Assembly: GCA_029858565.1 (NCBI GenBank)
Contig: JAOUEV010000003.1
Coordinates: 62,001-126,000, forward strand
Length of the DNA stretch: 64,000 bases
From: Nitrospirota bacterium
Lineage (GTDB): Bacteria > Nitrospirota > UBA9217
Reading direction: 5' to 3'
Part shown: positions 1 to 64,000 of the stretch, piece by piece
Numbering within the stretch: the stretch's first letter is position 1
How the letters are laid out: each line of letters opens with the position of its first letter
Program-made: the position numbers and the translations under genes
The notes under the pieces: model-generated
What the model saw: the letters and a program-made list of their open reading frames with translations, nothing else
Databases searched by the model: none
What the model was told of the DNA's origin: nothing

Positions 1-60
1 CTGTATATCGCTGAACTGCGGGGCAGGGCGGATATACGGATCAATGGGATGGAAGAGTGA
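1..60 (+). CDS. C-terminal tail of an unidentified protein
   Basis: An open frame enters from the left edge and stops with TGA at 58-60, giving a 19-residue tail that ends in NGMEE. Too little is visible to name a family. It is listed because the frame is open to the edge and sppA starts only 34 bases later, so the two may share a transcript. Confidence 0.35.
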   Translation: MYIAELRGRADIRINGMEE

Positions 61-61
61 C

Positions 62-92
62 TAGTGACGAGAGACGAGTGAGGAAAAGGGCT
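62..92. repeat. Period-7 intergenic word repeat (family E, single arm)
   Basis: The short gap before sppA is built from degenerate 7-base words of the type GTGACGA / GAGACGA / GTGAGGA. The same word family, with both arms, fills the gap before mdh at 28331-28402. Only one arm is seen here. The purine-rich end may double as the ribosome-binding site of sppA. Confidence 0.6.
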
Positions 93-94
93 TT

Positions 95-1033
95 ATGAAA
101 AAAATCATCATATCCGCGGTCGCGATTGCCCTGCTTGCCGGTCTGTCCGGTTGCACGTTGCTCAAAGTGAACGTTCTGGAGGAGCTCCAGCCCTTTGAAG
201 AGAAGGTCATCGCCGGCAGCGGCAGCGACAAGGTCCTGGTCATCGACCTCACCGGCGTGATCATGAGCGGCGACAGCGGCGGGATCGGCGACCGGAAAAA
301 ACCCGGCCTTCTGGCAAAGATGCGCGAGACCCTGGATTGCGCGCGGTCGGACAAGAGCATCAAGGCTGTGGTACTCCGGATCAGCAGCCCCGGAGGCGGG
401 GTCACGGCATCGGACACGCTCTATCATGAACTGAAGCGTTACAAGCAGGAAGCCGGGGTGACCCTGGTCGCCCATATCATGGATGTGGGGGCTTCAGGCG
501 CCTATTACGCCGCGCTCGCGGCGGACGCGATCACAGCCCAGCCTACGAGCATTACCGGCAGCATCGGCGTGATCATGTACCGCGTGGATGCCACCGCGCT
601 CATGCAGAAGATCGGGGTCCAGGCCGTTGCCATCGCTTCGAACGAGCGCAAGAGCATGGGTTCTCCCTTCCGTCCCTTTACCGAGGAAGAGCGCAAGCAT
701 TTCCAGGGAGTGATCGACACGCTCTACGGCCGCTTCGCAGGTCTTGTTGCCGAGGAACGCAAGATGACCCCCGATGCGGTGAAGCTGGTGGCCGATGGCA
801 GGATCCTTATGAGCGATGAGGCGCGCAAGGCCGGCCTGATCGACGGGATCGGATATCTCGATGATGCGGTCGCGCTGGCGAAGAAGAAGGCCGGGCTCAA
901 GGAAGCATCGGTCGTCATGTACCATCGCCCGGGTGAATACCGCGCCAACCTCTACTCCCAGAACCTGGTATCCATAGACATGGGCGCATGGACCGATGCC
1001 GGCGCGCAGTTCCTCTATCTGTGGTGGCCCTGA
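95..1033 (+). CDS. sppA: Signal peptide peptidase SppA, lipoprotein form (S49 family)
   Basis: This is a 312-residue serine protease of the S49 family, the short SppA form with one catalytic domain. Such enzymes degrade cleaved signal peptides at the cytoplasmic membrane. The N-terminus has a basic start, a hydrophobic stretch and the lipobox LSGC with the lipidated Cys at about residue 20, so the protein is probably a membrane-anchored lipoprotein. The motif VGASGAYYAA places the nucleophile at Ser134, and ASNERKSMGS places the general-base Lys at about residue 186, as in the Ser-Lys dyad of SppA. The segment ISSPGGGV is the usual oxyanion region. The start at 95 is supported by the signal peptide. 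A rho-independent terminator follows at 1168. Confidence 0.93.
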   Translation: MKKIIISAVAIALLAGLSGCTLLKVNVLEELQPFEEKVIAGSGSDKVLVIDLTGVIMSGDSGGIGDRKKPGLLAKMRETLDCARSDKSIKAVVLRISSPGGGVTASDTLYHELKRYKQEAGVTLVAHIMDVGASGAYYAALAADAITAQPTSITGSIGVIMYRVDATALMQKIGVQAVAIASNERKSMGSPFRPFTEEERKHFQGVIDTLYGRFAGLVAEERKMTPDAVKLVADGRILMSDEARKAGLIDGIGYLDDAVALAKKKAGLKEASVVMYHRPGEYRANLYSQNLVSIDMGAWTDAGAQFLYLWWP

Positions 1034-1167
1034 CCTGCATAAGCCGGAAGCAAAGCGCTTGTGACCACGGGCGTCGACGCCGCGCATTGATGGCAACGAA
1101 ATCTGGGCACCACTTTTTAACAAGATGCCGGTCAGCCACAAAAAGCACATAACGCGCAAAAGGGATT

Positions 1168-1195
1168 AAAGGCAACAATTGGCTGCCTTTTTTTT
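1168..1195 (+). terminator. Rho-independent terminator after sppA
   Basis: The stem AAAGGCA at 1168-1174 pairs with TGCCTTT at 1184-1190 around a 9-base loop and runs into an eight-base T tract. It lies about 135 bases after the sppA stop and ends that transcript before the next promoter. Confidence 0.8.
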
Positions 1196-1266
1196 GTGAA
1201 TTCTGTGCCTTTTGCGGCCAATCCCGTTCCCTCCTCCTTCCTGTTCACTACAATCCAAGATATTTC

Positions 1267-1295
1267 TTGCAGAGGTCTGGGGTATTGTGTAAAAT
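1267..1295 (+). promoter_or_regulatory. Sigma-70-type promoter for the TPR gene
   Basis: TTGCAG at 1267-1272 and TAAAAT at 1290-1295 are separated by 17 bases. They sit 28 bases before the start codon of the downstream TPR gene and after the sppA terminator. This was read by eye; the transcription start has not been mapped. Confidence 0.5.
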
Positions 1296-1322
1296 TCGAC
1301 ACAGTCTGTTCAAGGGAGCGCG

Positions 1323-1883
1323 ATGATGAAAAAAGGTGTATGTTCGCTATTGTTCATCCTGTTCCTGTGGTCCGGTGTTGCCGGCGCGGCCGTAAGCCGT
1401 CCGACGTCGGACTATAAACAGGCTGACGAGCTTTTTTCCGGACAGCAATACGAAAAGGCCCTTGCCCTGTATCAGCGGGCGCTCACCACTCCTCCCGCCG
1501 GCATCCCTGCCGGCGACATTCACACCAAGATCGGGGACAGCCATTTCCGGCTCGGCCGATATGCGTCAGCGCTATCAGCCTACCGCGAAGCGGACAAGGA
1601 CCGCCGCACCTCGGACCGCGCAAGGGTCCAGTACTGGATCGGTTTCTGCTGCTTTCTCACCGGCCGCGATGCCGAGGCGGTATCAGAGCTGCTGAAGGTT
1701 CCCAAGCTGTACCCTGACGCCGGCATGTGGGTCAGCACCTCCTACTACTGGGCAGGCAAGGCCAGCGAGCGCATGGGACGGAAGGACCTTGCGGCGGAGT
1801 ATTATAAAAAAGCAAGCGGCAACGGCAAGTCGGCACAGGGGAAGTACGCGATGAAGAAGGCGGAAGCTGCGAGAGGAAAATAA
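1323..1883 (+). CDS. Exported tetratricopeptide-repeat protein
   Basis: The 186-residue protein begins with a clear signal peptide (hydrophobic core LLFILFLW, then AGA before the mature part). It continues as TPR-like helical pairs, with the repeated pattern of small and aromatic residues seen in ADELFSGQQYEKALALYQRAL, FRLGRYASALSAYREAD and AAEYYKKASGN. It resembles the TPR part of YbgF/CpoB-like envelope proteins, but no CpoB coiled coil or Tol-Pal neighbours are present, so the specific role is unknown. It has its own predicted promoter and probably acts as a periplasmic scaffold. Either of the two adjacent Met codons could be the start. Confidence 0.8.
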   Translation: MMKKGVCSLLFILFLWSGVAGAAVSRPTSDYKQADELFSGQQYEKALALYQRALTTPPAGIPAGDIHTKIGDSHFRLGRYASALSAYREADKDRRTSDRARVQYWIGFCCFLTGRDAEAVSELLKVPKLYPDAGMWVSTSYYWAGKASERMGRKDLAAEYYKKASGNGKSAQGKYAMKKAEAARGK

Positions 1884-1896
1884 AGGAGTATAAGTA

Positions 1897-1924
1897 AGAA
1901 CAAGGATCAAAGGATTAGAGGGCT
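1897..1924. repeat. Period-7/8 word repeat (family G, single arm)
   Basis: Words of the type AAGGATCA, AAGGATTA and GAGGGCTA follow each other here. The same family, with both arms, occurs at 10446-10520 and 19384-19459. Only one arm is visible in this gap. Confidence 0.5.
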
Positions 1925-2023
1925 AAGTATAGAAGCAATAAATTGAAGCGACAAACAATTAGCAAACAAAGACTTACCTGATGATTAAACGGCAGGAGTA
2001 ACGCAGCAGCAAAGGAGGTAGGT

Positions 2024-2203
2024 GTGGACACACTAAAACAAGAGGCGATCAAGGTAATATCGAAACTCCCTGACACGGTGAAGATCGAAGACATTATGTA
2101 CGAACTTTACGTTGTCGATAAAGTGCGCAAGGGGAGGGATGCCGCGGCAAAGGGTGAAGTCGTTTCTCTTGAGGAACTGAAGAGGGACATGCAGACATGG
2201 TAA
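2024..2203 (+). CDS. Putative antitoxin of a ParE/RelE-type pair
   Basis: A 59-residue reading frame starts at GTG 2024, preceded by AAAGGAGGTAG, a very good ribosome-binding site. It ends at TAA 2201-2203 and overlaps the toxin start by seven bases. The sequence (VDTLKQEAIKVISKLPDTVK, then a charged helical tail ending KRDMQTW) is small, helical and charged, as expected of a ParD/RelB-like antitoxin that neutralises the next gene's product and represses the pair. I do not recognise the exact family; the call rests on size, overlap and neighbour. Confidence 0.7.
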   Translation: MDTLKQEAIKVISKLPDTVKIEDIMYELYVVDKVRKGRDAAAKGEVVSLEELKRDMQTW

Positions 2204-2502
2204 AGTGGGCTGCTCCGGCCCGGGAGGATCTGCGGCAGATCTTCGACTATATCGCGAGGGACTCGCGGCTCTATGCGCAGCGGGTTACGCAGGATATCGT
2301 TGAAAAGACCGAAAAGCTCGACCGCTTTCCCGAGATCGGGCGGATTGTGCCGGAGTTAGGCGAGCCAAATGTGCACGAGTTGATTATAGCGCCTTATCGT
2401 ATCATCTACGAAATTCATCCTGAAATGATCGTAGTCCTTGCTGTTATTCATGGCCGGCGGAACCTGCTTGCCGAGGAAATTGCTACCCGCAAGGGAATAT
2501 GA
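2197..2502 (+). CDS. RelE/ParE family toxin
   Basis: This 101-residue protein has the ParE/RelE layout. An N-terminal strand (VKWAAPA) is followed by a helical hairpin with RQIFDYIARDS, the turn FPEIGRIVPEL, and C-terminal strands ending in YRIIYEIHPEMIVVLAVIHGRR. The ParE-like features are the PEIGR turn and the HGRR end. Members inhibit gyrase or cleave mRNA on the ribosome; the sequence alone does not say which. It overlaps the antitoxin gene by seven bases, so the two are translationally coupled. The pair sits just upstream of recN. Confidence 0.9.
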   Translation: MVKWAAPAREDLRQIFDYIARDSRLYAQRVTQDIVEKTEKLDRFPEIGRIVPELGEPNVHELIIAPYRIIYEIHPEMIVVLAVIHGRRNLLAEEIATRKGI

Positions 2503-2526
2503 AATAACGGGTACCATCCATTAATC

Positions 2527-4227
2527 ATGTTGAAAGAATTAAATATCAAGAACTTCGCCATCATCGACCAGCTCCGCGTGGAGTTCGGACCGGGGCTGAA
2601 CGTGTTCACCGGCGAGACCGGGGCGGGCAAGTCGATCGTTGTGGACGCGCTGAACCTTGCCCTGGGCGAGCGGGCGAGCGGGGACCTGATACGGACCGGG
2701 GCTCAAGAGGCCGTGGTGGAGGCGGCGTTCGAACTGAACAGTCATGCTCCGACGGCGATCGGCCGGATACTGTCGGAACAGGGCATTGAGATGAACGAGG
2801 GCGATGATCTCATTGTCCGGAGGATCCTTGCAGCTTCGGGCAAGAACAAGGTCTACATCAACGGCAGCCTGGCGAATCTCGCTACGCTCGCCGCAATCGG
2901 AGCGCACCTCGCGGATATCCATGGACAGCACGAACACCAGTCGCTTCTTTCTCTGGAACAGCAGATGGAGATGCTTGATTCCTTTGGAAACCTGCTGAAA
3001 CTGAGGAGCGCGTTCGGCGAGCTTTTCATCGGACTTCGGACCCTTCGGGAAGAACTCTCGGGGCTGGAGGCAGGAGAGCGGGAAAAGGCGCAGCGCGAGG
3101 ACCTGCTGCGGTACCAGGTGAACGAGATCGAGGCTGCCCGGCTCAAGCCGGGCGAGGACGAGGAGCTTCTTGCCGAGCAGCGGGTGCTGGCGAACGCGGA
3201 AAAGCTCGGCGGTCTGGCACAGGCGGCCGACCAGGTACTGTACTCGTCCGAAGGTTCGGCACTGGCCGGATTGAAACGGGCGATCACGAGCATTCGGGAC
3301 ATCGTTGCCATTGACCCGACCCTTTCCCCGACGCTGGAGATGCTTGAATCAGGCAAGGCGCAGCTCGAAGAGGCGGCACGCGAAGTTGCCACCTACGCAG
3401 ACCGGGTCGAGTTCGATCCCGCACGGCTTGAATCGATCGGTGACCGGCTCGACCTTATCCAGAAGCTCAAAAAGAAGTACGGGGCGACGCTTGCCGAGAT
3501 CATCGCGTTTGGTGAGACAGCGGCTGCTGAGCTGGAAAAGATCGAGCGGAGCGGGGAAGAAATGGACCGTCTCCGGAAAGAGATCGCCGGGCTAAAGGAC
3601 CAGATCACGGTCAAAGCAGCCGAGCTGACGAAAAAGCGCGCCGCAGCGGCACGGGAGCTGGAAAAGAAGGTGGAAACGGAACTGGGCCACCTGGGCATGA
3701 AAAAGACGACCTTTGCGGTGCGGATCGAGCAGGAGGCGGGAGACGATACCGCTGACGGACACAAAGCCGGTCCCCGCGGCGCGGACCGGATCGAGTTCCT
3801 GATCTCCGCCAATCCCGGAGAGGAGCCCCGGTCACTGGCAAAGATCGCGTCAGGCGGTGAACTGTCCCGGATCATGCTGGCGCTCAAGACCATCCTGGTG
3901 GAAGGCGATCCCATTCCCACGCTGGTGTTCGATGAAGTGGACGCGGGCATCGGCGGCGCGGTGGCCGAGGAAGTGGGCAGGAAGCTCAAGCGGATAGCGG
4001 GAAAACGGCAGGTCTTCTGCATCACCCACCTTGCCCAGATCGCGAGCATGGCATCGAGCCATTACGGCGTTGCCAAGGCGGTAAAGAAGGACCGGACCAG
4101 CACGGAAGTGAGGCTGCTGGAGCAGCGCGAACGGATCGACGAGGTCGCCCGCATGCTTGGCGGCAAGACCATTACCGATGCAACGATTAAGCACGCCCAG
4201 GAAATGATCGAACGAGGGATGAATTAA
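2527..4227 (+). CDS. recN: DNA repair protein RecN
   Basis: This 566-residue SMC-like ATPase helps repair double-strand breaks by promoting recombination between sister DNA. The Walker A motif GETGAGKS lies at residues 29-36. A coiled-coil middle section runs from about residue 150 to 370 and is rich in Glu, Lys and Leu. The C-terminal signature SGGELSRIMLALK and Walker B LVFDEVDAGIGG follow, then the D-loop and H-loop region QVFCITHLAQIA. This is the normal RecN length and order. The start is preceded by only a weak ribosome-binding site. Its upstream neighbour is a toxin gene, with 24 bases between them. Confidence 0.97.
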   Translation: MLKELNIKNFAIIDQLRVEFGPGLNVFTGETGAGKSIVVDALNLALGERASGDLIRTGAQEAVVEAAFELNSHAPTAIGRILSEQGIEMNEGDDLIVRRILAASGKNKVYINGSLANLATLAAIGAHLADIHGQHEHQSLLSLEQQMEMLDSFGNLLKLRSAFGELFIGLRTLREELSGLEAGEREKAQREDLLRYQVNEIEAARLKPGEDEELLAEQRVLANAEKLGGLAQAADQVLYSSEGSALAGLKRAITSIRDIVAIDPTLSPTLEMLESGKAQLEEAAREVATYADRVEFDPARLESIGDRLDLIQKLKKKYGATLAEIIAFGETAAAELEKIERSGEEMDRLRKEIAGLKDQITVKAAELTKKRAAAARELEKKVETELGHLGMKKTTFAVRIEQEAGDDTADGHKAGPRGADRIEFLISANPGEEPRSLAKIASGGELSRIMLALKTILVEGDPIPTLVFDEVDAGIGGAVAEEVGRKLKRIAGKRQVFCITHLAQIASMASSHYGVAKAVKKDRTSTEVRLLEQRERIDEVARMLGGKTITDATIKHAQEMIERGMN

Positions 4228-4265
4228 TGCGGAATTCGGAATAATAACAAGGGGCAGGGACTGTA

Positions 4266-4472
4266 ATGGGGAAAGTCGTCATCAACTTGGAATATTGCAA
4301 AGGATGCGAACTGTGCACCACGGCGTGCGCCAAGAAACTGCTGAAGCTGGGGAAGCAGTTCAATAAGAGCGGTTATTATTTCGTCGAATATTGCGACGAA
4401 AAAGGCGAGTGCACCGGGTGCACGCTCTGCGCTGAGATGTGCCCTGATGTTGCGATAGAAGTGTGGAAGTAG
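4266..4472 (+). CDS. korD: 2-oxoacid:ferredoxin oxidoreductase, ferredoxin-like delta subunit
   Basis: The 68-residue protein carries two 4Fe-4S motifs, CKGCELCTTAC and CTGCTLCAEMC, in the spacing of the delta subunit of 2-oxoglutarate, ketoisovalerate or pyruvate ferredoxin oxidoreductases. It would pass electrons from the TPP subunit to soluble ferredoxin. The alpha subunit lies 52 bases downstream. The beta (TPP-binding) and gamma subunits, which normally follow, are not in this window, so the exact substrate (2-oxoglutarate versus branched-chain 2-oxoacid) cannot be fixed. Confidence 0.85.
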   Translation: MGKVVINLEYCKGCELCTTACAKKLLKLGKQFNKSGYYFVEYCDEKGECTGCTLCAEMCPDVAIEVWK

Positions 4473-4480
4473 CAGATCAG

Positions 4481-4512
4481 GAACCGGTAGCCAGTAGCCG
4501 GTAGCCAGGAGA
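4481..4512. repeat. Period-7 intergenic word repeat (family H)
   Basis: The gap between the ferredoxin and the alpha subunit holds the word GGTAGCC / AGTAGCC / GGTAGCC repeated with a 7-base period. It lies inside an apparent operon and its last bases (AGGAGAGG) form the ribosome-binding site of the next gene. Confidence 0.65.
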
Positions 4513-4524
4513 GGTTACGAAAGA

Positions 4525-5589
4525 ATGTCCAAAGTCTTGATCACGGGAAACGAAGCCCTTGCCGAGGCAGCGGTGCGCGCAGGCTGCCGCCGCTATTTCG
4601 GCTATCCCATAACTCCGCAGAACGAGATCCCCGAGTATATGTCCCGGCGCATGCCCGAGGTAGGAGGGACGTTCCTGCAGGCAGAGAGCGAGCTTGCAGC
4701 CATCAATATGGTCTACGGCGCGGCCGCAGTCGGGGAGCGGGCAATGACGTCGTCGTCCGGTCCGGGCATCAGCCTGATGCAGGAGGCGCTTTCGTTCATC
4801 GCGGCATCGGAGCTTCCCGCGGTGATCGTGAACGTTCAGCGCGGGGGTCCGGGACTGGGCAGCATCTCCGCGTCCCAGGCAGATTACTTCCAGGCGGTCA
4901 AGGGAGGAGGCCACGGCGACTATCATCTGCTGGTGTACGCACCGTCGAACCTGCAGGAGATCGTAGACCTGACCATCAGGGCCTTTGACAAGGCCGACGA
5001 ATACCGCACGCCGGTCATGATCCTGGCGGATGGCGTGCTTGGCCAGATGATGGAGCCCGTGGAGTGGCCCGATATCACGCCAAAGGTGTTCGAGAAACCC
5101 TGGGCGCTCACGGGCGCGAAGGACGGCGAGCCGGGCAAAGTGATCCGATCGCTCTTCATGCTTCCGGGCGAGGACGGCATGCTGGAACAGCACAACTACA
5201 GGCTCCGGGAAAAATATGAACGCATGGCAGCGCATGAGGTCATGGTGGAGCAGATGCTCATGGATGACGCGGAGATCTCGGTCGTTGCTTACGGGACCGC
5301 GGCGCGTATAGCCAAGTCCGCGATCGCCGCGGCGCGTTCTGAAGGGATACGCGTCGGACTCATCAGGCCCATCACGCTCTTCCCGTTCCCGGAAAAGGCC
5401 GTTGCGGCTGCTGCAGCGAAGGTCAGCCGGTTCCTGGTGACGGAGATGAACCTCGGGCAGATGGTGGAAGATGTGCGGCTCGCGGTGAACGGTAAGTCGC
5501 CGGTGGCATTCTACGGCAGGCCGGGCGGCGCGATCCTGGCGGTGAATGATATTGTGAAGAAAATCAAAGAAGCAGCAGGCAAGGGGTAA
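4525..5589 (+). CDS. vorB: 2-oxoacid:ferredoxin oxidoreductase, alpha subunit
   Basis: The 354-residue protein matches the alpha subunit of ketoacid:ferredoxin oxidoreductases (KorA/VorB). It has the N-terminal domain I with YFGYPITPQNEIPEYM and the glycine-rich SSSGPGISLMQEAL, then domain II near the C-terminus with LIRPITLFPFP. With its partners it oxidatively decarboxylates a 2-oxoacid to an acyl-CoA and reduces ferredoxin. The length suits the four-subunit type. AGGAGAGG precedes the start. The operon stops short here: instead of the beta and gamma genes there is a repeat-filled gap and then cysK. The symbol follows the family and the substrate is not certain. Confidence 0.88.
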   Translation: MSKVLITGNEALAEAAVRAGCRRYFGYPITPQNEIPEYMSRRMPEVGGTFLQAESELAAINMVYGAAAVGERAMTSSSGPGISLMQEALSFIAASELPAVIVNVQRGGPGLGSISASQADYFQAVKGGGHGDYHLLVYAPSNLQEIVDLTIRAFDKADEYRTPVMILADGVLGQMMEPVEWPDITPKVFEKPWALTGAKDGEPGKVIRSLFMLPGEDGMLEQHNYRLREKYERMAAHEVMVEQMLMDDAEISVVAYGTAARIAKSAIAAARSEGIRVGLIRPITLFPFPEKAVAAAAAKVSRFLVTEMNLGQMVEDVRLAVNGKSPVAFYGRPGGAILAVNDIVKKIKEAAGKG

Positions 5590-5750
5590 GTGGTAAGGGG
5601 TAAGCAAGCTGCAGGTAACGACCAAGAGAACAAAAACCTTGAACCGTCAAGGCGCGAAGGTCGCCAAGGAAAACAGGGGCGAACGTTTTTTGCAGACCTC
5701 CTTCGCGTTCTTTGCGATTTCGCGGTGAGAACGAACTTTGATCTTCATTC
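5584..5750. repeat. Intergenic word repeats between vorB and cysK
   Basis: The gap starts with period-7 words of the GGTAAGGGGTAAG type (family F). It then holds a second set, GGCGCGAAGGTCGCCAAGG, facing an imperfect inverted copy (CCTTCGCGTTCTTTGCGATTT) near 5700-5725. No gene is visible. The missing beta and gamma subunit genes of the oxidoreductase would normally sit here, but no remnant can be read. Confidence 0.6.
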
Positions 5751-5764
5751 ATTCGAGGTGTCCC

Positions 5765-6685
5765 ATGGCTAAGGTAAAAACCATTCTCGACATGATCGGC
5801 AATACGCCGATGGTGCGGTTGACCCGGGTAGCGGACAGTGCCGGCGCCGAGATCTGGGCAAAGCTCGAAGGGCTCAATCCCGGCGGCAGCGTCAAGGACC
5901 GGCCGGCGCTCGCCATGATCGAGGATGCCGAACGCAGGGGCAGGCTCAAGAAAGGCATGAAGATCGTGGAGCCCACGAGCGGCAACACAGGCATCGGGCT
6001 CGCCATGGTCGCCGCGATCAAGGGCTATCCCATCATCCTGACCATGCCCGAGACCATGACCCTGGAACGAAGGCAGCTCCTGCAGGCCTATGGCGCGGAA
6101 CTGGTCCTCACCGAGGGCGCCAAGGGCATGAAAGGCGCCATTGCCAGGGCAGAGGAGCTTGTTGCGTCGGGGAAAGAGTACTTCATGCCCCAGCAGTTCG
6201 AGAATCCCGCGAACCCCATGGTTCACCGGCAGACGACAGCGCGCGAGATCCTGGCATTCATGGGCGGGAAGCGGGTGGACGCTTTTGTCGCCGGCGTGGG
6301 CACGGGCGGCACGATCACCGGCGTGGGCGAGGTGCTCAGAAAGAAGTTCAAAGGCGTAAAAATATTCGCTGTGGAGCCGGCTGCGTCCCCGGTGCTCTCC
6401 GGCGGCCAGGCCGGTCCGCATACGATCCCCGGCATCGGCGCGGGGTTCGTGCCCAGGATCCTGAACAGGGCGGTCTACGATGAGATCATCAAGGTCTCGA
6501 ACGACGACGCGAAAGCGACCACCAAGCGCCTGGCGCTGGAGGAAGGCCTGCTCGTCGGCGTCTCCTCGGGCGCGGCCTGCTGGGCAGCGCTCCTGGTGGC
6601 TGCGAAGCTCGGCAAGGGTAAGCGGGTGGTGACGCTTTTCCCCGACGGCGGGGATAGGTATCTGTCGTTGGGAGTGTTTGGATGA
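5765..6685 (+). CDS. cysK: Cysteine synthase (O-acetylserine sulfhydrylase)
   Basis: The 306-residue PLP enzyme makes cysteine from O-acetylserine and sulfide. The PLP lysine is Lys44 in [12 protein letters not shown]. The phosphate and substrate loop [11 protein letters not shown] follows, then the glycine-rich PLP phosphate site [15 protein letters not shown]. The ATG at 5765 is chosen because GAGGTG stands seven bases before it and the protein then starts [15 protein letters not shown], the usual N-terminus. The downstream desulfurase overlaps the stop by four bases, so cysteine made here may be used at once as a sulfur donor. Confidence 0.96.
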
Positions 6686-7803
6686 CCCGCATCTACCTCG
6701 ACTACAACGCCAGCACCCCTATCGCGCCTCAGGTACTTGAGGCGATGATGCCGTTCCTTACGTCGAAGTTCGGCAATCCCTCGTCATCCCACAGCTTCGG
6801 TGTGGAATGCCGCGAGGCCATTGAGCAGGCGCGGGAACGGGTCGCGGCCCTCGTTGGCTGCGCCGCAGGGGAGATCTTTTTCACCAGCGGCGCCACGGAA
6901 TCGAACAACATGGTGCTCAAGGGGATCGCCAAGGCAGCGGGCAAGGGCAAACACATCATCACCTCCCGGGCCGAGCACCCTGCGGTGCTCGAACCGTGCA
7001 AACACATCGAACGGTTCGGCTACACCGTGACCTATCTTCCCGTGGACCGTTCCGGCAGGATGGATCCCGGCGATCTTGAGAAGGCGATCCGTCCGGAGAC
7101 CGCGCTGATCACGATCATGCACGCGAACAACGAGGTCGGCACAATTCAGCCGATCGCGGAACTGACGAAGGTGGCCGCGGCCCGTGGAGTGCCCTTTCAC
7201 ACCGACGCGGCGCAGAGCGTCGGCAAGGTGATGTGCCGGGTCGACGTACTGGGCGTGGATTTCCTGACGCTCGCCGGCCACAAGTTCTATGCGCCCAAGG
7301 GAATCGGCGCGCTCTATATCCGCCAGGGAAAGCATCTTCCGCCGATGCTGCATGGCGCGGGACATGAGCGGGGGATGCGGCCCGGGACCGAGAACCTGGC
7401 GAGCATCGTCGGTCTCGGCGCTGCCTGCGATCTCGCCGGCCCGCTGCTCGAATCCGAAGGGAACCGTCAACGGCAGCTCGGGAACCGGCTGATGGAAGGT
7501 CTCAAAACCGCCGGGTTCAAGGTCCATCTGAACGGCCATCCCAAGGAACGGCTTCCGAACACATGGAATATAAGCTTCGAGGGATACAATACATCTCGGA
7601 TCATGGAAGCGCTTGGCAAGGACATCGCGGTCTCCGCAGGCGCCGCCTGCCACGGGGACAAGGTCACGGCATCCCATGTGCTCGTTGCCATGGGCGTGCC
7701 GCCCGAGCTCATGAAGGGAGCCATCCGCTTCAGCTTGGGCAGGGAGACGACAGAGGCGGAGATCGATAGGGTGGTGGAGATTCTTGTAAAGAATCTTCAT
7801 TAA
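6682..7803 (+). CDS. Cysteine desulfurase, NifS/IscS type
   Basis: This 373-residue class V PLP aminotransferase-fold enzyme removes sulfur from cysteine as a persulfide for Fe-S clusters and other acceptors. Family members can also release selenium from selenocysteine. The N-terminus [14 protein letters not shown] is typical. The PLP Lys is Lys201 in [11 protein letters not shown] and the persulfide-forming Cys is Cys323 in [11 protein letters not shown]. The loop lacks the SSGSAC form of housekeeping IscS and instead reads AGAACH, followed by TASHVL. The gene starts inside the cysK stop (ATGA overlap), so the two are translationally coupled. No iscU, iscA or iscR lies alongside. Confidence 0.94.
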
Positions 7804-7825
7804 CCGCAAAAACAGCGGGGGATAT

Positions 7826-8095
7826 ATGCCGGTCATATCGATGTTCTATGGTATCATCATCCTGATGTTCAACTTCGATAATAAGAAACACCACCTTCCG
7901 CATATTCATGCTCAATATGCTGAGCATACCGCTGTAATTTCAATAGAAAACGGCGAAGTGCTGGATGGCGCCCTCCCCGGATCAAAAATGAAACTTGTTC
8001 AGGCATGGATGGAGATACATCGGGATGAGCTGATGGCAGACTGGCAGCTTGCACTGGAAGGGAATAAGCCTTTCAAAATCGAGCCGCTTAAGTGA
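7826..8095 (+). CDS. DUF4160 domain protein
   Basis: The 89-residue protein carries the DUF4160 pattern: an N-terminal MFYGIIILMF strand, HHLPHIHAQY, and the downstream GEVLDGALPG segment. The family is small and usually encoded next to a DUF2442 gene, as here. No biochemical function is established to my knowledge. The His-rich motif suggests metal or nucleic-acid contact, but that is a guess. A weak GGGGAT precedes the start. Confidence 0.85.
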   Translation: MPVISMFYGIIILMFNFDNKKHHLPHIHAQYAEHTAVISIENGEVLDGALPGSKMKLVQAWMEIHRDELMADWQLALEGNKPFKIEPLK

Positions 8096-8104
8096 GGTGA
8101 AGCT

Positions 8105-8371
8105 ATGATTAAAGTCATTTCAGTGGAGCCTGTCGAACAATTTAAACTGAACATCGTACTGTCCAATGGTAAAAAGGGCTTGTTCGATGTCTCTCCCTAT
8201 CTTGAGCTGGGGGCCTTTCACGAGTTGAACGACCAGACGTATTTTCGCCGCGTCAAGATCTCTTTCGGCGGGATTGCATGGCCGAATGAACAGGACCTGA
8301 GCGCCGATACCATTGAACATGAATTGCAGGAATCAACGGAAACGAACGCGGGGAAAATAAACGCGGCATGA
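8105..8371 (+). CDS. DUF2442 domain protein
   Basis: The 88-residue protein matches DUF2442 (NE0471-like fold). It has alternating strands (IKVISVEPVEQFKLNIVLSNG), the FDVSPYL segment and the conserved IAWPNEQDLSADTI. It follows the DUF4160 gene by nine bases with the ribosome-binding site GAGGTGA. The pair recurs across genomes and behaves as a unit, which has led to suggestions of a toxin-antitoxin-like role; nothing in the sequence proves it. Confidence 0.87.
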   Translation: MIKVISVEPVEQFKLNIVLSNGKKGLFDVSPYLELGAFHELNDQTYFRRVKISFGGIAWPNEQDLSADTIEHELQESTETNAGKINAA

Positions 8372-8448
8372 GCGTGCTATGCTGTTCGGCTGAGCGAGAT
8401 TAGTGTGCTTTGCGCAACACGCGCACGTGTAGATGTGTTGTTTGGATA

Positions 8449-8487
8449 AGCCGTTGGGTATCACGGAGTTCACCCAACCTACTACTG
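8449..8487. repeat. Interspersed repeat, GTTGGGT...ACCCAACCTAC type (family J)
   Basis: GTTGGGT at 8453-8459 faces ACCCAACCTACTA at 8472-8484 across a short gap, giving a small hairpin. Related pieces lie at 8933-8965 and around the restriction-modification cassette. Such GTAGGTTGGGT elements are dispersed in many bacterial genomes, often beside transferred genes. Confidence 0.55.
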
Positions 8488-8571
8488 TGCGAACACAGAT
8501 GCAAATAGACGTTTTCGAATAAACTGAATAGGTTGGATAATTGAGAGCCCTTTTATCAACAGGTCCAGGAA

Positions 8572-8895
8572 ATGTCTGAGATTATAGCTTCAACTCAGGT
8601 TGAGTGCAGTCGTAGGTCTGGAAAACGACATCTTGTGGCTATAGAACTGGGTCGTCCATATCAAACACAATCTGGAGACTGGGCTTGTCCTCTCGCTATG
8701 CGAGGTTTGTACGATAGTCTGCGTGACGTCAGAGGAGAGGATTCCTTTCAAGCAGTTTGTTTGGCGTTGACTCTCGCACGACGGTTACTTGAAGGTGTTG
8801 TCAATGAGGGCGACCGGATTGTGGTTGTAGGTACAAACCAAAATCATCCAATTGAAGCCGTTTTCTCAGCAATAGGAAAAACTAGTGGTCTGTGA
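8572..8895 (+). CDS. Hypothetical protein, 107 residues
   Basis: I do not recognise this family with confidence. The protein begins MSEIIASTQVEC and contains an RSGKRHLVAIELGRPYQ strand pair, a central GDWACPLAMRGLYDS segment and a long helix (FQAVCLALTLARRLLEGVV). The composition is less GC-rich than its neighbours and the gene is isolated between family J repeats, so it looks acquired. A plausible ribosome-binding site (CCAGGAA) stands just before the ATG. It could be an immunity or regulatory protein, but no catalytic motif is visible. Confidence 0.6.
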   Translation: MSEIIASTQVECSRRSGKRHLVAIELGRPYQTQSGDWACPLAMRGLYDSLRDVRGEDSFQAVCLALTLARRLLEGVVNEGDRIVVVGTNQNHPIEAVFSAIGKTSGL

Positions 8896-9047
8896 TAATC
8901 CAGCTTCGTTTTCGTAACGTGCAGTCTCTCATTAGTTGGGCTGTACGTCCGTAGGTCGGGTACGACGCAAAGTTTGAAGCAACTTTTCGGAAACATGTTG
9001 GTGTCACTACGTTCAGGCTAACCAACCATTATTAAATTACTAACTCT

Positions 9048-10430
9048 ATGCCAATCGAAACCATACTCATAATCGACGACGAAGAGTCCATCCGGAAATC
9101 CCTCAAGGACATCTTGATGGACGAGGGATACGAGGTCGCGACCGCGGCATCGGGCCGCGAGGCACTGGACCTGTTGTCCGAGGCGCAGCCTGCCCTGGCG
9201 CTCCTGGACATCGCCATGCCGGACATGGACGGCATCGAGACGCTCAAACGGATCAAGGAAACGCGGCCCGAGATGCAGGTCATCATGATCACCGGCCACG
9301 GCACCATCGACACGGCGGTCCAGACCACGAAGATGGGAGCCTATGATTTCCTGCAAAAGCCGCTGTCCCTCGAACGGGTGACGCTTGCGGTGAAGAACGG
9401 CCTTGAAGAGCACCGGCTCAGGCAGGAGAACGAAGCGCTCAAAAGGAACATCGAGCGGCGCTATGAGATCGTGGGGGAGAGCGCGGCCATCGTGGCGCTC
9501 AAACGCCAGATCTCCCTGGCCGGTCCGACGAACGGCTGGGTCCTGATCCATGGAGAGAGCGGGTCAGGCAAGGAGCTGGTTGCCCGGGCGATCCACCGCC
9601 AGAGCAGGCGCGCGTCAGGTCCTTTCGTCGAGGTGAACTGCGCGGCCATACCCCAGGAACTGATCGAGAGCGAATTGTTCGGCCATGAAAAGGGCGCATT
9701 CACCGGCGCCACGGGAATGAAGCGGGGCAAGTTCGAACTCGCGAACAGCGGCACGATCTTCCTGGACGAGATCGCGGACATGAGCCTTGCGACCCAGGCC
9801 AAGGTGCTGCGCGTTCTGGAGGGCCAGGAATTCCAGCGCGTGGGCGGGACCCGGAACCTGAAGACCGATGTGCGGGTCATTGCGGCCTCGAACAAGGACC
9901 TGAACGAGGAGATCGGAAGGGGCGCTTTCCGCGAGGACCTCTTTTACCGTCTGAACGTCGTCCCCCTTGAGGTCCCGCCGCTCCGGGAGCGGAAGGACGA
10001 CATCCCGGTGCTGGCCGAACACTTTCTGCGCGAGTTCGCCGCCGAATACGGCCAGCGTCCCAAGTCGCTGTCGCCCGAGGCCATTGACCTGTTCCTCCGC
10101 CACCCCTGGAAGGGCAATGTGCGCGAGCTCAGGAACCTTACCGAACGCCTGGTGATCATGGTGCCCGGTCCGGTCATAGATGCGTCCGATGTGCCGCCGC
10201 CCGTGGCCAGGCAGCAGACCGGCCGGCCGCAAACGGGCGGATGTGCGGACCAGGCCATGTATACGGGATACGCAACGCTCAAAGAGGCCCGCGCCGCGTT
10301 CGAAAAGGAATATATCACCCGGAAGCTCAAAGAGAACAACGGCAACGTGAGCAAGACCGCTGACGAGATCGATGTGGAGCGCAGCAACCTGCATCGGAAG
10401 ATCAAGGCATTGAACATAGAAACGGATTAG
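9048..10430 (+). CDS. Sigma-54-dependent response regulator (NtrC family)
   Basis: The 460-residue protein has three parts. Residues 1-120 form a receiver domain with IDDEES and the phosphoryl acceptor Asp54 (LLDIAMPDMDG), with Lys near 104 in LQKPLS. About residues 140-380 form an AAA+ domain with Walker A GESGSGKE, the sigma-54 contact loop GAFTGA and Walker B GTIFLDEIAD. The C-terminal Fis-type helix-turn-helix ends VERSNLHRKIKALN. It would activate sigma-54 promoters after phosphorylation by a histidine kinase. No kinase gene is adjacent; the ABC exporter downstream may be a target. No good ribosome-binding site is seen at this start. Confidence 0.95.
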   Translation: MPIETILIIDDEESIRKSLKDILMDEGYEVATAASGREALDLLSEAQPALALLDIAMPDMDGIETLKRIKETRPEMQVIMITGHGTIDTAVQTTKMGAYDFLQKPLSLERVTLAVKNGLEEHRLRQENEALKRNIERRYEIVGESAAIVALKRQISLAGPTNGWVLIHGESGSGKELVARAIHRQSRRASGPFVEVNCAAIPQELIESELFGHEKGAFTGATGMKRGKFELANSGTIFLDEIADMSLATQAKVLRVLEGQEFQRVGGTRNLKTDVRVIAASNKDLNEEIGRGAFREDLFYRLNVVPLEVPPLRERKDDIPVLAEHFLREFAAEYGQRPKSLSPEAIDLFLRHPWKGNVRELRNLTERLVIMVPGPVIDASDVPPPVARQQTGRPQTGGCADQAMYTGYATLKEARAAFEKEYITRKLKENNGNVSKTADEIDVERSNLHRKIKALNIETD

Positions 10431-10445
10431 AACACCAAAACAAGG

Positions 10446-10520
10446 ATTAAGGATTGAAGGATCAGCCAGGTGTTTGTGTGGTTGTAATCCTATGATCCTT
10501 ACTCCTCCTAATCCTTCACT
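10446..10520. repeat. Inverted word repeat (family G)
   Basis: AAGGATTAAGGATTGAAGGATC on the left faces TAATCCTATGATCCTTACTCC and TAATCCTTC on the right. Each arm is a run of 7-8 base words and together they form an imperfect hairpin between the regulator and the ABC transporter. The copy at 19384-19459 has the same design. Confidence 0.7.
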
Positions 10521-10529
10521 TGCAGTCCT

Positions 10530-11369
10530 ATGATAGAGACCATCAACCTCACCAAGCAGTTCGGCAGCCTCACGGCGGTCAAAGAACTTCATATCGCTGT
10601 CAAAGATGGCGAGGTCTTCGGCCTTCTGGGGCCGAACGGCGCGGGCAAGACCACGACGATCCGGATGCTCACCACGCTTTCCCGTCCTGCTTCAGGCACT
10701 GCCAGGATAGCCGGTTTTGACATCATCAACGACCCCCTTGCTGTCAAGAGCATTATCGGCGTTGTTCCCCAGATGCTGAACCTCGATATCGACCTCACGG
10801 CAGCGGAGAACCTGGAGTACCACGGAAGGCTGCACCGCATGGAGGCGGCAGATCGCCGCGGCCGTGCCGAGGAACTGCTCCGGTTCACGGGCCTCTGGGA
10901 AAAGCGGGACACCCATGTGGAGCATCTGTCCGGCGGCATGCGGCGCAGGCTCCTGATCGCCCGCGGGCTGATGCACCGGCCCAAGGTGGTCTTCCTGGAC
11001 GAGCCGACCGTGGGGCTCGATCCCCAGGCGCGGCGCATGATCTGGGGCATGCTCCTTGATCTGAAGCGGAGCGGCATCACCATCCTGCTCACGACCCATT
11101 ACATCGAGGAGGCCGACGCGCTGTGCGACCGCGTGGCGATCCTGCGGCAGGGAACGGTCATCGCGCTGGACAGGCCGTCGGCGCTCAAGTCGAACGTCGG
11201 CGCGTTCGCGCTTGAGTGCCTGGGCAGGCAGGACATTGCCCGGAAGTTCTTTCGCTCGCGCGAAGAGGCGATCGAGGCCGGCAAAGATGTTTGCACCGAC
11301 ATCGTTGTCCGCGACGTGACCCTGGAGGACGTGTTCATCAAATTGACCGGGGAACGGATTGAAACATGA
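10530..11369 (+). CDS. ABC transporter ATP-binding protein, ABC-2 exporter type
   Basis: The 279-residue ATPase has Walker A GPNGAGKTTT, the Q-loop VVPQMLNLD, the signature LSGGMRRRL, Walker B VVFLDEPTVGLDPQ and an H-loop His in TTHYIEEADAL. The extension after residue 225 is typical of the DrrA/CcmA-like group that drives export. It is followed by an ABC-2 permease whose start overlaps its stop by four bases, so the two form an efflux pump. The substrate is not evident. The start lies just after the family G repeat. Confidence 0.93.
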   Translation: MIETINLTKQFGSLTAVKELHIAVKDGEVFGLLGPNGAGKTTTIRMLTTLSRPASGTARIAGFDIINDPLAVKSIIGVVPQMLNLDIDLTAAENLEYHGRLHRMEAADRRGRAEELLRFTGLWEKRDTHVEHLSGGMRRRLLIARGLMHRPKVVFLDEPTVGLDPQARRMIWGMLLDLKRSGITILLTTHYIEEADALCDRVAILRQGTVIALDRPSALKSNVGAFALECLGRQDIARKFFRSREEAIEAGKDVCTDIVVRDVTLEDVFIKLTGERIET

Positions 11370-12100
11370 ACTTCTACCCCATCTTCTGGAAAGACCTGCT
11401 CTTGATCCGCAAGAAGCCCTGGAAGTTCCTCGCATCCAGCATGGTGATGCCGGTGCTCTACCTGGTCACTTTCGGCTGGGGGCTCGGCAGGGGGATGGCC
11501 ATGGCCAACGGCGGGACCTATCTCGACTTTGTGCTGCCGGGCCTGCTCGTCATGTCGGCGATGAACAACAGCTTCGGCCCGGTGTCCACGTCGGTGAACG
11601 TGAGCAAGCTTTACACCAAGACTATCGAGGAGGTGCTGGTCTCGCCGGTGAGCCACTGGGACATTGCCCTGGGCCGCGCGCTCATGGGGCTTGTGCGCGG
11701 CATGTTCTCCGCGCTGCTCCTGCTCGTGGTGGGACTGCTGTCCGGAGCGCGCCTGCATCTGTCGCCCGGTCTGGTGCTCGTGCTCGGCCTCACGTCGTTC
11801 TGCTTTGCCTCCGCTGCCGTCGCAGCCGCCATGGTCGCCAAGTCCCACGAGGACATGTCGAACTTCAACAGCTTTGTGATCATCCCCATGTCCTTTCTCG
11901 CGGGTACGTTCTTCACCCCTGACAAACTGCCCGAGCCCTTCCACAGCGCGGTGCTGATCTATCCGCTGACCCACGCCAGCATGCTCTTGCGCGCGTTCGC
12001 TGCGGGAGAAGTCCCGTCGATCCCGTCCCTGCTGATTCTCACGGCCTATGCAGCGCTGTTCTTCTATCTCGCCGGCAGAATGGTGAAGCGGGCCGTGTAG
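11366..12100 (+). CDS. ABC-2 type transporter permease
   Basis: This 244-residue membrane protein has about six hydrophobic segments and the ABC-2 permease pattern: an N-terminal cytoplasmic piece with WKDLLLIRKKPWKF, a first membrane helix around PVLYLVTFGWGLG, and the conserved late segment PMSFLAGTFFTPDKLPEPF followed by HASMLLRAFAAGE. It forms the pore of the exporter with the preceding ATPase, whose stop codon it overlaps. A drug, polysaccharide or lipid substrate is possible, and nothing local decides it. Confidence 0.93.
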   Translation: MNFYPIFWKDLLLIRKKPWKFLASSMVMPVLYLVTFGWGLGRGMAMANGGTYLDFVLPGLLVMSAMNNSFGPVSTSVNVSKLYTKTIEEVLVSPVSHWDIALGRALMGLVRGMFSALLLLVVGLLSGARLHLSPGLVLVLGLTSFCFASAAVAAAMVAKSHEDMSNFNSFVIIPMSFLAGTFFTPDKLPEPFHSAVLIYPLTHASMLLRAFAAGEVPSIPSLLILTAYAALFFYLAGRMVKRAV

Positions 12101-12285
12101 CCGCGGTGATCGAGGGAAAGCAGTATAGCATCGATCTTACCGCCTCCGGAATCGAAGAGATCGATCGACGCTCCACCTGATCCCCATTTGCCCGTCCAAC
12201 CCCCTCATCGGGAGACAACTAGTCCAAAATTAACCTCTGCAGCCAGCGCAGACCGTTTCTTTCCCCTCCAACGCCTTGTTTTGGA

Positions 12286-12314
12286 TTGACTTTTCAGGCC
12301 CTGAGGGCTAATAT
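12286..12314 (+). promoter_or_regulatory. Strong sigma-70-type promoter for the GH57 gene
   Basis: TTGACT at 12286-12291 and TAATAT at 12309-12314 are 17 bases apart, a near-consensus pair. It lies 54 bases before the GH57 start codon. The 268-base gap it sits in holds no other readable feature. Confidence 0.65.
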
Positions 12315-12368
12315 TTCAGACTGTATATCCGCCGTAACTATTTAAAAAAAGCAGGGTTTTCCAAGCAC

Positions 12369-14546
12369 ATGCCCAAGGTCCAGTTCATCTTTGCCATACA
12401 TAACCATCAGCCTGTGGGCAACTTCGACTTCGTCGCCGAGGAGGCGTACCAGAAGTCCTACCTCCCCTTTGTCAATGTTCTTCAGCGTCACAAGGGCATC
12501 AAGATCACGCTCCACTACACCGGTATTCTCTACCGGTTCTTCGAGGAAAAGCATCCTGAGTACCTGGACATGCTGCGGCAGCTGGTGAAGGAAGGACGGG
12601 CGGAGATCCTTTCCGGCGGGTTCTATGAGCCTATCCTGGCCGTGCTTCCTGACGAGGACAAGGTCGGCCAGGTGCGGGCCCTGTCGGATTATGTGCGCAA
12701 GCAGATCGGGTACGACTGCCAGGGCATGTGGCTTGCCGAGCGGGTATGGGAGCCCCATTTGCCCCGGTTCATCGCTGCGGCGGGCATAGACCACGTGGTG
12801 GTGGACGACTACCATTTCAAGGCGGCCGGGCTTCGGGACCAGGAGCTGGACGGCTACTTCCTCACCGAGGAACAGGGCGCCCTGGTCCGCATCTTCCCGG
12901 GCAGCGAGCGGCTTCGCTATCTCATCCCGTTCCATGCTCCCGAGGACACCATCGCCCATCTCGCGACGCTCAAGTCACCGGAGCGGAACCGTCTCATCGT
13001 GATGGCCGATGACGGCGAGAAGTTCGGGGTCTGGCCCGAGACCTATCGCACGGTCTATGAGGAAGGGTGGCTCGACCGGTTCTTCACGCTCCTGGAGCAG
13101 AACAGCGACTGGCTCGAGACAACAACCTTCTCCGGGTTCATCGCGAAGGAAGGGCCGCGGGGCAGGGTATATCTGCCCACGGCCTCGTACATGGAAATGG
13201 GCGAGTGGACGCTGCCGACGGCCACGATGCGGGAATACGACGACGCCCTCGCGGTGATCAAGACCCTGCCCGAGGCCGACCGCATCAAGCCCTTCATGAA
13301 GGGCGGGACCTGGAGGAACTTCCAGGTCAAGTATCCCGAGAGCAACCACATGCACAAGCGGATGCTCATGGTGAGCGAGAAGGTCCACCGGGTGCTTGAT
13401 GCGCCGGGCGCCCTGGCGCGCTTCGACCGCGAAACAGCCAGCATGCTCGACCACCTGTACCAGGGCCAGTGCAATGACGCATACTGGCACGGCGTCTTCG
13501 GCGGACTGTATCTTCCCCATTTGCGGACCGCGGTGTACGAACATCTGATCCGGGCGGAATATCTCGCGGACAAGGCGCGGAAGACCCTGGGGCCGGTGCT
13601 GCGGGCCAAGGCGCAGCAGCAGCGGAAGCGCGAGTCCGACGGGTGGCTCGACATCGAACAAGGCGACTTCGACCGCGACGGCAGCGACGAGGTGATGCTC
13701 AATTCCGAACTTCTGAACGTACTGGTGGATCCCGCCGAAGGCGGCCGGATCACGGAGCTCGACTGGAAACCCCTGTCCTTCAACCTCATGAACACCCTGA
13801 CCCGCAGGCCCGAAGGCTACCATGACAAGATCGCGCTTGCCGGAAAGGGAACCACCGGGGTCAAGACCATCCATGACCGGGTCGTGGTGAAGGAAGAGGG
13901 GCTCCAGCACCATCTCCATTACGACTGGTACACCCGGGCTTCGCTCATCGACCATTTCCTGGAGACCGGCGTGGACCTGCAGAGCTTCATGCGGTCGGAG
14001 TACTATGAGGCCGGGGACTTCGTGCTGGGCTCCTACGAAGCAACGACACGGAAACAGCGGAGCGTGGCCCTGGTCGTGCTGGAACGCGAGGGGAGCGCCG
14101 CGGGTATTTCCATCAAGCTCCGGAAGACGCTGTTCCTGCGCGCGGGAGCTGCCGAGGTCATTATCCGGTACGAGATCGCGAACCAGGACCGGTCGGAGCT
14201 GAACACCACCTTCGGCTGCGAGTTCAATTTTTCGCTGCTGGCCGGCAACGCCCACGACCGGTACTACGAGATCCCGGGGCACATGCTCGAGAAGCGAAAC
14301 CTGGCGTCCATCGGCGAAACGAACAATGTAAGCAGTCTGAGCCTGGTGGACGAATGGTTGAAGCTGACGGTTGGGCTCTCCTTCTCCCGGCCCGCGGTGC
14401 TGTGGCGGGCGCCGGTGGAAACGGTCTCCCAGTCCGAGGCGGGATTCGAGCGGGTGTACCAGAGCTCCCTGGTGATGCCGTTGTGGAAGATCTCGCTCCG
14501 GCCCGGCGGGATCTGGGACGCCGAGATCCGGGTGAGTTTGACGTAA
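12369..14546 (+). CDS. GH57 4-alpha-glucanotransferase / amylase
   Basis: This 725-residue enzyme of glycoside hydrolase family 57 acts on alpha-1,4-glucans such as glycogen or maltodextrins. The N-terminal motif FAIHNHQPVGNF is the first GH57 signature. The nucleophile is Glu124 in MWLAERVWEPH and the acid/base lies at Asp214 or Asp215 in VMADDGEKFG. These line up with Glu123 and Asp214 of the Thermococcus litoralis 4-alpha-glucanotransferase. The long C-terminal beta-rich half (about 400-725) is the DUF1926-type domain of that subgroup. The protein fits with glgA elsewhere in the window as part of storage-polysaccharide turnover. No signal peptide is present, so it is cytoplasmic. Confidence 0.93.
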   Translation: MPKVQFIFAIHNHQPVGNFDFVAEEAYQKSYLPFVNVLQRHKGIKITLHYTGILYRFFEEKHPEYLDMLRQLVKEGRAEILSGGFYEPILAVLPDEDKVGQVRALSDYVRKQIGYDCQGMWLAERVWEPHLPRFIAAAGIDHVVVDDYHFKAAGLRDQELDGYFLTEEQGALVRIFPGSERLRYLIPFHAPEDTIAHLATLKSPERNRLIVMADDGEKFGVWPETYRTVYEEGWLDRFFTLLEQNSDWLETTTFSGFIAKEGPRGRVYLPTASYMEMGEWTLPTATMREYDDALAVIKTLPEADRIKPFMKGGTWRNFQVKYPESNHMHKRMLMVSEKVHRVLDAPGALARFDRETASMLDHLYQGQCNDAYWHGVFGGLYLPHLRTAVYEHLIRAEYLADKARKTLGPVLRAKAQQQRKRESDGWLDIEQGDFDRDGSDEVMLNSELLNVLVDPAEGGRITELDWKPLSFNLMNTLTRRPEGYHDKIALAGKGTTGVKTIHDRVVVKEEGLQHHLHYDWYTRASLIDHFLETGVDLQSFMRSEYYEAGDFVLGSYEATTRKQRSVALVVLEREGSAAGISIKLRKTLFLRAGAAEVIIRYEIANQDRSELNTTFGCEFNFSLLAGNAHDRYYEIPGHMLEKRNLASIGETNNVSSLSLVDEWLKLTVGLSFSRPAVLWRAPVETVSQSEAGFERVYQSSLVMPLWKISLRPGGIWDAEIRVSLT

Positions 14547-14572
14547 AGGCTGGACAACACCGGAAAGCTCAT

Positions 14573-14657
14573 GTCGCACGAAGAAACAAAGACACGAAGA
14601 AAGTCGTTCCGGAAAAGGTGACAGCATTTCTCCGTGGCTTCGTGAATTCGTGCGAGA
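14573..14657. repeat. Inverted word repeat (family C, CACGAAG type)
   Basis: GTCGCACGAAGAAACAAAG and GACACGAAGAA on the left face GGCTTCGTGAATTCGTGCGAG on the right. The 8-9 base word CACGAAGAA recurs, and a cleaner copy sits inside the hydrogenase operon at 36939-37026. Confidence 0.65.
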
Positions 14658-14701
14658 ACAGGTCTGACTATGTCAATCTTTTGTGAAGGAATGAAAAATC
14701 C

Positions 14702-16501
14702 ATGAAGAAGTTCGCGGCAGTTCTTATCGGTTTTCTGCTCCTGATGCCTCTCGCGGTGCGCGCGGAAAAAGCGCTCGGCCCCGAGGAGGTCACCTCGGTC
14801 GACGAGATCGCCGTGTCGATCGCTTCCTACTTCCCGAAGGTGCAGGGAGAAGTGAGTGCCCTGCAGGGCGACCGGCTCACGCTGTCCGTGGGCAGGAAAG
14901 AAGGATTGCTGCCCGGCATGGTGTTGTCGCTCTGGCGCGAGGGCAGGGAATTCCAGCACCCGGTCACCAAGGCGGTGCTTGGCCACGTGGAGGATGAGAT
15001 TGGGTCCGTGGAGGTCCTGACCGTGGCAGAGGGCTCATCCACCGCGGTGATGAAGAACAAACTGAAGGACCCGAAGCAGGGCGATCGGGCGCGCATTTCG
15101 CCGCGCAAGCTCGCGCTCGGGGTGCTTCCGGTCGTGGCCGACCGGCCGGAGATCATCCAGGGGCTTTCGGACCGGCTGCAGGAACTGGGAAGGTTCTCGG
15201 TCCTTGAGACCCAGAAGACGGTATCCTTTCTGAAAGGCAAAAAACAGCGTGACACGTCGCTTGTGCGCGAGATGATCGACGCCTACAAGCTTGATGCGGT
15301 CACTGCAGTGGGTCTCTATCCCGTGGGAGAGAAGCTCCTGGTCACCGCGCGGGTGTTTTACGCCAATGAATCGGATCCGGTGGACACGATAGTCGTTCTG
15401 CTGTCGCTTGCTTCAAAACGCGAAGCGCTGGGCGACGTACGTCCCTTCTTCGCTCCGGTGCAGGCGGCGCAGGAAAAGCTTCCCGACCTTCCGGTGGCTG
15501 CGCGGTATTTCGGCGCCGGCGATCTTGATGGGGACGGTGCCCTGGAGTATGTTTTTTCCGACGAGATGAGGCTCCATATCTACCGGCCGGAACCGTCGGG
15601 ATGGAAGGAAGCATGGACGGAACAGGTCCCGATGGGTGAAAAGGAAGGCCGGCAGTTCCACCTGGATGTCGCGGATATCGATGGCAACGGGAAACCGGAG
15701 ATCTACGTCACCCGCATGCTGAACAGCAGGGTCTCGACCGTTATTCTCGAGCACCAGGGCAAGGGATTCCAGCGTGTCGCGGAGATGAACGGGTTCCTCC
15801 GGGTCCTGCGTCAGCCCGGCAGGGGCATGGTCCTCATCGGCCAGGACTATGACCCGGCGACCTTCTATGCCGGGCCGGTGCGTGAATATGCCTGGTCCGG
15901 TGGCAAGATTGCGGCGGGGCAGACGATCGCGCTCCCGAAGGATGTGAACCTCTATGGATTCACCTTTGCTGATTTCGGCGAAGCCCGTCCGTTGCTCGTC
16001 CTGTTCGATCGCGACAACCGGTTATCGGTCTACTCCGGGGACACGGTGCTCTGGAGGAGCGAAGAGCGGTATGTTGCGGTTGACGCTGTGGTGATCAAGC
16101 CCCTCTCCGGTCTTGACTCCGCTGTCGGCCGCACGGCAAGCGATCTGGACCGTGCCATGGGCAGTGCCGCGGCCCAGCGCGAGAAGGACAGGGAGATACG
16201 CATCCCGGGCGACATCCAGGCACTGGACCTGGACGGGAACGGGAAGGATGAACTGGTGCTCCCCCGGAACACACCGGTCCCGCTGCTCGGCGGATACAAG
16301 GGCGGCGAAGTGCACAGTCTCGCGTGGACCGGAAGCAGGCTGGAGCCCCGGTGGACGGTGAAGGACCTGGCAGGCCCGGTCCTGGCAGCGCAGATACTGC
16401 CGCCGGTCAGGGGCGCCGCGACGGTCGCAGCCCTGGTCCAGATCCCCGGCGGTCTGTTCAGCAAGGACGCCTACCGGGTGGAGCTGTACGAAGGGAAGTA
16501 G
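14702..16501 (+). CDS. Exported FG-GAP/VCBS-repeat protein
   Basis: The 599-residue protein has a signal peptide (cleavage near VRA-EKA at about residue 21). A region from about 45 to 140 (VQGEVSALQGDRLTLSVGRK, LLPGMVLSLWREG) resembles the FlgT-type C-terminal domain. From about residue 270 there are FG-GAP-like Ca-binding motifs DLDGDGALEYVF, DIDGNGKPEIYV and DLDGNGKDELVL, which form beta-propeller blades. Such proteins act in the periplasm or on the surface as scaffolds. The last residues reach to within about 75 bases of uppS. The role here is unknown. Confidence 0.8.
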   Translation: MKKFAAVLIGFLLLMPLAVRAEKALGPEEVTSVDEIAVSIASYFPKVQGEVSALQGDRLTLSVGRKEGLLPGMVLSLWREGREFQHPVTKAVLGHVEDEIGSVEVLTVAEGSSTAVMKNKLKDPKQGDRARISPRKLALGVLPVVADRPEIIQGLSDRLQELGRFSVLETQKTVSFLKGKKQRDTSLVREMIDAYKLDAVTAVGLYPVGEKLLVTARVFYANESDPVDTIVVLLSLASKREALGDVRPFFAPVQAAQEKLPDLPVAARYFGAGDLDGDGALEYVFSDEMRLHIYRPEPSGWKEAWTEQVPMGEKEGRQFHLDVADIDGNGKPEIYVTRMLNSRVSTVILEHQGKGFQRVAEMNGFLRVLRQPGRGMVLIGQDYDPATFYAGPVREYAWSGGKIAAGQTIALPKDVNLYGFTFADFGEARPLLVLFDRDNRLSVYSGDTVLWRSEERYVAVDAVVIKPLSGLDSAVGRTASDLDRAMGSAAAQREKDREIRIPGDIQALDLDGNGKDELVLPRNTPVPLLGGYKGGEVHSLAWTGSRLEPRWTVKDLAGPVLAAQILPPVRGAATVAALVQIPGGLFSKDAYRVELYEGK

Positions 16502-16574
16502 ATCCCGGACGATCGACCGGGTGTGGAGCGGGGGCCAGGAGAGACCCGGCCGCTCTTGAGAGGATCGCAGCACT

Positions 16575-17375
16575 ATGAAGAAAAAAGAATCTACCGTGGA
16601 GGATCTGCGGGGGATGATCGACATGCAGAAGCTGCCGCGCCACATCGCCATCATCATGGATGGGAACGGCAGATGGGCGCAGCGCCGGGGCATGCCGCGG
16701 GTGTTCGGGCATAAGCGCGGTGCCGAGCGCGTCAAGAACGTGGTGGAGCAGTGCCGCGCCCTGGGCATCCAGATCCTGACGCTGTACGCCTTTTCCGACG
16801 AGAACTGGGGCCGTCCCCGTGAGGAAGTGAGCTTCCTCATGGACATGCTCGGCAGCTATCTCCGCTCAGAGATAGATTCCATGAAGAAGAACGGGATCCG
16901 GTTCCGCACCATCGGCAGGATCGAACGGCTGCCCGCAAGCGCTTCCACCTGGATCGAGAAGGCCAGGTCCGAGACCGAGCAGAACTCGGGCATGGTCCTG
17001 AACCTGGCGCTGTCCTACGGCGGACGGGGAGAGATCCTGCAGGCCATCCGGAGGCTGCAGAGCGCGGGAGGGATACCGGAGGAACTTCGCGAGGAGCATC
17101 TGTCCCGCCATCTGGACACCGCGGGCCTGCCGGACCCCGACCTGATGATCCGCACGAGCGGCGAGCAGCGCATCAGCAATTTCCTGCTTTGGCAGGCCGC
17201 CTATGCCGAACTTTACTTCACCGAGGTGCTGTGGCCGGATTTCGACGAAAAGGAACTGCTGTTGTCCATCGTCGATTACCAGAAGCGACACCGGCGTTTC
17301 GGCCTGACCGGGGAACAGCTTCCGCAGGGCGTCGGTCGCGACGACGCTCCGACAGCCGCAGAATCCCATCGTTAA
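16575..17375 (+). CDS. uppS: Isoprenyl transferase (undecaprenyl diphosphate synthase)
   Basis: The 266-residue enzyme elongates farnesyl diphosphate with isopentenyl units to the C55 lipid carrier of cell-wall synthesis. The conserved motif HIAIIMDGNGRWAQRRG carries the catalytic Asp. HKRGAERVK and the C-terminal RTSGEQRISNFLLWQ with AELYFTEVLWPDF are standard. There are about 15-20 residues before the usual start, so a downstream Met in LRGMIDMQK could also be used. The next gene, cdsA, follows after 12 bases. This opens the classic uppS-cdsA-dxr-rseP run. Confidence 0.97.
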   Translation: MKKKESTVEDLRGMIDMQKLPRHIAIIMDGNGRWAQRRGMPRVFGHKRGAERVKNVVEQCRALGIQILTLYAFSDENWGRPREEVSFLMDMLGSYLRSEIDSMKKNGIRFRTIGRIERLPASASTWIEKARSETEQNSGMVLNLALSYGGRGEILQAIRRLQSAGGIPEELREEHLSRHLDTAGLPDPDLMIRTSGEQRISNFLLWQAAYAELYFTEVLWPDFDEKELLLSIVDYQKRHRRFGLTGEQLPQGVGRDDAPTAAESHR

Positions 17376-17387
17376 CGGAGACCTTGC

Positions 17388-18188
17388 ATGAGCGGAACCC
17401 GCGTTGCCACCAGCGTCGTGCTGATCCCCCTGCTGTTCATCATTGTGTGGGTCCTGCCGCCGATCTATTTCGCGGGGCTCGCGGTCGTTGCCGCGGTCGT
17501 CGGGCTGCAGGAGTTCTACGGCATGGTCAAGGCGCGCGGTCTCAAGCCGCTCGAAACGATCGGTTTCCTGCTCGGCGCGGTCCTTATCCTGGAGTTTTCC
17601 CGTACCGGCATGCAGCGCCTCGGGTATGACCTTGTCCTGACGTTTAGCGTGCTCGCGGTCCTGTGCGCGCGGCTCTTCTCCCGGCGGCCCGTGGAAGGGG
17701 CGCTCGAGGAGATCGCCGTGACCCTGCTGGGCGTTCTCTATGTTGCGCTGCTCTTCGGGTTCCAGGTTGCCATCCACCGGGGCTCCCAGGGCAAGTACTG
17801 GCTCATGTTCATGTACCTGGTGATCTGGGCGTCCGATACCGGCGCGTATTATGTGGGCAGCGCGTTCGGAAAGCACCGGCTCTACGAAAAGATCAGCCCC
17901 AAGAAGAGCGTCGAGGGACTTGCAGGCGGCGTTGCGGCATCGGTGCTTGTCGCGGTCCTGTGCAAGCTCTGGCTCGTCAAAGGCCTGGGCTGGGGACCGG
18001 CGATCGCGCTTGGCGCGGTTCTCGCGCTGGTCGGGACCGTGGGCGACCTTGCGGAGTCCCTGCTCAAGCGGAGCGCCGGCGTAAAGGACTCGGGAGCGCT
18101 CATCCCCGGACATGGCGGTATCCTGGACCGCATGGACAGCATGCTGTTCGCCGCGCCGGTGCTCTATTATTATCTCAAGATGAGGTGA
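17388..18188 (+). CDS. cdsA: Phosphatidate cytidylyltransferase
   Basis: The 266-residue integral membrane enzyme makes CDP-diacylglycerol from phosphatidic acid and CTP, feeding phospholipid synthesis. It has seven to eight hydrophobic segments. The CDS signature is visible as SLLKRSAGVKDSGALIPGHG followed by GILDRMDS, with the metal-binding Asp residues. GGAGACC precedes the ATG. It lies 12 bases after uppS and 42 bases before dxr. Confidence 0.96.
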   Translation: MSGTRVATSVVLIPLLFIIVWVLPPIYFAGLAVVAAVVGLQEFYGMVKARGLKPLETIGFLLGAVLILEFSRTGMQRLGYDLVLTFSVLAVLCARLFSRRPVEGALEEIAVTLLGVLYVALLFGFQVAIHRGSQGKYWLMFMYLVIWASDTGAYYVGSAFGKHRLYEKISPKKSVEGLAGGVAASVLVAVLCKLWLVKGLGWGPAIALGAVLALVGTVGDLAESLLKRSAGVKDSGALIPGHGGILDRMDSMLFAAPVLYYYLKMR

Positions 18189-18192
18189 AACA

Positions 18193-18224
18193 GTGTGGAG
18201 TGCGGAGTGCGAAGTGCGGAGTAA
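18193..18224. repeat. Period-7 word repeat (family I, GGAGTGC)
   Basis: GTGTGGAGTGCGGAGTGCG continues as AAGTGCGGAGT, the word GGAGTGC repeated with a 7-base period in the gap between cdsA and dxr. A second copy of this family lies inside the MurU-AmgK coding region at 41058-41125. Confidence 0.7.
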
Positions 18225-18230
18225 AAAGAC

Positions 18231-19388
18231 GTGAAGCGGATATCCATCCTCGGTTCCACCGGGTCCATCGGAACGTCGACGCTCGCGGTCGCGGAGCAGT
18301 TCCCTGACCGGTTCAAGGTCGTTGCCATTGCCGGCGGGAACAACAGCGAACTGCTCGAAGCGCAGATCAGGAAATTCCGGCCTTCCCTGGCGGCGATCGT
18401 GAGCGAACGGTCCGCTGCTGATCTCCGTGAACGGTGCAAAGACCTGCCGGTGCGCATCCTCTCGGGCGTCGAGGGCATGATCGCGGTCGCGGCAGCCGAC
18501 GAGGCGGACATCACGGTCTCGGCCATCGTGGGGACCGCGGGGCTTGTGCCGACCATGGCCGCGGTCCAGGCGGGCAAGGATATCGCGCTGGCGAACAAGG
18601 AAGTGCTGGTCACGGCGGGCGAACTGGTCATGGAAGAATGCCGGACCCGCAACGTCCGCCTGTTCCCCGTGGACAGCGAGCACAGCGCCATATTCCAGAG
18701 CCTCCAGGCCGGTGAGCGGAAGGACGTGAAACGCCTGGTCCTCACGGCCTCGGGAGGCCCGTTCCGGAACCACTCTGCCGCGGACCTGGCAAAGGTGACG
18801 CTTCAGCAGGCCCTGAAGCACCCGAACTGGAACATGGGCAAGAAGATCACGATCGATTCCGCCACGCTCATGAACAAGGGGCTCGAGGTCATTGAGGCGC
18901 ACTGGCTCTTTGGCGTGCGGCCCGAACAGATCAGCGTGCTGGTCCACGCACAGAGCATCATCCATTCGCTCGTGGAGTTCCAGGACGGCTCCGTGATCGC
19001 CCAGCTCGGCATGCCTGACATGAAGGGGCCCATTGCCTATGCGCTTTCGTGGCCCCACCGGCTTCCCGACGTTTCACCGGGCCTCGATCTGGCGTCGATA
19101 GCGACGCTCACCTTCAAGGAGCCGGACCTCGAACTCTTCCCGTGCCTGGGATACGCATACGACGCCATCCGCACCGGCGGAAGCATGCCCGCGGTCCTGT
19201 CGGCGGCGAACGAGGTGGCGGTCAAGTATTTTCTGGAAGAGAAGATCGGGTACCATGACATCGCGAGGACGATCAAAGCGACCATGGACGCCCACCGCCC
19301 CGTGCAGTTCAAGACCGTGGAGGACGCGCTGAAAGCGGACCTCTGGGCACGGGGAGAAGCGGAGAAAATCATAGCAAGCAAGGATTAA
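18231..19388 (+). CDS. dxr: 1-deoxy-D-xylulose 5-phosphate reductoisomerase
   Basis: The 385-residue enzyme carries out the second step of the MEP isoprenoid pathway, converting DXP to MEP with NADPH. The NADPH-binding GSTGSIGTSTLAV is at the N-terminus. The substrate and metal region NKEVLVTAGELV and PVDSEHSAIFQSLQ holds the metal-binding Asp and Glu, and the flexible loop LTASGGPFR follows. The start is GTG at 18231 after AAAAAGAC. Together with ispG downstream and uppS upstream it makes the lipid carrier precursors locally. Confidence 0.97.
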   Translation: MKRISILGSTGSIGTSTLAVAEQFPDRFKVVAIAGGNNSELLEAQIRKFRPSLAAIVSERSAADLRERCKDLPVRILSGVEGMIAVAAADEADITVSAIVGTAGLVPTMAAVQAGKDIALANKEVLVTAGELVMEECRTRNVRLFPVDSEHSAIFQSLQAGERKDVKRLVLTASGGPFRNHSAADLAKVTLQQALKHPNWNMGKKITIDSATLMNKGLEVIEAHWLFGVRPEQISVLVHAQSIIHSLVEFQDGSVIAQLGMPDMKGPIAYALSWPHRLPDVSPGLDLASIATLTFKEPDLELFPCLGYAYDAIRTGGSMPAVLSAANEVAVKYFLEEKIGYHDIARTIKATMDAHRPVQFKTVEDALKADLWARGEAEKIIASKD

Positions 19389-19459
19389 AGGAGTAAAGGA
19401 TTAATAGGATTAAGGTGATGTACCGGTAATCCTCGTAATCCTCTAATCCTGTAATCCTG
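19384..19459. repeat. Inverted word repeat (family G)
   Basis: AAGGATTAAAGGAGTAAAGG and AATAGGATTAAGG on the left face TAATCCTCGTAATCCTC and TAATCCTGTAATCCTGG on the right. Both arms are runs of GGATTA words in opposite orientation around GTGATGTACCG. The copy begins in the last codon of dxr and ends 16 bases before rseP. Confidence 0.75.
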
Positions 19460-19475
19460 GTTTTCTGGAGGTTTC

Positions 19476-20759
19476 ATGACTTTAGTCTATTTTCTTATTG
19501 TGATCGGCATTCTCGTGTTCGTGCATGAGCTGGGACACTTCATCACCGCCAAGCGCGCAGGCGTGCGGGTGGAGAAGTTCTCGCTCGGCATGGGGCCGAA
19601 GCTTTTCGGATACAAGAAGGGCGACACGGAGTATGTGCTGTCCGCGCTGCCGCTGGGCGGGTACGTGAAGATGGCTGGCGAGAATCCCGATGAAGAACCG
19701 ACCGGCGCGCCTGACGAGTTCCACTCCAAGACCGTATGGCAGCGCGCCAAGATCGCCGCGGCGGGGTCGCTCACGAACATCGTGCTCGCGTTCGTCCTGA
19801 TGCCGCTGGTTTATATGGTCGGCACCTATGCCGAGGGACCTGCCAAGGTCGGATTCGTGGAAAAGGGTTCACCTGCCGCCAAGGCGGGATTCCTGGCCGG
19901 CGACGTGATCACCGAGATCAACAACCGGACCATTTCCGACTGGACCAAGGCGTTATCCCTCATAGCCGTGAATCCCGACACCGATGTGACCGTAACACTT
20001 GAGCGGGGGAGCGAGAAGAAGGTGCTGACGCTCAGACCGGAAGCGGCAACAGAGCTCAGGATCGGCACCGCGGGTCTCATGCCGGACATGCCGGCCGAGA
20101 TCGGCAGGCTGCGGTCAGGTTTGCCCGCTGAAAAGTCCGGCTTGAAGGTGAATGACAAGATCCTGGCTGTCGACAATGTCACGATCTACCACTGGAACCA
20201 GTTCTCCCTTGCGGTAAAGGAGAGCGGGGGCAAGGCGCTGAACCTCAGGATCGAGCGTGCGGGGAAACGGCAGGATATGACCATTATCCCGGTCATGGAT
20301 AGCGGAAGATACGTGATCGGTGTGGAGCCCTATATCCGCTATGTGTTCAAGAAGTTTGGCTTCTTCGAATCCATCCGGCTCGGATTCACCAAGACGCTCG
20401 AGACCGCGGACCTGACGTTCATCACCCTCAAGAAGCTCCTGTCCTTTGGACTTTCGATCAAGACCCTGGGCGGTCCGGTGATGATAGCCCAGATGTCCGG
20501 AGCTGCCGCAGCGGCCGGTCTTTCGGCCTTTATCGCCCTCATGGCGACCATCAGCCTGTCGCTCGGCATGCTGAACCTGCTTCCGATCCCGGTGCTGGAC
20601 GGCGGCATGCTGCTGTTCCTGGCCATCGAGGCCGTGCGCAAGAAGCCCATGAGCCAACGGGTCATGGAAGTGAGCCAGGGGATCGGCGCCGCGCTCCTGA
20701 TCACGCTGATCGCGGTGGTATCGTACAATGATGTGATGCGGTTGTTCTTCAATAAATAG
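19476..20759 (+). CDS. rseP: Site-2 protease RseP (RIP metalloprotease)
   Basis: This 427-residue intramembrane zinc protease cleaves anti-sigma factors and remnant signal peptides. The HEXXH motif is HELGH at about residues 18-22 in the first membrane helix. The region around KMAGENPDEEP leads into two PDZ domains (about 110-280), and the second metal ligand lies in LLPIPVLDGG in the third transmembrane segment. A final hydrophobic helix ends the protein. TGGAGG precedes the ATG at good spacing. In this genome it follows dxr and precedes ispG by six bases, a common order. Confidence 0.97.
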   Translation: MTLVYFLIVIGILVFVHELGHFITAKRAGVRVEKFSLGMGPKLFGYKKGDTEYVLSALPLGGYVKMAGENPDEEPTGAPDEFHSKTVWQRAKIAAAGSLTNIVLAFVLMPLVYMVGTYAEGPAKVGFVEKGSPAAKAGFLAGDVITEINNRTISDWTKALSLIAVNPDTDVTVTLERGSEKKVLTLRPEAATELRIGTAGLMPDMPAEIGRLRSGLPAEKSGLKVNDKILAVDNVTIYHWNQFSLAVKESGGKALNLRIERAGKRQDMTIIPVMDSGRYVIGVEPYIRYVFKKFGFFESIRLGFTKTLETADLTFITLKKLLSFGLSIKTLGGPVMIAQMSGAAAAAGLSAFIALMATISLSLGMLNLLPIPVLDGGMLLFLAIEAVRKKPMSQRVMEVSQGIGAALLITLIAVVSYNDVMRLFFNK

Positions 20760-20765
20760 AGGCAG

Positions 20766-21854
20766 ATGAATCCCATTCCCCGAAAAAAAACCCGTCAGAT
20801 CAGCGTAGGCCCGGTGAAGATCGGCTGGGGCGCGCCGGTGGTCGTGCAGTCCATGTGCAACACCGACACGCGCGATGCCGCTGCCACGATCGGTCAGATC
20901 AACCGGCTGCAGGCGGTCGGGTGCGAGCTTGTGCGGCTTGCGGTCCCTGATGAGGATGCTGCACGGACGCTCGGAAGGATCAAGCAGGGTACGACCATGC
21001 CGCTGATCGCGGACATTCACTTCAGCCATACGCTGGCTTTGGAAGCGATCAAGCAGGGCGTGGACGGGCTCAGGATCAATCCCGGGAACATCGGCGGCAA
21101 GGACAAAGTGAGCGAGGTCGTTGCAGCATGCAGGGACCGGAACATCCCGATCCGGATCGGCGTGAACGCGGGCTCGCTGGAAAAACATCTGCTCGAAAAA
21201 TACGGCCATCCCACGCCCGAGGCAATTGTTGAGAGCGCCTTCGGCCATATCCGCATCCTTGAAGAGCTTGATTATCAGAACATCAAGGTCTCGCTCAAGG
21301 CATCGGACGTGCTGACCACGGTTGAATCCTACCGGTTGTTCTCGAAACGATCCGATTATTCGGTGCATATCGGCATTTCCGAGGCAGGCACACTTCACTC
21401 GGGAACGATCAAGTCCAGTGTCGGTCTGGGCATTCTCCTGTCCGAAGGCATCGGCGACACCATGCGGGTATCGCTTACGGCCGATCCGGTCGAGGAGGTC
21501 CGCGTTGCTTACGAGATCCTGAAGTCACTCAGGATCCGGCAGCGGGGCGTGAACATCATCTCCTGCCCCACCTGCGGCAGGACGGAGATCGATATTATCG
21601 GCCTGGCCGAGACCGTGGAAAAGCGGCTCAGCCATATCACCGAACCGCTCACCGTGGCGGTAATGGGCTGCGTGGTGAACGGGCCGGGCGAAGCGCGCGA
21701 GGCCGACATCGGCATCGCCGGCGGCAAGGGAACCGGTCTCCTGTTCAAGCATGGGGAGATCGTGAAGAAGTTCGATGAGAAGGAACTGGCGGATGTGCTG
21801 GTGAGGGAAGTGGAAAAGATCGTGAGGGAGAAAGAATCGTCTCGTTGTGATTGA
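20766..21854 (+). CDS. ispG: 4-hydroxy-3-methylbut-2-enyl diphosphate synthase
   Basis: The 362-residue 4Fe-4S enzyme carries out the penultimate MEP-pathway step, reducing MEcPP to HMBPP. The N-terminal TIM-barrel half begins GPVKIGWGAPVVVQSMCNTDT. The cluster-binding C-terminal part has ISCPTCGRTEIDI and VMGCVVNGPGEA, giving the three cysteine ligands. It lacks the central insert of the plant and Bacteroidetes form. The start is six bases after rseP. The electron donor would be ferredoxin or flavodoxin. Confidence 0.97.
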   Translation: MNPIPRKKTRQISVGPVKIGWGAPVVVQSMCNTDTRDAAATIGQINRLQAVGCELVRLAVPDEDAARTLGRIKQGTTMPLIADIHFSHTLALEAIKQGVDGLRINPGNIGGKDKVSEVVAACRDRNIPIRIGVNAGSLEKHLLEKYGHPTPEAIVESAFGHIRILEELDYQNIKVSLKASDVLTTVESYRLFSKRSDYSVHIGISEAGTLHSGTIKSSVGLGILLSEGIGDTMRVSLTADPVEEVRVAYEILKSLRIRQRGVNIISCPTCGRTEIDIIGLAETVEKRLSHITEPLTVAVMGCVVNGPGEAREADIGIAGGKGTGLLFKHGEIVKKFDEKELADVLVREVEKIVREKESSRCD

Positions 21855-21886
21855 CAGGAATCGGGGCAACTCGGATAATAACTGCC

Positions 21887-22177
21887 ATGGGAATCGACGA
21901 ACTTATAAAAGATAAACGAACTGAAATCCTCCGCATCGCCGAGAAGCACGGTGCCTACAATGTCCGTATTTTCGGGTCAGTAGCCCGCGGCGAAGCAGGC
22001 CCTGCCAGCGACATTGACATCCTGGTCGAGGTGGGGCAAAAGCATTCGTCCTTTTTCCCCGGCGGTCTTGTCGCTGATCTCGAAGAGCTCCTCGGCCGGC
22101 GTGTGGATGTGGTCACCGTGAAGGGATTGAACAAGTTTCTCCGCGATCGGGTGCTGAGGGAGGCTGTGGCGCTTTGA
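21887..22177 (+). CDS. mntA: MntA-type minimal nucleotidyltransferase (antitoxin)
   Basis: The 96-residue protein has the minimal nucleotidyltransferase motif FGSVARGEAGPASDIDILVEV, a GSX10DXD pattern in which the metal-binding Asp residues are both present. MntA proteins adenylylate the partner HEPN RNase HepT and so neutralise it. The ATG at 21887 is chosen because it begins MGIDELIKDK, close to the family start; an upstream Met is possible. The partner gene directly behind is broken (see next entry), so this is an orphan antitoxin between ispG and proS. Confidence 0.85.
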   Translation: MGIDELIKDKRTEILRIAEKHGAYNVRIFGSVARGEAGPASDIDILVEVGQKHSSFFPGGLVADLEELLGRRVDVVTVKGLNKFLRDRVLREAVAL

Positions 22178-22378
22178 AGGACGATCGTATCTACCTTTAA
22201 ACTCAAACACCCTGAAATCGATTGGAGAAACATCTCGGGATTTCGCAACGTAGTAGTTCACGACTATCTCGGCATAGACGTTGAGCAAGTCTGGGATATT
22301 GTCGAACGTGATTTGCCGAAGCTGAATGCCGCGGTTAACGCAATGATCAGCGAATTAGGCGATCCTGCCACGAAGTAA
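22174..22378 (+). pseudogene. hepT: hepT remnant with an internal deletion
   Basis: The first codons, TTG at 22174 then KDDRIYL, match the start of a HEPN-domain RNase (HepT), and they hit a stop at 22198-22200. The C-terminal part resumes in another frame from about 22202 as KHPEIDWRNISGFRNV then VVHDYLGIDVEQVWDIVERD and ends at TAA 22376-22378. That piece holds the HEPN catalytic pattern RNVVVHDY. About 40-60 central residues are missing, so the toxin cannot fold as usual. The TTG overlaps the mntA stop, as in intact pairs. Confidence 0.8.
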
Positions 22379-22420
22379 AGCCATTCATTGATAATGAAAT
22401 AAGCTGGAAGTGGAGGTTGT

Positions 22421-24115
<1,695 letters not shown>

Positions 24116-24122
24116 GGACGTG

Positions 24123-24162
24123 ACACGTGATGCGTATGACGTGGAGCGTAAGGGGTACGGGG
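24123..24162. repeat. Period-7 word repeat (family F)
   Basis: ACGTGATGCGTATGACGTGG then AGCGTAAGGGGTACGGGG is a run of 7-base words (ACGTGAT, GCGTATG, ACGTGGA, GCGTAAG, GGGTACG). It fills the gap between proS and the NifU-like gene. Its last GGGG probably provides the ribosome-binding site for ATG 24165. Confidence 0.6.
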
Positions 24163-24164
24163 AA

Positions 24165-24419
24165 ATGCAGGAGCAGGACCTAGCGAAGATCAGAGCAATC
24201 ATAGAAGAGCGGAACGTCCGTTATGCTCCCAAGGGAGGCAGCGTTACCCTTGCGGGTATCGAGGGCGGGACCGTGAAGATCGCGCCTGCGGGATTCTGCT
24301 GGCGGTGACATGTGACCCGTATAGCCCTGGTCGAGGGCTTGCAGGAAAAGTTGAAAAAGGAGTTTCCCTGGGTTGAACAGGTCATTGTGATCAACCTGGA
24401 TAAGACAAAAAAAGCTTGA
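24165..24419 (+). CDS. NifU-domain protein, predicted selenoprotein (CxxU)
   Basis: An 84-residue frame is obtained when the TGA at 24306-24308 is read as selenocysteine. Before it the sequence reads IRAIIEERNVRYAPKGGSVT and VKIAPAGFCWR. After it comes HVTRIALVEGLQEKLKKEF and WVEQVIVIN. This aligns with the NifU C-terminal domain, where IRP...GGDV..V is followed by G.C.GCP and then the helix ending IPEVKEV. The residue read through is position 48, exactly the second Cys of the CxxC; Cys45 is kept. NifU domains bind Fe-S clusters through those two residues. A hairpin 14 bases downstream fits a SECIS element. A shorter frame stopping at the TGA would end in the middle of the domain. Confidence 0.75.
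24306..24308 (+). other. In-frame TGA, predicted selenocysteine codon
   Basis: The TGA follows TGC TGG CGG, giving the sequence C-W-R-U. The frame stays open for another 36 codons with clear NifU-like residues, ending at a TGA at 24417-24419. A true stop or a recent nonsense mutation cannot be excluded from this one sequence. Confidence 0.7.
24323..24339 (+). promoter_or_regulatory. Predicted bacterial SECIS hairpin
   Basis: AGCCCT at 24323-24328 pairs perfectly with AGGGCT at 24334-24339 around the loop GGTCG. The loop begins 20 bases after the TGA and has G in its first two positions. By my recollection of the bacterial rules (loop 16-37 bases from UGA, a G in the first two loop bases) it qualifies. 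Its GGUC core is like the apical loop of the E. coli fdhF element. Confidence 0.7.
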
Positions 24420-24473
24420 ATTTCAAGGACAAAGTTCCTATAATTAAATTCGTCATCGGAGGGAGCGCAACCC

Positions 24474-24701
24474 ATGGACGAGTCTATCAAGATCTCGCTT
24501 ACGCCCCAGCAGAGCGCGGAGATCAAGAAACAGATCGGATTCGAACTTACCGAGATATACCTCACCAAACGTTCACTGAACAAGCTTCGTGTCTTCCGGC
24601 TGCGCCTGAGCGAGGAACAGCAGGAGCAGATCACCGAGGCTTGGGGTCAAAAGGTGAAAGAATTGACCGTGACCCGCTCAGTCGCCACCCGGATAATGTA
24701 A
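24474..24701 (+). CDS. Small conserved hypothetical protein, 75 residues
   Basis: I do not recognise a named family. The protein is short, mostly helical and charged: it starts MDESIKISLTPQQSAEIKKQ and ends TRSVATRIM, with an EEQQEQITEAWGQ segment. It has a strong ribosome-binding site (GGAGGG) 11 bases before the ATG. It lies 54 bases after the NifU-like gene and shares its strand, so it could be co-expressed. No cysteine or metal motif is present. Confidence 0.65.
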   Translation: MDESIKISLTPQQSAEIKKQIGFELTEIYLTKRSLNKLRVFRLRLSEEQQEQITEAWGQKVKELTVTRSVATRIM

Positions 24702-24780
24702 TTGAGAGAATGATCGCGCCGCGCAAGGGGCGCGCAGGTTTATTGTTGGTCCAGACCGAATGCGAAGGGAGGTGATTCCT

Positions 24781-24981
24781 GTGAAAAAGGCATTTTCGCT
24801 CCTGCTTTCATTGGTTATTGTTGCTACATTTGTCATGATCGGCTGTGAGAAGAAGCCCGAACCCCCGAAGCCGGCCCCGGCTCCGGCGGTAACGCCTCCT
24901 CCACCGCCCCCGGCTCCGGCACCTGCTCCGGCTCCCGCGCCGAAGCCTGCCCCGGCCCCCGCAAAACCGGCAAAGAAGTAG
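24781..24981 (+). CDS. Proline-rich lipoprotein
   Basis: A GTG start at 24781 follows GGAGGTGA at good spacing. The 66-residue product has a signal peptide with the lipobox VMIGC (lipidated Cys near residue 22). The rest is a low-complexity tail of Pro-Ala-Lys repeats (PAPAPAPAPKPAPAPA). Such tails extend from the membrane to span the periplasm. No enzymatic role can be inferred. A strong terminator follows. Confidence 0.75.
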   Translation: MKKAFSLLLSLVIVATFVMIGCEKKPEPPKPAPAPAVTPPPPPPAPAPAPAPAPKPAPAPAKPAKK

Positions 24982-25015
24982 CGGTCCGCGGGATGTACAG
25001 TATGGCGATCAGCTC

Positions 25016-25039
25016 AAGGCCCCCATATGGGGGCCTTTT
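25016..25039 (+). terminator. Rho-independent terminator after the lipoprotein gene
   Basis: AAGGCCCCC at 25016-25024 pairs with GGGGGCCTT at 25029-25037 around ATAT and is followed by a short T run. The stem is nine perfect pairs. It makes any start of the next gene before about 25040 unlikely. Confidence 0.8.
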
Positions 25040-25163
25040 CTTTCGATGGTGTCGGTGGGAGTCCGACTTGGAAGCAGTGGAAACCGGGATGCCGGAGGGT
25101 GTGATGCTCCGGGACCACGGTGTCCCTTGCTGGCAGTCTCTACGCGAACGTGCGGGAATCCCT

Positions 25164-26960
25164 ATGAACAAACTGACAACGGACATTCTGTGCGATATCC
25201 TGCTCAAAGCCAAGGAGATCACGGCCGAACAGGCGCGGGAGATCAAGCTCAAACAGGACCATCAGCGCATGAAGATCCTGCGCTCCCGGGGCGAATCGGT
25301 CCACCGCGGCAGGGTGCATCTCGAGGAGGAGGTGTCGGCCATCGAGGTCGCGGCATCCTTTGAATTTCCGTCAGCGGCTGCAGCAGGAAGGGTGCTGAAC
25401 GAGGACACGGTGACCGAGATCGTGGCTCGCCACGCGGGCCTGCCCTTTCGCAAGATCGACCCCCTGAAGCTCAATCCGGAGATAATCACCCAGATCCTGT
25501 CCCGGGCGTTCGCCCGAAAGAACACCGCCGTTCCCATCGAGCGGACCGACGACCAGCTCGTTGTTGCCGTCGCCGATCCCTACAACCTCGAAGTGGTCGA
25601 GAACATCGGGCGCATGGGCTACAAGGTGGCGCGTGTCATGTCGCCCAAATCGGACCTGGTCAAGATCATCACCGAGTTCTACGGATTCCGTTCGTCGGTG
25701 AGCGCCGCCGCCAAGGAGATCTCCGGCGAGGTGGACCTGGGAAACCTCGAGCAGTTCGTCAAGATGAAGGCCGTGTCCGAGATCGAGGCCACGGACAAGC
25801 ATATCGTGAACGCCGTGGAGTTCCTGTTCCGGTACGCTTTTGACCAGCGGGCAAGCGACATCCACATCGAGCCAAAACGGGAGACCTCGGAAGTGCGCCT
25901 CCGGATCGACGGAATGCTCCATTCGATCCACAAAGTGCCCCGCCAGATCCACCCGGCGCTCGTTTCCCGCGTCAAAATGCTGTCGCGCATGGATATCGCC
26001 GAGAAGCGCAGGCCCCAGGACGGACGCATCAAGACCGAGTACAAGGGCAGGGAGGTCGAGCTTCGCGTGTCGACCATGCCGGTCGCGTTCGGCGAGAAGG
26101 TCGTGGTCAGGATCTTCGATCCCGATGTGCTGCTCCAGGACCTGGAAGAGCTGGGATTCGCGCCCCGGGAATATGAGCTTTTCCGTTCGTTCATTGCCCG
26201 GCCCCACGGCATCGTGCTGGTGACCGGGCCGACGGGAAGCGGCAAGACCACGACGCTCTACTCGGCGCTCAAGACCATTGCCGTGCCGGAAGTGAACGTG
26301 GTCACCATCGAGGACCCGATCGAAATGGTCCATGACCGGTTCAACCAGGTGGCGGTCCAGCCCCAGATCGGGGTGACCTTCGGCAGCACGCTCAGGACGA
26401 TCCTCCGCCAGGACCCGGACATCATCATGGTGGGCGAGATCCGGGACCTGGAAACCGCAGAGAACGCGGTGCAGGCAGCCCTGACCGGCCACCTGGTGTT
26501 CTCCACGCTGCATACGAACGACGCGGCGAGCGCTGTGACACGGCTCCTGGACCTCGGTCTCCCCGCCTATCTGATAGCATCGACCGTGATCGGGATCATG
26601 GCCCAGCGGCTGGTCCGCAAGGTGTGCAAACATTGCGAGCGGACCTATGAGCTGCTGCCCGAGGAGGCTGAAGCGGTCGGGCTCACGTCGGACTCGCGCA
26701 AGCCGGTGACGGTGAAATACGGCGAAGGATGCGCGCAGTGCCGGGGAACGGGCTACCTGGGCAGAAGCGGCATCTACGAAGTCATGGAAGTGAACGAGAA
26801 AGTACGCCCGCTCATCACCGAGAAGGTGGATGCAGACCGCATTAAAAAGACCGCTGTCGGCGACGGCATGGTTACCCTGCGCGCGGCGGCGGTGCACAAG
26901 ATGATTGAGGGTGAGACCACCTTTGACGAGGTCATCCGGGTAACAGGGGAGAAGATTTGA
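25164..26960 (+). CDS. GspE/PulE/PilB-type secretion ATPase
   Basis: This 598-residue ATPase powers a type II secretion system or type IV pilus. The N-terminal MshEN-like region spans about 1-190. The ATPase core carries Walker A GPTGSGKTTT, Walker B with RQDPDIIMVGEIRD and the His box. A tetracysteine zinc site (CKHCERTY and CAQCRGTGYLG) marks the GspE/PilB group. Extension upstream to 24993 would start before the terminator at 25016, so ATG 25164 (MNKLTTDILCD) is preferred. No pilin, GspD or GspF genes are close, so it is an orphan here. Confidence 0.92.
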   Translation: MNKLTTDILCDILLKAKEITAEQAREIKLKQDHQRMKILRSRGESVHRGRVHLEEEVSAIEVAASFEFPSAAAAGRVLNEDTVTEIVARHAGLPFRKIDPLKLNPEIITQILSRAFARKNTAVPIERTDDQLVVAVADPYNLEVVENIGRMGYKVARVMSPKSDLVKIITEFYGFRSSVSAAAKEISGEVDLGNLEQFVKMKAVSEIEATDKHIVNAVEFLFRYAFDQRASDIHIEPKRETSEVRLRIDGMLHSIHKVPRQIHPALVSRVKMLSRMDIAEKRRPQDGRIKTEYKGREVELRVSTMPVAFGEKVVVRIFDPDVLLQDLEELGFAPREYELFRSFIARPHGIVLVTGPTGSGKTTTLYSALKTIAVPEVNVVTIEDPIEMVHDRFNQVAVQPQIGVTFGSTLRTILRQDPDIIMVGEIRDLETAENAVQAALTGHLVFSTLHTNDAASAVTRLLDLGLPAYLIASTVIGIMAQRLVRKVCKHCERTYELLPEEAEAVGLTSDSRKPVTVKYGEGCAQCRGTGYLGRSGIYEVMEVNEKVRPLITEKVDADRIKKTAVGDGMVTLRAAAVHKMIEGETTFDEVIRVTGEKI

Positions 26961-26966
26961 GAAGCG

Positions 26967-27000
26967 TGAGGCGTAAGTGGTAAGGGGTAAGGGGTAAACA
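26967..27000. repeat. Period-7 word repeat (family F)
   Basis: GTGAGGCGTAAGTGGTAAGG then GGTAAGGGGTAAACAGG is a run of the words GTGAGGC, GTAAGTG, GTAAGGG. It lies between the secretion ATPase and the CNNM-type protein. No inverted partner is seen. Confidence 0.6.
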
Positions 27001-27042
27001 GGATCGACCCCCCGCAGCTCGGCAGGATCGACCGTATAATTT

Positions 27043-28326
27043 ATGATTGAATCTTTGATCTCAGCCCTTTCCGGCCAATGGCCGATGCTCGCCGGGGCGT
27101 TCGCGAGCGTTCTGCTCGCGGCGTTCTTCGCTGCGTCGGAAACGGCCATGCTTTTCGCGAACAAGGCGCGCCTGCACCAGCTGGCCGAACAGGGAAATAC
27201 GCGGGCGGACGCCGCACTGAAGCTTTCCCACGAACGGAACAATCTGCACAGCACTCTCCTGCTGATCGAGAATTTCTTCCTCGTCCTCTCCGTTGTGCTG
27301 GCAACCGCGGTGCTGCTCCGCATCTTTGCCGGGAAACTGTCAGCGGTCGCCCTGACAGCGGTCACCATGAGCCTCATTATCGTCCTGTTCGCGAAACTGG
27401 CGCCCAAGGGACTTGCGTCGCGCGACCCCGACCGGCTCGCGCTGGCTGTTGCCTATCCCATGCTCCTGCTGGTGAAGCTGGTCGCGCCGGTCTCGGGAGT
27501 TGTCGCGGCGACCGCGGAATTCTTTGCCGGGCCCGCTTCCGCGAGGCCGCTGTCCTGCACCGCCGTAGTGACGGAAGAGGACATCAAGGCAATGATCAAT
27601 CTCGGCGAGGAAGAGGGCGCCCTCAAAGAGGAGGAGAAGGAACTGCTGCACAAGGTCTTCGAGTTCGGTGATACGCTGGCGGTGGAAGCCATGCGGCCGA
27701 GGACCGAGATCGTCAGCGTGCCCACGGCGGCGACGGTCCATCAGGTACTGTCGCTGGTGTCCCAGTACGGCTACTCCCGGTACCCGGTGATCGATAAGTC
27801 CGTCGACTCCGTGGTCGGCATCCTCTATATCAAGGACATCCTGGTCGCCATGGCCGAGGACGATGTCAAGCGCGAGGACCCGATCCAGCCGTTCATACGC
27901 CAGGCTTACTTCATTCCCGGGAACAAGCGGGTGAGCGAACTGCTGACCGAAATGCAGCGGGACAAGTTCCAGATCGCGATCGTCATCGACGAGTTCGGGG
28001 GGACCGCGGGACTGGTGACCCTGGAGGACCTGATCGAGGAGATCGTGGGGAGCATCCATGACGAGCTGGATGCCGTGGACAGGGACGTGCAGATCGTTGA
28101 CGAGAAGAACCTGGTGGTGGCGGGCCAGTCAGCGATCGACGAGGTGAACGAGCTTCTGGGCTCGCAACTGCAGTCCAAGGATTTCAACACCATCGGAGGC
28201 CTGTTGTTCGGGCTCTTCGGCAGAATGCCGCGGGTAGGCGAGCAGCTCCGGTACAAGGACCTTAAATTCGAGGTCCTGGAGCTGGACGGAAGGAAGATCG
28301 ATAAGATCAAGATAACGAAACTGTAA
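27043..28326 (+). CDS. CNNM/CorC (HlyC) family membrane protein
   Basis: The 427-residue protein has the DUF21 transmembrane domain (three to four helices in about residues 1-170), a pair of CBS domains (about 205-330, with MRPRTEIVSV, YSRYPVIDKS and DEFGGTAGLVTLEDLIEEIVG) and the CorC_HlyC ion-transport domain at the end (about 340-427). Members handle magnesium or other divalent metals. A TATAAT lies at 27035-27040, almost touching the ATG, so a later start (for example the Met near 27085) is possible. Confidence 0.92.
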   Translation: MIESLISALSGQWPMLAGAFASVLLAAFFAASETAMLFANKARLHQLAEQGNTRADAALKLSHERNNLHSTLLLIENFFLVLSVVLATAVLLRIFAGKLSAVALTAVTMSLIIVLFAKLAPKGLASRDPDRLALAVAYPMLLLVKLVAPVSGVVAATAEFFAGPASARPLSCTAVVTEEDIKAMINLGEEEGALKEEEKELLHKVFEFGDTLAVEAMRPRTEIVSVPTAATVHQVLSLVSQYGYSRYPVIDKSVDSVVGILYIKDILVAMAEDDVKREDPIQPFIRQAYFIPGNKRVSELLTEMQRDKFQIAIVIDEFGGTAGLVTLEDLIEEIVGSIHDELDAVDRDVQIVDEKNLVVAGQSAIDEVNELLGSQLQSKDFNTIGGLLFGLFGRMPRVGEQLRYKDLKFEVLELDGRKIDKIKITKL

Positions 28327-28330
28327 TCGA

Positions 28331-28402
28331 GAGTGACGAGTGACAAGAGACGAGATACGAGAAGAAGGCAAGGCTTCTCGCTTGTCACTTGTCTCTTGTC
28401 GC
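28331..28402. repeat. Inverted word repeat (family E)
   Basis: GAGTGACGAGTGACAAGAGA then CGAGATACGAGAAG on the left faces CTTCTCGCTTGTCACTTGTC then TCTTGTCGCTG on the right. Words of 7 bases (GAGTGAC, AAGAGAC, GAGATAC) repeat in each arm. It fills the gap between the CNNM-type gene and mdh. Confidence 0.75.
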
Positions 28403-28422
28403 TGAATTTACGGAGGTAGACT

Positions 28423-29346
28423 GTGCGGAAGAAAGTGACTATTGCAGGAGCAGGGAATGTGGGCGCCACGCTGGCGCAGCGGATCACCGAACGGGACCTG
28501 GTGGATGTGGTGATGATCGACGTGACCGAGGGCGTGCCGCAGGGCAAGGCGCTTGATCTGCTGGAAGCGGGCCCGGTGCTGGGGTACGACACCTGCGTCA
28601 CCGGGACCAATAACTATGACGACACGGCGAATTCCGACATGATCGTGATCACCGCAGGCCTGGCGCGGAAGCCCGGCATGAGCCGTGACGACCTGCTTGC
28701 CGCGAACGCGGGCATCGTGAAGGAGGTGGCCGCAGAGACCGCGAAGCGGTCGCCGAACGCGGTCATGATCGTGGTGACCAATCCCATGGATGTGATGGCC
28801 TTTGTGGCCATGCAGGCCAGCGGATTCCCCAAGGAGCGGGTGATCGGTATGGGCGGGGTGCTCGATTCCGCCCGCTTCCGGACCTTCATTGCCACGGAGC
28901 TTGCCGTATCCGTCGAGAACGTGCATGCTTTTGTAATGGGCGGCCACGGGGATACCATGGTGCCGCTGCCGCGCTATTCCTCGGTGGCGGGGATCCCGCT
29001 TCCGGAACTGCTTCCGGCGGACCGGATCAACGCGCTTGTCGAGCGGACCCGGAACGGCGGCGCCGAGATCGTGGCACTGCTCAAAACCGGCAGCGCCTAC
29101 TACGCGCCCTCTGTCGCGACCCTGGAAATGATGGAGTCGATCCTCCAGGACAAGAAAAAGATCCTTCCCTGCTCCGTGCGGCTCGACGGCGAATACGGCG
29201 TGAACGGCGTTTTTGCCGGCGTGCCGGTGAAGCTGGGCGCGAAGGGCATCGAACAGATCATCGAGGTCAAGCTGAACGCTGATGAGAAAGCTGCGTTCAT
29301 GAAGTCCGTGGAGGCGGTGCGGTCAGGATGCGCGAAATTCACGTAG
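28423..29346 (+). CDS. mdh: Malate dehydrogenase (LDH-like type)
   Basis: The 307-residue enzyme interconverts malate and oxaloacetate with NAD. The Rossmann motif [12 protein letters not shown] is at residues 8-19, the substrate loop carries [11 protein letters not shown] (the Arg that selects malate), and the active-site His lies in [12 protein letters not shown]. It is the LDH-like tetrameric form of about 310 residues. GTG at 28423 is the start, with GGAGG ahead. Its last 19 bases overlap fumarase alpha, so the two TCA-cycle genes are coupled. Confidence 0.97.
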
Positions 29347-30167
29347 AAGAGATCCGCGACAATGTCGCGCGCATGTGCGTCGAGGCGTCCTGCGACCTCT
29401 CCGAGGATGTGGAGACCGCTTTTGACCGGGCGCTCGAAGCGGAGACCGCGCCGACAGGCAGGGAGATCATCGGCCTCCTGAAGGAGAACGCGCGGATCGC
29501 CCGGGAGGACCGCATCCCGATCTGCCAGGACACGGGTATTGCCGTGTTCTTTGTCGAGATCGGACAGGACCTGAGGATCAAGAACGGTTTCATCACCGAC
29601 GCGATCAACGAAGGGGTCCGGAAGGGCTATAGGGAAGGATATCTCCGCAAGTCCGTTGTCGAACCCCTGACGCGCAAGAACACCGGGGACAATACGCCGG
29701 CGGTCGTCTACACGGAACTGGTGCCCGGGGACAGGCTCAGGATATCCTTCATGCCCAAGGGCGCGGGAAGCGAGAATATGAGCGCCATCCGCATGCTGCG
29801 GCCGACCGACGGCGTGGAGGGCATAAAGGAATTCGTGGTCGAATGCGTCAGGAACGCAGGGGCCAATCCCTGTCCTCCTATTGTTGTCGGCGTCGGCATC
29901 GGCGGGACCTTTGAGAAAGCGGCGCTTCTGGCGAAAAAATCGCTTCTCCGATCCATCGGGAGCCCGAATTTGAAACTTGAGCTGGCTTCCCTGGAAGAGG
30001 AACTGCTGAAGGCGGTGAACCGGACCGGCATCGGACCCGAGGGCCTTGGCGGCAGGGTAACAGCAATGGCGGTTCACGTGGAGACCTTCCCCTGTCATAT
30101 CGCGAGCCTGCCGGTGGCGGTGAACATCAACTGCCACGCGGCGAGACATAAAACAATAATTCTTTAA
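29328..30167 (+). CDS. Fumarate hydratase class I, alpha subunit
   Basis: The 279-residue protein is the N-terminal, Fe-S binding half of a split class I fumarase. It hydrates fumarate to malate in a heterodimer with the following gene. The cluster Cys residues are in [23 protein letters not shown] and the later segment. The start codon lies inside the mdh coding region (19-base overlap). Its partner lies 106 bases downstream, across a family F repeat. L(+)-tartrate dehydratase is the alternative, less likely next to mdh. Confidence 0.93.
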
Positions 30168-30170
30168 GAG

Positions 30171-30225
30171 CCGTGAGGCGTGAGGCGTGAGGGGTAAGGC
30201 GTAAGACGTGAGACGTGAAATGTGA
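30171..30225. repeat. Period-7 word repeat (family F)
   Basis: GTGAGGCGTGAGGCGTGAGG then GGTAAGGCGTAAGACGTGAG then ACGTGAAATGTGAAG is a clean run of eight 7-base words (GCGTGAG, GGGTAAG, GCGTAAG, ACGTGAG, ACGTGAA, ATGTGAA). It separates the two fumarase subunit genes. Confidence 0.75.
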
Positions 30226-30273
30226 AGAACCAGTGACCCTGTGTTCATTTGCTGTTAAGGAACGTGATCTGAT

Positions 30274-30834
30274 ATGTCTTCTCCAATAAAAATAGCATCC
30301 CCCTTGACCGACGAGGCCGTGTCCAAGCTCCGGGCCGGTGACCGCGTGCTGATCACCGGGACCATCTATACGGGCAGGGACATGGCTCACAAGTACATGG
30401 TCGAGGGACATCAGAAAGGCGAGAAAGTGCCTTTTGATCTCAAGGGACAAGTCCTTTACTACACCGGTCCGACGCCGGCGCCTCCGGGCAAGCCGATCGG
30501 TGCGGCCGGCCCTACCACGAGCTACCGCATGGACAAATACGCGCCCTACCTTCTCGATCTGGGGCTCAAGTGCATGATCGGCAAAGGTCCTCGCGGCGCA
30601 GCGGTGCGGGAGTCGATCAAAAAGAACAAGGCCCTGTATCTTGCCGCCATCGGCGGGGCAGGCGCGCTCATATCAAAGTCCATCAAAAAGGCCGAAGTGA
30701 TCGCTTATCCCGAGCTTGGGACCGAGGCGGTGATGCGGCTCGAGGTCGAAGACTTCCCCGCTATTGTCGTGAACGATATTGTCGGCGGGGACCTGTATGA
30801 GCTGGGCGTGGCGGAGTACCGGGAAGAGAAATAA
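30274..30834 (+). CDS. Fumarate hydratase class I, beta subunit
   Basis: The 186-residue protein is the C-terminal swivel domain of class I fumarase. It has the motifs GRDMAHKYM, YTGPTPAPPGKPIGAAGPTT and SYRMDKYAPYLLDLG, which bind the substrate carboxylates, and GKGPRG. It partners with the upstream alpha subunit. AAGGA precedes the ATG. Confidence 0.95.
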   Translation: MSSPIKIASPLTDEAVSKLRAGDRVLITGTIYTGRDMAHKYMVEGHQKGEKVPFDLKGQVLYYTGPTPAPPGKPIGAAGPTTSYRMDKYAPYLLDLGLKCMIGKGPRGAAVRESIKKNKALYLAAIGGAGALISKSIKKAEVIAYPELGTEAVMRLEVEDFPAIVVNDIVGGDLYELGVAEYREEK

Positions 30835-30846
30835 CTGCTATTTGTC

Positions 30847-30917
30847 GACGCTGAGGACACTGAGAAAGCTTATGAAAATTCGCTTTTTTCATAACTTCGT
30901 CTGTGTCCTCAGTGTCA
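30847..30917. repeat. Inverted word repeat (family D, GACACTGAG type)
   Basis: GACGCTGAGGACACTGAGAA on the left faces GTGTCCTCAGTGTCAAAG on the right, with ATGAAAATTCGC and a T run between them. The 9-base word GACACTGAG repeats in each arm. Other copies are nested at 37932-38007 and as one arm at 63180. Confidence 0.7.
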
Positions 30918-30944
30918 AAGAATATTTACTGTCAAGGAGAAGTC

Positions 30945-31478
30945 ATGTCGATCAAATCAAAGATCAGAACCGTACCGAACTACCCGAAAAAAGGCATCAT
31001 GTTCCGCGATATCACCACGCTCATCAAGGACCCCGTCGGATTCCGTCTGGTGATCGATACGATCACGCAGCGCTATATCCATGACGATTATAACTTCAAC
31101 GTCATCGTTGGCATCGAGTCCCGGGGCTTCATCATCGGCGGAGCCCTGTCCTACACGCTCGGAAAGGGTTTTGTGCCGATCCGGAAGAAGGGCAAGCTTC
31201 CGGCTGAGGTCGTTTCCCAGGAATACGAACTTGAGTACGGCACGGACAAGATCGAGGTGCACAAGGACGCGCTCAAGCAGGGGGACCGCGTGCTGTTGAT
31301 CGACGATCTGCTCGCTACCGGCGGCACTGCCATGGCGGCAGCCGCGCTTATCGAGAAGCTGGGCGCCAAGGTCGTGGAGATGGCATTTATCGTGGATCTG
31401 CCTGATGTGGGAGGGCGGAAGAAGCTTGAAGCAAAGGGATACAAGGTCTACGCTCTTACGGAGTTCGAAGGTGATTGA
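30945..31478 (+). CDS. apt: Adenine phosphoribosyltransferase
   Basis: The 177-residue enzyme salvages adenine to AMP with PRPP. The PRPP-binding motif is VLLIDDLLATGGTAMAA and the N-terminal loop PNYPKKGIMFRDIT carries the usual flexible segment. The ATG at 30945 is preferred because it is preceded by AAGGAGA and starts MSIKSKIRTVPNYPKKG. An upstream Met would add a repeat-encoded extension. A terminator follows. Confidence 0.95.
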   Translation: MSIKSKIRTVPNYPKKGIMFRDITTLIKDPVGFRLVIDTITQRYIHDDYNFNVIVGIESRGFIIGGALSYTLGKGFVPIRKKGKLPAEVVSQEYELEYGTDKIEVHKDALKQGDRVLLIDDLLATGGTAMAAAALIEKLGAKVVEMAFIVDLPDVGGRKKLEAKGYKVYALTEFEGD

Positions 31479-31510
31479 TACGGTTTGATCGGATTAATTA
31501 TCCTGATGGA

Positions 31511-31546
31511 AAAGGCGAAGCATGAAACGCATGCTTCGCCTTTTTT
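31511..31546 (+). terminator. Rho-independent terminator after apt
   Basis: AAAGGCGAAGCATG is followed by a short AAAC loop and GCATGCTTCGCCTTTTTT. The stem is about 12 pairs with a T run. It separates the housekeeping genes from the defence-like island that follows. Confidence 0.85.
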
Positions 31547-31600
31547 GTTTGAAAATTCAATTGGTTGGATAGGCCGGGTGTAATGGGAGGCAAAGAATTG

Positions 31601-31614
31601 TTGACAATTGTCAA
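31601..31614 (+). promoter_or_regulatory. Palindromic operator candidate upstream of the Panacea antitoxin
   Basis: TTGACAATTGTCAA is a perfect 14-base palindrome. It sits 16 bases before the -35 box of the next promoter and could be the binding site of the encoded helix-turn-helix regulator, as in autoregulated toxin-antitoxin operons. Confidence 0.5.
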
Positions 31615-31630
31615 TTATTCTAACATCTAC

Positions 31631-31659
31631 TTGACAGATAATCTAACTCATGGTATGGT
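31631..31659 (+). promoter_or_regulatory. Sigma-70-type promoter of the Panacea pair
   Basis: TTGACA at 31631-31636 and TATGGT at 31654-31659 are 17 bases apart, 23 bases before the ATG at 31683. The -35 box is a full consensus. Confidence 0.6.
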
Positions 31660-31682
31660 GGCTCCATGGTAGGAGGGCTGCT

Positions 31683-32471
31683 ATGAGTGTTTCCAATAAA
31701 ATAGGCCGGCGGATCAAAGAGTTGAGGGAAAAGGCCGATATGAGCCAGGATGCGTTGGCGATCGCGATGAAACTGCCGCGACCCGCGATTGTTCTCATCG
31801 AGAAAGGATCGAGAAAGGTGTCCGCCGATGAACTTGTCGGTTTTTCCAAGTTGTTCCATGTGGCAGTGGATGAGCTGTTGAATCCCGGGAAAGAACCGGA
31901 TGTTCGGCTGCCCGAGGAGAGGGCAGAAATAGCTGCTAAACCGGGTCTGCGGATCAGTGTGCCGCAGAAAAACCTCGTGAAGTTCAAGGAAGTGCTGCTA
32001 TACATCCTGAACAAGGTCGGCGCCAAGGAGAATATCGGCGAGACGGTCATCTATAAGCTGCTTTATTTTATCGATTTCGACTATTACGAGAAATACGAAG
32101 AACAGCTGATCGGCGCCACGTATATCAAGAACAAGTTCGGACCAACGCCGGTCGAGTTCGTCAAGATCGTCGAGAAGATGATCAAGAACGGGGAGATCGA
32201 AAAGGTCAAAAGCGAGTACTTCAAGCTGCAGCAGACCAAGTATCTGCCCCGTAGAAAAGCGGACCGCGCGAAACTCACGGCTGGAGAGGTCGAAGTGATC
32301 GATGACGTGCTGAACCGGCTCTCGGACATGAATGCCAACCAGATCAGCGCATATTCGCACAGCGACGTGCCCTGGATGTCAACAAAGGATGGCGAGACCA
32401 TTGATTATGAATCGGTCTTCTATCGCACACCGCCCTATTCCGTGCGGGCTTACGCGGAAGAGAACGGATGA
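31683..32471 (+). CDS. XRE helix-turn-helix protein with Panacea (DUF4065) domain, antitoxin
   Basis: The 262-residue protein has an N-terminal XRE helix-turn-helix (about 1-62: IGRRIKELREKADMSQDALA and PRPAIVLIEKGSRK) and a C-terminal DUF4065/Panacea domain. The latter carries the segments YKLLYFIDFDYYEKY, FGPTPVEFVKIVEKM and the final SHSDVPW. Panacea domains are promiscuous antitoxins that neutralise many toxin folds. The ATG at 31683 is preferred because TAGGAGG precedes it. The stop overlaps the next gene by four bases (ATGA), so this is a classic pair. It probably represses its own promoter at the palindrome upstream. Confidence 0.88.
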   Translation: MSVSNKIGRRIKELREKADMSQDALAIAMKLPRPAIVLIEKGSRKVSADELVGFSKLFHVAVDELLNPGKEPDVRLPEERAEIAAKPGLRISVPQKNLVKFKEVLLYILNKVGAKENIGETVIYKLLYFIDFDYYEKYEEQLIGATYIKNKFGPTPVEFVKIVEKMIKNGEIEKVKSEYFKLQQTKYLPRRKADRAKLTAGEVEVIDDVLNRLSDMNANQISAYSHSDVPWMSTKDGETIDYESVFYRTPPYSVRAYAEENG

Positions 32472-32833
32472 GCGGTCCGTTCTACAGAGAATTCTCCGGC
32501 ACACTGTTTAAAAAGATCACCCATGTGCCGGAGTTCGAAAAGGACCTGAAGAAGTTGCTGAAACGCTTCTCTTCTCTGGAAGAGGACCTGCAGACCTTCA
32601 TCAAGGTTGCAATGAGCCTGTTCCATAAGCAGAAGATCGACAGCAACGCCATCTTTCACGTATCCGATCTCGGGATTAAATCTCCGAAAATATATAAAGC
32701 TAAGAAGTTCGCCTGTAAGGCGCTGAAAGGCAAGGGCGCACAATCGGGGATCAGGGTCATTTATGCGTATCATGAGGAAGAGGATTGGGTGGAGTTTGTG
32801 GAAATCTACTGTAAAGAGGATAGGGAAAGATGA
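32468..32833 (+). CDS. Toxin of the Panacea pair, RelE-like
   Basis: The 121-residue protein starts MSGPFYREFSGTLFKKITHV and contains a helical stretch (EKDLKKLLKRFSSLEEDLQTF) then a strand-rich end (GAQSGIRVIYAYHEEEDWVEF) that resembles a RelE/ParE fold. The gene is translationally coupled to the Panacea antitoxin by ATGA. This layout matches the known Panacea antitoxin-toxin operons. The toxic target is not evident: a RelE-like mRNase is one option, and a distinct activity is possible. Confidence 0.75.
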   Translation: MSGPFYREFSGTLFKKITHVPEFEKDLKKLLKRFSSLEEDLQTFIKVAMSLFHKQKIDSNAIFHVSDLGIKSPKIYKAKKFACKALKGKGAQSGIRVIYAYHEEEDWVEFVEIYCKEDRER

Positions 32834-32880
32834 TGAGAATAACTTCCTCAGAATAATTTCATCAGAATAATTTCATCCGA

Positions 32881-32909
32881 TTGAATGTTTTGCATATAAA
32901 TGATATACT
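32881..32909 (+). promoter_or_regulatory. Extended -10 promoter of the kinase operon
   Basis: TTGAAT at 32881-32886 and TATACT at 32904-32909 are 17 bases apart, with TGA just before the -10 box (extended -10). The kinase starts at 32932. The pair gives the following genes their own promoter, distinct from the Panacea pair. Confidence 0.6.
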
Positions 32910-32931
32910 CTTTCATTCGTTAGGAGTCGTT

Positions 32932-33840
32932 ATGAATTTCCCTCCACCTACAGCTGAAGATATCAAGGTGCTGTTTCCTCAGTTCCAGGAAGTCCGCTTC
33001 CTTAAAACTGGCGGTTTTAAAGCAGTTTACAAGGCTGTTGTAAAGGACAGACCAGAAGCCTTCAAGCTTGTTTACGTTCCGGAAGTGAATGGAGTCGATC
33101 CGGAAGTTGCTAAGGAAATCCGAAAAGAATCGCTCGGAAGAATTACGCGAGAAATAAAAATACTTAATAACTGCAAGTCCCCAGAAATAGTGAAACTCGG
33201 TTCTATGCAACCATCTCCCGTCTCAATTGGGGGGCGTGAATATATCGCGTACTCTGAGGAGTATCTTGATGGGAATGCGCTGAGGGAGTTAATTAATCAA
33301 TCAACAAAACCGACAGAAGATGATATTCGAGCCCTATTTCTGAGTCTGCTTAAAGCTATTCGTGAACTTTGGTCTTTCAATGTTATCCATCGAGACATAA
33401 AACCTGATAACGTTATGAAGCTAAATCAAAAAGATAGACGATTTGTGGTTCTTGATCTGGGGATTGCATTTTCCCCTGCCGATACTCCACTTACCTTCGA
33501 TGCATCGCATCGTTTGCCACCGGGAACGTTTCGCTATATTGCACCCGAAATGCTCCAGCCGGGATTCCGCGATTCAATAGATTTCAGAAGCGACATTTAT
33601 ACCGCAGCAATGACTGTTTATGAATATGCTGCTTGGCAACACCCGCTTGCTAAGGATAAAGATGATCTTATCGCAACACTATCGCGAATCGTTCGCGAGT
33701 CTCCTAAGTCACTAAAAGAACATAGGCCAGATCTTTCTCAGTTGGTTATAGGAACGGTAGATCAAATGCTAAAAAAGATACCAGCATTAAGGCCTTCAAA
33801 CATAAATATGCTAATCGATAAATTAGAGAGAAACATATGA
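32932..33840 (+). CDS. Hanks-type Ser/Thr protein kinase
   Basis: This 302-residue, soluble, single-domain kinase has a glycine-rich loop TGGFKAVYKAV, the ATP-binding Lys near 45 in EAFKLVYVPE, a catalytic loop HRDIKPDN with VMKL, a DLG in place of DFG (VVLDLGIAF), and APEMLQPG. It has no transmembrane segment or PASTA repeats, unlike StkP-type kinases. The codon usage and base composition are more AT-rich than the flanks. The downstream gene overlaps its stop by four bases (ATGA), so it is co-translated. The ATG at 32932 follows TAGGAG. Confidence 0.9.
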   Translation: MNFPPPTAEDIKVLFPQFQEVRFLKTGGFKAVYKAVVKDRPEAFKLVYVPEVNGVDPEVAKEIRKESLGRITREIKILNNCKSPEIVKLGSMQPSPVSIGGREYIAYSEEYLDGNALRELINQSTKPTEDDIRALFLSLLKAIRELWSFNVIHRDIKPDNVMKLNQKDRRFVVLDLGIAFSPADTPLTFDASHRLPPGTFRYIAPEMLQPGFRDSIDFRSDIYTAAMTVYEYAAWQHPLAKDKDDLIATLSRIVRESPKSLKEHRPDLSQLVIGTVDQMLKKIPALRPSNINMLIDKLERNI

Positions 33841-35018
33841 AACTATATGCGCAACACGGATATGGGGAAGGTGAAAAAATAAGCCAAGGACTGCAAAAAG
33901 GATTAATTTCTGGTGTTGTCTATGGCGCAAAGGATATAAACCCAGACCGGCTTAGGGAACGACTAGGTGGGATTGCCACTAGTATGCCAACTGCCGGTAG
34001 AGTATTAGATCCCCAATATTATGTTAGTTTAATCGGGTCTGACCCAAATATTAGGCTCGGCAAACTGGAGGAATATCCCTATTTTACTGTCAGACGCCGG
34101 AGTCAATTAGAATCAAACGACTTGATAAAAGAAGAAATACGCAAAGTAATAGAATTTCAAGCAGGTTTGCCAGTTTCAGCTATCATTGCTCCTAATATAT
34201 TGATCTCTCGGTCTTTTGATTCCGTTGAGGCAGTTATTGCGAAGAATTTTATTCGACAAGCGAAGGGGATATATGAGGAGTACTCGGATAAAAGGCCACT
34301 GTATGTAACACTAGCAATATCAAGAGAAGCCTTAATCGATTTTACCGAATTAGAGGCTTTTCTGAACGATGTTACACTCCTAGATAAACAGCCGGACGGA
34401 TTTTACCTCCTAGTCGGAGCACGCAGCGTTGAAGCGAGGACGGACCTTTATAATGCAGATGTTATTGCCGCTTGGATGTTGCTTAATCATTCTCTAAAAA
34501 TAAACGGGTATGAAATTATTAATGGTTATTCCGACCTCATATCGCCTTTTCTCGGCGCTGTAGGCGGTGATATCGGCTGTACTGGCTGGTGGTCGAATCT
34601 AAGGACATTTTCAATGGATCGTTTTGCTCCTGAATCCACGGGGGGGCGACAGCCTGTACAGCGATACCTATGCACTAAATTACTCAATCGCATTACTTTT
34701 TATGAATTAGACGCTTTGCGTCGGATCTTCCCAGAGGTGGTAAACGGGCTATCTGTGGACACCGAGTATCTAGGTGAACCGGAGCGCTCTATTGAGGTTC
34801 TCCAGTCATGGGAAGCCTTAAACAGTTTATTATCTACCCTTACCGCTAGTAGTGATCCATCCAGAAATGTTGGAAAATGCACAGATGCCATCAATTATGC
34901 AAACGACTTATACATATCAATCAGGGCTCGCTATCGGTTAGACCCAAAGTCTGATGATAGCCATCTGGAAGCGCTTCAAGAAGGGATGAGTCTTTTTAAG
35001 AAGCGGGCAGAGTTGTAA
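33837..35018 (+). CDS. Unknown 393-residue protein of the kinase module
   Basis: I do not recognise this protein. It starts MKLYAQHGYGEGEKISQGLQ, and alternating hydrophobic strands and helices (for example GLISGVVYGAKDI, PVSAIIAPNILIS, RPLYVTLAIS, DGFYLLVG) suggest a TIM-barrel or related alpha/beta fold. The middle has YSDLISPFLGAVGGDIG and TGWWSNLRTFS. The N-terminus and spacing are vaguely like tRNA-guanine transglycosylase-like barrels, but no catalytic motif can be pinned down. It is coupled to the kinase by a 4-base overlap. The last 23 bases overlap the convergent nuclease-like gene. Composition is AT-richer than the core genome. Confidence 0.7.
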   Translation: MKLYAQHGYGEGEKISQGLQKGLISGVVYGAKDINPDRLRERLGGIATSMPTAGRVLDPQYYVSLIGSDPNIRLGKLEEYPYFTVRRRSQLESNDLIKEEIRKVIEFQAGLPVSAIIAPNILISRSFDSVEAVIAKNFIRQAKGIYEEYSDKRPLYVTLAISREALIDFTELEAFLNDVTLLDKQPDGFYLLVGARSVEARTDLYNADVIAAWMLLNHSLKINGYEIINGYSDLISPFLGAVGGDIGCTGWWSNLRTFSMDRFAPESTGGRQPVQRYLCTKLLNRITFYELDALRRIFPEVVNGLSVDTEYLGEPERSIEVLQSWEALNSLLSTLTASSDPSRNVGKCTDAINYANDLYISIRARYRLDPKSDDSHLEALQEGMSLFKKRAEL

Positions 35019-35526
35019 GTTGAAGACCCAGAAGGGATAACGCTTTTGTATATGCAGTCTCGCTTATGGGTTTATCCTTCTTTGGGCTATAAATTTTGTT
35101 AATGATGCCACTTTCAGCATCAAAGGCCCAAAGACCCACATTGAAAGTCCGAAAATCCGATAACGCTTGTTTCGCCTTATCTGCTTCATCCGGAGGCAGG
35201 ACCACATATACGGAATCCGCGAAGTATTTGTACCGATACGATTGAGCCAGAGCTTTTCGCCAATCCCTGATTTTCATCTCAAATGCTTGAAGAGTCTTTT
35301 TCCTGGGGCTAATGCATACAGACACGATATCCGCTATTCCGAGGCCGGGAACATGAAGTTCGCGAGCCATGTCGAAAGCATGGCATCGGGCTGTTGATTT
35401 CCCCTGTTCTTCACGTTGGTAGGTACGTCCGAAGGCCAAAACAAAATCAGCTTCTTGCCGCTTTCTTGATGTATTTATCGGCAAGTTTCTCCTCGGATGT
35501 TTATTGAAAGGGATTAAATATCTCAT
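34996..35526 (-). CDS. PD-(D/E)XK-like nuclease of the kinase module
   Basis: The protein, 176 residues from the start chosen here, has the core layout of the PD-(D/E)XK superfamily: GLGIADIVSVCISP (Asp), then LQAFEMKIRDWRKALAQ (E-x-K), then YFADSVYVVLPP and a trailing strand WAFDAESGIINKI. Such folds cut or bind DNA. Three Met codons are possible. The ATG at 35526 (MRYLIPFNKH) is preferred because a TATTAT box lies six bases upstream, implying an essentially leaderless mRNA. The gene converges on the unknown 393-residue gene with a 23-base overlap. Confidence 0.65.
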   Translation of the reverse strand: MRYLIPFNKHPRRNLPINTSRKRQEADFVLAFGRTYQREEQGKSTARCHAFDMARELHVPGLGIADIVSVCISPRKKTLQAFEMKIRDWRKALAQSYRYKYFADSVYVVLPPDEADKAKQALSDFRTFNVGLWAFDAESGIINKIYSPKKDKPISETAYTKALSLLGLQLTTLPAS

Positions 35527-35532
35527 GTTTCT

Positions 35533-35542
35533 ATAATAGCAC
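35533..35542 (-). promoter_or_regulatory. Extended -10 box of the nuclease-like gene
   Basis: On the minus strand TGTGCTATTAT (with TG one base before TATTAT) lies just ahead of the ATG at 35526; a weak TTGGCG lies 18 bases upstream. Transcription would start at or next to the ATG. Confidence 0.4.
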
Positions 35543-35626
35543 ACGGTTGAAATCATCGCCAATGAATTTCGATAAAGATAAAACCTAGTCAAAGTTGGAG
35601 GCGGGCATGCTTGCAGAGAGCATCAC

Positions 35627-36901
35627 TCAATGCACCGAGCAGGAAATGCAGGGATCATAAGACCGGACCAGCATCTGGGCCAATAGCTCGATGTCCCGGT
35701 CCTTCTTTCCTTCCTTGGCGTACTTCTCCGCTAATGCAGCCAGGTCATGCTGGATGTTCGCATGGTTCTGGCTCGTGGGGATCACGCAGTCGCTCTTGAC
35801 GATCCTGCCGTCCTTGTCGAACTCGTAGCAATGATAGAGGATCCCCCTCGGCACTTCCACGGCGCCCACACCGGTCCCTGCCTTTGGCTCCACCGTTTGT
35901 CTTGGCTCTTTCCATTCCATATCAAGCATACTGTTGATCATATCGATCGATTCCAGAACCACATGTACGCATTCCACAAGCTGGGCAATGTTGTTCATGT
36001 AGGGGTTGTGATTCACCGGCTGAAGGCCGAAGGACCGGGCGATATCCTGTGCTGCCGGATGGAGGGCCGCGAAGTTGTTGTTGATCCGCGCCAGGGCTCC
36101 CACGGCAAAGGATTGACGTGAGAGCTTGCTCCATTTGGATGTGGACTGGTCAACCAGGTACTCGTTCGTCATCAGCCTGTATTCGCTCTCCTTTTTTACC
36201 ACGCCGTCGGTCGAGACCAGGTCCCCGCCGATGAAGGGATACGAACCGGCGGCCTTCAGGGAAACGAACTCGGTCTCGCGCTTAAAATCAGGGATCGTGA
36301 ACACGCGGAAAAGCTCCGCGGTCTTGACCAGGTCATCGACCACATCCTGGAGCCGGTACTTGTAGCGCACCAGATCGTTCTTCTCGGGCAGCATGGTGAA
36401 TCCGCCGATAACGGTACGCGTGGGATGCATGCGCCTGCCGCCGATGCCGTCGCAAAGATCGTTTGCCAGGAGTTTTACCTTTGCCGCCCGTTTGACCACA
36501 TCGGGATGGGAATCGATCAGCGGGAACACGCTGCCGACGTTCAGGAAGTCCGGCGCTGCGAGGAAATAGAGGTGGAGTACATGGCTCTGGAGCGTCTCCA
36601 TGTGCTTGAGCAGGAGGCGGAGCTTCTGCGTCTGTTCAGAAGGCACGAATCCGAAGGCATTCTCCACTGCGCGGATGCTGGCCAGGGTATGGCCGATGGA
36701 ACAGATGCCGCAGATCCTGGCGCAGATCCAGGGCGCGTTCTCCCACTTCTTGCCCACGAGCATTGCTTCGAAGAACCGGGGAGTCTCGACCACTTCCCAC
36801 CGGGCCTGCTCGACCTTGCCGTCCTTGATCGAGATCTTGATGTTGCCGTGGCCTTCGACCCGGGTGAGGTGTTTGATATCGATCGTTTGGTTGAGCTTCA
36901 T
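35627..36901 (-). CDS. [NiFe]-hydrogenase group 3b, large (alpha) subunit
   Basis: The 424-residue catalytic subunit binds the NiFe-CN-CO center. The N-terminal motif RICGICSIGHT holds the first cysteine pair and the C-terminal DPCISCSVH holds the second. Large subunits usually carry a C-terminal tail after that His which an endopeptidase removes. Here the stop codon follows the His directly, so no tail exists. The gene is the last of a four-gene operon with the same order (beta, gamma, small, large) as the Pyrococcus sulfhydrogenase. It would oxidise H2 or produce it using NAD(P)(H). Confidence 0.95.
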   Translation of the reverse strand: MKLNQTIDIKHLTRVEGHGNIKISIKDGKVEQARWEVVETPRFFEAMLVGKKWENAPWICARICGICSIGHTLASIRAVENAFGFVPSEQTQKLRLLLKHMETLQSHVLHLYFLAAPDFLNVGSVFPLIDSHPDVVKRAAKVKLLANDLCDGIGGRRMHPTRTVIGGFTMLPEKNDLVRYKYRLQDVVDDLVKTAELFRVFTIPDFKRETEFVSLKAAGSYPFIGGDLVSTDGVVKKESEYRLMTNEYLVDQSTSKWSKLSRQSFAVGALARINNNFAALHPAAQDIARSFGLQPVNHNPYMNNIAQLVECVHVVLESIDMINSMLDMEWKEPRQTVEPKAGTGVGAVEVPRGILYHCYEFDKDGRIVKSDCVIPTSQNHANIQHDLAALAEKYAKEGKKDRDIELLAQMLVRSYDPCISCSVH

Positions 36902-36938
36902 GAATTCCTCATTTTATAGTCACTTTTAAAAGCAGTTT

Positions 36939-37026
36939 TCTCACGAAGCCACGAAGTCACGAAGAACGGCTTATAATCAGATACTTGTCAGTGTCATTCT
37001 TCGTGTCTTCGTGCCTTCGTGTGAGA
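36939..37026. repeat. Inverted word repeat inside the hydrogenase operon (family C)
   Basis: TCTCACGAAGCCACGAAGTC then ACGAAGAA on the left faces TTCTTCGTGTCTTCGTGCC then TTCGTGTGAGA on the right. Words of 8-9 bases (CACGAAGNC) build each arm, giving a long hairpin between the small and large subunit genes of one operon. Confidence 0.8.
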
Positions 37027-37045
37027 CAACGTTGCCGTTCGGAAG

Positions 37046-37870
37046 TTATGCTTTTGTTTTGATCGCTTTTCTCATTTCGCCAGCATGCTGACTGAACCCT
37101 CCGAAGCACTCCAGGCGGTCGAGCATGGTCTCCTCGGAGAAGCCGTTCTTCTTCATGATCTCCTTCATCTGTTCGATGTTCGCGTCCACCGCCGGTCCGC
37201 GGCAGCCCCAGCAGCCGAACCGGTTATTGGGACACCAGGAATCGCAGCCGCCGCGGGTGATCGGGCCCAGGCAGGGTTCGCCGAGGTCGTAGAGGCAGGT
37301 GTTCTCATTTGCCTTGCACTCCATGCAGACCGGATACTTGGGCTGCACAATGGCCTTGCCGAGGACCACGTTCGTAACGATTTTCTCGACCTCTTCCTTC
37401 TTTACCGGACAGCCGAATATCTGGAGGTCCACTTTCACATGGGCATCGAGCGGCTGGGCAATATCGTTCGTCTCGATCGCATGAGAGCCGTAAACCTCCT
37501 TTTTGACCCAGGTCGGATCGTTGAAACGGTTCTTGAGCTGGTTCACGCCGCCAAAACAGGCGCAGGAACCAAAAGCAACAAGCACCTTGGCCCGCTCGCG
37601 GATCGTCTTGATCCGGTCGACCTCGTCGGAACGGGTTACACTTCCTTCAATGAACGCGATATCGTAATCTTCGTTCTTCTCGGTCATGGCCTCGCGGAAG
37701 GCGCGCACATCCACGAGCGACAGGAAGTCCAGAAGCGATGCCTCGTTGTTCACGATCTGGAGCTGGCATCCTTCGCAGGAGGACAGCTCGAAAAAGGCCA
37801 CTTTCGGCTTTGAAACTGGAATCCCCAGGTAGGTCCGCTGTACTGTCTGGTTCGCGCTCAAGTTGATCAC
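37046..37870 (-). CDS. [NiFe]-hydrogenase group 3b, small (delta) subunit
   Basis: The 274-residue subunit carries the electron-transfer Fe-S clusters beside the NiFe site. CEGCQLQIVN near residue 33 begins the proximal cluster; further Cys motifs occur at FGSCACFGG, ECKANENTCLYDLGEPC and CDSWCPNNRFGCWGCRGP. No Tat signal or membrane anchor is present, so the enzyme is cytoplasmic. It matches the delta subunit of NAD(P)-linked bidirectional (sulf)hydrogenases. Confidence 0.94.
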   Translation of the reverse strand: MINLSANQTVQRTYLGIPVSKPKVAFFELSSCEGCQLQIVNNEASLLDFLSLVDVRAFREAMTEKNEDYDIAFIEGSVTRSDEVDRIKTIRERAKVLVAFGSCACFGGVNQLKNRFNDPTWVKKEVYGSHAIETNDIAQPLDAHVKVDLQIFGCPVKKEEVEKIVTNVVLGKAIVQPKYPVCMECKANENTCLYDLGEPCLGPITRGGCDSWCPNNRFGCWGCRGPAVDANIEQMKEIMKKNGFSEETMLDRLECFGGFSQHAGEMRKAIKTKA

Positions 37871-37891
37871 CTCAAAGGCAAAACAATATTA

Positions 37892-38050
37892 GCCACGGAA
37901 GATGCGGATAAAAACAAATCTAAAATAAATTATGACACTGAAGACACTGACAAAGCTATGAAACATCTTTTGATCGTTCTTAGTATTTTTTAGTGTCCTC
38001 AGTGTCTAATTCCTCCGCCTCTTCAGGCCGTTATCCGCATCTTCCGTGGC
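37892..38050. repeat. Nested inverted repeats inside the hydrogenase operon (family B outside, family D inside)
   Basis: GCCACGGAAGATGCGGATAA at 37892-37911 is a perfect 20-base inverted match to TTATCCGCATCTTCCGTGGC at 38031-38050. Nested within it, GACACTGAAGACACTGACAA (from 37932) faces AGTGTCCTCAGTGTC (to 38007). The outer hairpin thus carries an inner hairpin made of the family D word. It separates the gamma and small subunit genes. Confidence 0.85.
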
Positions 38051-38060
38051 AAAAGAAATT

Positions 38061-38966
38061 TCAAATTGCCTCTTTCAGGTTCATAACGGTCCAGTAATCG
38101 AACACCGGCCCCTTGAGGCAGGTGTAGGTGGAGCCGACGTTGCAGCGACAGCATTTGCCCATGCCGCAGTGCATGCGCCGCTCCAGGGAAACGAACATCT
38201 TCTGCATGGGCACGCCGCGTTCGGCCAGCATGGTGCAGACAGACTTGAACATCACCGGCGGGCCGCAGACAATGGCGTAGGTCTGCTCGATGAAGGTATC
38301 GGGCCTGCTCTTGATGATATCCTCCAGGATCTTCGGAATGTACCCCACCGGGCCGTCCCAGCCGTTGTCGGTTTTTTCGAGGATAACGTGAAGGTTGATA
38401 TCGTCCTTTTTCCACATTTCATACTGGAACTTGAAAAGCATCCGGGACTGGTCGCGCGTGCCGTACACGATGTCCACGTGCTCGAACATGCTGCGGTGCT
38501 CCTGCACATGGGCGATGGGAGACCGGAGCGGGGCAAGGCCCAGACCGCCGGCGATCAGCAGGATGTTGCCGCCGTGCATCCGTTCCATGGGGAAGCTGGT
38601 GCCGAAAGGGCCGCGAATGCCGACCCGCGCGCCCCGGGCAGCGCGGGACAGGACGCCGGTGAGATTTCCTGCGGTCCTGATGCAGAGCTCCATGTCCTCG
38701 TGGTTGCTTGGCGATGAAGAGATCGAAAAAGGCGCTTCGCCGATGCCCGGCAGTTCGAGCATGATGAACTGGCCGGGCCGGAAGGAGAAGTGCCTGCGGT
38801 CCTCGGCGTCAATGATGCGGATGCGGTAGAGGTTCTCTAATTCCGTAAGCTTGTACACACTGGTGATCTCAGCCTTGTAGGTGTACTCGAAACTGCCGAG
38901 GTCGGAGATGCGGTGGTACTTATGATGGCGGGGCACGACATCGTGAAATGCCAGACGGTGGTCCAT
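38061..38966 (-). CDS. Hydrogenase gamma subunit, FAD/NAD(P)-binding
   Basis: The 301-residue diaphorase-like subunit links the hydrogenase to NAD(P). The FAD part carries [15 protein letters not shown] and [11 protein letters not shown]; the nucleotide part has [13 protein letters not shown]. The C-terminal 2Fe-2S motif is [17 protein letters not shown], as in dihydroorotate dehydrogenase electron-transfer subunits and sulfhydrogenase HydG. The Met at 38966 ([10 protein letters not shown]) is preferred because it starts two bases after the beta-subunit stop. An upstream Met overlaps that gene. Confidence 0.92.
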
Positions 38967-38968
38967 GT

Positions 38969-40012
38969 TTACTGCTCCTCTCCCCGGACGCTGGCGATCA
39001 CCTCGGGTACGGTGATCCCTGCGAGACAGGCTTCGCCGCAGCGGCCGCAGCCCACGCACAGCGACTCCTCATAGGCCTCAACGAATCCGCGGTGCTTGTG
39101 GTAGTAGCGGTACTTGAGACGGCTGCTCCTCTCGGGCCGGAAGTTGTGGCCGCCGGCGACCTCGGCAAAGTCCACGACATTGCAGGAATAGAGCGTCTTG
39201 GTCTTGACCGCCTTCTGGAGCGACGGGTCAACGGATTCCTCGACCCCGTAGCAGTAGCAGGTGGGGCAGACATTGGCGCAGGTTCCGCAACCCAGGCATT
39301 TGTCGCCCCACTGCTTCCAGACCGGGGACTGGAACTCCATGTCCAGAATCTTGGTCAGGTCCGTGGTGTCCACACGCGCGGTGAACTTCCGGTTCTTCTC
39401 CGCGATGGTCTTCATGTACTGCACGTGGTCGTCCTCGGAAAGGTCAGCGGTCCGGAGGTCCTTCACCATCTCAAAAGCCTCGGCGGACTGGATCTCGATG
39501 AAGTACTTGTCGCCGATGTCAGTGATATTCAGATCAAAACCGTGATGGACCGTGTCGGCGCCCATGGACCTGCAAAAGCAAAAAGGCTGGGGCTCGCATC
39601 CCGTGCCGATGATGAACATGTTCATCCGCTTTGCCGCGTAGTAAGGCATGGGATAGACCGGCCCCATCAGCACCTTGTCGAGTTTATTGAGCGCGTTGAT
39701 GTCACAGGCATGGAGCCCGAAGAACACCAGCGGCTTGTCGATGTTATAATCGATGGTCTTGGTCCAGTCGTCGTCCTTCATCCGGAATGTGGCAAGTTCC
39801 TCGCGGAAGGGAAGGAAGTAGCGCTTTGCCGGAAGCTTGGTGGTGGTGTAGTCAAGCCGGAGGATCTTGAAATCCTTTACTTCCTCAAAAGCATAGAGCG
39901 GCCTGCCGTTGCGGTCTTTGCCTGTTTCAACCGGTCCCACGACAGTGTTCTTCTCAGCGAGCATATCAAAAAGCGATCTGAGCTCAGGCTTGTCAATAAC
40001 GCGGAACAGCAT
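38969..40012 (-). CDS. Hydrogenase beta subunit, 4Fe-4S dicluster
   Basis: The 347-residue protein is the first gene of the operon. The C-terminal ferredoxin part has the motifs [18 protein letters not shown] and [15 protein letters not shown], two 4Fe-4S sites. The N-terminal half matches the 4Fe-4S dicluster HydB-like (anaerobic sulfite reductase A-like) proteins, with [12 protein letters not shown] and [10 protein letters not shown]. The ATG at 40012 ([11 protein letters not shown]) follows GAACGAGG. It passes electrons between the gamma and small subunits. Confidence 0.93.
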
Positions 40013-40064
40013 GGCGACCTCGTTCAATGGATGCTGATGTGATGGCGGTGCGTGTTACAAAGTA

Positions 40065-40070
40065 ATTATA
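40065..40070 (-). promoter_or_regulatory. Extended -10 promoter of the hydrogenase operon
   Basis: On the minus strand TGCTATAAT gives a full-consensus -10 with an upstream TG, about 53 bases before the beta-subunit start. A TTGCAC lies 20 bases ahead of it, too far for an ideal -35. It is the likely start of the four-gene operon. Confidence 0.55.
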
Positions 40071-40134
40071 GCAGGAGATATTACGTGGGAGTGCAATTTA
40101 CTGTTCTTTGGCAGGTCAGAAAGGGCGTGGGGGC

Positions 40135-42102
40135 CTACAAGGATTGCGCAAGTCGGTGAAGCGTCGGAAAAGAGTCAGCGACCGCCGCAGTTTCTTCCTT
40201 CAAAAGCCTGATTGCTTCGGGAATGTGTTTCCTGAAATATGCTTTGCCTTTCACCATGGTCAGGAATCCATAGGCGCCGAGCGCCTGCATGTGCCTCTGG
40301 AGACGGCAGGGGATCAGGCTTCGGCGGAAGATCTGCTCGTCGAATCCAAGAGCAGCCTTCTTCATCTCTTCTATATAGTAAACAAGCAGCCGGTCGCGCA
40401 GGAGGTCATGCAGCCGGTAATAAGGGTCCCAGAGGATCGATGCGATGTCGTAGGCAGGCGGGGCCATGCGCGCTCCCTGGAAATCGATCACCTGAACGGT
40501 GTGATCGCTGATCATGATGTTCTGGGACTGGAAGTCACGGTGGATGATGGTCCTGGGACAGTCATCAACGGTCCTGGCAAGCCTGTGGAACTCCTCTTCC
40601 AGCTCCGGCCTGTTCTTGAGATCGATCCCTAGATATCCCTGAACAAACCGGTCGAGAAAATAGTTCGTTTCCCACCGCAGATACTCGTAATCAAAGATCC
40701 GCGCCTGGAGCAGGGGGCAGGAACCGACACCCTCCGTTGCACGGGAGTGGAGCTTGACCGCAACATCCAGTACGCTTTTGTAAATGTTCCTGATCTGATC
40801 AGCTGTGCGCGGGAGCTTGAGATAAGCGTACAACGACCGGTCTCCCAGGTCCTCGAACAGTGCCCGTTTTGCAGTGTGGTGAGACGCGAGCAGCTTCGGC
40901 ACCGGCACGGCATGGGATTCGAAGAACCGCGTATAGACCAGGTGCCGCTCGAAGTCCGGATCATCGGGCCGGCATTCCATCAGGACTGCGGAACGCTCCC
41001 CCTGCCTGATGCGATAGTAGCGGCGGTCCGAGCCGCCGAGACCGATCAAGAAAGCAGGGACAGGAAGTGCGGAGTGCGGAGTGCGGAATGCGAAATGGGA
41101 GTCGGAAGCGAAATGCGGGGCAAAAAGAGGGTCCGACAGGTGCACGGTTATTGTTTCAGCAGCGGTTTTCGCTGGCTGCATTTCCGATTCGTGAAGATCG
41201 ATCGCATAGTCCGGTCCGATGATCCGGTTCCGGTGTTCGCCGGTCACGATGGCGCCGGGCATGATAATGCAGTTCCTGAGCTTCGCGCCTGCTCCCACGG
41301 TGCTGTAGTTCTCCGCCGCGAGGTAGCCGTCGGCCTCGATGTCTCCGCAGGACGCGGAAGGGGAAATATAGATCGTCTCGCCGTCCTTTGCAAGCGCATC
41401 AAGCACTGCCCTGCTGTAGGTCGCGGGATTGCCCACGTCGTTCCAGTATGCTCCGGTGACGTCATAGGCCCGGACCTTGTGGCCGGCCCTTGACGCGGCG
41501 ATCCAGGCAACGGTTGCGTGGGAAACGCCGTCGGGCAGGAACTTCAGAATTTCAGGCGAATACACGGCGATGCCGGTATAGGCAACCTTGTCGGCAACCT
41601 TCGTGGGGTCGGGTCTAGATGCGCCGGGATTCTCGACATCGATTATCTGGTCCTGTTTGTCGATGACCACATTGCTCAGTTCCGGCAGCCTGTGGCAGAC
41701 CAGCGTTGCCATATTGCCTGAAGATAAATGTGTCTCGATCAGCTTGGCAAAATCGATATCCAGCAGGATGTCCGAGTTGTGGACAATGAAGTGGTTGCCC
41801 AGGAGAAAGCTTTCAGCGTTCTTGAGCGCTCCGCCGGTGCCGAGGATCGGGTCCTCAGGAAAGAAGGTGAAGCGATCCCGCCAGGGAGACATGGCAGCCC
41901 AGTTCATGAGCATCCGGGGCTTCCAGTGCAAATTCATGCCGATCTTGTTGTCGCAGACCTCGGTCAGTTTCTCGGCAATGCCCTGGATGATAGGCTTGCC
42001 CAGGACAGGAAGGAGCGGTTTGGGGATATGGTTCGTGGCCGGCCGGAGCCGTTCGCCGAGCCCGGCAGCGGGGAGGAAGATGTTGATGGGGAATTTATTC
42101 AT
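40135..42102 (-). CDS. MurU-AmgK fusion: sugar-1-phosphate nucleotidyltransferase plus anomeric sugar kinase
   Basis: A 655-residue two-domain protein. Residues about 1-320 form a nucleotidyltransferase with LPAAGLGERLRPATNHIPKP and HNSDILLDID, as in MurU and mannose-1-phosphate guanylyltransferases. Residues about 350-655 form an aminoglycoside-phosphotransferase-like kinase with IIHRDFQSQNIM and VIDFQGARMAP, as in AmgK. In Pseudomonas the separate AmgK and MurU phosphorylate MurNAc and make UDP-MurNAc, bypassing de novo synthesis. Here the order is MurU then AmgK in one chain. The linker (about residues 323-350) is encoded by an intergenic-type repeat. A NamZ-like gene upstream supplies MurNAc. 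Confidence 0.85.
   Translation of the reverse strand: MNKFPINIFLPAAGLGERLRPATNHIPKPLLPVLGKPIIQGIAEKLTEVCDNKIGMNLHWKPRMLMNWAAMSPWRDRFTFFPEDPILGTGGALKNAESFLLGNHFIVHNSDILLDIDFAKLIETHLSSGNMATLVCHRLPELSNVVIDKQDQIIDVENPGASRPDPTKVADKVAYTGIAVYSPEILKFLPDGVSHATVAWIAASRAGHKVRAYDVTGAYWNDVGNPATYSRAVLDALAKDGETIYISPSASCGDIEADGYLAAENYSTVGAGAKLRNCIIMPGAIVTGEHRNRIIGPDYAIDLHESEMQPAKTAAETITVHLSDPLFAPHFASDSHFAFRTPHSALPVPAFLIGLGGSDRRYYRIRQGERSAVLMECRPDDPDFERHLVYTRFFESHAVPVPKLLASHHTAKRALFEDLGDRSLYAYLKLPRTADQIRNIYKSVLDVAVKLHSRATEGVGSCPLLQARIFDYEYLRWETNYFLDRFVQGYLGIDLKNRPELEEEFHRLARTVDDCPRTIIHRDFQSQNIMISDHTVQVIDFQGARMAPPAYDIASILWDPYYRLHDLLRDRLLVYYIEEMKKAALGFDEQIFRRSLIPCRLQRHMQALGAYGFLTMVKGKAYFRKHIPEAIRLLKEETAAVADSFPTLHRLAQSL
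41058..41125. repeat. Family I repeat inside the MurU-AmgK coding region
   Basis: GTGCGGAGTGCGGAGTGCGG then AATGCGAAATGGGAGTCGG then AAGCGAAATGCGGGG is the same word family as the gap at 18193-18224. On the minus strand it is read as FAPHFASDSHFAFRTPHSA, in frame and without a stop, between the two enzyme domains. It is a repeat element that has become an interdomain linker, or has joined two formerly separate genes. Confidence 0.75.
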
Positions 42103-42139
42103 GTGCTAGTATCAATAAGCCTTAAAAGTCAACTGCATT

Positions 42140-42200
42140 CTCGCGCGGAGGCGCAGAGGCGCAGGGGACGTCAAAGGCAATTTCTTGGGTTAGAAACTAA
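42140..42200. repeat. Left arm and core of a family A repeat
   Basis: TCTCGCGCGGAGGCGCAGAGG then CGCAGGGGACGTCAAAGGC is the left arm: 9-base words of the type GCGCAGAGG. The core that follows (TTTCTTGGGTTAGAAAC) runs into the GxxExxY gene. The partner arm is at 42849-42881, on the other side of that gene. Confidence 0.65.
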
Positions 42201-42204
42201 AAAA

Positions 42205-42588
42205 TCAATCTTCAAGTCCATTTACGCAGCGAGTTATCCCGTTCTTCATTAGTTCTTCGCCGAAGTTCAGAAGGTATCCGAGTTTAAGGCCGGTCAAACG
42301 GATATGTGTTTGAACCTGCTTTTTGTGCGCTGCGGATGCGTGTTCAACTGATTTCAGCTCGACGATAACTTTACTTTCAACAATAACGTCAGCCCGGAAT
42401 CCCTCATCGAACTGTATCCCTCGAAACTGTATCGGAATGGGTATCTGGCGGTCAACAGTCAAGCCCTGTTCTCGCAAGACATGAACCAAGGCAACCTCAT
42501 AGACGCTTTCCAGCAAGCCCGGTCCCAATTCTCGATGGACTTCAATCGCCGCTTCGACAATGATCGTCCCGATCTCGTTCTCTGTCAT
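42205..42588 (-). CDS. GxxExxY family protein
   Basis: The 127-residue protein has the family pattern GPGLLESVYEVAL and a PD-(D/E)XK-like core, with FRADVIVESKVIVELKSVE (Asp then E-x-K). Its biological role is unknown and the fold suggests nucleic-acid cleavage or binding. The gene lies between the MurU-AmgK fusion and the NamZ-like gene, inside a family A inverted repeat whose arms flank it on both sides. It is on the same strand as its neighbours. Confidence 0.88.
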   Translation of the reverse strand: MTENEIGTIIVEAAIEVHRELGPGLLESVYEVALVHVLREQGLTVDRQIPIPIQFRGIQFDEGFRADVIVESKVIVELKSVEHASAAHKKQVQTHIRLTGLKLGYLLNFGEELMKNGITRCVNGLED

Positions 42589-42682
42589 TCAGGTTCCCTG
42601 TGTCTATTCTTGGCACCCGAAACATGTTTTTTGGTTCCAATAGAGCAAATTCGATTACGAAAAGCCAAAACAAGAAAAGCTC

Positions 42683-42881
42683 TCTCGCGCAGAGGCGCTG
42701 AGGCGCTGAGTATTGCTTTGAGACCAGGACCTGATTCTAAGATTGTGCCTTCCCTGCGAGCTCTGCGCCCCTGCGCGAGACCGTTTCGAGGTTCGCTTCT
42801 TCCTTCCATGACAGCGTCAAGTTGTTTGCGTTCTTGAACTAGATTGGCTTTCCCCTGCGGCTCCGCGCCTCTGCGGGAAAA
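42683..42881. repeat. Family A inverted repeat plus an extra right arm (304-base gap 42589-42892)
   Basis: The gap holds no gene. A left arm TCTCGCGCAGAGGCGCTGAGG then CGCTGAG (42683-42712) faces a right arm TTCCCTGCGAGCTCTGCGCC then CCTGCGCGAGA (42749-42780). A further right arm (CCCCTGCGGCTCCGCGCCTC then TGCGGGAAAA) lies at 42849-42881 and pairs with the left arm before the GxxExxY gene. One family A unit is thus nested in another. Confidence 0.7.
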
Positions 42882-42892
42882 CCGGTTTTGTT

Positions 42893-44077
42893 CTATTTAT
42901 ACAACAGATAATGCTTCCGAATCTTCTCGAATTCCCTCGCCTCTTCTTTCCACCATGCCTCCATCTCCTTCACATCCTTCCACGCCTCGATGTCCTTTCG
43001 CAGACGGTCGGTGCCGGCGAGGATGTCAATGGGCATGTTGATCTCTTCATATTCATAGGGCGGCTGTTTCCAGGCGAACTCCCGGGGCCAGGTATTGTGG
43101 ATCGCTTTCAGGATCGCCACGCCGGTCCTGAAAGGCAGGAACTTCTCCCGGTCCGTGATGTGGATCTGGGCTCCGCCGCAGAGCCTGCCGCAGTGCTTCT
43201 GGAACGTGGGCTGGAAATACATGGGGCGGAACACCACGCCAGGCAGCTTGAACTCCTTCAACAGGTTGACGAGGGTCTCGGGATGGATAAAAGGCGCGCC
43301 GAAGATCTCAAAAGGACGCGTTGTGCCGCGGCCTTCGGAAAGGTTCGTGCCTTCGAGCAGGCACATGCCCGGGTACACGATCGCGCTGTCGAGTATCGGA
43401 ATGTTCGGCGACGGCAGGACCCAGGGAAGGATTGTTTCGTCGAACCACATCTTCCTTTTCCATCCCTCCATGGGCACCACCCGATAATGCATGCCGGGAT
43501 AGAAAGCGTCTTCCAGGTAATGGCCGATCTCGGCAATGGTCATTCCATGGCGCACAGTGATGGGACGGAGTCCGACAAAGGAGGCAAAACCGGGCTTCAG
43601 GACCGGTCCCTCGGTAAAGCGACCGGTGATCGGATTCGGCCGGTCAAGGACCACCACGGCTTTGCCCGCCTCGTGGCAGGCCTGCATGCAGAGATCAAGG
43701 GTCCAGATAAAGGTGTAGTACTTGCTGCCGATGTCCTGCATGTCAATGGCCAGGACATCGATATGCTTCAGCATTTCCAATGTCGGCTTCCGCACTTCCC
43801 CGTAAAGGCTGTAGACCGGCAGGCCGGTGGCGGGATCGCGGAAACCCTGCCACTCGACCATGTTGTCCTGGGTCTGGCCAAGGATGCCGTGCTGGGGGCC
43901 GAAGAGCGCTGCAAGCTTGAACTTCTTCGATCTTCTGAAGACGTCAACAGCATGCTCAAGCTTGCTGTTCACGCTCGCAGGATGGGCAACGAGCCCCACA
44001 CGGCTGTTTTTGAGGTCTTTGGGCCAGAGTTTCTCGACAAGGTCGAGTCCGGTAAAGGTTTTCCTAGGTGACGGCAT
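42893..44077 (-). CDS. NamZ-like exo-beta-N-acetylmuramidase (DUF1343)
   Basis: The 394-residue protein matches DUF1343, the family of the exo-N-acetylmuramidase NamZ, which releases MurNAc from the non-reducing end of peptidoglycan fragments. Characteristic pieces are VGLVAHPASVNSKLEHAVDV, FGPQHGILGQTQDNM, DMQDIGSKYYTFIWTL and LLEGTNLSEGRGTTRPFE. No signal peptide is visible at the Met used here (44077, MPSPRKTFTGLDL), so it acts in the cytoplasm or uses an upstream start. Its product is a substrate for the AmgK half of the downstream fusion. Confidence 0.88.
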   Translation of the reverse strand: MPSPRKTFTGLDLVEKLWPKDLKNSRVGLVAHPASVNSKLEHAVDVFRRSKKFKLAALFGPQHGILGQTQDNMVEWQGFRDPATGLPVYSLYGEVRKPTLEMLKHIDVLAIDMQDIGSKYYTFIWTLDLCMQACHEAGKAVVVLDRPNPITGRFTEGPVLKPGFASFVGLRPITVRHGMTIAEIGHYLEDAFYPGMHYRVVPMEGWKRKMWFDETILPWVLPSPNIPILDSAIVYPGMCLLEGTNLSEGRGTTRPFEIFGAPFIHPETLVNLLKEFKLPGVVFRPMYFQPTFQKHCGRLCGGAQIHITDREKFLPFRTGVAILKAIHNTWPREFAWKQPPYEYEEINMPIDILAGTDRLRKDIEAWKDVKEMEAWWKEEAREFEKIRKHYLLYK

Positions 44078-44118
44078 GGACGGATTATAGTTGCTCACTC
44101 CGGGAAGTGCAACAGGAA

Positions 44119-44146
44119 ATTCCGGGAAACCCATTCCGGGAAACCC
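44119..44146. repeat. Tandem 14-base repeat before the DUF4124 gene
   Basis: ATTCCGGGAAACCC occurs twice in direct tandem (44119-44132 and 44133-44146), and a related CTCCGGGAAG lies just upstream at 44098. Each unit contains the near-palindrome TTCCGGGAA. They sit directly before the -35 box and could bind a dimeric regulator. Confidence 0.6.
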
Positions 44147-44149
44147 TGC

Positions 44150-44179
44150 TTGACAGGCTTTGAACATGGATGATACACT
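44150..44179 (+). promoter_or_regulatory. Sigma-70-type promoter of the DUF4124 gene
   Basis: TTGACA at 44150-44155 and TACACT at 44174-44179 are 18 bases apart, about 55 bases before the ATG at 44235. Confidence 0.55.
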
Positions 44180-44234
44180 GAAGCTGTTTTGATCATCATG
44201 TCGGTGTCGCGAGTTCCTGCCTAAAGGGGATACC

Positions 44235-45011
44235 ATGAAAAAAGCGTTCTTCCTGCTCTTTCTCTGTGGCTTGATCCTTGCCCTGAACAACACTGCCCTT
44301 GCCCTGTATCAATGGGTAGATAAAGAGGGCAATCTCCATATCTCTGATTATCCTCCGGGGGAGAGTAAAGCGGCAGAGGAACAGGCTGCTCCGGAACCGG
44401 AAAAACCGCGAGCTGTTCCGCAACCATCACCAGCTGTGATACCGCCTCCACCATCGCCGGTTAAAGCATCTCCAGCGCCAGCACCCGCTGCACCAGGACC
44501 GACCCAGCAGGCGCCTGAGGCGGTAATTCCCCAGCCCGCATCGGTCCCGACGATCACCATGCAAGCTGCTCCAGTGACGCAGCCTGCGCCGATAGAGACC
44601 CAGCCGCAACCCATGCCTTTCAGCGCGCCACAACCGGGGCAAAACCCTCCGCCAGGGCTGGTAGCTGCTGTAGTCGGCGGTTTTTTAATGGTGATCATGG
44701 TCATCGGTTTAGCGGTATATATCTATTCTTCGCTCTGCCTGTATCTGATCGCCAAGAAGCGGAACCTTGACGAGGCCTGGGCAGCCTGGATCCCGCTCCT
44801 GCAGATGTGGCCTCTCATGAGCGCAGCGGGAAAACCGCTCTGGTGGATCATCCTGTTGTTCATTCCCTTTGTCAACGCCGTTATCGGCATCTATCTCTGG
44901 ATGTGTATTGCCGAGAACCTGGGAAGGAACAAGTGGCTCGGCCTGCTCATGCTGATACCTGTCGTGAACTTTGTGTTCATGGGCGTGTTGGCGTTTTCCA
45001 AGTCGGAGTGA
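44235..45011 (+). CDS. DUF4124 membrane protein with Pro-rich linker and DUF5684-like helices
   Basis: The 258-residue protein has a signal peptide (MKKAFFLLFLCGLILALNN), then the short DUF4124 motif ALYQWVDKEGNLHISDYPPG. A proline- and alanine-rich stretch follows (about 50-140), then four hydrophobic helices with KKRNLDEAWAAWIPLLQMWP, resembling DUF5684. The topology suggests a periplasmic head on a membrane anchor. The function is unknown. The upstream gap holds tandem 14-base repeats and a promoter. Confidence 0.75.
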   Translation: MKKAFFLLFLCGLILALNNTALALYQWVDKEGNLHISDYPPGESKAAEEQAAPEPEKPRAVPQPSPAVIPPPPSPVKASPAPAPAAPGPTQQAPEAVIPQPASVPTITMQAAPVTQPAPIETQPQPMPFSAPQPGQNPPPGLVAAVVGGFLMVIMVIGLAVYIYSSLCLYLIAKKRNLDEAWAAWIPLLQMWPLMSAAGKPLWWIILLFIPFVNAVIGIYLWMCIAENLGRNKWLGLLMLIPVVNFVFMGVLAFSKSE

Positions 45012-45079
45012 TCTTGAGTCGGCGGGTGGGTTGGGTAGAACGTCCTTATGTAAAATCCGACGTCGATTTGGCAGAATAC

Positions 45080-45142
45080 TCGTAGTAGCGCAAGGGACCG
45101 AAAATCTCGGGCTTTAATGCGTTACATCCGACTTACCGACTA
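45080..45142. repeat. Family J repeat, left copy flanking the restriction-modification cassette
   Basis: TAGTAGCGCAAGGGACCGAA then AATCTCGGGCTTTAATGCG and CCGACTTACCGAC resembles, in direct orientation, the copy at 47301-47366 (ATCGCAAGAGACCGAAGATG then TCGGGTCTCGTTGCGC and CTACCTACG). The upstream gap also contains GGTGGGTTGGGTAGAACG. The two copies bracket the methyltransferase and endonuclease genes. Confidence 0.55.
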
Positions 45143-45260
45143 ACTCCAGCGTGCAATTCTAGGATTTTGTAGAGATTTATTCCCCACCTAATAACATTCG
45201 CTGTTTTCTTATAAATCCGTTGACAAGGAATCAATTCCGTGTGAAATTAGCTAGCAAACT

Positions 45261-46190
45261 ATGACTAAATCAATACATCGTAAGAAACACAGCATAACAA
45301 AGGCGAATGTAGTAAGAGAAACAGCTCGCCAGTATTTGCCTCCAATCAAGTTGGTGGACTCTGTGATTTTTCAGGGCGACGCGCAGCACATTTTAGCTCG
45401 TTTACCGAAAGAATCTGTTCAATGCGTTGTAACATCTCCTCCCTATTGGGGACTTAGGGACTATAACATCGACGGTCAAATTGGGCTTGAAGAGACCCTT
45501 CCGCAGTTCATTAATAGGCTTGTGACGATATTCCGGGAAATCCATCGTGTTCTTAAACCTTCAGGTACTGTATGGCTTAATATCGGAGACGGATATACGA
45601 GTGGCAATCGAGGTTGGCGTGCTCCCGATAAGAAGAATCCAGCGCGGGCTATGTCTGTGAGGCCAAATACCCCCGAAGGCCTGAAGCCGAAAGATCTTAT
45701 AGGAGTTCCTTGGAGATTAGCTCTTGCTTTGCAACAGGATGGCTGGTTTTTGCGTAGCGACATCGTCTGGAATAAGCCAAATGCCATGCCCGAGAGCGTC
45801 AAGGATCGTCCAACGCGCGCGCATGAGTATATCTTCATGTTTTCAAAGAATGAGAAGTACTACTACGATTATGAAGCTATAAAGGAGCCACGTGACGACG
45901 GAAAGGGGCAGCGGAACAAGCGAAGTGTATGGGACATCAATACGGAACCGTTCAAAGAAGCTCATTTCGCAACCTTCCCTTCTAAATTGATTGAGCCTTG
46001 TATTAGCGCTGGAAGTCGAGCTGGCGATTTTGTGCTTGATCCCTTCTTTGGCTCGGGCACAGTCGGTGTCGTCTGCAATCGGCTCGGTCGGAAGTATATA
46101 GGCATTGAATTGCATCCGGCGTACATTGCTCTCGCAGAAAAAAGGATGGCATCGAATAATGGGACGAATGGTGACAATAAGTCTAAGTAA
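45261..46190 (+). CDS. Site-specific DNA methyltransferase, beta class (Type II M)
   Basis: The 309-residue enzyme has the catalytic motif TSPPYWGLRDY (SPPY, motif IV) near the N-terminus and the AdoMet motif DPFFGSGTVGVV (motif I) near the C-terminus. This is the circularly ordered beta class of N4-cytosine or N6-adenine methylases. It would protect the host DNA from the endonuclease encoded next, whose gene overlaps this one by 32 bases. AT-richer composition and flanking repeats indicate transfer. The SPPY form suggests N4-cytosine. Confidence 0.92.
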   Translation: MTKSIHRKKHSITKANVVRETARQYLPPIKLVDSVIFQGDAQHILARLPKESVQCVVTSPPYWGLRDYNIDGQIGLEETLPQFINRLVTIFREIHRVLKPSGTVWLNIGDGYTSGNRGWRAPDKKNPARAMSVRPNTPEGLKPKDLIGVPWRLALALQQDGWFLRSDIVWNKPNAMPESVKDRPTRAHEYIFMFSKNEKYYYDYEAIKEPRDDGKGQRNKRSVWDINTEPFKEAHFATFPSKLIEPCISAGSRAGDFVLDPFFGSGTVGVVCNRLGRKYIGIELHPAYIALAEKRMASNNGTNGDNKSK

Positions 46191-47169
46191 TCCGGACCTA
46201 CAGGTTGATTTTGCTGCAGCATTAGTGCAACTGCGAGATACGTATCTTCAAGAGGCACTCTTTACTACAGTGAAGAAGATAACGTTGCGATTAGTAGACA
46301 GGGATCTGGCGGAATTCGCGACAGATTCTGATTTGGCACTACTTGCCTCGAAAGGACTTCGCGGGGAAATCATCTTTGCAACTCCTACGATTCTGCGCGC
46401 CAACCCGTATTTGCTGGGTTACTATCGGTTGCTCCTGGGCTACAGTCAAAAACAGTTCTATACGGCTAGTACAGGGTGTGGCAAATTTAAAGCAATGGAG
46501 GCGGACGGTCAGTTGTCATCGACTTGTGAAACTTCGCTTAAAGACTTGTGTAATGGGCTAAACAAGGCCTCATCCTACCTATTGAATTCGATGCTCGCTA
46601 CTTCTCTAACGAGATCATTTCTAGATGATCTGACTCTCCTGACGCTCGGGCCTCAATTAAGAGGTGGGACAAACGTAAAGATTGGCGCACGTGGTATTGT
46701 GCTCGTATTTGATGCGATAAAGGCTATTGTTGAGGATAATGTCACTCGAACTTCCACAAGAGTCATTGAGATAGTTAATGCAGCCTCTCGGAAAGTATTG
46801 ATTGAGTTTGCATCGGACCCAGATATTGTCATTCGGGAACAGCTCTGCTCTCGCAAAGAGGATTACAGAAATATCATCGCTATTGAGATAAAAGGCGGAA
46901 CGGATTTTTCTAACATACATAACAGAATTGGTGAAGCTGAAAAAAGCCACCAAAAAGCGAAGGCACAAGGTTTTGCCGAATGCTGGACGGTTGTAAATGT
47001 CGATCGGATTGATATTCCTACTGCGATGCGAGAATCACCCTCTACTAACAGGTTCTATCGTCTGTCTCAAATAGTTAGTGGGGAAGGTGCTGAGTACAGT
47101 GATTTCGAAGGTCGAATACGATCACTAACAGGAGTGCCAAGCAAGTCGAAAAAACGAAAGAAGAAGTAA
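46159..47169 (+). CDS. Type II restriction endonuclease, XcyI-like
   Basis: The 336-residue protein looks like the XcyI/XmaI/Cfr9I group, which cuts CCCGGG, from the stretch ANPYLLGYYRLLLGYSQKQFY and the preceding LRDTYLQEALFTTVKK. The putative active-site region is NIIAIEIKGGTDFSNIH (E-x-K). The family call is from memory and tentative. The gene begins inside the methyltransferase gene (32-base overlap from ATG 46159; a second Met at 46168 is possible). Confidence 0.75.
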   Translation: MGRMVTISLSNPDLQVDFAAALVQLRDTYLQEALFTTVKKITLRLVDRDLAEFATDSDLALLASKGLRGEIIFATPTILRANPYLLGYYRLLLGYSQKQFYTASTGCGKFKAMEADGQLSSTCETSLKDLCNGLNKASSYLLNSMLATSLTRSFLDDLTLLTLGPQLRGGTNVKIGARGIVLVFDAIKAIVEDNVTRTSTRVIEIVNAASRKVLIEFASDPDIVIREQLCSRKEDYRNIIAIEIKGGTDFSNIHNRIGEAEKSHQKAKAQGFAECWTVVNVDRIDIPTAMRESPSTNRFYRLSQIVSGEGAEYSDFEGRIRSLTGVPSKSKKRKKK

Positions 47170-47514
47170 TGCAATTGTTCCAATCAGTGTGCTCCTACCC
47201 CCGGTTTGGTCAACTCGTAGGTTGGGTCGAACGGTTCATATGGAGCCCAACGAATCATGATTGAGAGATGTTGGGCAAGATGAATCCTTTTACCAAACCT
47301 ACCAACTCAGGGTATCGCAAGAGACCGAAGATGTCGGGTCTCGTTGCGCTCTACCCTACCTACGAATCCTGCTCATCAGAACCACCCCACCTAACCTCCC
47401 CTTATTACCAAAAGTAGGCGCCTCTAGGGGGAGGGAGGCATCTGCCCCTACCTTGACACCTGCCCGCCGCTCTCCTACAATTGAACCAGAGATACCCGTC
47501 ACGTGGAGGATTCC
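47170..47514. other. 345-base gap after the restriction-modification cassette
   Basis: No gene is visible. It holds family J pieces: CGTAGGTTGGGTCGAACG near 47218, AGATGTTGGGCAAGATG near 47268, CAAACCTACCAACTCAGG near 47294 and the copy at 47301-47366. The last part before 47500 is a plain leader for the Lon-family gene. Confidence 0.5.
47301..47366. repeat. Family J repeat, right copy flanking the restriction-modification cassette
   Basis: GGGTATCGCAAGAGACCGAA then GATGTCGGGTCTCGTTGCGC and CTCTACCCTACCTACG matches the copy at 45080-45142 in the same orientation. The two bracket the methyltransferase and endonuclease genes. Confidence 0.55.
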
Positions 47515-49992
47515 GTGAACATCAAGGATTTCGAGGTCGCACTTGCTGATCTTCGCCGCACTGCCGATCCCGCGGAGTTTCCCTTTGCTACGACCGCGGA
47601 ACTGTCCACACGCGAGGATGTGATCGGCCAGCAGCGCGCGGTGAGCTCTTTGGAGTTCGGCCTGGGGATCAAGAACCACGGCTACAATATCTACGTGTCC
47701 GGCGTGCCGGGTACGGGCAGGAACAGCATTGTCCGGTCCATTGTAAAGCGGATCTCCCTGGGACGGCCGGTGCCCGAGGACTGGTGCTTCATAAACAACT
47801 TCAAGGACGCAGACCGGCCCCACTCGATCAAGCTCGCGCCGGGCAGGGGGCGGGAGTTCCAGCATGACATGGAAAAGTTCATAGAGCTCATGCTGGCCGA
47901 GATCCCCAAGGTATTCGAATCCAAGGAGTATGAAGAGCAGAAGACCGGGGTCCAGGAACAGCTTGAGCACGCCAAGGAGGTCCTGTTCGAGGACACAGCG
48001 CACCGGGCGCAGGACCTGTCCTTCCAGCTTACGGTGACGCGGACCGGGATCGTGAAGGTCCCGCTGTTCAAAGGCAAGACCTTGCAACCCGAGGACGCGG
48101 AAAAGTTCACGCCCGAGCAGCGGCTCGAGATCGAGGACCGCGAAAAGAAGGTCGATGCCGAGATCCGCGATTTCCTGTCCAAGGCGCGCCTGCTCGACAA
48201 GGAGGCGCAGGAGAAGATCCGCGAGCTGAACCGCAAGATCGCCCACTTTGCCATGGGTCACCAGCTGGATGACCTGAAGGTGAAATATCGGGATAATCCG
48301 CGCATACCCGACTATCTGAGCGAGGTGGAGGAGGACATTCTCGGGAATCTGAAGGAGTTCCTTGGCCAGACGCCGGAACTGCCGTTCCATATCGAGGGAA
48401 TGGACCGCCAGGCCCTGCTGGAACGCTACCGGGTAAACGTGCTCGTTGATAATTCCAGGACCAGGGGCGGGCCGGTCGTGGAAGAAGCGAACCCGACCTA
48501 CAATAACCTCGTCGGCAGGATCGAACGGAAAGCGCGGTTCGGCGCGCTGTTCACGAACTTCACCATGATCAAGTCGGGCTCCGTGCTCCAGGCGAACGGC
48601 GGATATCTGATCATGAACGCGCTGGACGTGCTGCGGAACCCCTTTTCCTGGGACGCGCTCAAAAGGATCATCAAGAAGAGCGAAGTGAAGATCGAGGATA
48701 TCGCCGAGCTCTACGGCGTTTCCACGGCCGGGATCAAACCCGAACCGATCCCGGTTTCGGTCAAGGTCATCATGCTCGGCAGTCCCTGGCTGTACTACCT
48801 GCTGTACTCCTATGATGAGGACTTCCGGAGCATCTTCAAGGTCCGGTCGGATTTTGACACACAGGTAAATGATTCGGCCGATGAAAAGCAGCGGTACGCG
48901 AATTTCATAGGAAACATGGCGGCGGAGGAGAAACTGCTGGCATTCACCCGCGAGGCGGTCGCGGGGATCGTGGACCACGCGGCCCGGCTTGCGGAGAAGA
49001 AGGGTAAGCTTTCCCTGCGCTTCAGCGATATTTCCGATATTGTGCGTGAGGCATCGTACTGGGCAGGAGAGGGCGGAGCAGCGGTTGTCGGAGCGGATCA
49101 TGTGGACAAGGCGCTTGATGCCAGGATCTACCGGGGAAATCTTCTTGAAGAACGCATCCAGGAACTCCTGACCGACGGGACCATCCTGGTGGATGTGAGC
49201 GGCGCGGTAGCCGGCCAGGTGAACGGCCTGTCGGTCTACGACCTTGGGGACTTTTCCTTTGGCAAGCCGTCGCGGATAACCTGCAGTGTTCATCTGGGGA
49301 AGGCCGGCGTGGTGGACATCGAGCGGGAGGCCAAGCTCTCCGGCCGGATCTACAACAAGGGCGTGCTGATCCTGTCAGGCTATCTTGGCGGAACCTATGC
49401 ACGGGACAGGCAGCTTTCCCTTTCCGCGAGCATTGCCTTTGAACAAAGCTACGGAGATATTGAAGGCGACAGCGCCTCGATCGCCGAGCTGGTCGCGCTT
49501 CTGTCGGCGGTCACCGGCGTCCCGGCGCGGCAAGACTTCGCGATCACGGGATCGATCAACCAAAAGGGAGAGGTCCAGCCCATCGGCGGAGTGAACGAGA
49601 AGATAGAAGGATTCTTCGCAGTATGCAAGGCACGGGGGCTTACCGGCGACCAGGGCGTGGTGATCCCCCGGAAGAATGTCATGCACCTCATGCTGAAAAA
49701 AGAGGTCGTCCAAGCGGTCAAAGAAGGGAAGTTCCGTATCTACGCGGTCTCGACCGCGGATGAGGCGCTCTTCCTCATGACCGGAGTCGTTGCTGGAGAG
49801 CGGAAGACCGACGGGACCTGGCCTGAGGGGACGTTGAATTATCTTGTGGACAAGCGGCTGAAGGAAATAGCGAAGAAGCTTAAGGCCGATGAAAAGGCCG
49901 AGGCCAAGGATAAGGAAAAGGAAAAAGAAAAGAAGGAAGAGAACAACGAGACACCGCCGCCCAAGCCGACCGTGCCGGGTGGACCGGGATAA
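47515..49992 (+). CDS. Lon-family AAA+ protease (LonB/AAA_32 type)
   Basis: The 825-residue protein has an N-terminal AAA_32 region with the P-loop GVPGTGRNS (Arg in place of the usual Lys, as is common in this group), a long coiled-coil part (about 190-280), and a Lon protease domain at the end. The catalytic dyad is Ser in GDSASIAE and Lys in GGVNEKIEG. The GTG at 47515 follows GGAGG. The C-terminal tail is charged (Lys/Glu-rich, then Pro). Such proteases degrade misfolded or regulatory proteins. Confidence 0.92.
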   Translation: MNIKDFEVALADLRRTADPAEFPFATTAELSTREDVIGQQRAVSSLEFGLGIKNHGYNIYVSGVPGTGRNSIVRSIVKRISLGRPVPEDWCFINNFKDADRPHSIKLAPGRGREFQHDMEKFIELMLAEIPKVFESKEYEEQKTGVQEQLEHAKEVLFEDTAHRAQDLSFQLTVTRTGIVKVPLFKGKTLQPEDAEKFTPEQRLEIEDREKKVDAEIRDFLSKARLLDKEAQEKIRELNRKIAHFAMGHQLDDLKVKYRDNPRIPDYLSEVEEDILGNLKEFLGQTPELPFHIEGMDRQALLERYRVNVLVDNSRTRGGPVVEEANPTYNNLVGRIERKARFGALFTNFTMIKSGSVLQANGGYLIMNALDVLRNPFSWDALKRIIKKSEVKIEDIAELYGVSTAGIKPEPIPVSVKVIMLGSPWLYYLLYSYDEDFRSIFKVRSDFDTQVNDSADEKQRYANFIGNMAAEEKLLAFTREAVAGIVDHAARLAEKKGKLSLRFSDISDIVREASYWAGEGGAAVVGADHVDKALDARIYRGNLLEERIQELLTDGTILVDVSGAVAGQVNGLSVYDLGDFSFGKPSRITCSVHLGKAGVVDIEREAKLSGRIYNKGVLILSGYLGGTYARDRQLSLSASIAFEQSYGDIEGDSASIAELVALLSAVTGVPARQDFAITGSINQKGEVQPIGGVNEKIEGFFAVCKARGLTGDQGVVIPRKNVMHLMLKKEVVQAVKEGKFRIYAVSTADEALFLMTGVVAGERKTDGTWPEGTLNYLVDKRLKEIAKKLKADEKAEAKDKEKEKEKKEENNETPPPKPTVPGGPG

Positions 49993-50026
49993 AGAATCCT
50001 TGAAACTACAAAGGCGAGGCCCTGTT

Positions 50027-50216
50027 TTCGCGCAGAGACGCGGAGACGCAGAGAAAAGCAGATCAGGAACCTTTAATTCAGCCACGGAAGACGCGGAAGA
50101 AGCAAAGCATTTCCTCCGTTGGTTTTAAAGCCGAGATTAAGGCTTTTGATTTTTCCGCCTCTTCCGTGGCCATTTTTCTTTTGCCGTTCCCTGCGCCTCT
50201 GCGTCTCCGCGCGAGA
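50027..50216. repeat. Composite nested repeat: family A arms around a family B unit (322-base gap 49993-50314)
   Basis: The gap holds no gene. The left A arm (TTTTCGCGCAGAGACGCGG then AGACGCAGAG, 50027-50057) faces the right A arm (TTCCCTGCGCCTCTGCGTC then TCCGCGCGAGAA, 50187-50216). Between them lies a B unit with arms GCCACGGAAGACGCGGAAG (50081) and TTCCGCCTCTTCCGTGGC (50153-50170). The B core has GTTGGTTTTAAAGCC. Confidence 0.8.
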
Positions 50217-50314
50217 ATGGTTTTGTTTCGATGTTTCTCCAGGATCTATGCCCCTATAACCGGCCTTCCATGGTATAATGCTTCCGCTGTTGGTCATGGG
50301 GACAGCAACACTTC

Positions 50315-51373
50315 ATGTACGAATCCATCATTTCCTCGTTCCAGATACCCGGCAGGCTCCTTTCCGCGGAGCGCTTTGGTGCCGGTCTGATCAACGACAC
50401 CATCCTCTGCGAGTACTCAGCCGATGGCGAGGTGCGCAAGTATATTCTCCAGCGCATCAATGGACAGGTATTTCTCCATCCCGGGCAGGTGATGCAGAAC
50501 GTTGAGCTCGTGACCGGACATATCCAGGACCGGATGCGGCAGGAGGGGATCGCTGATCCCGAGAGCCTGACGCCGGCCCTGATCTGGACCCGCTCAGGAG
50601 GATCCTGTCATGTGGACCAGGGCGGCGGTCACTGGCGCATGTTCCACTTCATCGAGAGCGGAGAGGTATTCGACCGCGTCAGGGACGGGAACCACGCGTA
50701 CGAGGTCGGAAGGGCGCTCGGACGGTTCCAGGCGCTCGTTGCCGATCTTTCTCCTGAAAAGCTTCACGATACACTTCCGGGTTTTCACGAAACACCCCGT
50801 TATCTCGCGGAGCTTGACCGGGCCGTGAAGACCCATGGAGAACATGCGTCCGCAGTCGGTCCGGAGCTTGCTTTTGTTGCGGTCAGGAGGTCGCTTGCGG
50901 ACAGCCTTCTTGATCCGCTTCGCTCGGCCGCGATCCCGCTCCGGGTCGTGCATAATGATCCCAAGGTGAACAACATCCTGATCAGCAAGGTCACGGGCAA
51001 GGCGCTCTGCATGGTGGACCTGGACACGGTGAAGCCGGGTATCGTGCATTTCGACTTCGGCGACTGCGTCCGCTCGGCAGCGAATCCGGCGGGAGAGGAT
51101 GCGGAAGACCTGAACAGCGTGGCTTTTGAGACGGGCTGGTACGAAGCCCTGACCCGGGGATACCTTGAAGAAGCAAAGTTCCTGACCACGGCCGAGATCG
51201 AACTCCTCCCCCTGTCCGTGCGTGTCATAACCTTTGAGCTTGGCATCAGGTTCCTTTGCGATCATGTTCAGGGAGACACCTATTTCAGGACACGCTATCC
51301 CGGGCACAATCTGCACAGGGCGCGGGTGCAGTTCCGGTTGCTGGAGAAGATGGAAGAGGCGTTGAATAAATAA
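50315..51373 (+). CDS. Phosphotransferase, NahK-like N-acetylhexosamine 1-kinase
   Basis: The 352-residue protein has the aminoglycoside-phosphotransferase fold: an N-terminal lobe with FGAGLINDTILCEY and YILQRINGQVF, and a catalytic loop LRVVHNDPKVNNILI with VDLDTVKPGIVHFDFGD. The N-terminus and LQRIN match N-acetylhexosamine 1-kinase NahK, which phosphorylates GlcNAc or GalNAc. With the AmgK-MurU fusion it fits amino-sugar salvage. A composite repeat fills the 5' gap. Confidence 0.83.
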   Translation: MYESIISSFQIPGRLLSAERFGAGLINDTILCEYSADGEVRKYILQRINGQVFLHPGQVMQNVELVTGHIQDRMRQEGIADPESLTPALIWTRSGGSCHVDQGGGHWRMFHFIESGEVFDRVRDGNHAYEVGRALGRFQALVADLSPEKLHDTLPGFHETPRYLAELDRAVKTHGEHASAVGPELAFVAVRRSLADSLLDPLRSAAIPLRVVHNDPKVNNILISKVTGKALCMVDLDTVKPGIVHFDFGDCVRSAANPAGEDAEDLNSVAFETGWYEALTRGYLEEAKFLTTAEIELLPLSVRVITFELGIRFLCDHVQGDTYFRTRYPGHNLHRARVQFRLLEKMEEALNK

Positions 51374-51388
51374 GTATCAAGACCTGTT

Positions 51389-51487
51389 TCGCGCAGGGAC
51401 GCAGAGCTCGCAGGGAAGACAAGTATCAAAGAACATGACCACGTCTTTGAGGTTTTCCCAGCGTCTCAGCGCCTCTGCGCGAGGACG
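51389..51487. repeat. Inverted word repeat (family A)
   Basis: TCGCGCAGGGACGCAGAGC then TCGCAGGGAAG (51389-51418) faces TTTTCCCAGCGTCTCAGCG then CCTCTGCGCGAGGACGG (51454-51487). The core between the arms is CGTCTTTGAGG. It occupies the gap between the NahK-like and cyclophilin-like genes. Confidence 0.75.
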
Positions 51488-51531
51488 GTTTTGGTGTGTC
51501 AGCCTTGTCTCATAATAAAGGAGCAGCCATC

Positions 51532-51906
51532 ATGCCGACCAAGATCGTGATCACCGTGAACCGCGTAAAGCTCGACGGGGAACTGTACGATACCCCCTGC
51601 GCTCAGGCGATCGCTAAACTGCTGCCGCTGTCCGAGCGGCCGTCCGAGTGGGGCGATGAGTTCTACTTCGAGATCCCGGTCACCTGCGCGTCAGATCCCA
51701 CTGCGACCACGAAAGTGCGGGTAGGGGACATCGGGTACTGGCCCCAGGGAAAAGCTCTTGCCATCTTCTTCGGCCGTACGCCCATGAGCACCGGGCCGGA
51801 ACCGGTGCCTGCGGGACCGGTGAATTCCGTTGGGAGGATCATCGGAGACGCAGCGGTTTTGCAAAAGGAAAAGGGAACACGGAAGATCAGGATCGAGAAG
51901 GCGTGA
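51532..51906 (+). CDS. Cyclophilin-like protein (TM1367 type)
   Basis: The 124-residue protein starts MPTKIVITVNRVKLDGELYD. It has the small beta-barrel pattern of the cyclophilin-like (cyclophil_like) family, with WGDEFYFEIPV and VRVGDIGYWPQGKALAIFFG, ending in GPEPVPAGPVNSVGRI. It is not an obvious prolyl isomerase. The ATG at 51532 follows AAAGGAG at good spacing; an upstream Met is less likely. The role is unknown. Confidence 0.82.
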   Translation: MPTKIVITVNRVKLDGELYDTPCAQAIAKLLPLSERPSEWGDEFYFEIPVTCASDPTATTKVRVGDIGYWPQGKALAIFFGRTPMSTGPEPVPAGPVNSVGRIIGDAAVLQKEKGTRKIRIEKA

Positions 51907-51930
51907 TGAGCGGATCAAGAACCTTTTTCT

Positions 51931-52063
51931 GCCACGGAAAATGCGGAAGAAGCAGGGCGATTGCTCCAGGGTTTAAAACCCAAGGGTAACGTCTTTGAAT
52001 TTTCCGCTTTTTCCGTGGCTATCGTTTTTGCCGTCCTCCGCGCCTCTGCGTCTCCGCGCGAGA
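51931..52063. repeat. Composite nested repeat (family B unit and right A arm)
   Basis: CTGCCACGGAAAATGCGGAAG (51930-51950) faces TTTCCGCTTTTTCCGTGGCT (52001-52020). It is followed by GTCCTCCGCGCCTCTGCG then TCTCCGCGCGAGA, a right A arm (52033-52063). The bases before it (GATCAAGAACCTTT) match the same position of the composite at 50061, so the left A arm has probably been lost next to the cyclophilin-like gene. Confidence 0.8.
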
Positions 52064-52076
52064 TAAGGATTTTGAT

Positions 52077-52892
52077 GTGATCATTTTGAATACTTGTCGA
52101 AAGACAGCTTATCTTGGTTGCCTGATCGCATTGCTCTCCGCTTGCGGCACCATGCAGAACGGCCGGGGCTGGGGCCAGGATGCGACCCTCACGCCGGGAT
52201 GGGACCGTGTGGGCAGGGCCGCGCTGAACGCCATGGCCGCACCCGAGACCTGGGCGCCTGCCGCGGGTGCCGCGGCATTTCAGATAGGCCACGCTGACCA
52301 GCGGGTGTCTGACCGGGCAATGAGGAGCAATCCGGTATACGGCTCCCGCCATACCGCCGACCGCGTGAGCGACCAGCTGCTGTATGCCAGCGGAGCGGTC
52401 TGGGTCATTTCCGGGGCAGCGGCGCCGAGCGGAGAGGGGGCGGGCGAATGGACCCTGAACAAGATCAAAGGATTCACCATCGAGGCCGGCGGCGGGCTTG
52501 CGGCACTGGGCCTGGTCGAGATCACGAAAAAGGGAACGGACCGGGAACGGCCGGACCATACCGACCGGGAAAGCTTTCCCTCGGGCCATGCAGCGGGCGC
52601 ATCCTACTTTCTCACCCTGTCGTCGCGCCATGTTGACACCTTTGGGTGGTCGCCCGCTGCGGTGACCGCGAGCCGCATCGGTCTCGGCACGATCACGGCT
52701 GCGACCGCCTGGGCACGCGTCGAGGCAGGCCAGCATTACCCGTCAGATGTGCTGGCCGGGATCGCCGTAGGTCATTTTTTCGGAGCTTTTGTGACCGACG
52801 CGTTCATCGGGGCTGATAATCCCCTGAATGCCCTGGTCCTGTTTGAACCGGCAAAAGGCGGAGGAGTGGCGATGGTGCGGTTCGATTTCTGA
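52077..52892 (+). CDS. PAP2-family lipoprotein phosphatase
   Basis: The 271-residue protein has a signal peptide with the lipobox LSAC (lipidated Cys at about residue 23), and the three PAP2 motifs KKGTDRERP, SFPSGHAAGA and RVEAGQHYPSDVLAG. The two His residues and the Asp are in place, so it is likely an active phosphatase, for example on undecaprenyl or other lipid phosphates. The start is a GTG at 52077, 13 bases after a right A arm. Few hydrophobic segments are seen, so it may be peripheral. Confidence 0.88.
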   Translation: MIILNTCRKTAYLGCLIALLSACGTMQNGRGWGQDATLTPGWDRVGRAALNAMAAPETWAPAAGAAAFQIGHADQRVSDRAMRSNPVYGSRHTADRVSDQLLYASGAVWVISGAAAPSGEGAGEWTLNKIKGFTIEAGGGLAALGLVEITKKGTDRERPDHTDRESFPSGHAAGASYFLTLSSRHVDTFGWSPAAVTASRIGLGTITAATAWARVEAGQHYPSDVLAGIAVGHFFGAFVTDAFIGADNPLNALVLFEPAKGGGVAMVRFDF

Positions 52893-52916
52893 TACAATCG
52901 AAATCAAAAGGCATGT

Positions 52917-53012
52917 GTCGCGCAGTGGCGCAGAGTACGCAGGGAAGTCTAGGTCCCGGGACTGAATTTCGGTTTCAAGAACTCCTCTGCGCCTCAGCGC
53001 CTCTGCGCGAGA
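52917..53012. repeat. Inverted word repeat (family A)
   Basis: TGTCGCGCAGTGGCGCAGAG then TACGCAGGGAAG (52916-52947) faces CTCCTCTGCGCCTCAGCG then CCTCTGCGCGAGA (52982-53012). The loop contains CCCGGGACTGAATTTCGG. It sits between the PAP2 lipoprotein gene and ilvA. Confidence 0.75.
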
Positions 53013-53055
53013 TAAGTCGCTTATCTGCCTTGCCTTTGAAAAAGGAGCTCCCTTC

Positions 53056-54243
53056 ATGGTAACCCTTGCAGATATCCAGCAGGCCCGGGAAAAGATCTCA
53101 CCCTACATCCACCGAACGCCCCTGATCCGGTCCAACTCCCTGAGCACGATGACCGGCGCTGACGTCCATTTGAAGCTTGAGAACCTCCAGAAGACCGGGT
53201 CCTTCAAGGTCCGGGGCGCATTCAATAAACTGCTCCGCGTTCCTGAAGGCCGGGTGATCGCGGCATCCATGGGCAACCATGCCCAGGCGGTCGCCTATGC
53301 AGCCGCGTCCCTGGGAAAACGCAGCGTGATCGTGATGCCTGAGAGTGCCGCCATTGTGAAGCAGGAGGCTACGCGGGGATATGGAGCGGAGGTCGTGCTG
53401 AAGGGGGAGCGGTTCCAGGAAGCGCTCGATCTCGCCCGTTCGCGGACCGATGCGGTCTTTATTCATCCCTTTGATGATGACGACGTGATCGCAGGCCAGG
53501 GTACCATCGGAATCGAAATCCTCGAAGACCTGCAGAACATCGATGCGGTGCTTGTGCCGGTCGGCGGCGGCGGTCTGATCGCGGGCATCGCAGCGGCAGT
53601 CAAGGCCCGTTCACCGCGCACCCAGGTCGTCGGCATCCAGACCGAGTCCGCGACCTCCGCGTGCCGTTCGTTCCGGGGAAAGCGTCTGTGCGAGCACGTG
53701 CCGGGAAACACGATCGCCGACGGCATCGCCGTGGGCCTGGTGGGAGAGCGGACCCTGGAGGTGATCACGGCCCAGGTGGACGATATGGTGACCGTGACCG
53801 AGGACGCCATAGCGCGGGCGATCCTGCTCTTCCTGGAGCGCAAGAAGCTCGTGGTCGAGGGTGCGGGCGCGGTGACGCTCGCGGCGCTCCTGGAGCATGG
53901 TGACCGGTTCCGCGGAAAGCGGGTGGTCCTGGTGCTGAGCGGCGGGAACATCGATTTCACGCTCGTGGACAGGATCATCCTGAAGGGCCTTGTATCGAGC
54001 AACAGGATCAGCGTGTTCAGCATGGTCCTCGACGACGTTGCGGGCAGCCTGCACCGGGCCACGGGCCTCATCGCGGAAGCCCGTGCGAACATCGTTGATG
54101 TGGTCCATGACCGTCTTGCCGGAGGCGTCCCTGTGGGCAAGACACGTGTGCTGTTCACGGTAGAGGTCCGGAACAGCGGCCACCTGTCGGACCTCTTTGC
54201 GCTGCTGCGCGCACAGGGGCTCTCGGTAAGCGCTGATACCTGA
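53056..54243 (+). CDS. ilvA: Threonine ammonia-lyase
   Basis: The 395-residue PLP enzyme deaminates threonine to 2-oxobutyrate, the entry to isoleucine synthesis. The PLP Lys is in KTGSFKVRGAFNKL, followed by the substrate loop ASMGNHAQAVA and the glycine loop PVGGGGLIAG. A single C-terminal ACT-like regulatory part (about 320-395) fits the shorter form. AAGGAGC lies ahead of the ATG. It lies between the family A repeat and pcnB. Confidence 0.95.
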   Translation: MVTLADIQQAREKISPYIHRTPLIRSNSLSTMTGADVHLKLENLQKTGSFKVRGAFNKLLRVPEGRVIAASMGNHAQAVAYAAASLGKRSVIVMPESAAIVKQEATRGYGAEVVLKGERFQEALDLARSRTDAVFIHPFDDDDVIAGQGTIGIEILEDLQNIDAVLVPVGGGGLIAGIAAAVKARSPRTQVVGIQTESATSACRSFRGKRLCEHVPGNTIADGIAVGLVGERTLEVITAQVDDMVTVTEDAIARAILLFLERKKLVVEGAGAVTLAALLEHGDRFRGKRVVLVLSGGNIDFTLVDRIILKGLVSSNRISVFSMVLDDVAGSLHRATGLIAEARANIVDVVHDRLAGGVPVGKTRVLFTVEVRNSGHLSDLFALLRAQGLSVSADT

Positions 54244-54301
54244 CCGCCGGGAACACAAGAGACCTCTTCTTTTTCCCCGGCTGCTGTGCTATTATGCGAC
54301 C

Positions 54302-55759
54302 GTGAACGAACAACCGGCCATCTTCCGCAGATCAGAACATTCCCTTTCCCGCTCGTGGATCAGTCCCAATGCCCTCCGTGTTCTCTACCGGCTCAAGGAA
54401 AGCGGGCATTATTCCTATCTTGTCGGCGGCGGTGTGCGCGACCTCCTTCTGGGCCGCGAGCCCAAGGACTTCGATATCGCGACCGACGCCCGTCCGAACG
54501 AGATCAAGAAGATATTCCGGAACTGCCGGCTTATCGGCCGCCGGTTCCGGCTCGCGCACATCCATTTCCATGACGAGATCATCGAGGTGGCGACCTTCCG
54601 GTCCAATGCGCCGGAACCGGAACCGGAAGCAGCGATGCCTGCGTCTTCGGCTGAGAGCGTGGCTGCGGAGGCGGCACCTGAAGCAGAGACCTCCGTACCT
54701 TCGACCGATATGCAGGGTCCTGAGTCTCCGCCGCCGGCTCCCGAAGCTCCGGTCGAGCGTCCCCGGCCCCCCCGGCACCTGAAAAACGAGGACGGGATGA
54801 TCCTCCGGGACAACCTGTTCGGCACACCGGGAGAGGACGCGCTCCGCAGGGACTTTACGGTCAATGCCCTGTTCTACAATATCGCGGACTTCAGCGTCAT
54901 TGACTACGTCGGCGGCATGGACGATCTCAAGAAGGGGCTTATCCGCATTATCGGCGACCCGAGAGTGCGTTTCACCGAGGACCCGGTCCGCATGGTGCGG
55001 GCGGTGCGATTCGCGGCAATGCTGGGATTCGAGATCGAGGACGAGACCTATTCCGCGCTGCTGGAGCTCCGGGACAAGGTCGCGCTGGCGTCGAATGCCC
55101 GGATGTACGAGGAGATACAAAAGCTCTTCCTGCTCGGTGAAGGCGAGAAAGTGTTCCAGCTGCTCCGGAAGACCGGGCTCTTCGGCGTCATCTTTCCCCA
55201 TATCGATGCATGGCTCAATACCGAGGACAAAGGCTATCCCCGCACCTCTGTGGGCAAGGCGCTGGAATGGGTCGATGCGTGCGTGCAAACAGGGCGGAAA
55301 ATACAGCCCCATATGCTTTTCGGCCTCATGTTCGGCCAGTATGTTGAAGAGAAATGGGGACGACTGGCGAAGTCCGGGATGATCCCGCTCGAGGCACTTG
55401 ACCTGGCCGTTGCCGAGTTCCTTGCTGAGCAGGTCCCGAGGGTCCAGATACCGCGCAAGGTGGCGTTGGCGATCAGGGACATGCTCTGGAACCAGGGCAG
55501 GTTCGAAAAGACCCGCGGCAAGACCCCGCTTTATTTTCTCAGGAGGCCGGGATTTCAGGACGCTTTTGAATATCTCCGGTTCACCAGCGAGCTGTCCGGC
55601 GAACGGATGGAGCTCCGGATGTGGTGGAAGGAGTTCATCAGGACGAACGCATCCATCCCGGTTCCGGGTGCGGGTCCGCAGGCGATCCCGCCGCGTGAAT
55701 CGCGGCCGCCGCGGCGTCGCAGACGGAGAAAACGGCCGGGAAGGGACATTGTTAAGTGA
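54302..55759 (+). CDS. pcnB: Poly(A) polymerase PcnB
   Basis: The 485-residue class II nucleotidyltransferase adds poly(A) tails that mark RNA for decay. The catalytic motif is VGGGVRDLLLGREPKDFDIAT with the Asp pair. The poly(A)-polymerase (rather than CCA-adding) signature LIGRRFRLAHIHF is present. Between EVATFRSN and GMILRDNLFG lies a 60-70 residue Pro/Ala/Glu-rich insert (about 106-165) that interrupts the head domain. The C-terminus ends in an Arg-rich tail (PPRRRRRRKRPGRD), which could bind RNA. The start is GTG at 54302. Confidence 0.93.
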   Translation: MNEQPAIFRRSEHSLSRSWISPNALRVLYRLKESGHYSYLVGGGVRDLLLGREPKDFDIATDARPNEIKKIFRNCRLIGRRFRLAHIHFHDEIIEVATFRSNAPEPEPEAAMPASSAESVAAEAAPEAETSVPSTDMQGPESPPPAPEAPVERPRPPRHLKNEDGMILRDNLFGTPGEDALRRDFTVNALFYNIADFSVIDYVGGMDDLKKGLIRIIGDPRVRFTEDPVRMVRAVRFAAMLGFEIEDETYSALLELRDKVALASNARMYEEIQKLFLLGEGEKVFQLLRKTGLFGVIFPHIDAWLNTEDKGYPRTSVGKALEWVDACVQTGRKIQPHMLFGLMFGQYVEEKWGRLAKSGMIPLEALDLAVAEFLAEQVPRVQIPRKVALAIRDMLWNQGRFEKTRGKTPLYFLRRPGFQDAFEYLRFTSELSGERMELRMWWKEFIRTNASIPVPGAGPQAIPPRESRPPRRRRRRKRPGRDIVK

Positions 55760-55877
55760 GCGTCCGGTTCATGTTGCCCGAATCACGTGGTGGTGGTTGC
55801 GGAAGATCGAACATTTAGTATGGGCGATCCTTGATTAATCAAATGGTTGCGGCAGAATAAATATTTTTCTCTTTCCC

Positions 55878-55905
55878 TTGACGTCCTGCCTTTTTGCGCT
55901 ATACT
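55878..55905 (+). promoter_or_regulatory. Sigma-70-type promoter of the candidate RNA
   Basis: TTGACG at 55878-55883 and TATACT at 55900-55905 are 16 bases apart. Transcription would start near 55912, just ahead of the structured region. No coding region follows on this strand. Confidence 0.6.
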
Positions 55906-55942
55906 CAGAACATTAGAACCAACCACGTTATCTCAAAGAGAT

Positions 55943-56097
55943 TACCTTGGGTTTTGGGGCAGAGGTAACAAGTTTATAGAAGCCTGGATGCACGGTGCGG
56001 TGTGCACGCCCTCAGCGAGCAGCAGAGAGGGAAGCCTGAAACACCTGCCAAGGCAATGAAACTGACCCAGCCTCTCCGATGCACAAGACCCAAGGTA
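55943..56097 (+). ncRNA. Candidate structured non-coding RNA (gap 55760-56294)
   Basis: The 535-base gap carries no supported protein gene. TACCTTGGGTTTTG (55943-55956) pairs with CAAGACCCAAGGTA (56084-56097), 14 pairs with one G-U. Inside it AGAGG pairs with CCTCT, AGTTT with AAACT, and GCCTGG with CCAAGGC (one bulge). Two terminal hairpins follow, TGCAC...GTGCA and CCCTC...GAGGG. The result is a long rod with internal loops, plus a promoter upstream. It may resemble 6S RNA in length and shape but I cannot assign it. Confidence 0.45.
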
Positions 56098-56294
56098 CGC
56101 TTTTCCCTCCAGTAACCTTTCTGTTCATTTCCCCTGAGAAGCGCGATCGTCATGGTATTGCAATTGCTGCTGTTCCGGGCCGCGTTATGTGGCTTTCTGC
56201 CGGCTTTTGCATCTCTTGACCGGGAAAGCCGTTCTTGTGAGGCAGGGGGATATGGCAGAACCGCGGGCAAGATCTTACGAATCTTCGAACACTG

Positions 56295-57584
56295 CTATTC
56301 GCTCCGCACCATCTCTGCCACGCATTCTATGTGGTAGGTCCAGGGGAACATGTCAACCGGCTGGAGGCGGTCCAGGCGGTATCCGAAGAGGTGAAGGAAT
56401 TTCAGGTCCCGGGCCAGTGTCGAGGGATTGCAGGATACATAAACGATCTTTTTCGGCAGAAGCGCCAGGATGCGCTCAAGGGTCGTGAGCGTGGCGCCGG
56501 CGCGCGGCGGATCGAGCACGATCACCTGCGGACGGAGCTTTCGCTCGATCAGCGGCTTCAGGCCCTTCTGCAGGTCGTCGGCGATGAATTCCGTGTTGTT
56601 GAGTCCGTTCAGTGTCGCGTTGCTCCGCGCATCATCGATAGAGGAGAACCCCGACTCGATGCCGATCGCGCTTTTTGCCCTTTTTGCCAGCGGGAGGGTG
56701 AAATTGCCGATGCCGCAATAGAGATCGAGCACCGTTTCCCTTCCGCTGAGGTCCGCAAAATCCAGCACGGTCCTGAGCATGTTCTTGTTCTGGTCCCAAT
56801 TCACCTGAAAGAAGTTGCCTTCCGTGGCATGCAACGTCATGCCGTCAACGTCGAGCGAAAGTCTGTTCCTGCCGAGCGAAAAGGCCCTTTTCTTCCGTGC
56901 AAAACCGGTGATGCCGATGACCTGGGGGAGCAGATCCTTGAGTTTTGCAAAGAAACTCTCTGCCGGGCGGAAGCTGTCGCCTTCGCTAAAGAGCAGAAGA
57001 TGGACTTCTCCTGCCGGACTCGCGTTCACATGCATCTCCGCGAGCGGGGGCAGCGATTCAGCGATCTTCCGGACAGCGTCAAGCGTGCTGTTGATCAGCG
57101 GATGGAGCAGAAAGCCGTTCTCGACCTCCACGAGGTCATAGGAACCCTGGCGAAAGAATCCGAACCGCTGGGTCCCGTCCTTCATCCTGGCGGTGAACTG
57201 GGTGCGGAGCCGGTAATGGTCCTTATGGGGCGACGAAAGGATGGGAAGGGTGCGCATCGCATGAAGTCCGGCGCTTCGCGCGATGGTCTCGAGCAGGATC
57301 TCCTGCTTCAGCCGGAGCTGGGCAGGGTAGGAAATAAATGGCCAGGTGGCGCCGGTGCACTGCTTCTCTCCGCCGCAGGGCGGATCGACGCGGTCCGGGG
57401 ACGGTTCAAGGACCTCGAGCGGTTTTGCCGCAAAAATGCCTTTTCGTTTGCTGACCACGGCGATCCGGACAAGCTCGCCGGGCAATACGCCGGAGACGAA
57501 GACAGCCTTGCCGTTCTCCAGGTGCGCGAGGCCTTCTCCCCCATGGACCAGCTTTTCGATGCGGACGCGGGCGGATTCGATCAT
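56295..57584 (-). CDS. rlmD: 23S rRNA (uracil-C5) methyltransferase, RlmD/RumA family
   Basis: The 429-residue protein has an N-terminal TRAM domain (about 1-60), then an AdoMet methyltransferase core with VLDLYCGIGNFTLPLA, VIVLDPPRAGAT and the catalytic Cys in VSCNPSTLARDL. RlmD proteins usually bind a 4Fe-4S cluster through four Cys. Here only two of the first three remain (Cys70 and Cys76; position 79 is Ala). The ATG at 57584 is used because it overlaps the response-regulator stop by ATGA. Confidence 0.9.
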   Translation of the reverse strand: MIESARVRIEKLVHGGEGLAHLENGKAVFVSGVLPGELVRIAVVSKRKGIFAAKPLEVLEPSPDRVDPPCGGEKQCTGATWPFISYPAQLRLKQEILLETIARSAGLHAMRTLPILSSPHKDHYRLRTQFTARMKDGTQRFGFFRQGSYDLVEVENGFLLHPLINSTLDAVRKIAESLPPLAEMHVNASPAGEVHLLLFSEGDSFRPAESFFAKLKDLLPQVIGITGFARKKRAFSLGRNRLSLDVDGMTLHATEGNFFQVNWDQNKNMLRTVLDFADLSGRETVLDLYCGIGNFTLPLAKRAKSAIGIESGFSSIDDARSNATLNGLNNTEFIADDLQKGLKPLIERKLRPQVIVLDPPRAGATLTTLERILALLPKKIVYVSCNPSTLARDLKFLHLFGYRLDRLQPVDMFPWTYHIECVAEMVRSE

Positions 57585-57931
57585 CCGAGGATCTTCTTGA
57601 TCGTATCCCGGAGGGATGCGAAATCGGCTGATTTGACGATATAGGCTTCTGAGCACCAGCTGCCGAAATCGTTCTTGTACTCCTCGTATGCTGACGAAAT
57701 AATGACCGGCAGAGCGTTGTCCTTTTCCTTCATTTTGCGCAGGGTCTCGATGCCGTCCATGCCTTTCATGCGCATGTCGAGCGTCACCAGGTCGAACCGG
57801 GATCCTTCCATGGCGGCAAGGGCCGAGGCCCCGTCCAGGGCGGTGGTGACCGAATACCCCATGTCTTCCAGCTCTTCCTTGTAGAGCATGCAGATATTCT
57901 CTTCATCATCAACGACCAGGATCTTTTTCAT
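57581..57931 (-). CDS. Single-domain response regulator
   Basis: The 116-residue protein is a stand-alone receiver: ILVVDDEENI (acidic pair), LVTLDMRMKGMDG with the phosphoryl Asp, ISSAYEEY (Ser/Thr switch) and VKSADF with the conserved Lys. It has no output domain. The histidine kinase gene lies 127 bases upstream on the same strand and is the likely phosphodonor. Its stop overlaps rlmD by four bases. Confidence 0.93.
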   Translation of the reverse strand: MKKILVVDDEENICMLYKEELEDMGYSVTTALDGASALAAMEGSRFDLVTLDMRMKGMDGIETLRKMKEKDNALPVIISSAYEEYKNDFGSWCSEAYIVKSADFASLRDTIKKILG

Positions 57932-57955
57932 ACGCAGACCTCCTGTTCCAAATCT

Positions 57956-57961
57956 AGTATA
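57956..57961 (-). promoter_or_regulatory. Extended -10 promoter of the response regulator
   Basis: On the minus strand TGTGCTATACT gives a -10 box with TG one base before it. It lies 24 bases before the ATG, with CAGGAGG as ribosome-binding site in between. The kinase and regulator can thus be transcribed separately. Confidence 0.45.
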
Positions 57962-58058
57962 GCACAGAGCATCCCGTCCGGAAAGGGAATAGGCGAAAAC
58001 GTTCTGCGCACAGCACGCTGTCAGGCAGACGGCCGTCCGGTTCGCTGATCGCCTGGGA

Positions 58059-60434
58059 TCATGCGTTCGGCCACGGAAACCGGATAGTGAAGAGGGCCCC
58101 TGCTCTTTCCTTGTTCCGGCAAAGAATGGTGCCGCGATGGGCCCGCACGATGCGGTGGGTGATCGGCAGGCCCAGTCCGGTGCCGTGCACCTTGGTCGTA
58201 TAGTAGGGATTGAACAGGTTCTGCATGGCTTCGGGAGTGATCCCGGGACCTGTGTCCCCGACCTCCAGGATGTTCTCCTTCCGATCGGGCAACATGGCGG
58301 TCCGCACTGTCAGTACGCCGTCCTTCTCCATTGCCTCCATGGCATTCGTGATCAGGTTCACGACCGCCTGTTTCATCTGGCGGGCGTCGAGGTCGATCTC
58401 GGGCATGTCCGGACCGAGCTCCCGCTCCAGACGGATCCCTCGCTGCCGCAGCTCGTCCTCGTAGACTGGCAAGACCTCTTCGAGGACGGCATTCAGGCCG
58501 CCCCGCGTCATCTGGGGGGCGGCATTCTTGATGTACGCGAGGTTGTCGTGGATGATGTCCTCGAGGCGGGCTGTTTCGCTCAGAATGATGTCGAGATACT
58601 TCTTCATGTCGGGATCGCTCACCTTGCGCAGAAGGCGGCGGGTGAACCCGCCGATGGATACCAGCGGATTTCTAATCTCGTGGGTGATCTCGGCCATCAT
58701 GGTGCCGAGGGCAGCCATTTTCTCAGACTGGGCAAGCTGTTCATGCATGATCCGTATGTCCTTGTTCATGGTCTCCATGTTGGAATGGATCATGGCATTG
58801 TCGATCGCCAGCGCAGCCTGCTGGGCGAACATGGTGAGGAATCGGATGTCGTTGTCCGTGATCGGCCTGGCGGTGAACATGTTGTCGACCAGGATCACGC
58901 CCAGGACCCGTCCCTTGGCAACGAGCGGGACCGTCGCGAAGCTGTTCACTTTGAGCAGGTCGCGGAGTTCCTGTTTGACCAGCGCATCGGTCGCGGCGTC
59001 GAGAACATTGAAAGCGCGTTTCTGCTGCACCGTGGTTGCCAGAACGCCGTCGGCAGGATGGAGATGCACGCGGATACTGCGTGCGACCGTGTTGATCTCG
59101 GTGTCCCGGGACTCGAAGAGCTCTCCGGTCTGAATCCACTCCATAAGGCTTTTATGCTTTCTCGCCACCTCGGTCCATGCCCTGCTGGCCTCGTCCCAGG
59201 AGGAGGGGCCGACACCCATCATGCCCTGGAGCACGTTGGTCCGCTCGTTTACCAGCAGCAGGATGGCCCGATTGAATCCCAGGCCGCTGCCGCCCATGGT
59301 CGCTGCGGTCAGGATGATCCGGAGCAGCCGGTCGAGGTTGAGGGTCGCGCTCATTGCCGTGCCGATATCGTAGAGGATCGAGAGCTCCTGTGCCCGGCTC
59401 CGCGACTCCATGGCGAGCCGCTCCGAGCGTTCGAACATGGCGGCATTCTCGACCGCGACCGCGGCCGAACTTGCGATGGTCGTGAGAAAACGGAGGTCGT
59501 CCTCGGAGAAATGCACGCCGTCGCGTTTGTTGAAGAGGGTGATGATCCCGGTGATCCGGTCGTGAAAGAAGAGAGGCACGCTCAGGACGGAGGACCGCGG
59601 TCCGCCGGAAGAGGCGGTGAGGTCATGCCGGCTGCCGGTGTCGCTGATCAAGAGAGCCTTTCTCTCCCGCATGACGAGATCGAAAAGCTGCATGCCAAAC
59701 GCCGCATCCAGGTCCCGCACCGGGTCCTCCACGAAGACCTTGGTCACTTCGATGCGGTCGGTCCTGCCCGAGGAAAGGTTCGTGAGACGGATCGTGCAGC
59801 CCTGGGCGGAAAGCGCGCGGGTCGCGCTCTTCGCGATCAAGGAAAGAAGCTGATCAAGATCAAGGATCGAGGTGAGCGCCATCCCGATCTCGTGGATGGT
59901 CGCCAGCTCCGAGAGCCGCGACTGGATGCTCTGGAAGAGCTGGGTGCTTCTGATGACCCCGCTGATCTGATTTGCCGTGGTCGTGAGGAGGGTGATCTCG
60001 GATCGGGTCGCGCTCCAGGGGGATGCTGAAAGAACGAACAGGACGCCGAGACACCGGTCACCATCCATGATCGGCGCGGCGACCAGGGATTTGAACCGCT
60101 CGATGCCGGTCTCGGGGACATACTGGAACCGCGGATCGGTGAAAGGATCGGCGAGCGCGAGCGGGACCTTCTGCTGGGCGACCCAGCCCGCGATGCCCAT
60201 GCCCAGCGGGAACGTGAGCTTGCCCACGGTCTCCTGGTTCAGTCCCAGGGCCGCTGTGAGCGTGACCGTTGTTCCCTCGGGATCAAGCAAAAACACCGAC
60301 GCGCCGTTACGGCCCATGCCCCGCATGACCACGTCGAGGATGCGCGACAGCTTGTCCGTCAGGTCCGCCGAGGAGGTCGATATCCTGCCGATCTCGCTCA
60401 GGATGCTCAGTTCTGTACGTTCGACGGGCTCCAT
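58059..60434 (-). CDS. GAF-domain sensor histidine kinase
   Basis: The 791-residue soluble kinase carries three to four GAF domains (about 1-560), for example GMGIAGWVAQQKVPLALADP and the later segment VPLVAKGRVLGVILVDN. The H-box is ITHEIRNPLVSIGGF near residue 585. The ATPase part has VNLITNAMEAM (N box) and VGDTGPGI (G1). There is no transmembrane segment, so it senses a soluble or cytoplasmic signal. Its partner receiver gene follows on the same strand. Confidence 0.93.
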   Translation of the reverse strand: MEPVERTELSILSEIGRISTSSADLTDKLSRILDVVMRGMGRNGASVFLLDPEGTTVTLTAALGLNQETVGKLTFPLGMGIAGWVAQQKVPLALADPFTDPRFQYVPETGIERFKSLVAAPIMDGDRCLGVLFVLSASPWSATRSEITLLTTTANQISGVIRSTQLFQSIQSRLSELATIHEIGMALTSILDLDQLLSLIAKSATRALSAQGCTIRLTNLSSGRTDRIEVTKVFVEDPVRDLDAAFGMQLFDLVMRERKALLISDTGSRHDLTASSGGPRSSVLSVPLFFHDRITGIITLFNKRDGVHFSEDDLRFLTTIASSAAVAVENAAMFERSERLAMESRSRAQELSILYDIGTAMSATLNLDRLLRIILTAATMGGSGLGFNRAILLLVNERTNVLQGMMGVGPSSWDEASRAWTEVARKHKSLMEWIQTGELFESRDTEINTVARSIRVHLHPADGVLATTVQQKRAFNVLDAATDALVKQELRDLLKVNSFATVPLVAKGRVLGVILVDNMFTARPITDNDIRFLTMFAQQAALAIDNAMIHSNMETMNKDIRIMHEQLAQSEKMAALGTMMAEITHEIRNPLVSIGGFTRRLLRKVSDPDMKKYLDIILSETARLEDIIHDNLAYIKNAAPQMTRGGLNAVLEEVLPVYEDELRQRGIRLERELGPDMPEIDLDARQMKQAVVNLITNAMEAMEKDGVLTVRTAMLPDRKENILEVGDTGPGITPEAMQNLFNPYYTTKVHGTGLGLPITHRIVRAHRGTILCRNKERAGALFTIRFPWPNA

Positions 60435-60513
60435 AGGGAATCCAATGATTAAGTGGTAGAGTGGTAAGTGATAAAGCGGTCAAAGGACGGGCTGGTTATT
60501 GTCTGCCGTTCGC

Positions 60514-61965
60514 TTACCGCTTGTGTTTTTCTATTGCTGCTTTATACACGTTCACGTATTCCTGCGCTGAATGCTTCCAGGAAAAGTCCACACCCATGCC
60601 GTTCTTAACAAGTCTGGCCCATTGGGCCGGCTTCCGGTGGACAAGCACTGCCTTGCGCAGGCTTGCAGCGAGCGCTGGAGCCGAGTAGTCATCGAACAGG
60701 AACCCGGTCCCGGTTCCCTTGCGGGGATTGAACTGCGCCACCGTGTCCGCCAGTCCGCCGGTTCGCCGCACGACCGGTACGGCGCCGTACCGCAAGGCGT
60801 GCATCTGGCCGAGGCCGCAGGGTTCGTATCGGGAAGGCATGAGAAAGATATCAGCGCCTGCGTATATCCTGCGCGCGAGCCCGTCATCGTACTTCAGCAT
60901 GACCCGCATCTGTTCAGGGTAGCGTCCGCACATATCCGCGAGCAGGCGGTGATAGCGTTCATCGCCGCTGCCAAGAATGACAAGCTGGATCCCCAGCGAC
61001 ATGATCTCCGGCAGCGCGTCGGTCAGGATGTCCAGCCCTTTCTGGTCCGAGAGCCGGGTGACCATGCCCGCGACAGGGACCTGCCCCTCCGGCAGGCCGA
61101 GCTCCGCGCGGAGCGCGGCAGTGCAGTGCTTTTTGCCCGCCGGGTGCTCCGCGCTGTAGTGCCTTGCAAGCGCCGGGTCGTGCAAGGGGGCCCATGCCGC
61201 CGTATCGATGCCGTTCACGATGCCGGTGAGTTCCGCGGACCTGCTGAGGAGCACGCCGTCGAGCCCATGTCCGTATTCGGGGGTCTGCACCTCCCGGCTG
61301 TAGGTGGGGCTTACCGTGGTGAGCGCGTCGGAATAGACCAAGCCCGCTTTCATGAGATTGATGTTGCCGAAATATTCGATGCCCTGGGGCGTGAACACAT
61401 CCCACCCGAGGCCGGTGAGCTTCATGTCCCAGTGCCAGAAGATTCCCTGATAGCCCAGGTTGTGGATGGTGAAGACCGTTGCCGCATGCCGAAGGAGTTC
61501 GTCCTGTCCGTGGAACAGGCGGCAGTAGAGCGGGACCAGTCCCGTCTGCCAGTCATTGCAATGGATGATATCGGGCGAGAATCCGACAGCACGGCAGACC
61601 TCGGGGACGGACCGTGAAAAGAAAATAAAGCGTTCGGCATTGTCCGGATAGTCGCCGCGCATGGTGCCGTACAGCTCCGGCCGGTCGTAATAAACATCCT
61701 TGTTGATGAAATAGGCCGTGACATTGCGGTCCAGCCTGCCTTCGAGCACGTCGCCGCGCTCCTTCCAGGAAGCGAGGGGGACCGTATAGGAAGCGACGGG
61801 ACGAAGGCCGTGTTCTTTCGGATTTATGCGGCGGTAGCGGGGAAGTACCACGCGGACATCGTGGCCAAGGTCCGCGAGCGCCCGGGGAAGGCTCCCTGCG
61901 ACATCCGCGAGGCCGCCGGTCTTGGCAAAAGGGGCGACCTCGGACGCAGCGAACAAAATCCTCAT
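60514..61965 (-). CDS. glgA: Glycogen synthase
   Basis: The 483-residue GT5 glycosyltransferase extends alpha-1,4-glucans from ADP-glucose (or UDP-glucose). The ADP-glucose-binding motif KTGGLADVAGSLPRAL is at the N-terminus, and the second nucleotide-binding segment around SRYEPCGLGQMHALRYGAVPVV is near the C-terminus. The ATG at 61965 is used because it gives MRILFAASEVAPF and overlaps the galT stop by four bases. It pairs with galT in one minus-strand operon and with the GH57 enzyme in function. Confidence 0.95.
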   Translation of the reverse strand: MRILFAASEVAPFAKTGGLADVAGSLPRALADLGHDVRVVLPRYRRINPKEHGLRPVASYTVPLASWKERGDVLEGRLDRNVTAYFINKDVYYDRPELYGTMRGDYPDNAERFIFFSRSVPEVCRAVGFSPDIIHCNDWQTGLVPLYCRLFHGQDELLRHAATVFTIHNLGYQGIFWHWDMKLTGLGWDVFTPQGIEYFGNINLMKAGLVYSDALTTVSPTYSREVQTPEYGHGLDGVLLSRSAELTGIVNGIDTAAWAPLHDPALARHYSAEHPAGKKHCTAALRAELGLPEGQVPVAGMVTRLSDQKGLDILTDALPEIMSLGIQLVILGSGDERYHRLLADMCGRYPEQMRVMLKYDDGLARRIYAGADIFLMPSRYEPCGLGQMHALRYGAVPVVRRTGGLADTVAQFNPRKGTGTGFLFDDYSAPALAASLRKAVLVHRKPAQWARLVKNGMGVDFSWKHSAQEYVNVYKAAIEKHKR

Positions 61966-62957
61966 AGTTTGATTTCCCGGAGGAACTTGGATGCTTCCTC
62001 GGGAGGGGTGGGATTGATGTAGAAACCCGATCCCCATTCGAAGCCGGCAATGTTCGTCAGCTTCGGCATGAGCTCGATATGCCAATGATAGTAGTCGTTC
62101 ACTTCCTCGCGGAAGGGCGAGGTATGGATGACGAAGTTGTAGGGCGGGAAGGACAGGGCCTTGTCGATCCGGCGCAGCGTGTCCTGGAGCAGGAACGCCA
62201 GGTCGCGGAAGTCGTCCCTGGTGGAGCAGGCGTAGCAGGAAATGTGCTTCTTCGGCAGTATCCAGGTCTCAAAGGGGAACCGCGGCGCGTAAGGGGCCAG
62301 GGCCACGAACAGCGATGTTTCCGCGACCAGGCGGGTCCGCGACTGCAGTTCCTGGCGGATGATGTCGCAATAGATGCAGCGCTCCTTCAGGTCATAATGT
62401 TTTTTACAGCCGTCGATCTCCTCCTGCACCTGGATCGGCACGATGGGCAGGGCGATGAGCTGCGAATGGCTGTGCTCAAGCGTGGCCCCGGCGGCAAAAC
62501 CCTCGTTCTTGAAGATCAGCGTGTATTGGAAGCGTTTGTCCTTTTTCAGGTCCTCCATGCGCTCACGGAAGGCCCAGAGCACCTCTTCCACTGCCTTGCC
62601 GGTCATGGTCGCCAGAGTGGCGTTGTGATCGGGGTTCTCAATGAAGACCTCGTGGGCCCCGATGCCGTTCATCTTGTCGAAGATCCCCTCGCCCTGCTTG
62701 TTCAGGTCGCCTTCGATCTGGAGCGCAGGGAACTTGTTCGGCACCACCCTGAGACGCCAGCCCGCCTGGTTCGGCTGTCCGGCATCGCGGAAGGCGAGGA
62801 TCTCCTGAGGGGTCGTACGCTCGTTGCCCGCGCAAAAAGGACAGAACCCGCCGCGTTTCTTGGCACGCTGGTCCTGAAAATCCGCCGGCTTCTTGCCGCG
62901 GTCCGATGATATGATGACCCACCGTCCGGTGATGGGATCTTTCCGTAGTTCAGGCAT
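61962..62957 (-). CDS. galT: Galactose-1-phosphate uridylyltransferase
   Basis: The 331-residue HIT-superfamily enzyme exchanges UMP between UDP-glucose and galactose-1-phosphate. The active-site motif is HSHSQLIALP (His-x-His-x-Gln). Zn-binding Cys occur in FCPFCAGNER. The length is that of the standard GalT. It lies in an operon with glgA, which it overlaps by four bases. In this context it may act on nucleotide sugars rather than on galactose only. Confidence 0.93.
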   Translation of the reverse strand: MPELRKDPITGRWVIISSDRGKKPADFQDQRAKKRGGFCPFCAGNERTTPQEILAFRDAGQPNQAGWRLRVVPNKFPALQIEGDLNKQGEGIFDKMNGIGAHEVFIENPDHNATLATMTGKAVEEVLWAFRERMEDLKKDKRFQYTLIFKNEGFAAGATLEHSHSQLIALPIVPIQVQEEIDGCKKHYDLKERCIYCDIIRQELQSRTRLVAETSLFVALAPYAPRFPFETWILPKKHISCYACSTRDDFRDLAFLLQDTLRRIDKALSFPPYNFVIHTSPFREEVNDYYHWHIELMPKLTNIAGFEWGSGFYINPTPPEEASKFLREIKL

Positions 62958-63060
62958 GCTTGCTCCTCTCGCCGCGGTACCGATAGTAAGGACTGTTCAC
63001 GAATTCCCTAATTATAACGTTCCCCTCCCGCCTTGTCAAAACAACTTCGGAGAATCGACT

Positions 63061-63088
63061 TTGCTTTTCCCCTGTTTTGGGCTAAGAT
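63061..63088 (+). promoter_or_regulatory. Possible promoter of the DUF721 gene
   Basis: TTGCTT at 63061-63066 and TAAGAT at 63083-63088 are 16 bases apart, about 120 bases before the ATG. The stretch after it contains one arm of family D (GGTCCTCAGTGTC near 63181). Weak evidence. Confidence 0.3.
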
Positions 63089-63207
63089 TGGTTCAGCTAG
63101 AGGGGTCGAAAGAAGCAGGATCGGACACGTGGATACCGCGCAACGGCCATGAACATTATGATATTTCACGGCCTTTTCATGGTCCTCAGTGTCGAATAAG
63201 GAAACGT

Positions 63208-63687
63208 ATGCGTTCCAGGAAGATCGAGCTTGTGTCCCGCACCATCGAGAAACTGCTCGCGGCCCGTGGGTGGTCATCGAGACTGAAAGAATATCGTGTC
63301 CTCGGCATCTGGGACCGATGCGTCGGCGCAAGCATTGCGGCGCATGCGCAGCCTGTCATGATCCGGGGAAAGAAGCTGACCGTGATCGTGGACAGTTCGG
63401 CGTGGATGCAGCAGATCTCCCTTCTCCGGCCGGAGATCATGGAGAAGTTGAACAGGAGCCTGGGGGAAGAGGCAGTGGAGAGCATTGCGCTCAAGCTCGG
63501 GGAAATGAAATCATCGGGATCCGGTAACGAAGGGCGGAAGATCGCACGGCGGAGCCTGAATGCCGAGGAACGCAAGCGGATCGAAGAATATGTTCAGGGG
63601 ATCGGGGATGAAGATGTCCGTGACCGGCTGAAACATCTCATTGAAAAGGACCTGGCCAGCAAGAAACCATCCTCTTCGCGCAACTGA
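63208..63687 (+). CDS. DUF721 (DciA-like) protein
   Basis: The 159-residue protein begins MRSRKIELVSRTIEKLLAAR and has the DUF721 pattern: GIWDRCVGASIAAHAQPVM, GKKLTVIVDSSAWMQQISLL and LRPEIMEKLNRSLGEEAVESI. DciA proteins load the replicative helicase. This copy has an extra charged tail. ATG 63208 follows TAAGGAAAC. Confidence 0.85.
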   Translation: MRSRKIELVSRTIEKLLAARGWSSRLKEYRVLGIWDRCVGASIAAHAQPVMIRGKKLTVIVDSSAWMQQISLLRPEIMEKLNRSLGEEAVESIALKLGEMKSSGSGNEGRKIARRSLNAEERKRIEEYVQGIGDEDVRDRLKHLIEKDLASKKPSSSRN

Positions 63688-63694
63688 CCTTCAA

Positions 63695-64000
63695 TCATTT
63701 CATGTCGTAGATATCCTTCATCTCGCGAGAATATGCGCCACCCGGCTCATGTACCACCAAAGGCGGAAGCATTTCAACGCCTGTTCCGCCTTCTTTTACC
63801 GCTTCCAGAAGCACCAGTGCTGCGGGCTTGTCCTGATAAGGATGGACCAGCCTGGCGCGTTTTGGCTCAAGTCTCCTCTTCCGCATCAGGGCCATGAGTT
63901 CCGCCAGCCGGGACGCAGGAAAGACGATATTGTACCTTCCTCCCTGCTTCAGATGCTTCCCCAGGTCAAACCAGAACTCGATCCGTGCGAGCATATCCTG
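63695..64000 (-). CDS. tRNA1(Val) (adenine(37)-N6)-methyltransferase-like protein, partial
   Basis: The frame enters from the right edge and ends at 63695; about 102 residues are visible. The end of the AdoMet methyltransferase fold reads LKQGGRYNIVFPASRLAELM then RKRRLEPKRARLVHPYQ and ALVLLEAVKEGG. This matches the C-terminus of TrmN6/YfiC-type enzymes, which methylate tRNA1(Val). The catalytic NPPY motif would lie outside the window. Confidence 0.75.
   Translation of the reverse strand, partial: QDMLARIEFWFDLGKHLKQGGRYNIVFPASRLAELMALMRKRRLEPKRARLVHPYQDKPAALVLLEAVKEGGTGVEMLPPLVVHEPGGAYSREMKDIYDMK

Follow-up and report, generated by a model that had tools for sequence, protein, structure and literature searches.

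The HesB-like selenoprotein is related to an A-type Fe-S cluster carrier. It (TIGR01911) is the nearest precedent in kind for the gene described here, but it belongs to a different family and its Sec motif is UxGP, not CxxU (PMC13188914). The CxxU motif itself is also found in the AhpD-like, SelW-like, HdrA and FrhD selenoproteins (PMC13188914), the folds of which are unrelated or which are multi-domain enzymes. The known domain that the present protein resembles is the C-terminal domain of NifU/Nfu (PF01106; E. coli NfuA, human NFU1, Arabidopsis CnfU): fold, length and the Gly-x-Cys-x-x-[Cys] core are shared. In NFU1 and NfuA, the CxxC motif holds a [4Fe-4S] cluster at the homodimer interface and its mutation abolishes function (PMC5014551).

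The window, i.e., the whole stretch of 64,000 nucleotides that was analysed, contains a nifU-like gene at 24165..24419 (+ strand). It has 84 codons, starts with ATG at 24165 and ends with a TGA at 24417-24419 (+). Codon 48 (24306..24308, +) is also TGA. These coordinates agree with those of an earlier note, made from the sequence alone, which had proposed a frame of this length interrupted by a TGA at this codon. When Cys is set for the TGA residue, the read-through protein matches Pfam NifU (PF01106) across its full length with 38 bits, i.e., more than the gathering cut-off of 27 bits, and covers model positions 2-67, nearly all of the 67 positions of the profile. The 47 residues located 5' of the TGA, taken alone, reach 15.4 bits, which is lower than the cut-off. 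A stop-tolerant search of the source genome flags the same locus as NifU with one internal TGA. The locus is very probably a selenoprotein gene of an unlisted family, i.e., a single-domain NifU/Nfu-type protein in which CxxU (Cys45-Trp46-Arg47-Sec48, 24297..24308, +) replaces CxxC.

The family alignment was placed on the solved NifU and NFU1 domains (PDB) by profile alignment. The first Cys of CxxC corresponds to Cys45 and the second to the residue encoded by the TGA, as the earlier note had stated for the latter; in the new family the second Cys of ordinary NifU would thus be Sec. The residues that follow the motif differ as well: P-x-S..TL in ordinary NifU and H-x-T-R..LV in the new family. 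The AlphaFold model obtained from the 22-row alignment has the order helix-strand-strand-helix-strand (pLDDT 80, pTM 0.62). Its best structural matches are Arabidopsis CnfU (2z51, E=1e-4) and human NFU1 (2m5o, TM 0.74, rmsd 1.8). According to this model, which is of moderate confidence, the NifU fold appears to be retained in the family. In the tree, the 22 members form one group split from the 28 rows of ordinary NifU with a support of 100/99; the columns are few and the branches long, and only this split between the family and ordinary NifU is used. It must be added that the source genome also has an ordinary CxxC NifU, on another contig.

A protein search of 396 sampled Nitrospirota genomes gives 20 close relatives, each with one internal TGA, and the 20 carriers span 11 genera and 3 taxonomic families. 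With 2 more sequences, the family amounts to 22 orthologues, all of which match PF01106 at E <= 0.01. The profile made from these 22 members again picks out the 20 carriers, with scores of 114-139 bits, ordinary NifU remaining below 50 bits. TGA occupies the position of codon 48 in every orthologue, a constancy that chance would by no means produce; Cys, TAA and TAG are found in none. Besides the TGA column, Gly43, Cys45, His49, Thr51, Arg52, Leu55, Val56 and Trp69 are invariant in the alignment, and the stretch H-x-T-R..LV thus stands directly 3' of the TGA in all members. Conservation after the TGA in relatives had been set beforehand as a test: it is present, and no homologue of the family ends at the TGA.

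In 85,462 species, the DNA was searched for G-[FY]-C-x-x-[TGA or TGY]-H-x-T-R-x-x-L-V. This pattern gives 19 records, i.e., 17 true orthologues (all Nitrospirota and all with TGA) and 2 chance matches, in an alphaproteobacterium (L061) and in a Vibrio (L062), which were discarded. The single match of the pattern in viral contigs is also due to chance and is not a NifU. No Cys form is found by this TGA/TGY scan, the pattern being blind to Cys forms with altered following residues, and none inside the family among the 396 Nitrospirota genomes (family-profile search). In the profile alignments, Cys at the Sec position is present in ordinary, distant NifU only. The earlier note had expected Cys at the TGA position in homologues: this is true for distant ordinary NifU, but the data searched hold no close Cys orthologue. 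Since every family member in the searched genomes has Sec and none has Cys, it is suggested that selenium matters for the role of the protein. The «internal TGA» seen at three other loci (L047, L053, L055) belongs to ordinary NifU, the alignment having overrun the terminal TGA; there is no recoding in these cases.

The published bSECIS model describes a loop of 3-9 nt, a stem of 4-16 bp, a G in the first two loop positions, a distance of 16-37 nt from the UGA and a MFE <= -7.5 kcal/mol (PMC13188914). The hairpin located at 24323..24339 (+) agrees with all these values: loop of 5 nt (GGUCG, 24329-24333), stem of 6 bp (24323-24328 with 24334-24339), GG at the beginning of the loop, 20 nt between UGA and loop, and -14.5 kcal/mol. 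The stem begins 14 nt 3' of the UGA. The stem, the loop and the spacing are those described in the earlier note, and its identification as a bacterial SECIS element is supported by the covariation of the hairpin and by its agreement with the model. Among the 22 orthologues, 87.9% of the pair cells are standard pairs, vs. 78.7+-1.9 in shuffles. Double-changed pair cells amount to 15, vs. 5.7+-1.7 in shuffles, and 0 of 500 shuffles is as high, although such counts are not probabilities since the orthologues share ancestry. The covariation score is 0.296 (0.162 in shuffles). When the partner is slid by one base, pairing, double changes and covariation all fall, i.e., the native register is the best one. 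Pair 20-32 is seen as C-G, A-U and G-C, and pair 18-34 as G-C, A-U and U-A. Synonymous positions within the stem do not vary: in all members the last base is C in codon 54 and G in codon 57, though the amino acids differ.

Several orthologues have one mismatch or a one-base register shift in the hairpin, and in some members a register with the four-base loop GGUC is seen by eye. G25-T26 of the loop would be conserved in any case, the invariant Val codon requiring these two bases. Folded as a single sequence, the 40-nt piece is only of moderate stability given its composition (z about -1.7). Shuffling of synonymous codons gives a mean z of -1.6; codon usage was taken from the same genes and the sequences are related, so this value supports the hairpin and does not prove it. 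Rfam gives no match to the hairpin at gathering or relaxed thresholds; the case for a SECIS element thus rests on the covariation and the published bSECIS constraints. GGUC is also found in the loop of the hairpin that follows the in-frame TGA of one selD of the source genome. The loop of E. coli fdhF is similar.

The earlier note had asked for selA, selB, selC and selD, and all four are present in the source genome: (i) tRNA-Sec (selC) is found with 64 bits (gathering 47) and has the anticodon loop CTTCAAA; (ii) selB is found with 389 bits (cut-off 242); (iii) a SelA-like ORF, identified by sight and not by profile search, directly adjoins selB; (iv) selD is present in two copies, both of which contain an in-frame TGA (G000:C3:2376-3290 and G000:C14:90529-91446). 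A selD with TGA is present in all 20 carriers. selB is found in 18 of the 20 carriers vs. 13 of the 27 genomes without the nifU-like selenoprotein gene. It is not found in carriers G001 and G216, both of which have selD with TGA. The assemblies of these two genomes consist of about 220 and 40 contigs, respectively, and the missing selB may thus be an assembly gap. With the SECIS hairpin as a guide, SelB and Sec-tRNA(Sec) would redirect the UGA of codon 48 and give a protein of 84 residues; this step is strongly supported. The product would hold Cys45 and Sec48 at the positions of the [4Fe-4S] ligands of NifU.

If the TGA were a real stop, the gene would be a pseudogene or would give a product of 47 residues, and the remainder of the frame would be decayed. 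TGA is indeed an ordinary stop here also, the nifU-like gene itself ending with it. On the contrary, pN/pS is 0.42 before the TGA and 0.42 after it, i.e., purifying selection at the protein level is equal on both sides, and the same TGA followed by the same invariant residues is found in 22 of 22 members. A real stop is therefore extremely improbable. The TGA could also be read as another amino acid, e.g., Trp or Cys by suppression, without SelB. Nothing specific speaks in favour of this reading, and several observations speak against it, i.e., the alignment of the position with a Cys ligand, the covarying hairpin 3' of the TGA, the presence of tRNA-Sec, selA, selB and selD, and the in-frame TGA of selD itself; it is highly improbable. 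From the conserved frame, the RNA hairpin and the Sec machinery, we infer that residue 48 is almost certainly Sec.

The role of such a protein is a different matter. The earlier note had proposed that Sec replaces a Cys of an Fe-S scaffold: this holds for the position of the residue, while Fe-S binding by so divergent a family is putative. The protein could be a working [4Fe-4S] carrier, with a single cluster shared by two subunits, each of which would supply its Cys45 and Sec48 as ligands. No orthologue departs from Gly43 or from the two ligand positions after it, the NifU fold is probably retained, and the CxxC of Nfu is essential and binds its [4Fe-4S] cluster between subunits (PMC5014551). 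However, H-x-T-R..LV stands where ordinary NifU has Pro and S/T-L after its second Cys, the family lies on a separate long branch and an ordinary NifU is kept in the same genome; this carrier has somewhat less than an even chance. A wider formulation, i.e., a carrier of a selenolate-ligated [4Fe-4S] cluster or of another metal, is likewise possible but not the favoured one. That the protein would be a natural Fe-S carrier with a [4Fe-4S] cluster partly held by selenolate, in Nitrospirota in which an all-cysteine NifU persists beside it, is put forward a little more tentatively still. Alternatively, the NifU fold could be reused for redox chemistry: Cys45 and Sec48 would form a selenenylsulphide in a reductase or a peroxidase, and His49 and Arg52 would tune the selenol. 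CxxU followed by His resembles redox motifs, H49, T51 and R52 are invariant, Cys45 and Sec48 lie around the N-terminus of a helix in the predicted structure, and a redox function is assumed for most selenoproteins (PMC13188914). Yet the positions of the cluster ligands are kept as well and there is no gene of a redox partner nearby. The chances of this redox use are somewhat better than even. Between a redox-active CxxU and a carrier with a selenolate-ligated cluster, the former is given a slight preference. Because of the altered surroundings of the motif (C-x-R-U-H-x-T-R for C-x-x-C-P-x-S) and of the long branch that separates the family from ordinary NifU, the sequences suggest that it has a distinct task next to that of the cell's ordinary NifU.

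NifU/PF01106 is absent from the May 2026 inventory of 119 prokaryotic selenoprotein families or subfamilies. In NCBIfam, no selenoprotein model is matched, and only distant NifU/NfuA equivalogs are found, far below their cut-offs. No description of a NifU-type selenoprotein is found in the open-access literature. With this gene, the known selenoproteins gain a family whose members routine annotation would cut short or overlook. Moreover, with Sec at a known Fe-S ligand position, the holding and passing of Fe-S clusters by a selenolate become testable with a protein of only 84 residues. A cluster held in this way would, if true, mean that selenium serves as a cluster ligand in Fe-S trafficking.

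Across the loci compared, there is neither a shared operon nor a conserved neighbour hinting at function. The gene upstream is proS (prolyl-tRNA synthetase, named by sight; 22421..24115, +) in the window's own family and a TIGR01212-like radical SAM gene (also by sight) in others. Since proS is adjacent only in part of the family, it is not a functional part of the nifU-like selenoprotein locus. The radical SAM gene, which reads as the TIGR01212/YhcC type, lies upstream in the same orientation at 8 of 17 loci (including L059, L060 and L067) and is directly adjacent in three. In several relatives (L066, L069, L070), the selenoprotein gene is followed directly by the gene of a conserved small protein of 75 residues without Pfam match (24474-24701, +, in the window). 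Next in the window comes a small predicted lipoprotein (24760-24981, +), the second half of which is almost a pure Pro-Ala repeat. On the other side, an MNT-like nucleotidyltransferase (PF01909) is encoded at 21851-22177 (+), and a shortened HepT/HEPN-like frame (...DWRNISGFRNVVVHDYLGIDVEQVWDIVERDLPKL...) is seen by eye after it, at about 22178-22377 (+). These two frames are perhaps a decayed HEPN-MNT toxin-antitoxin pair.
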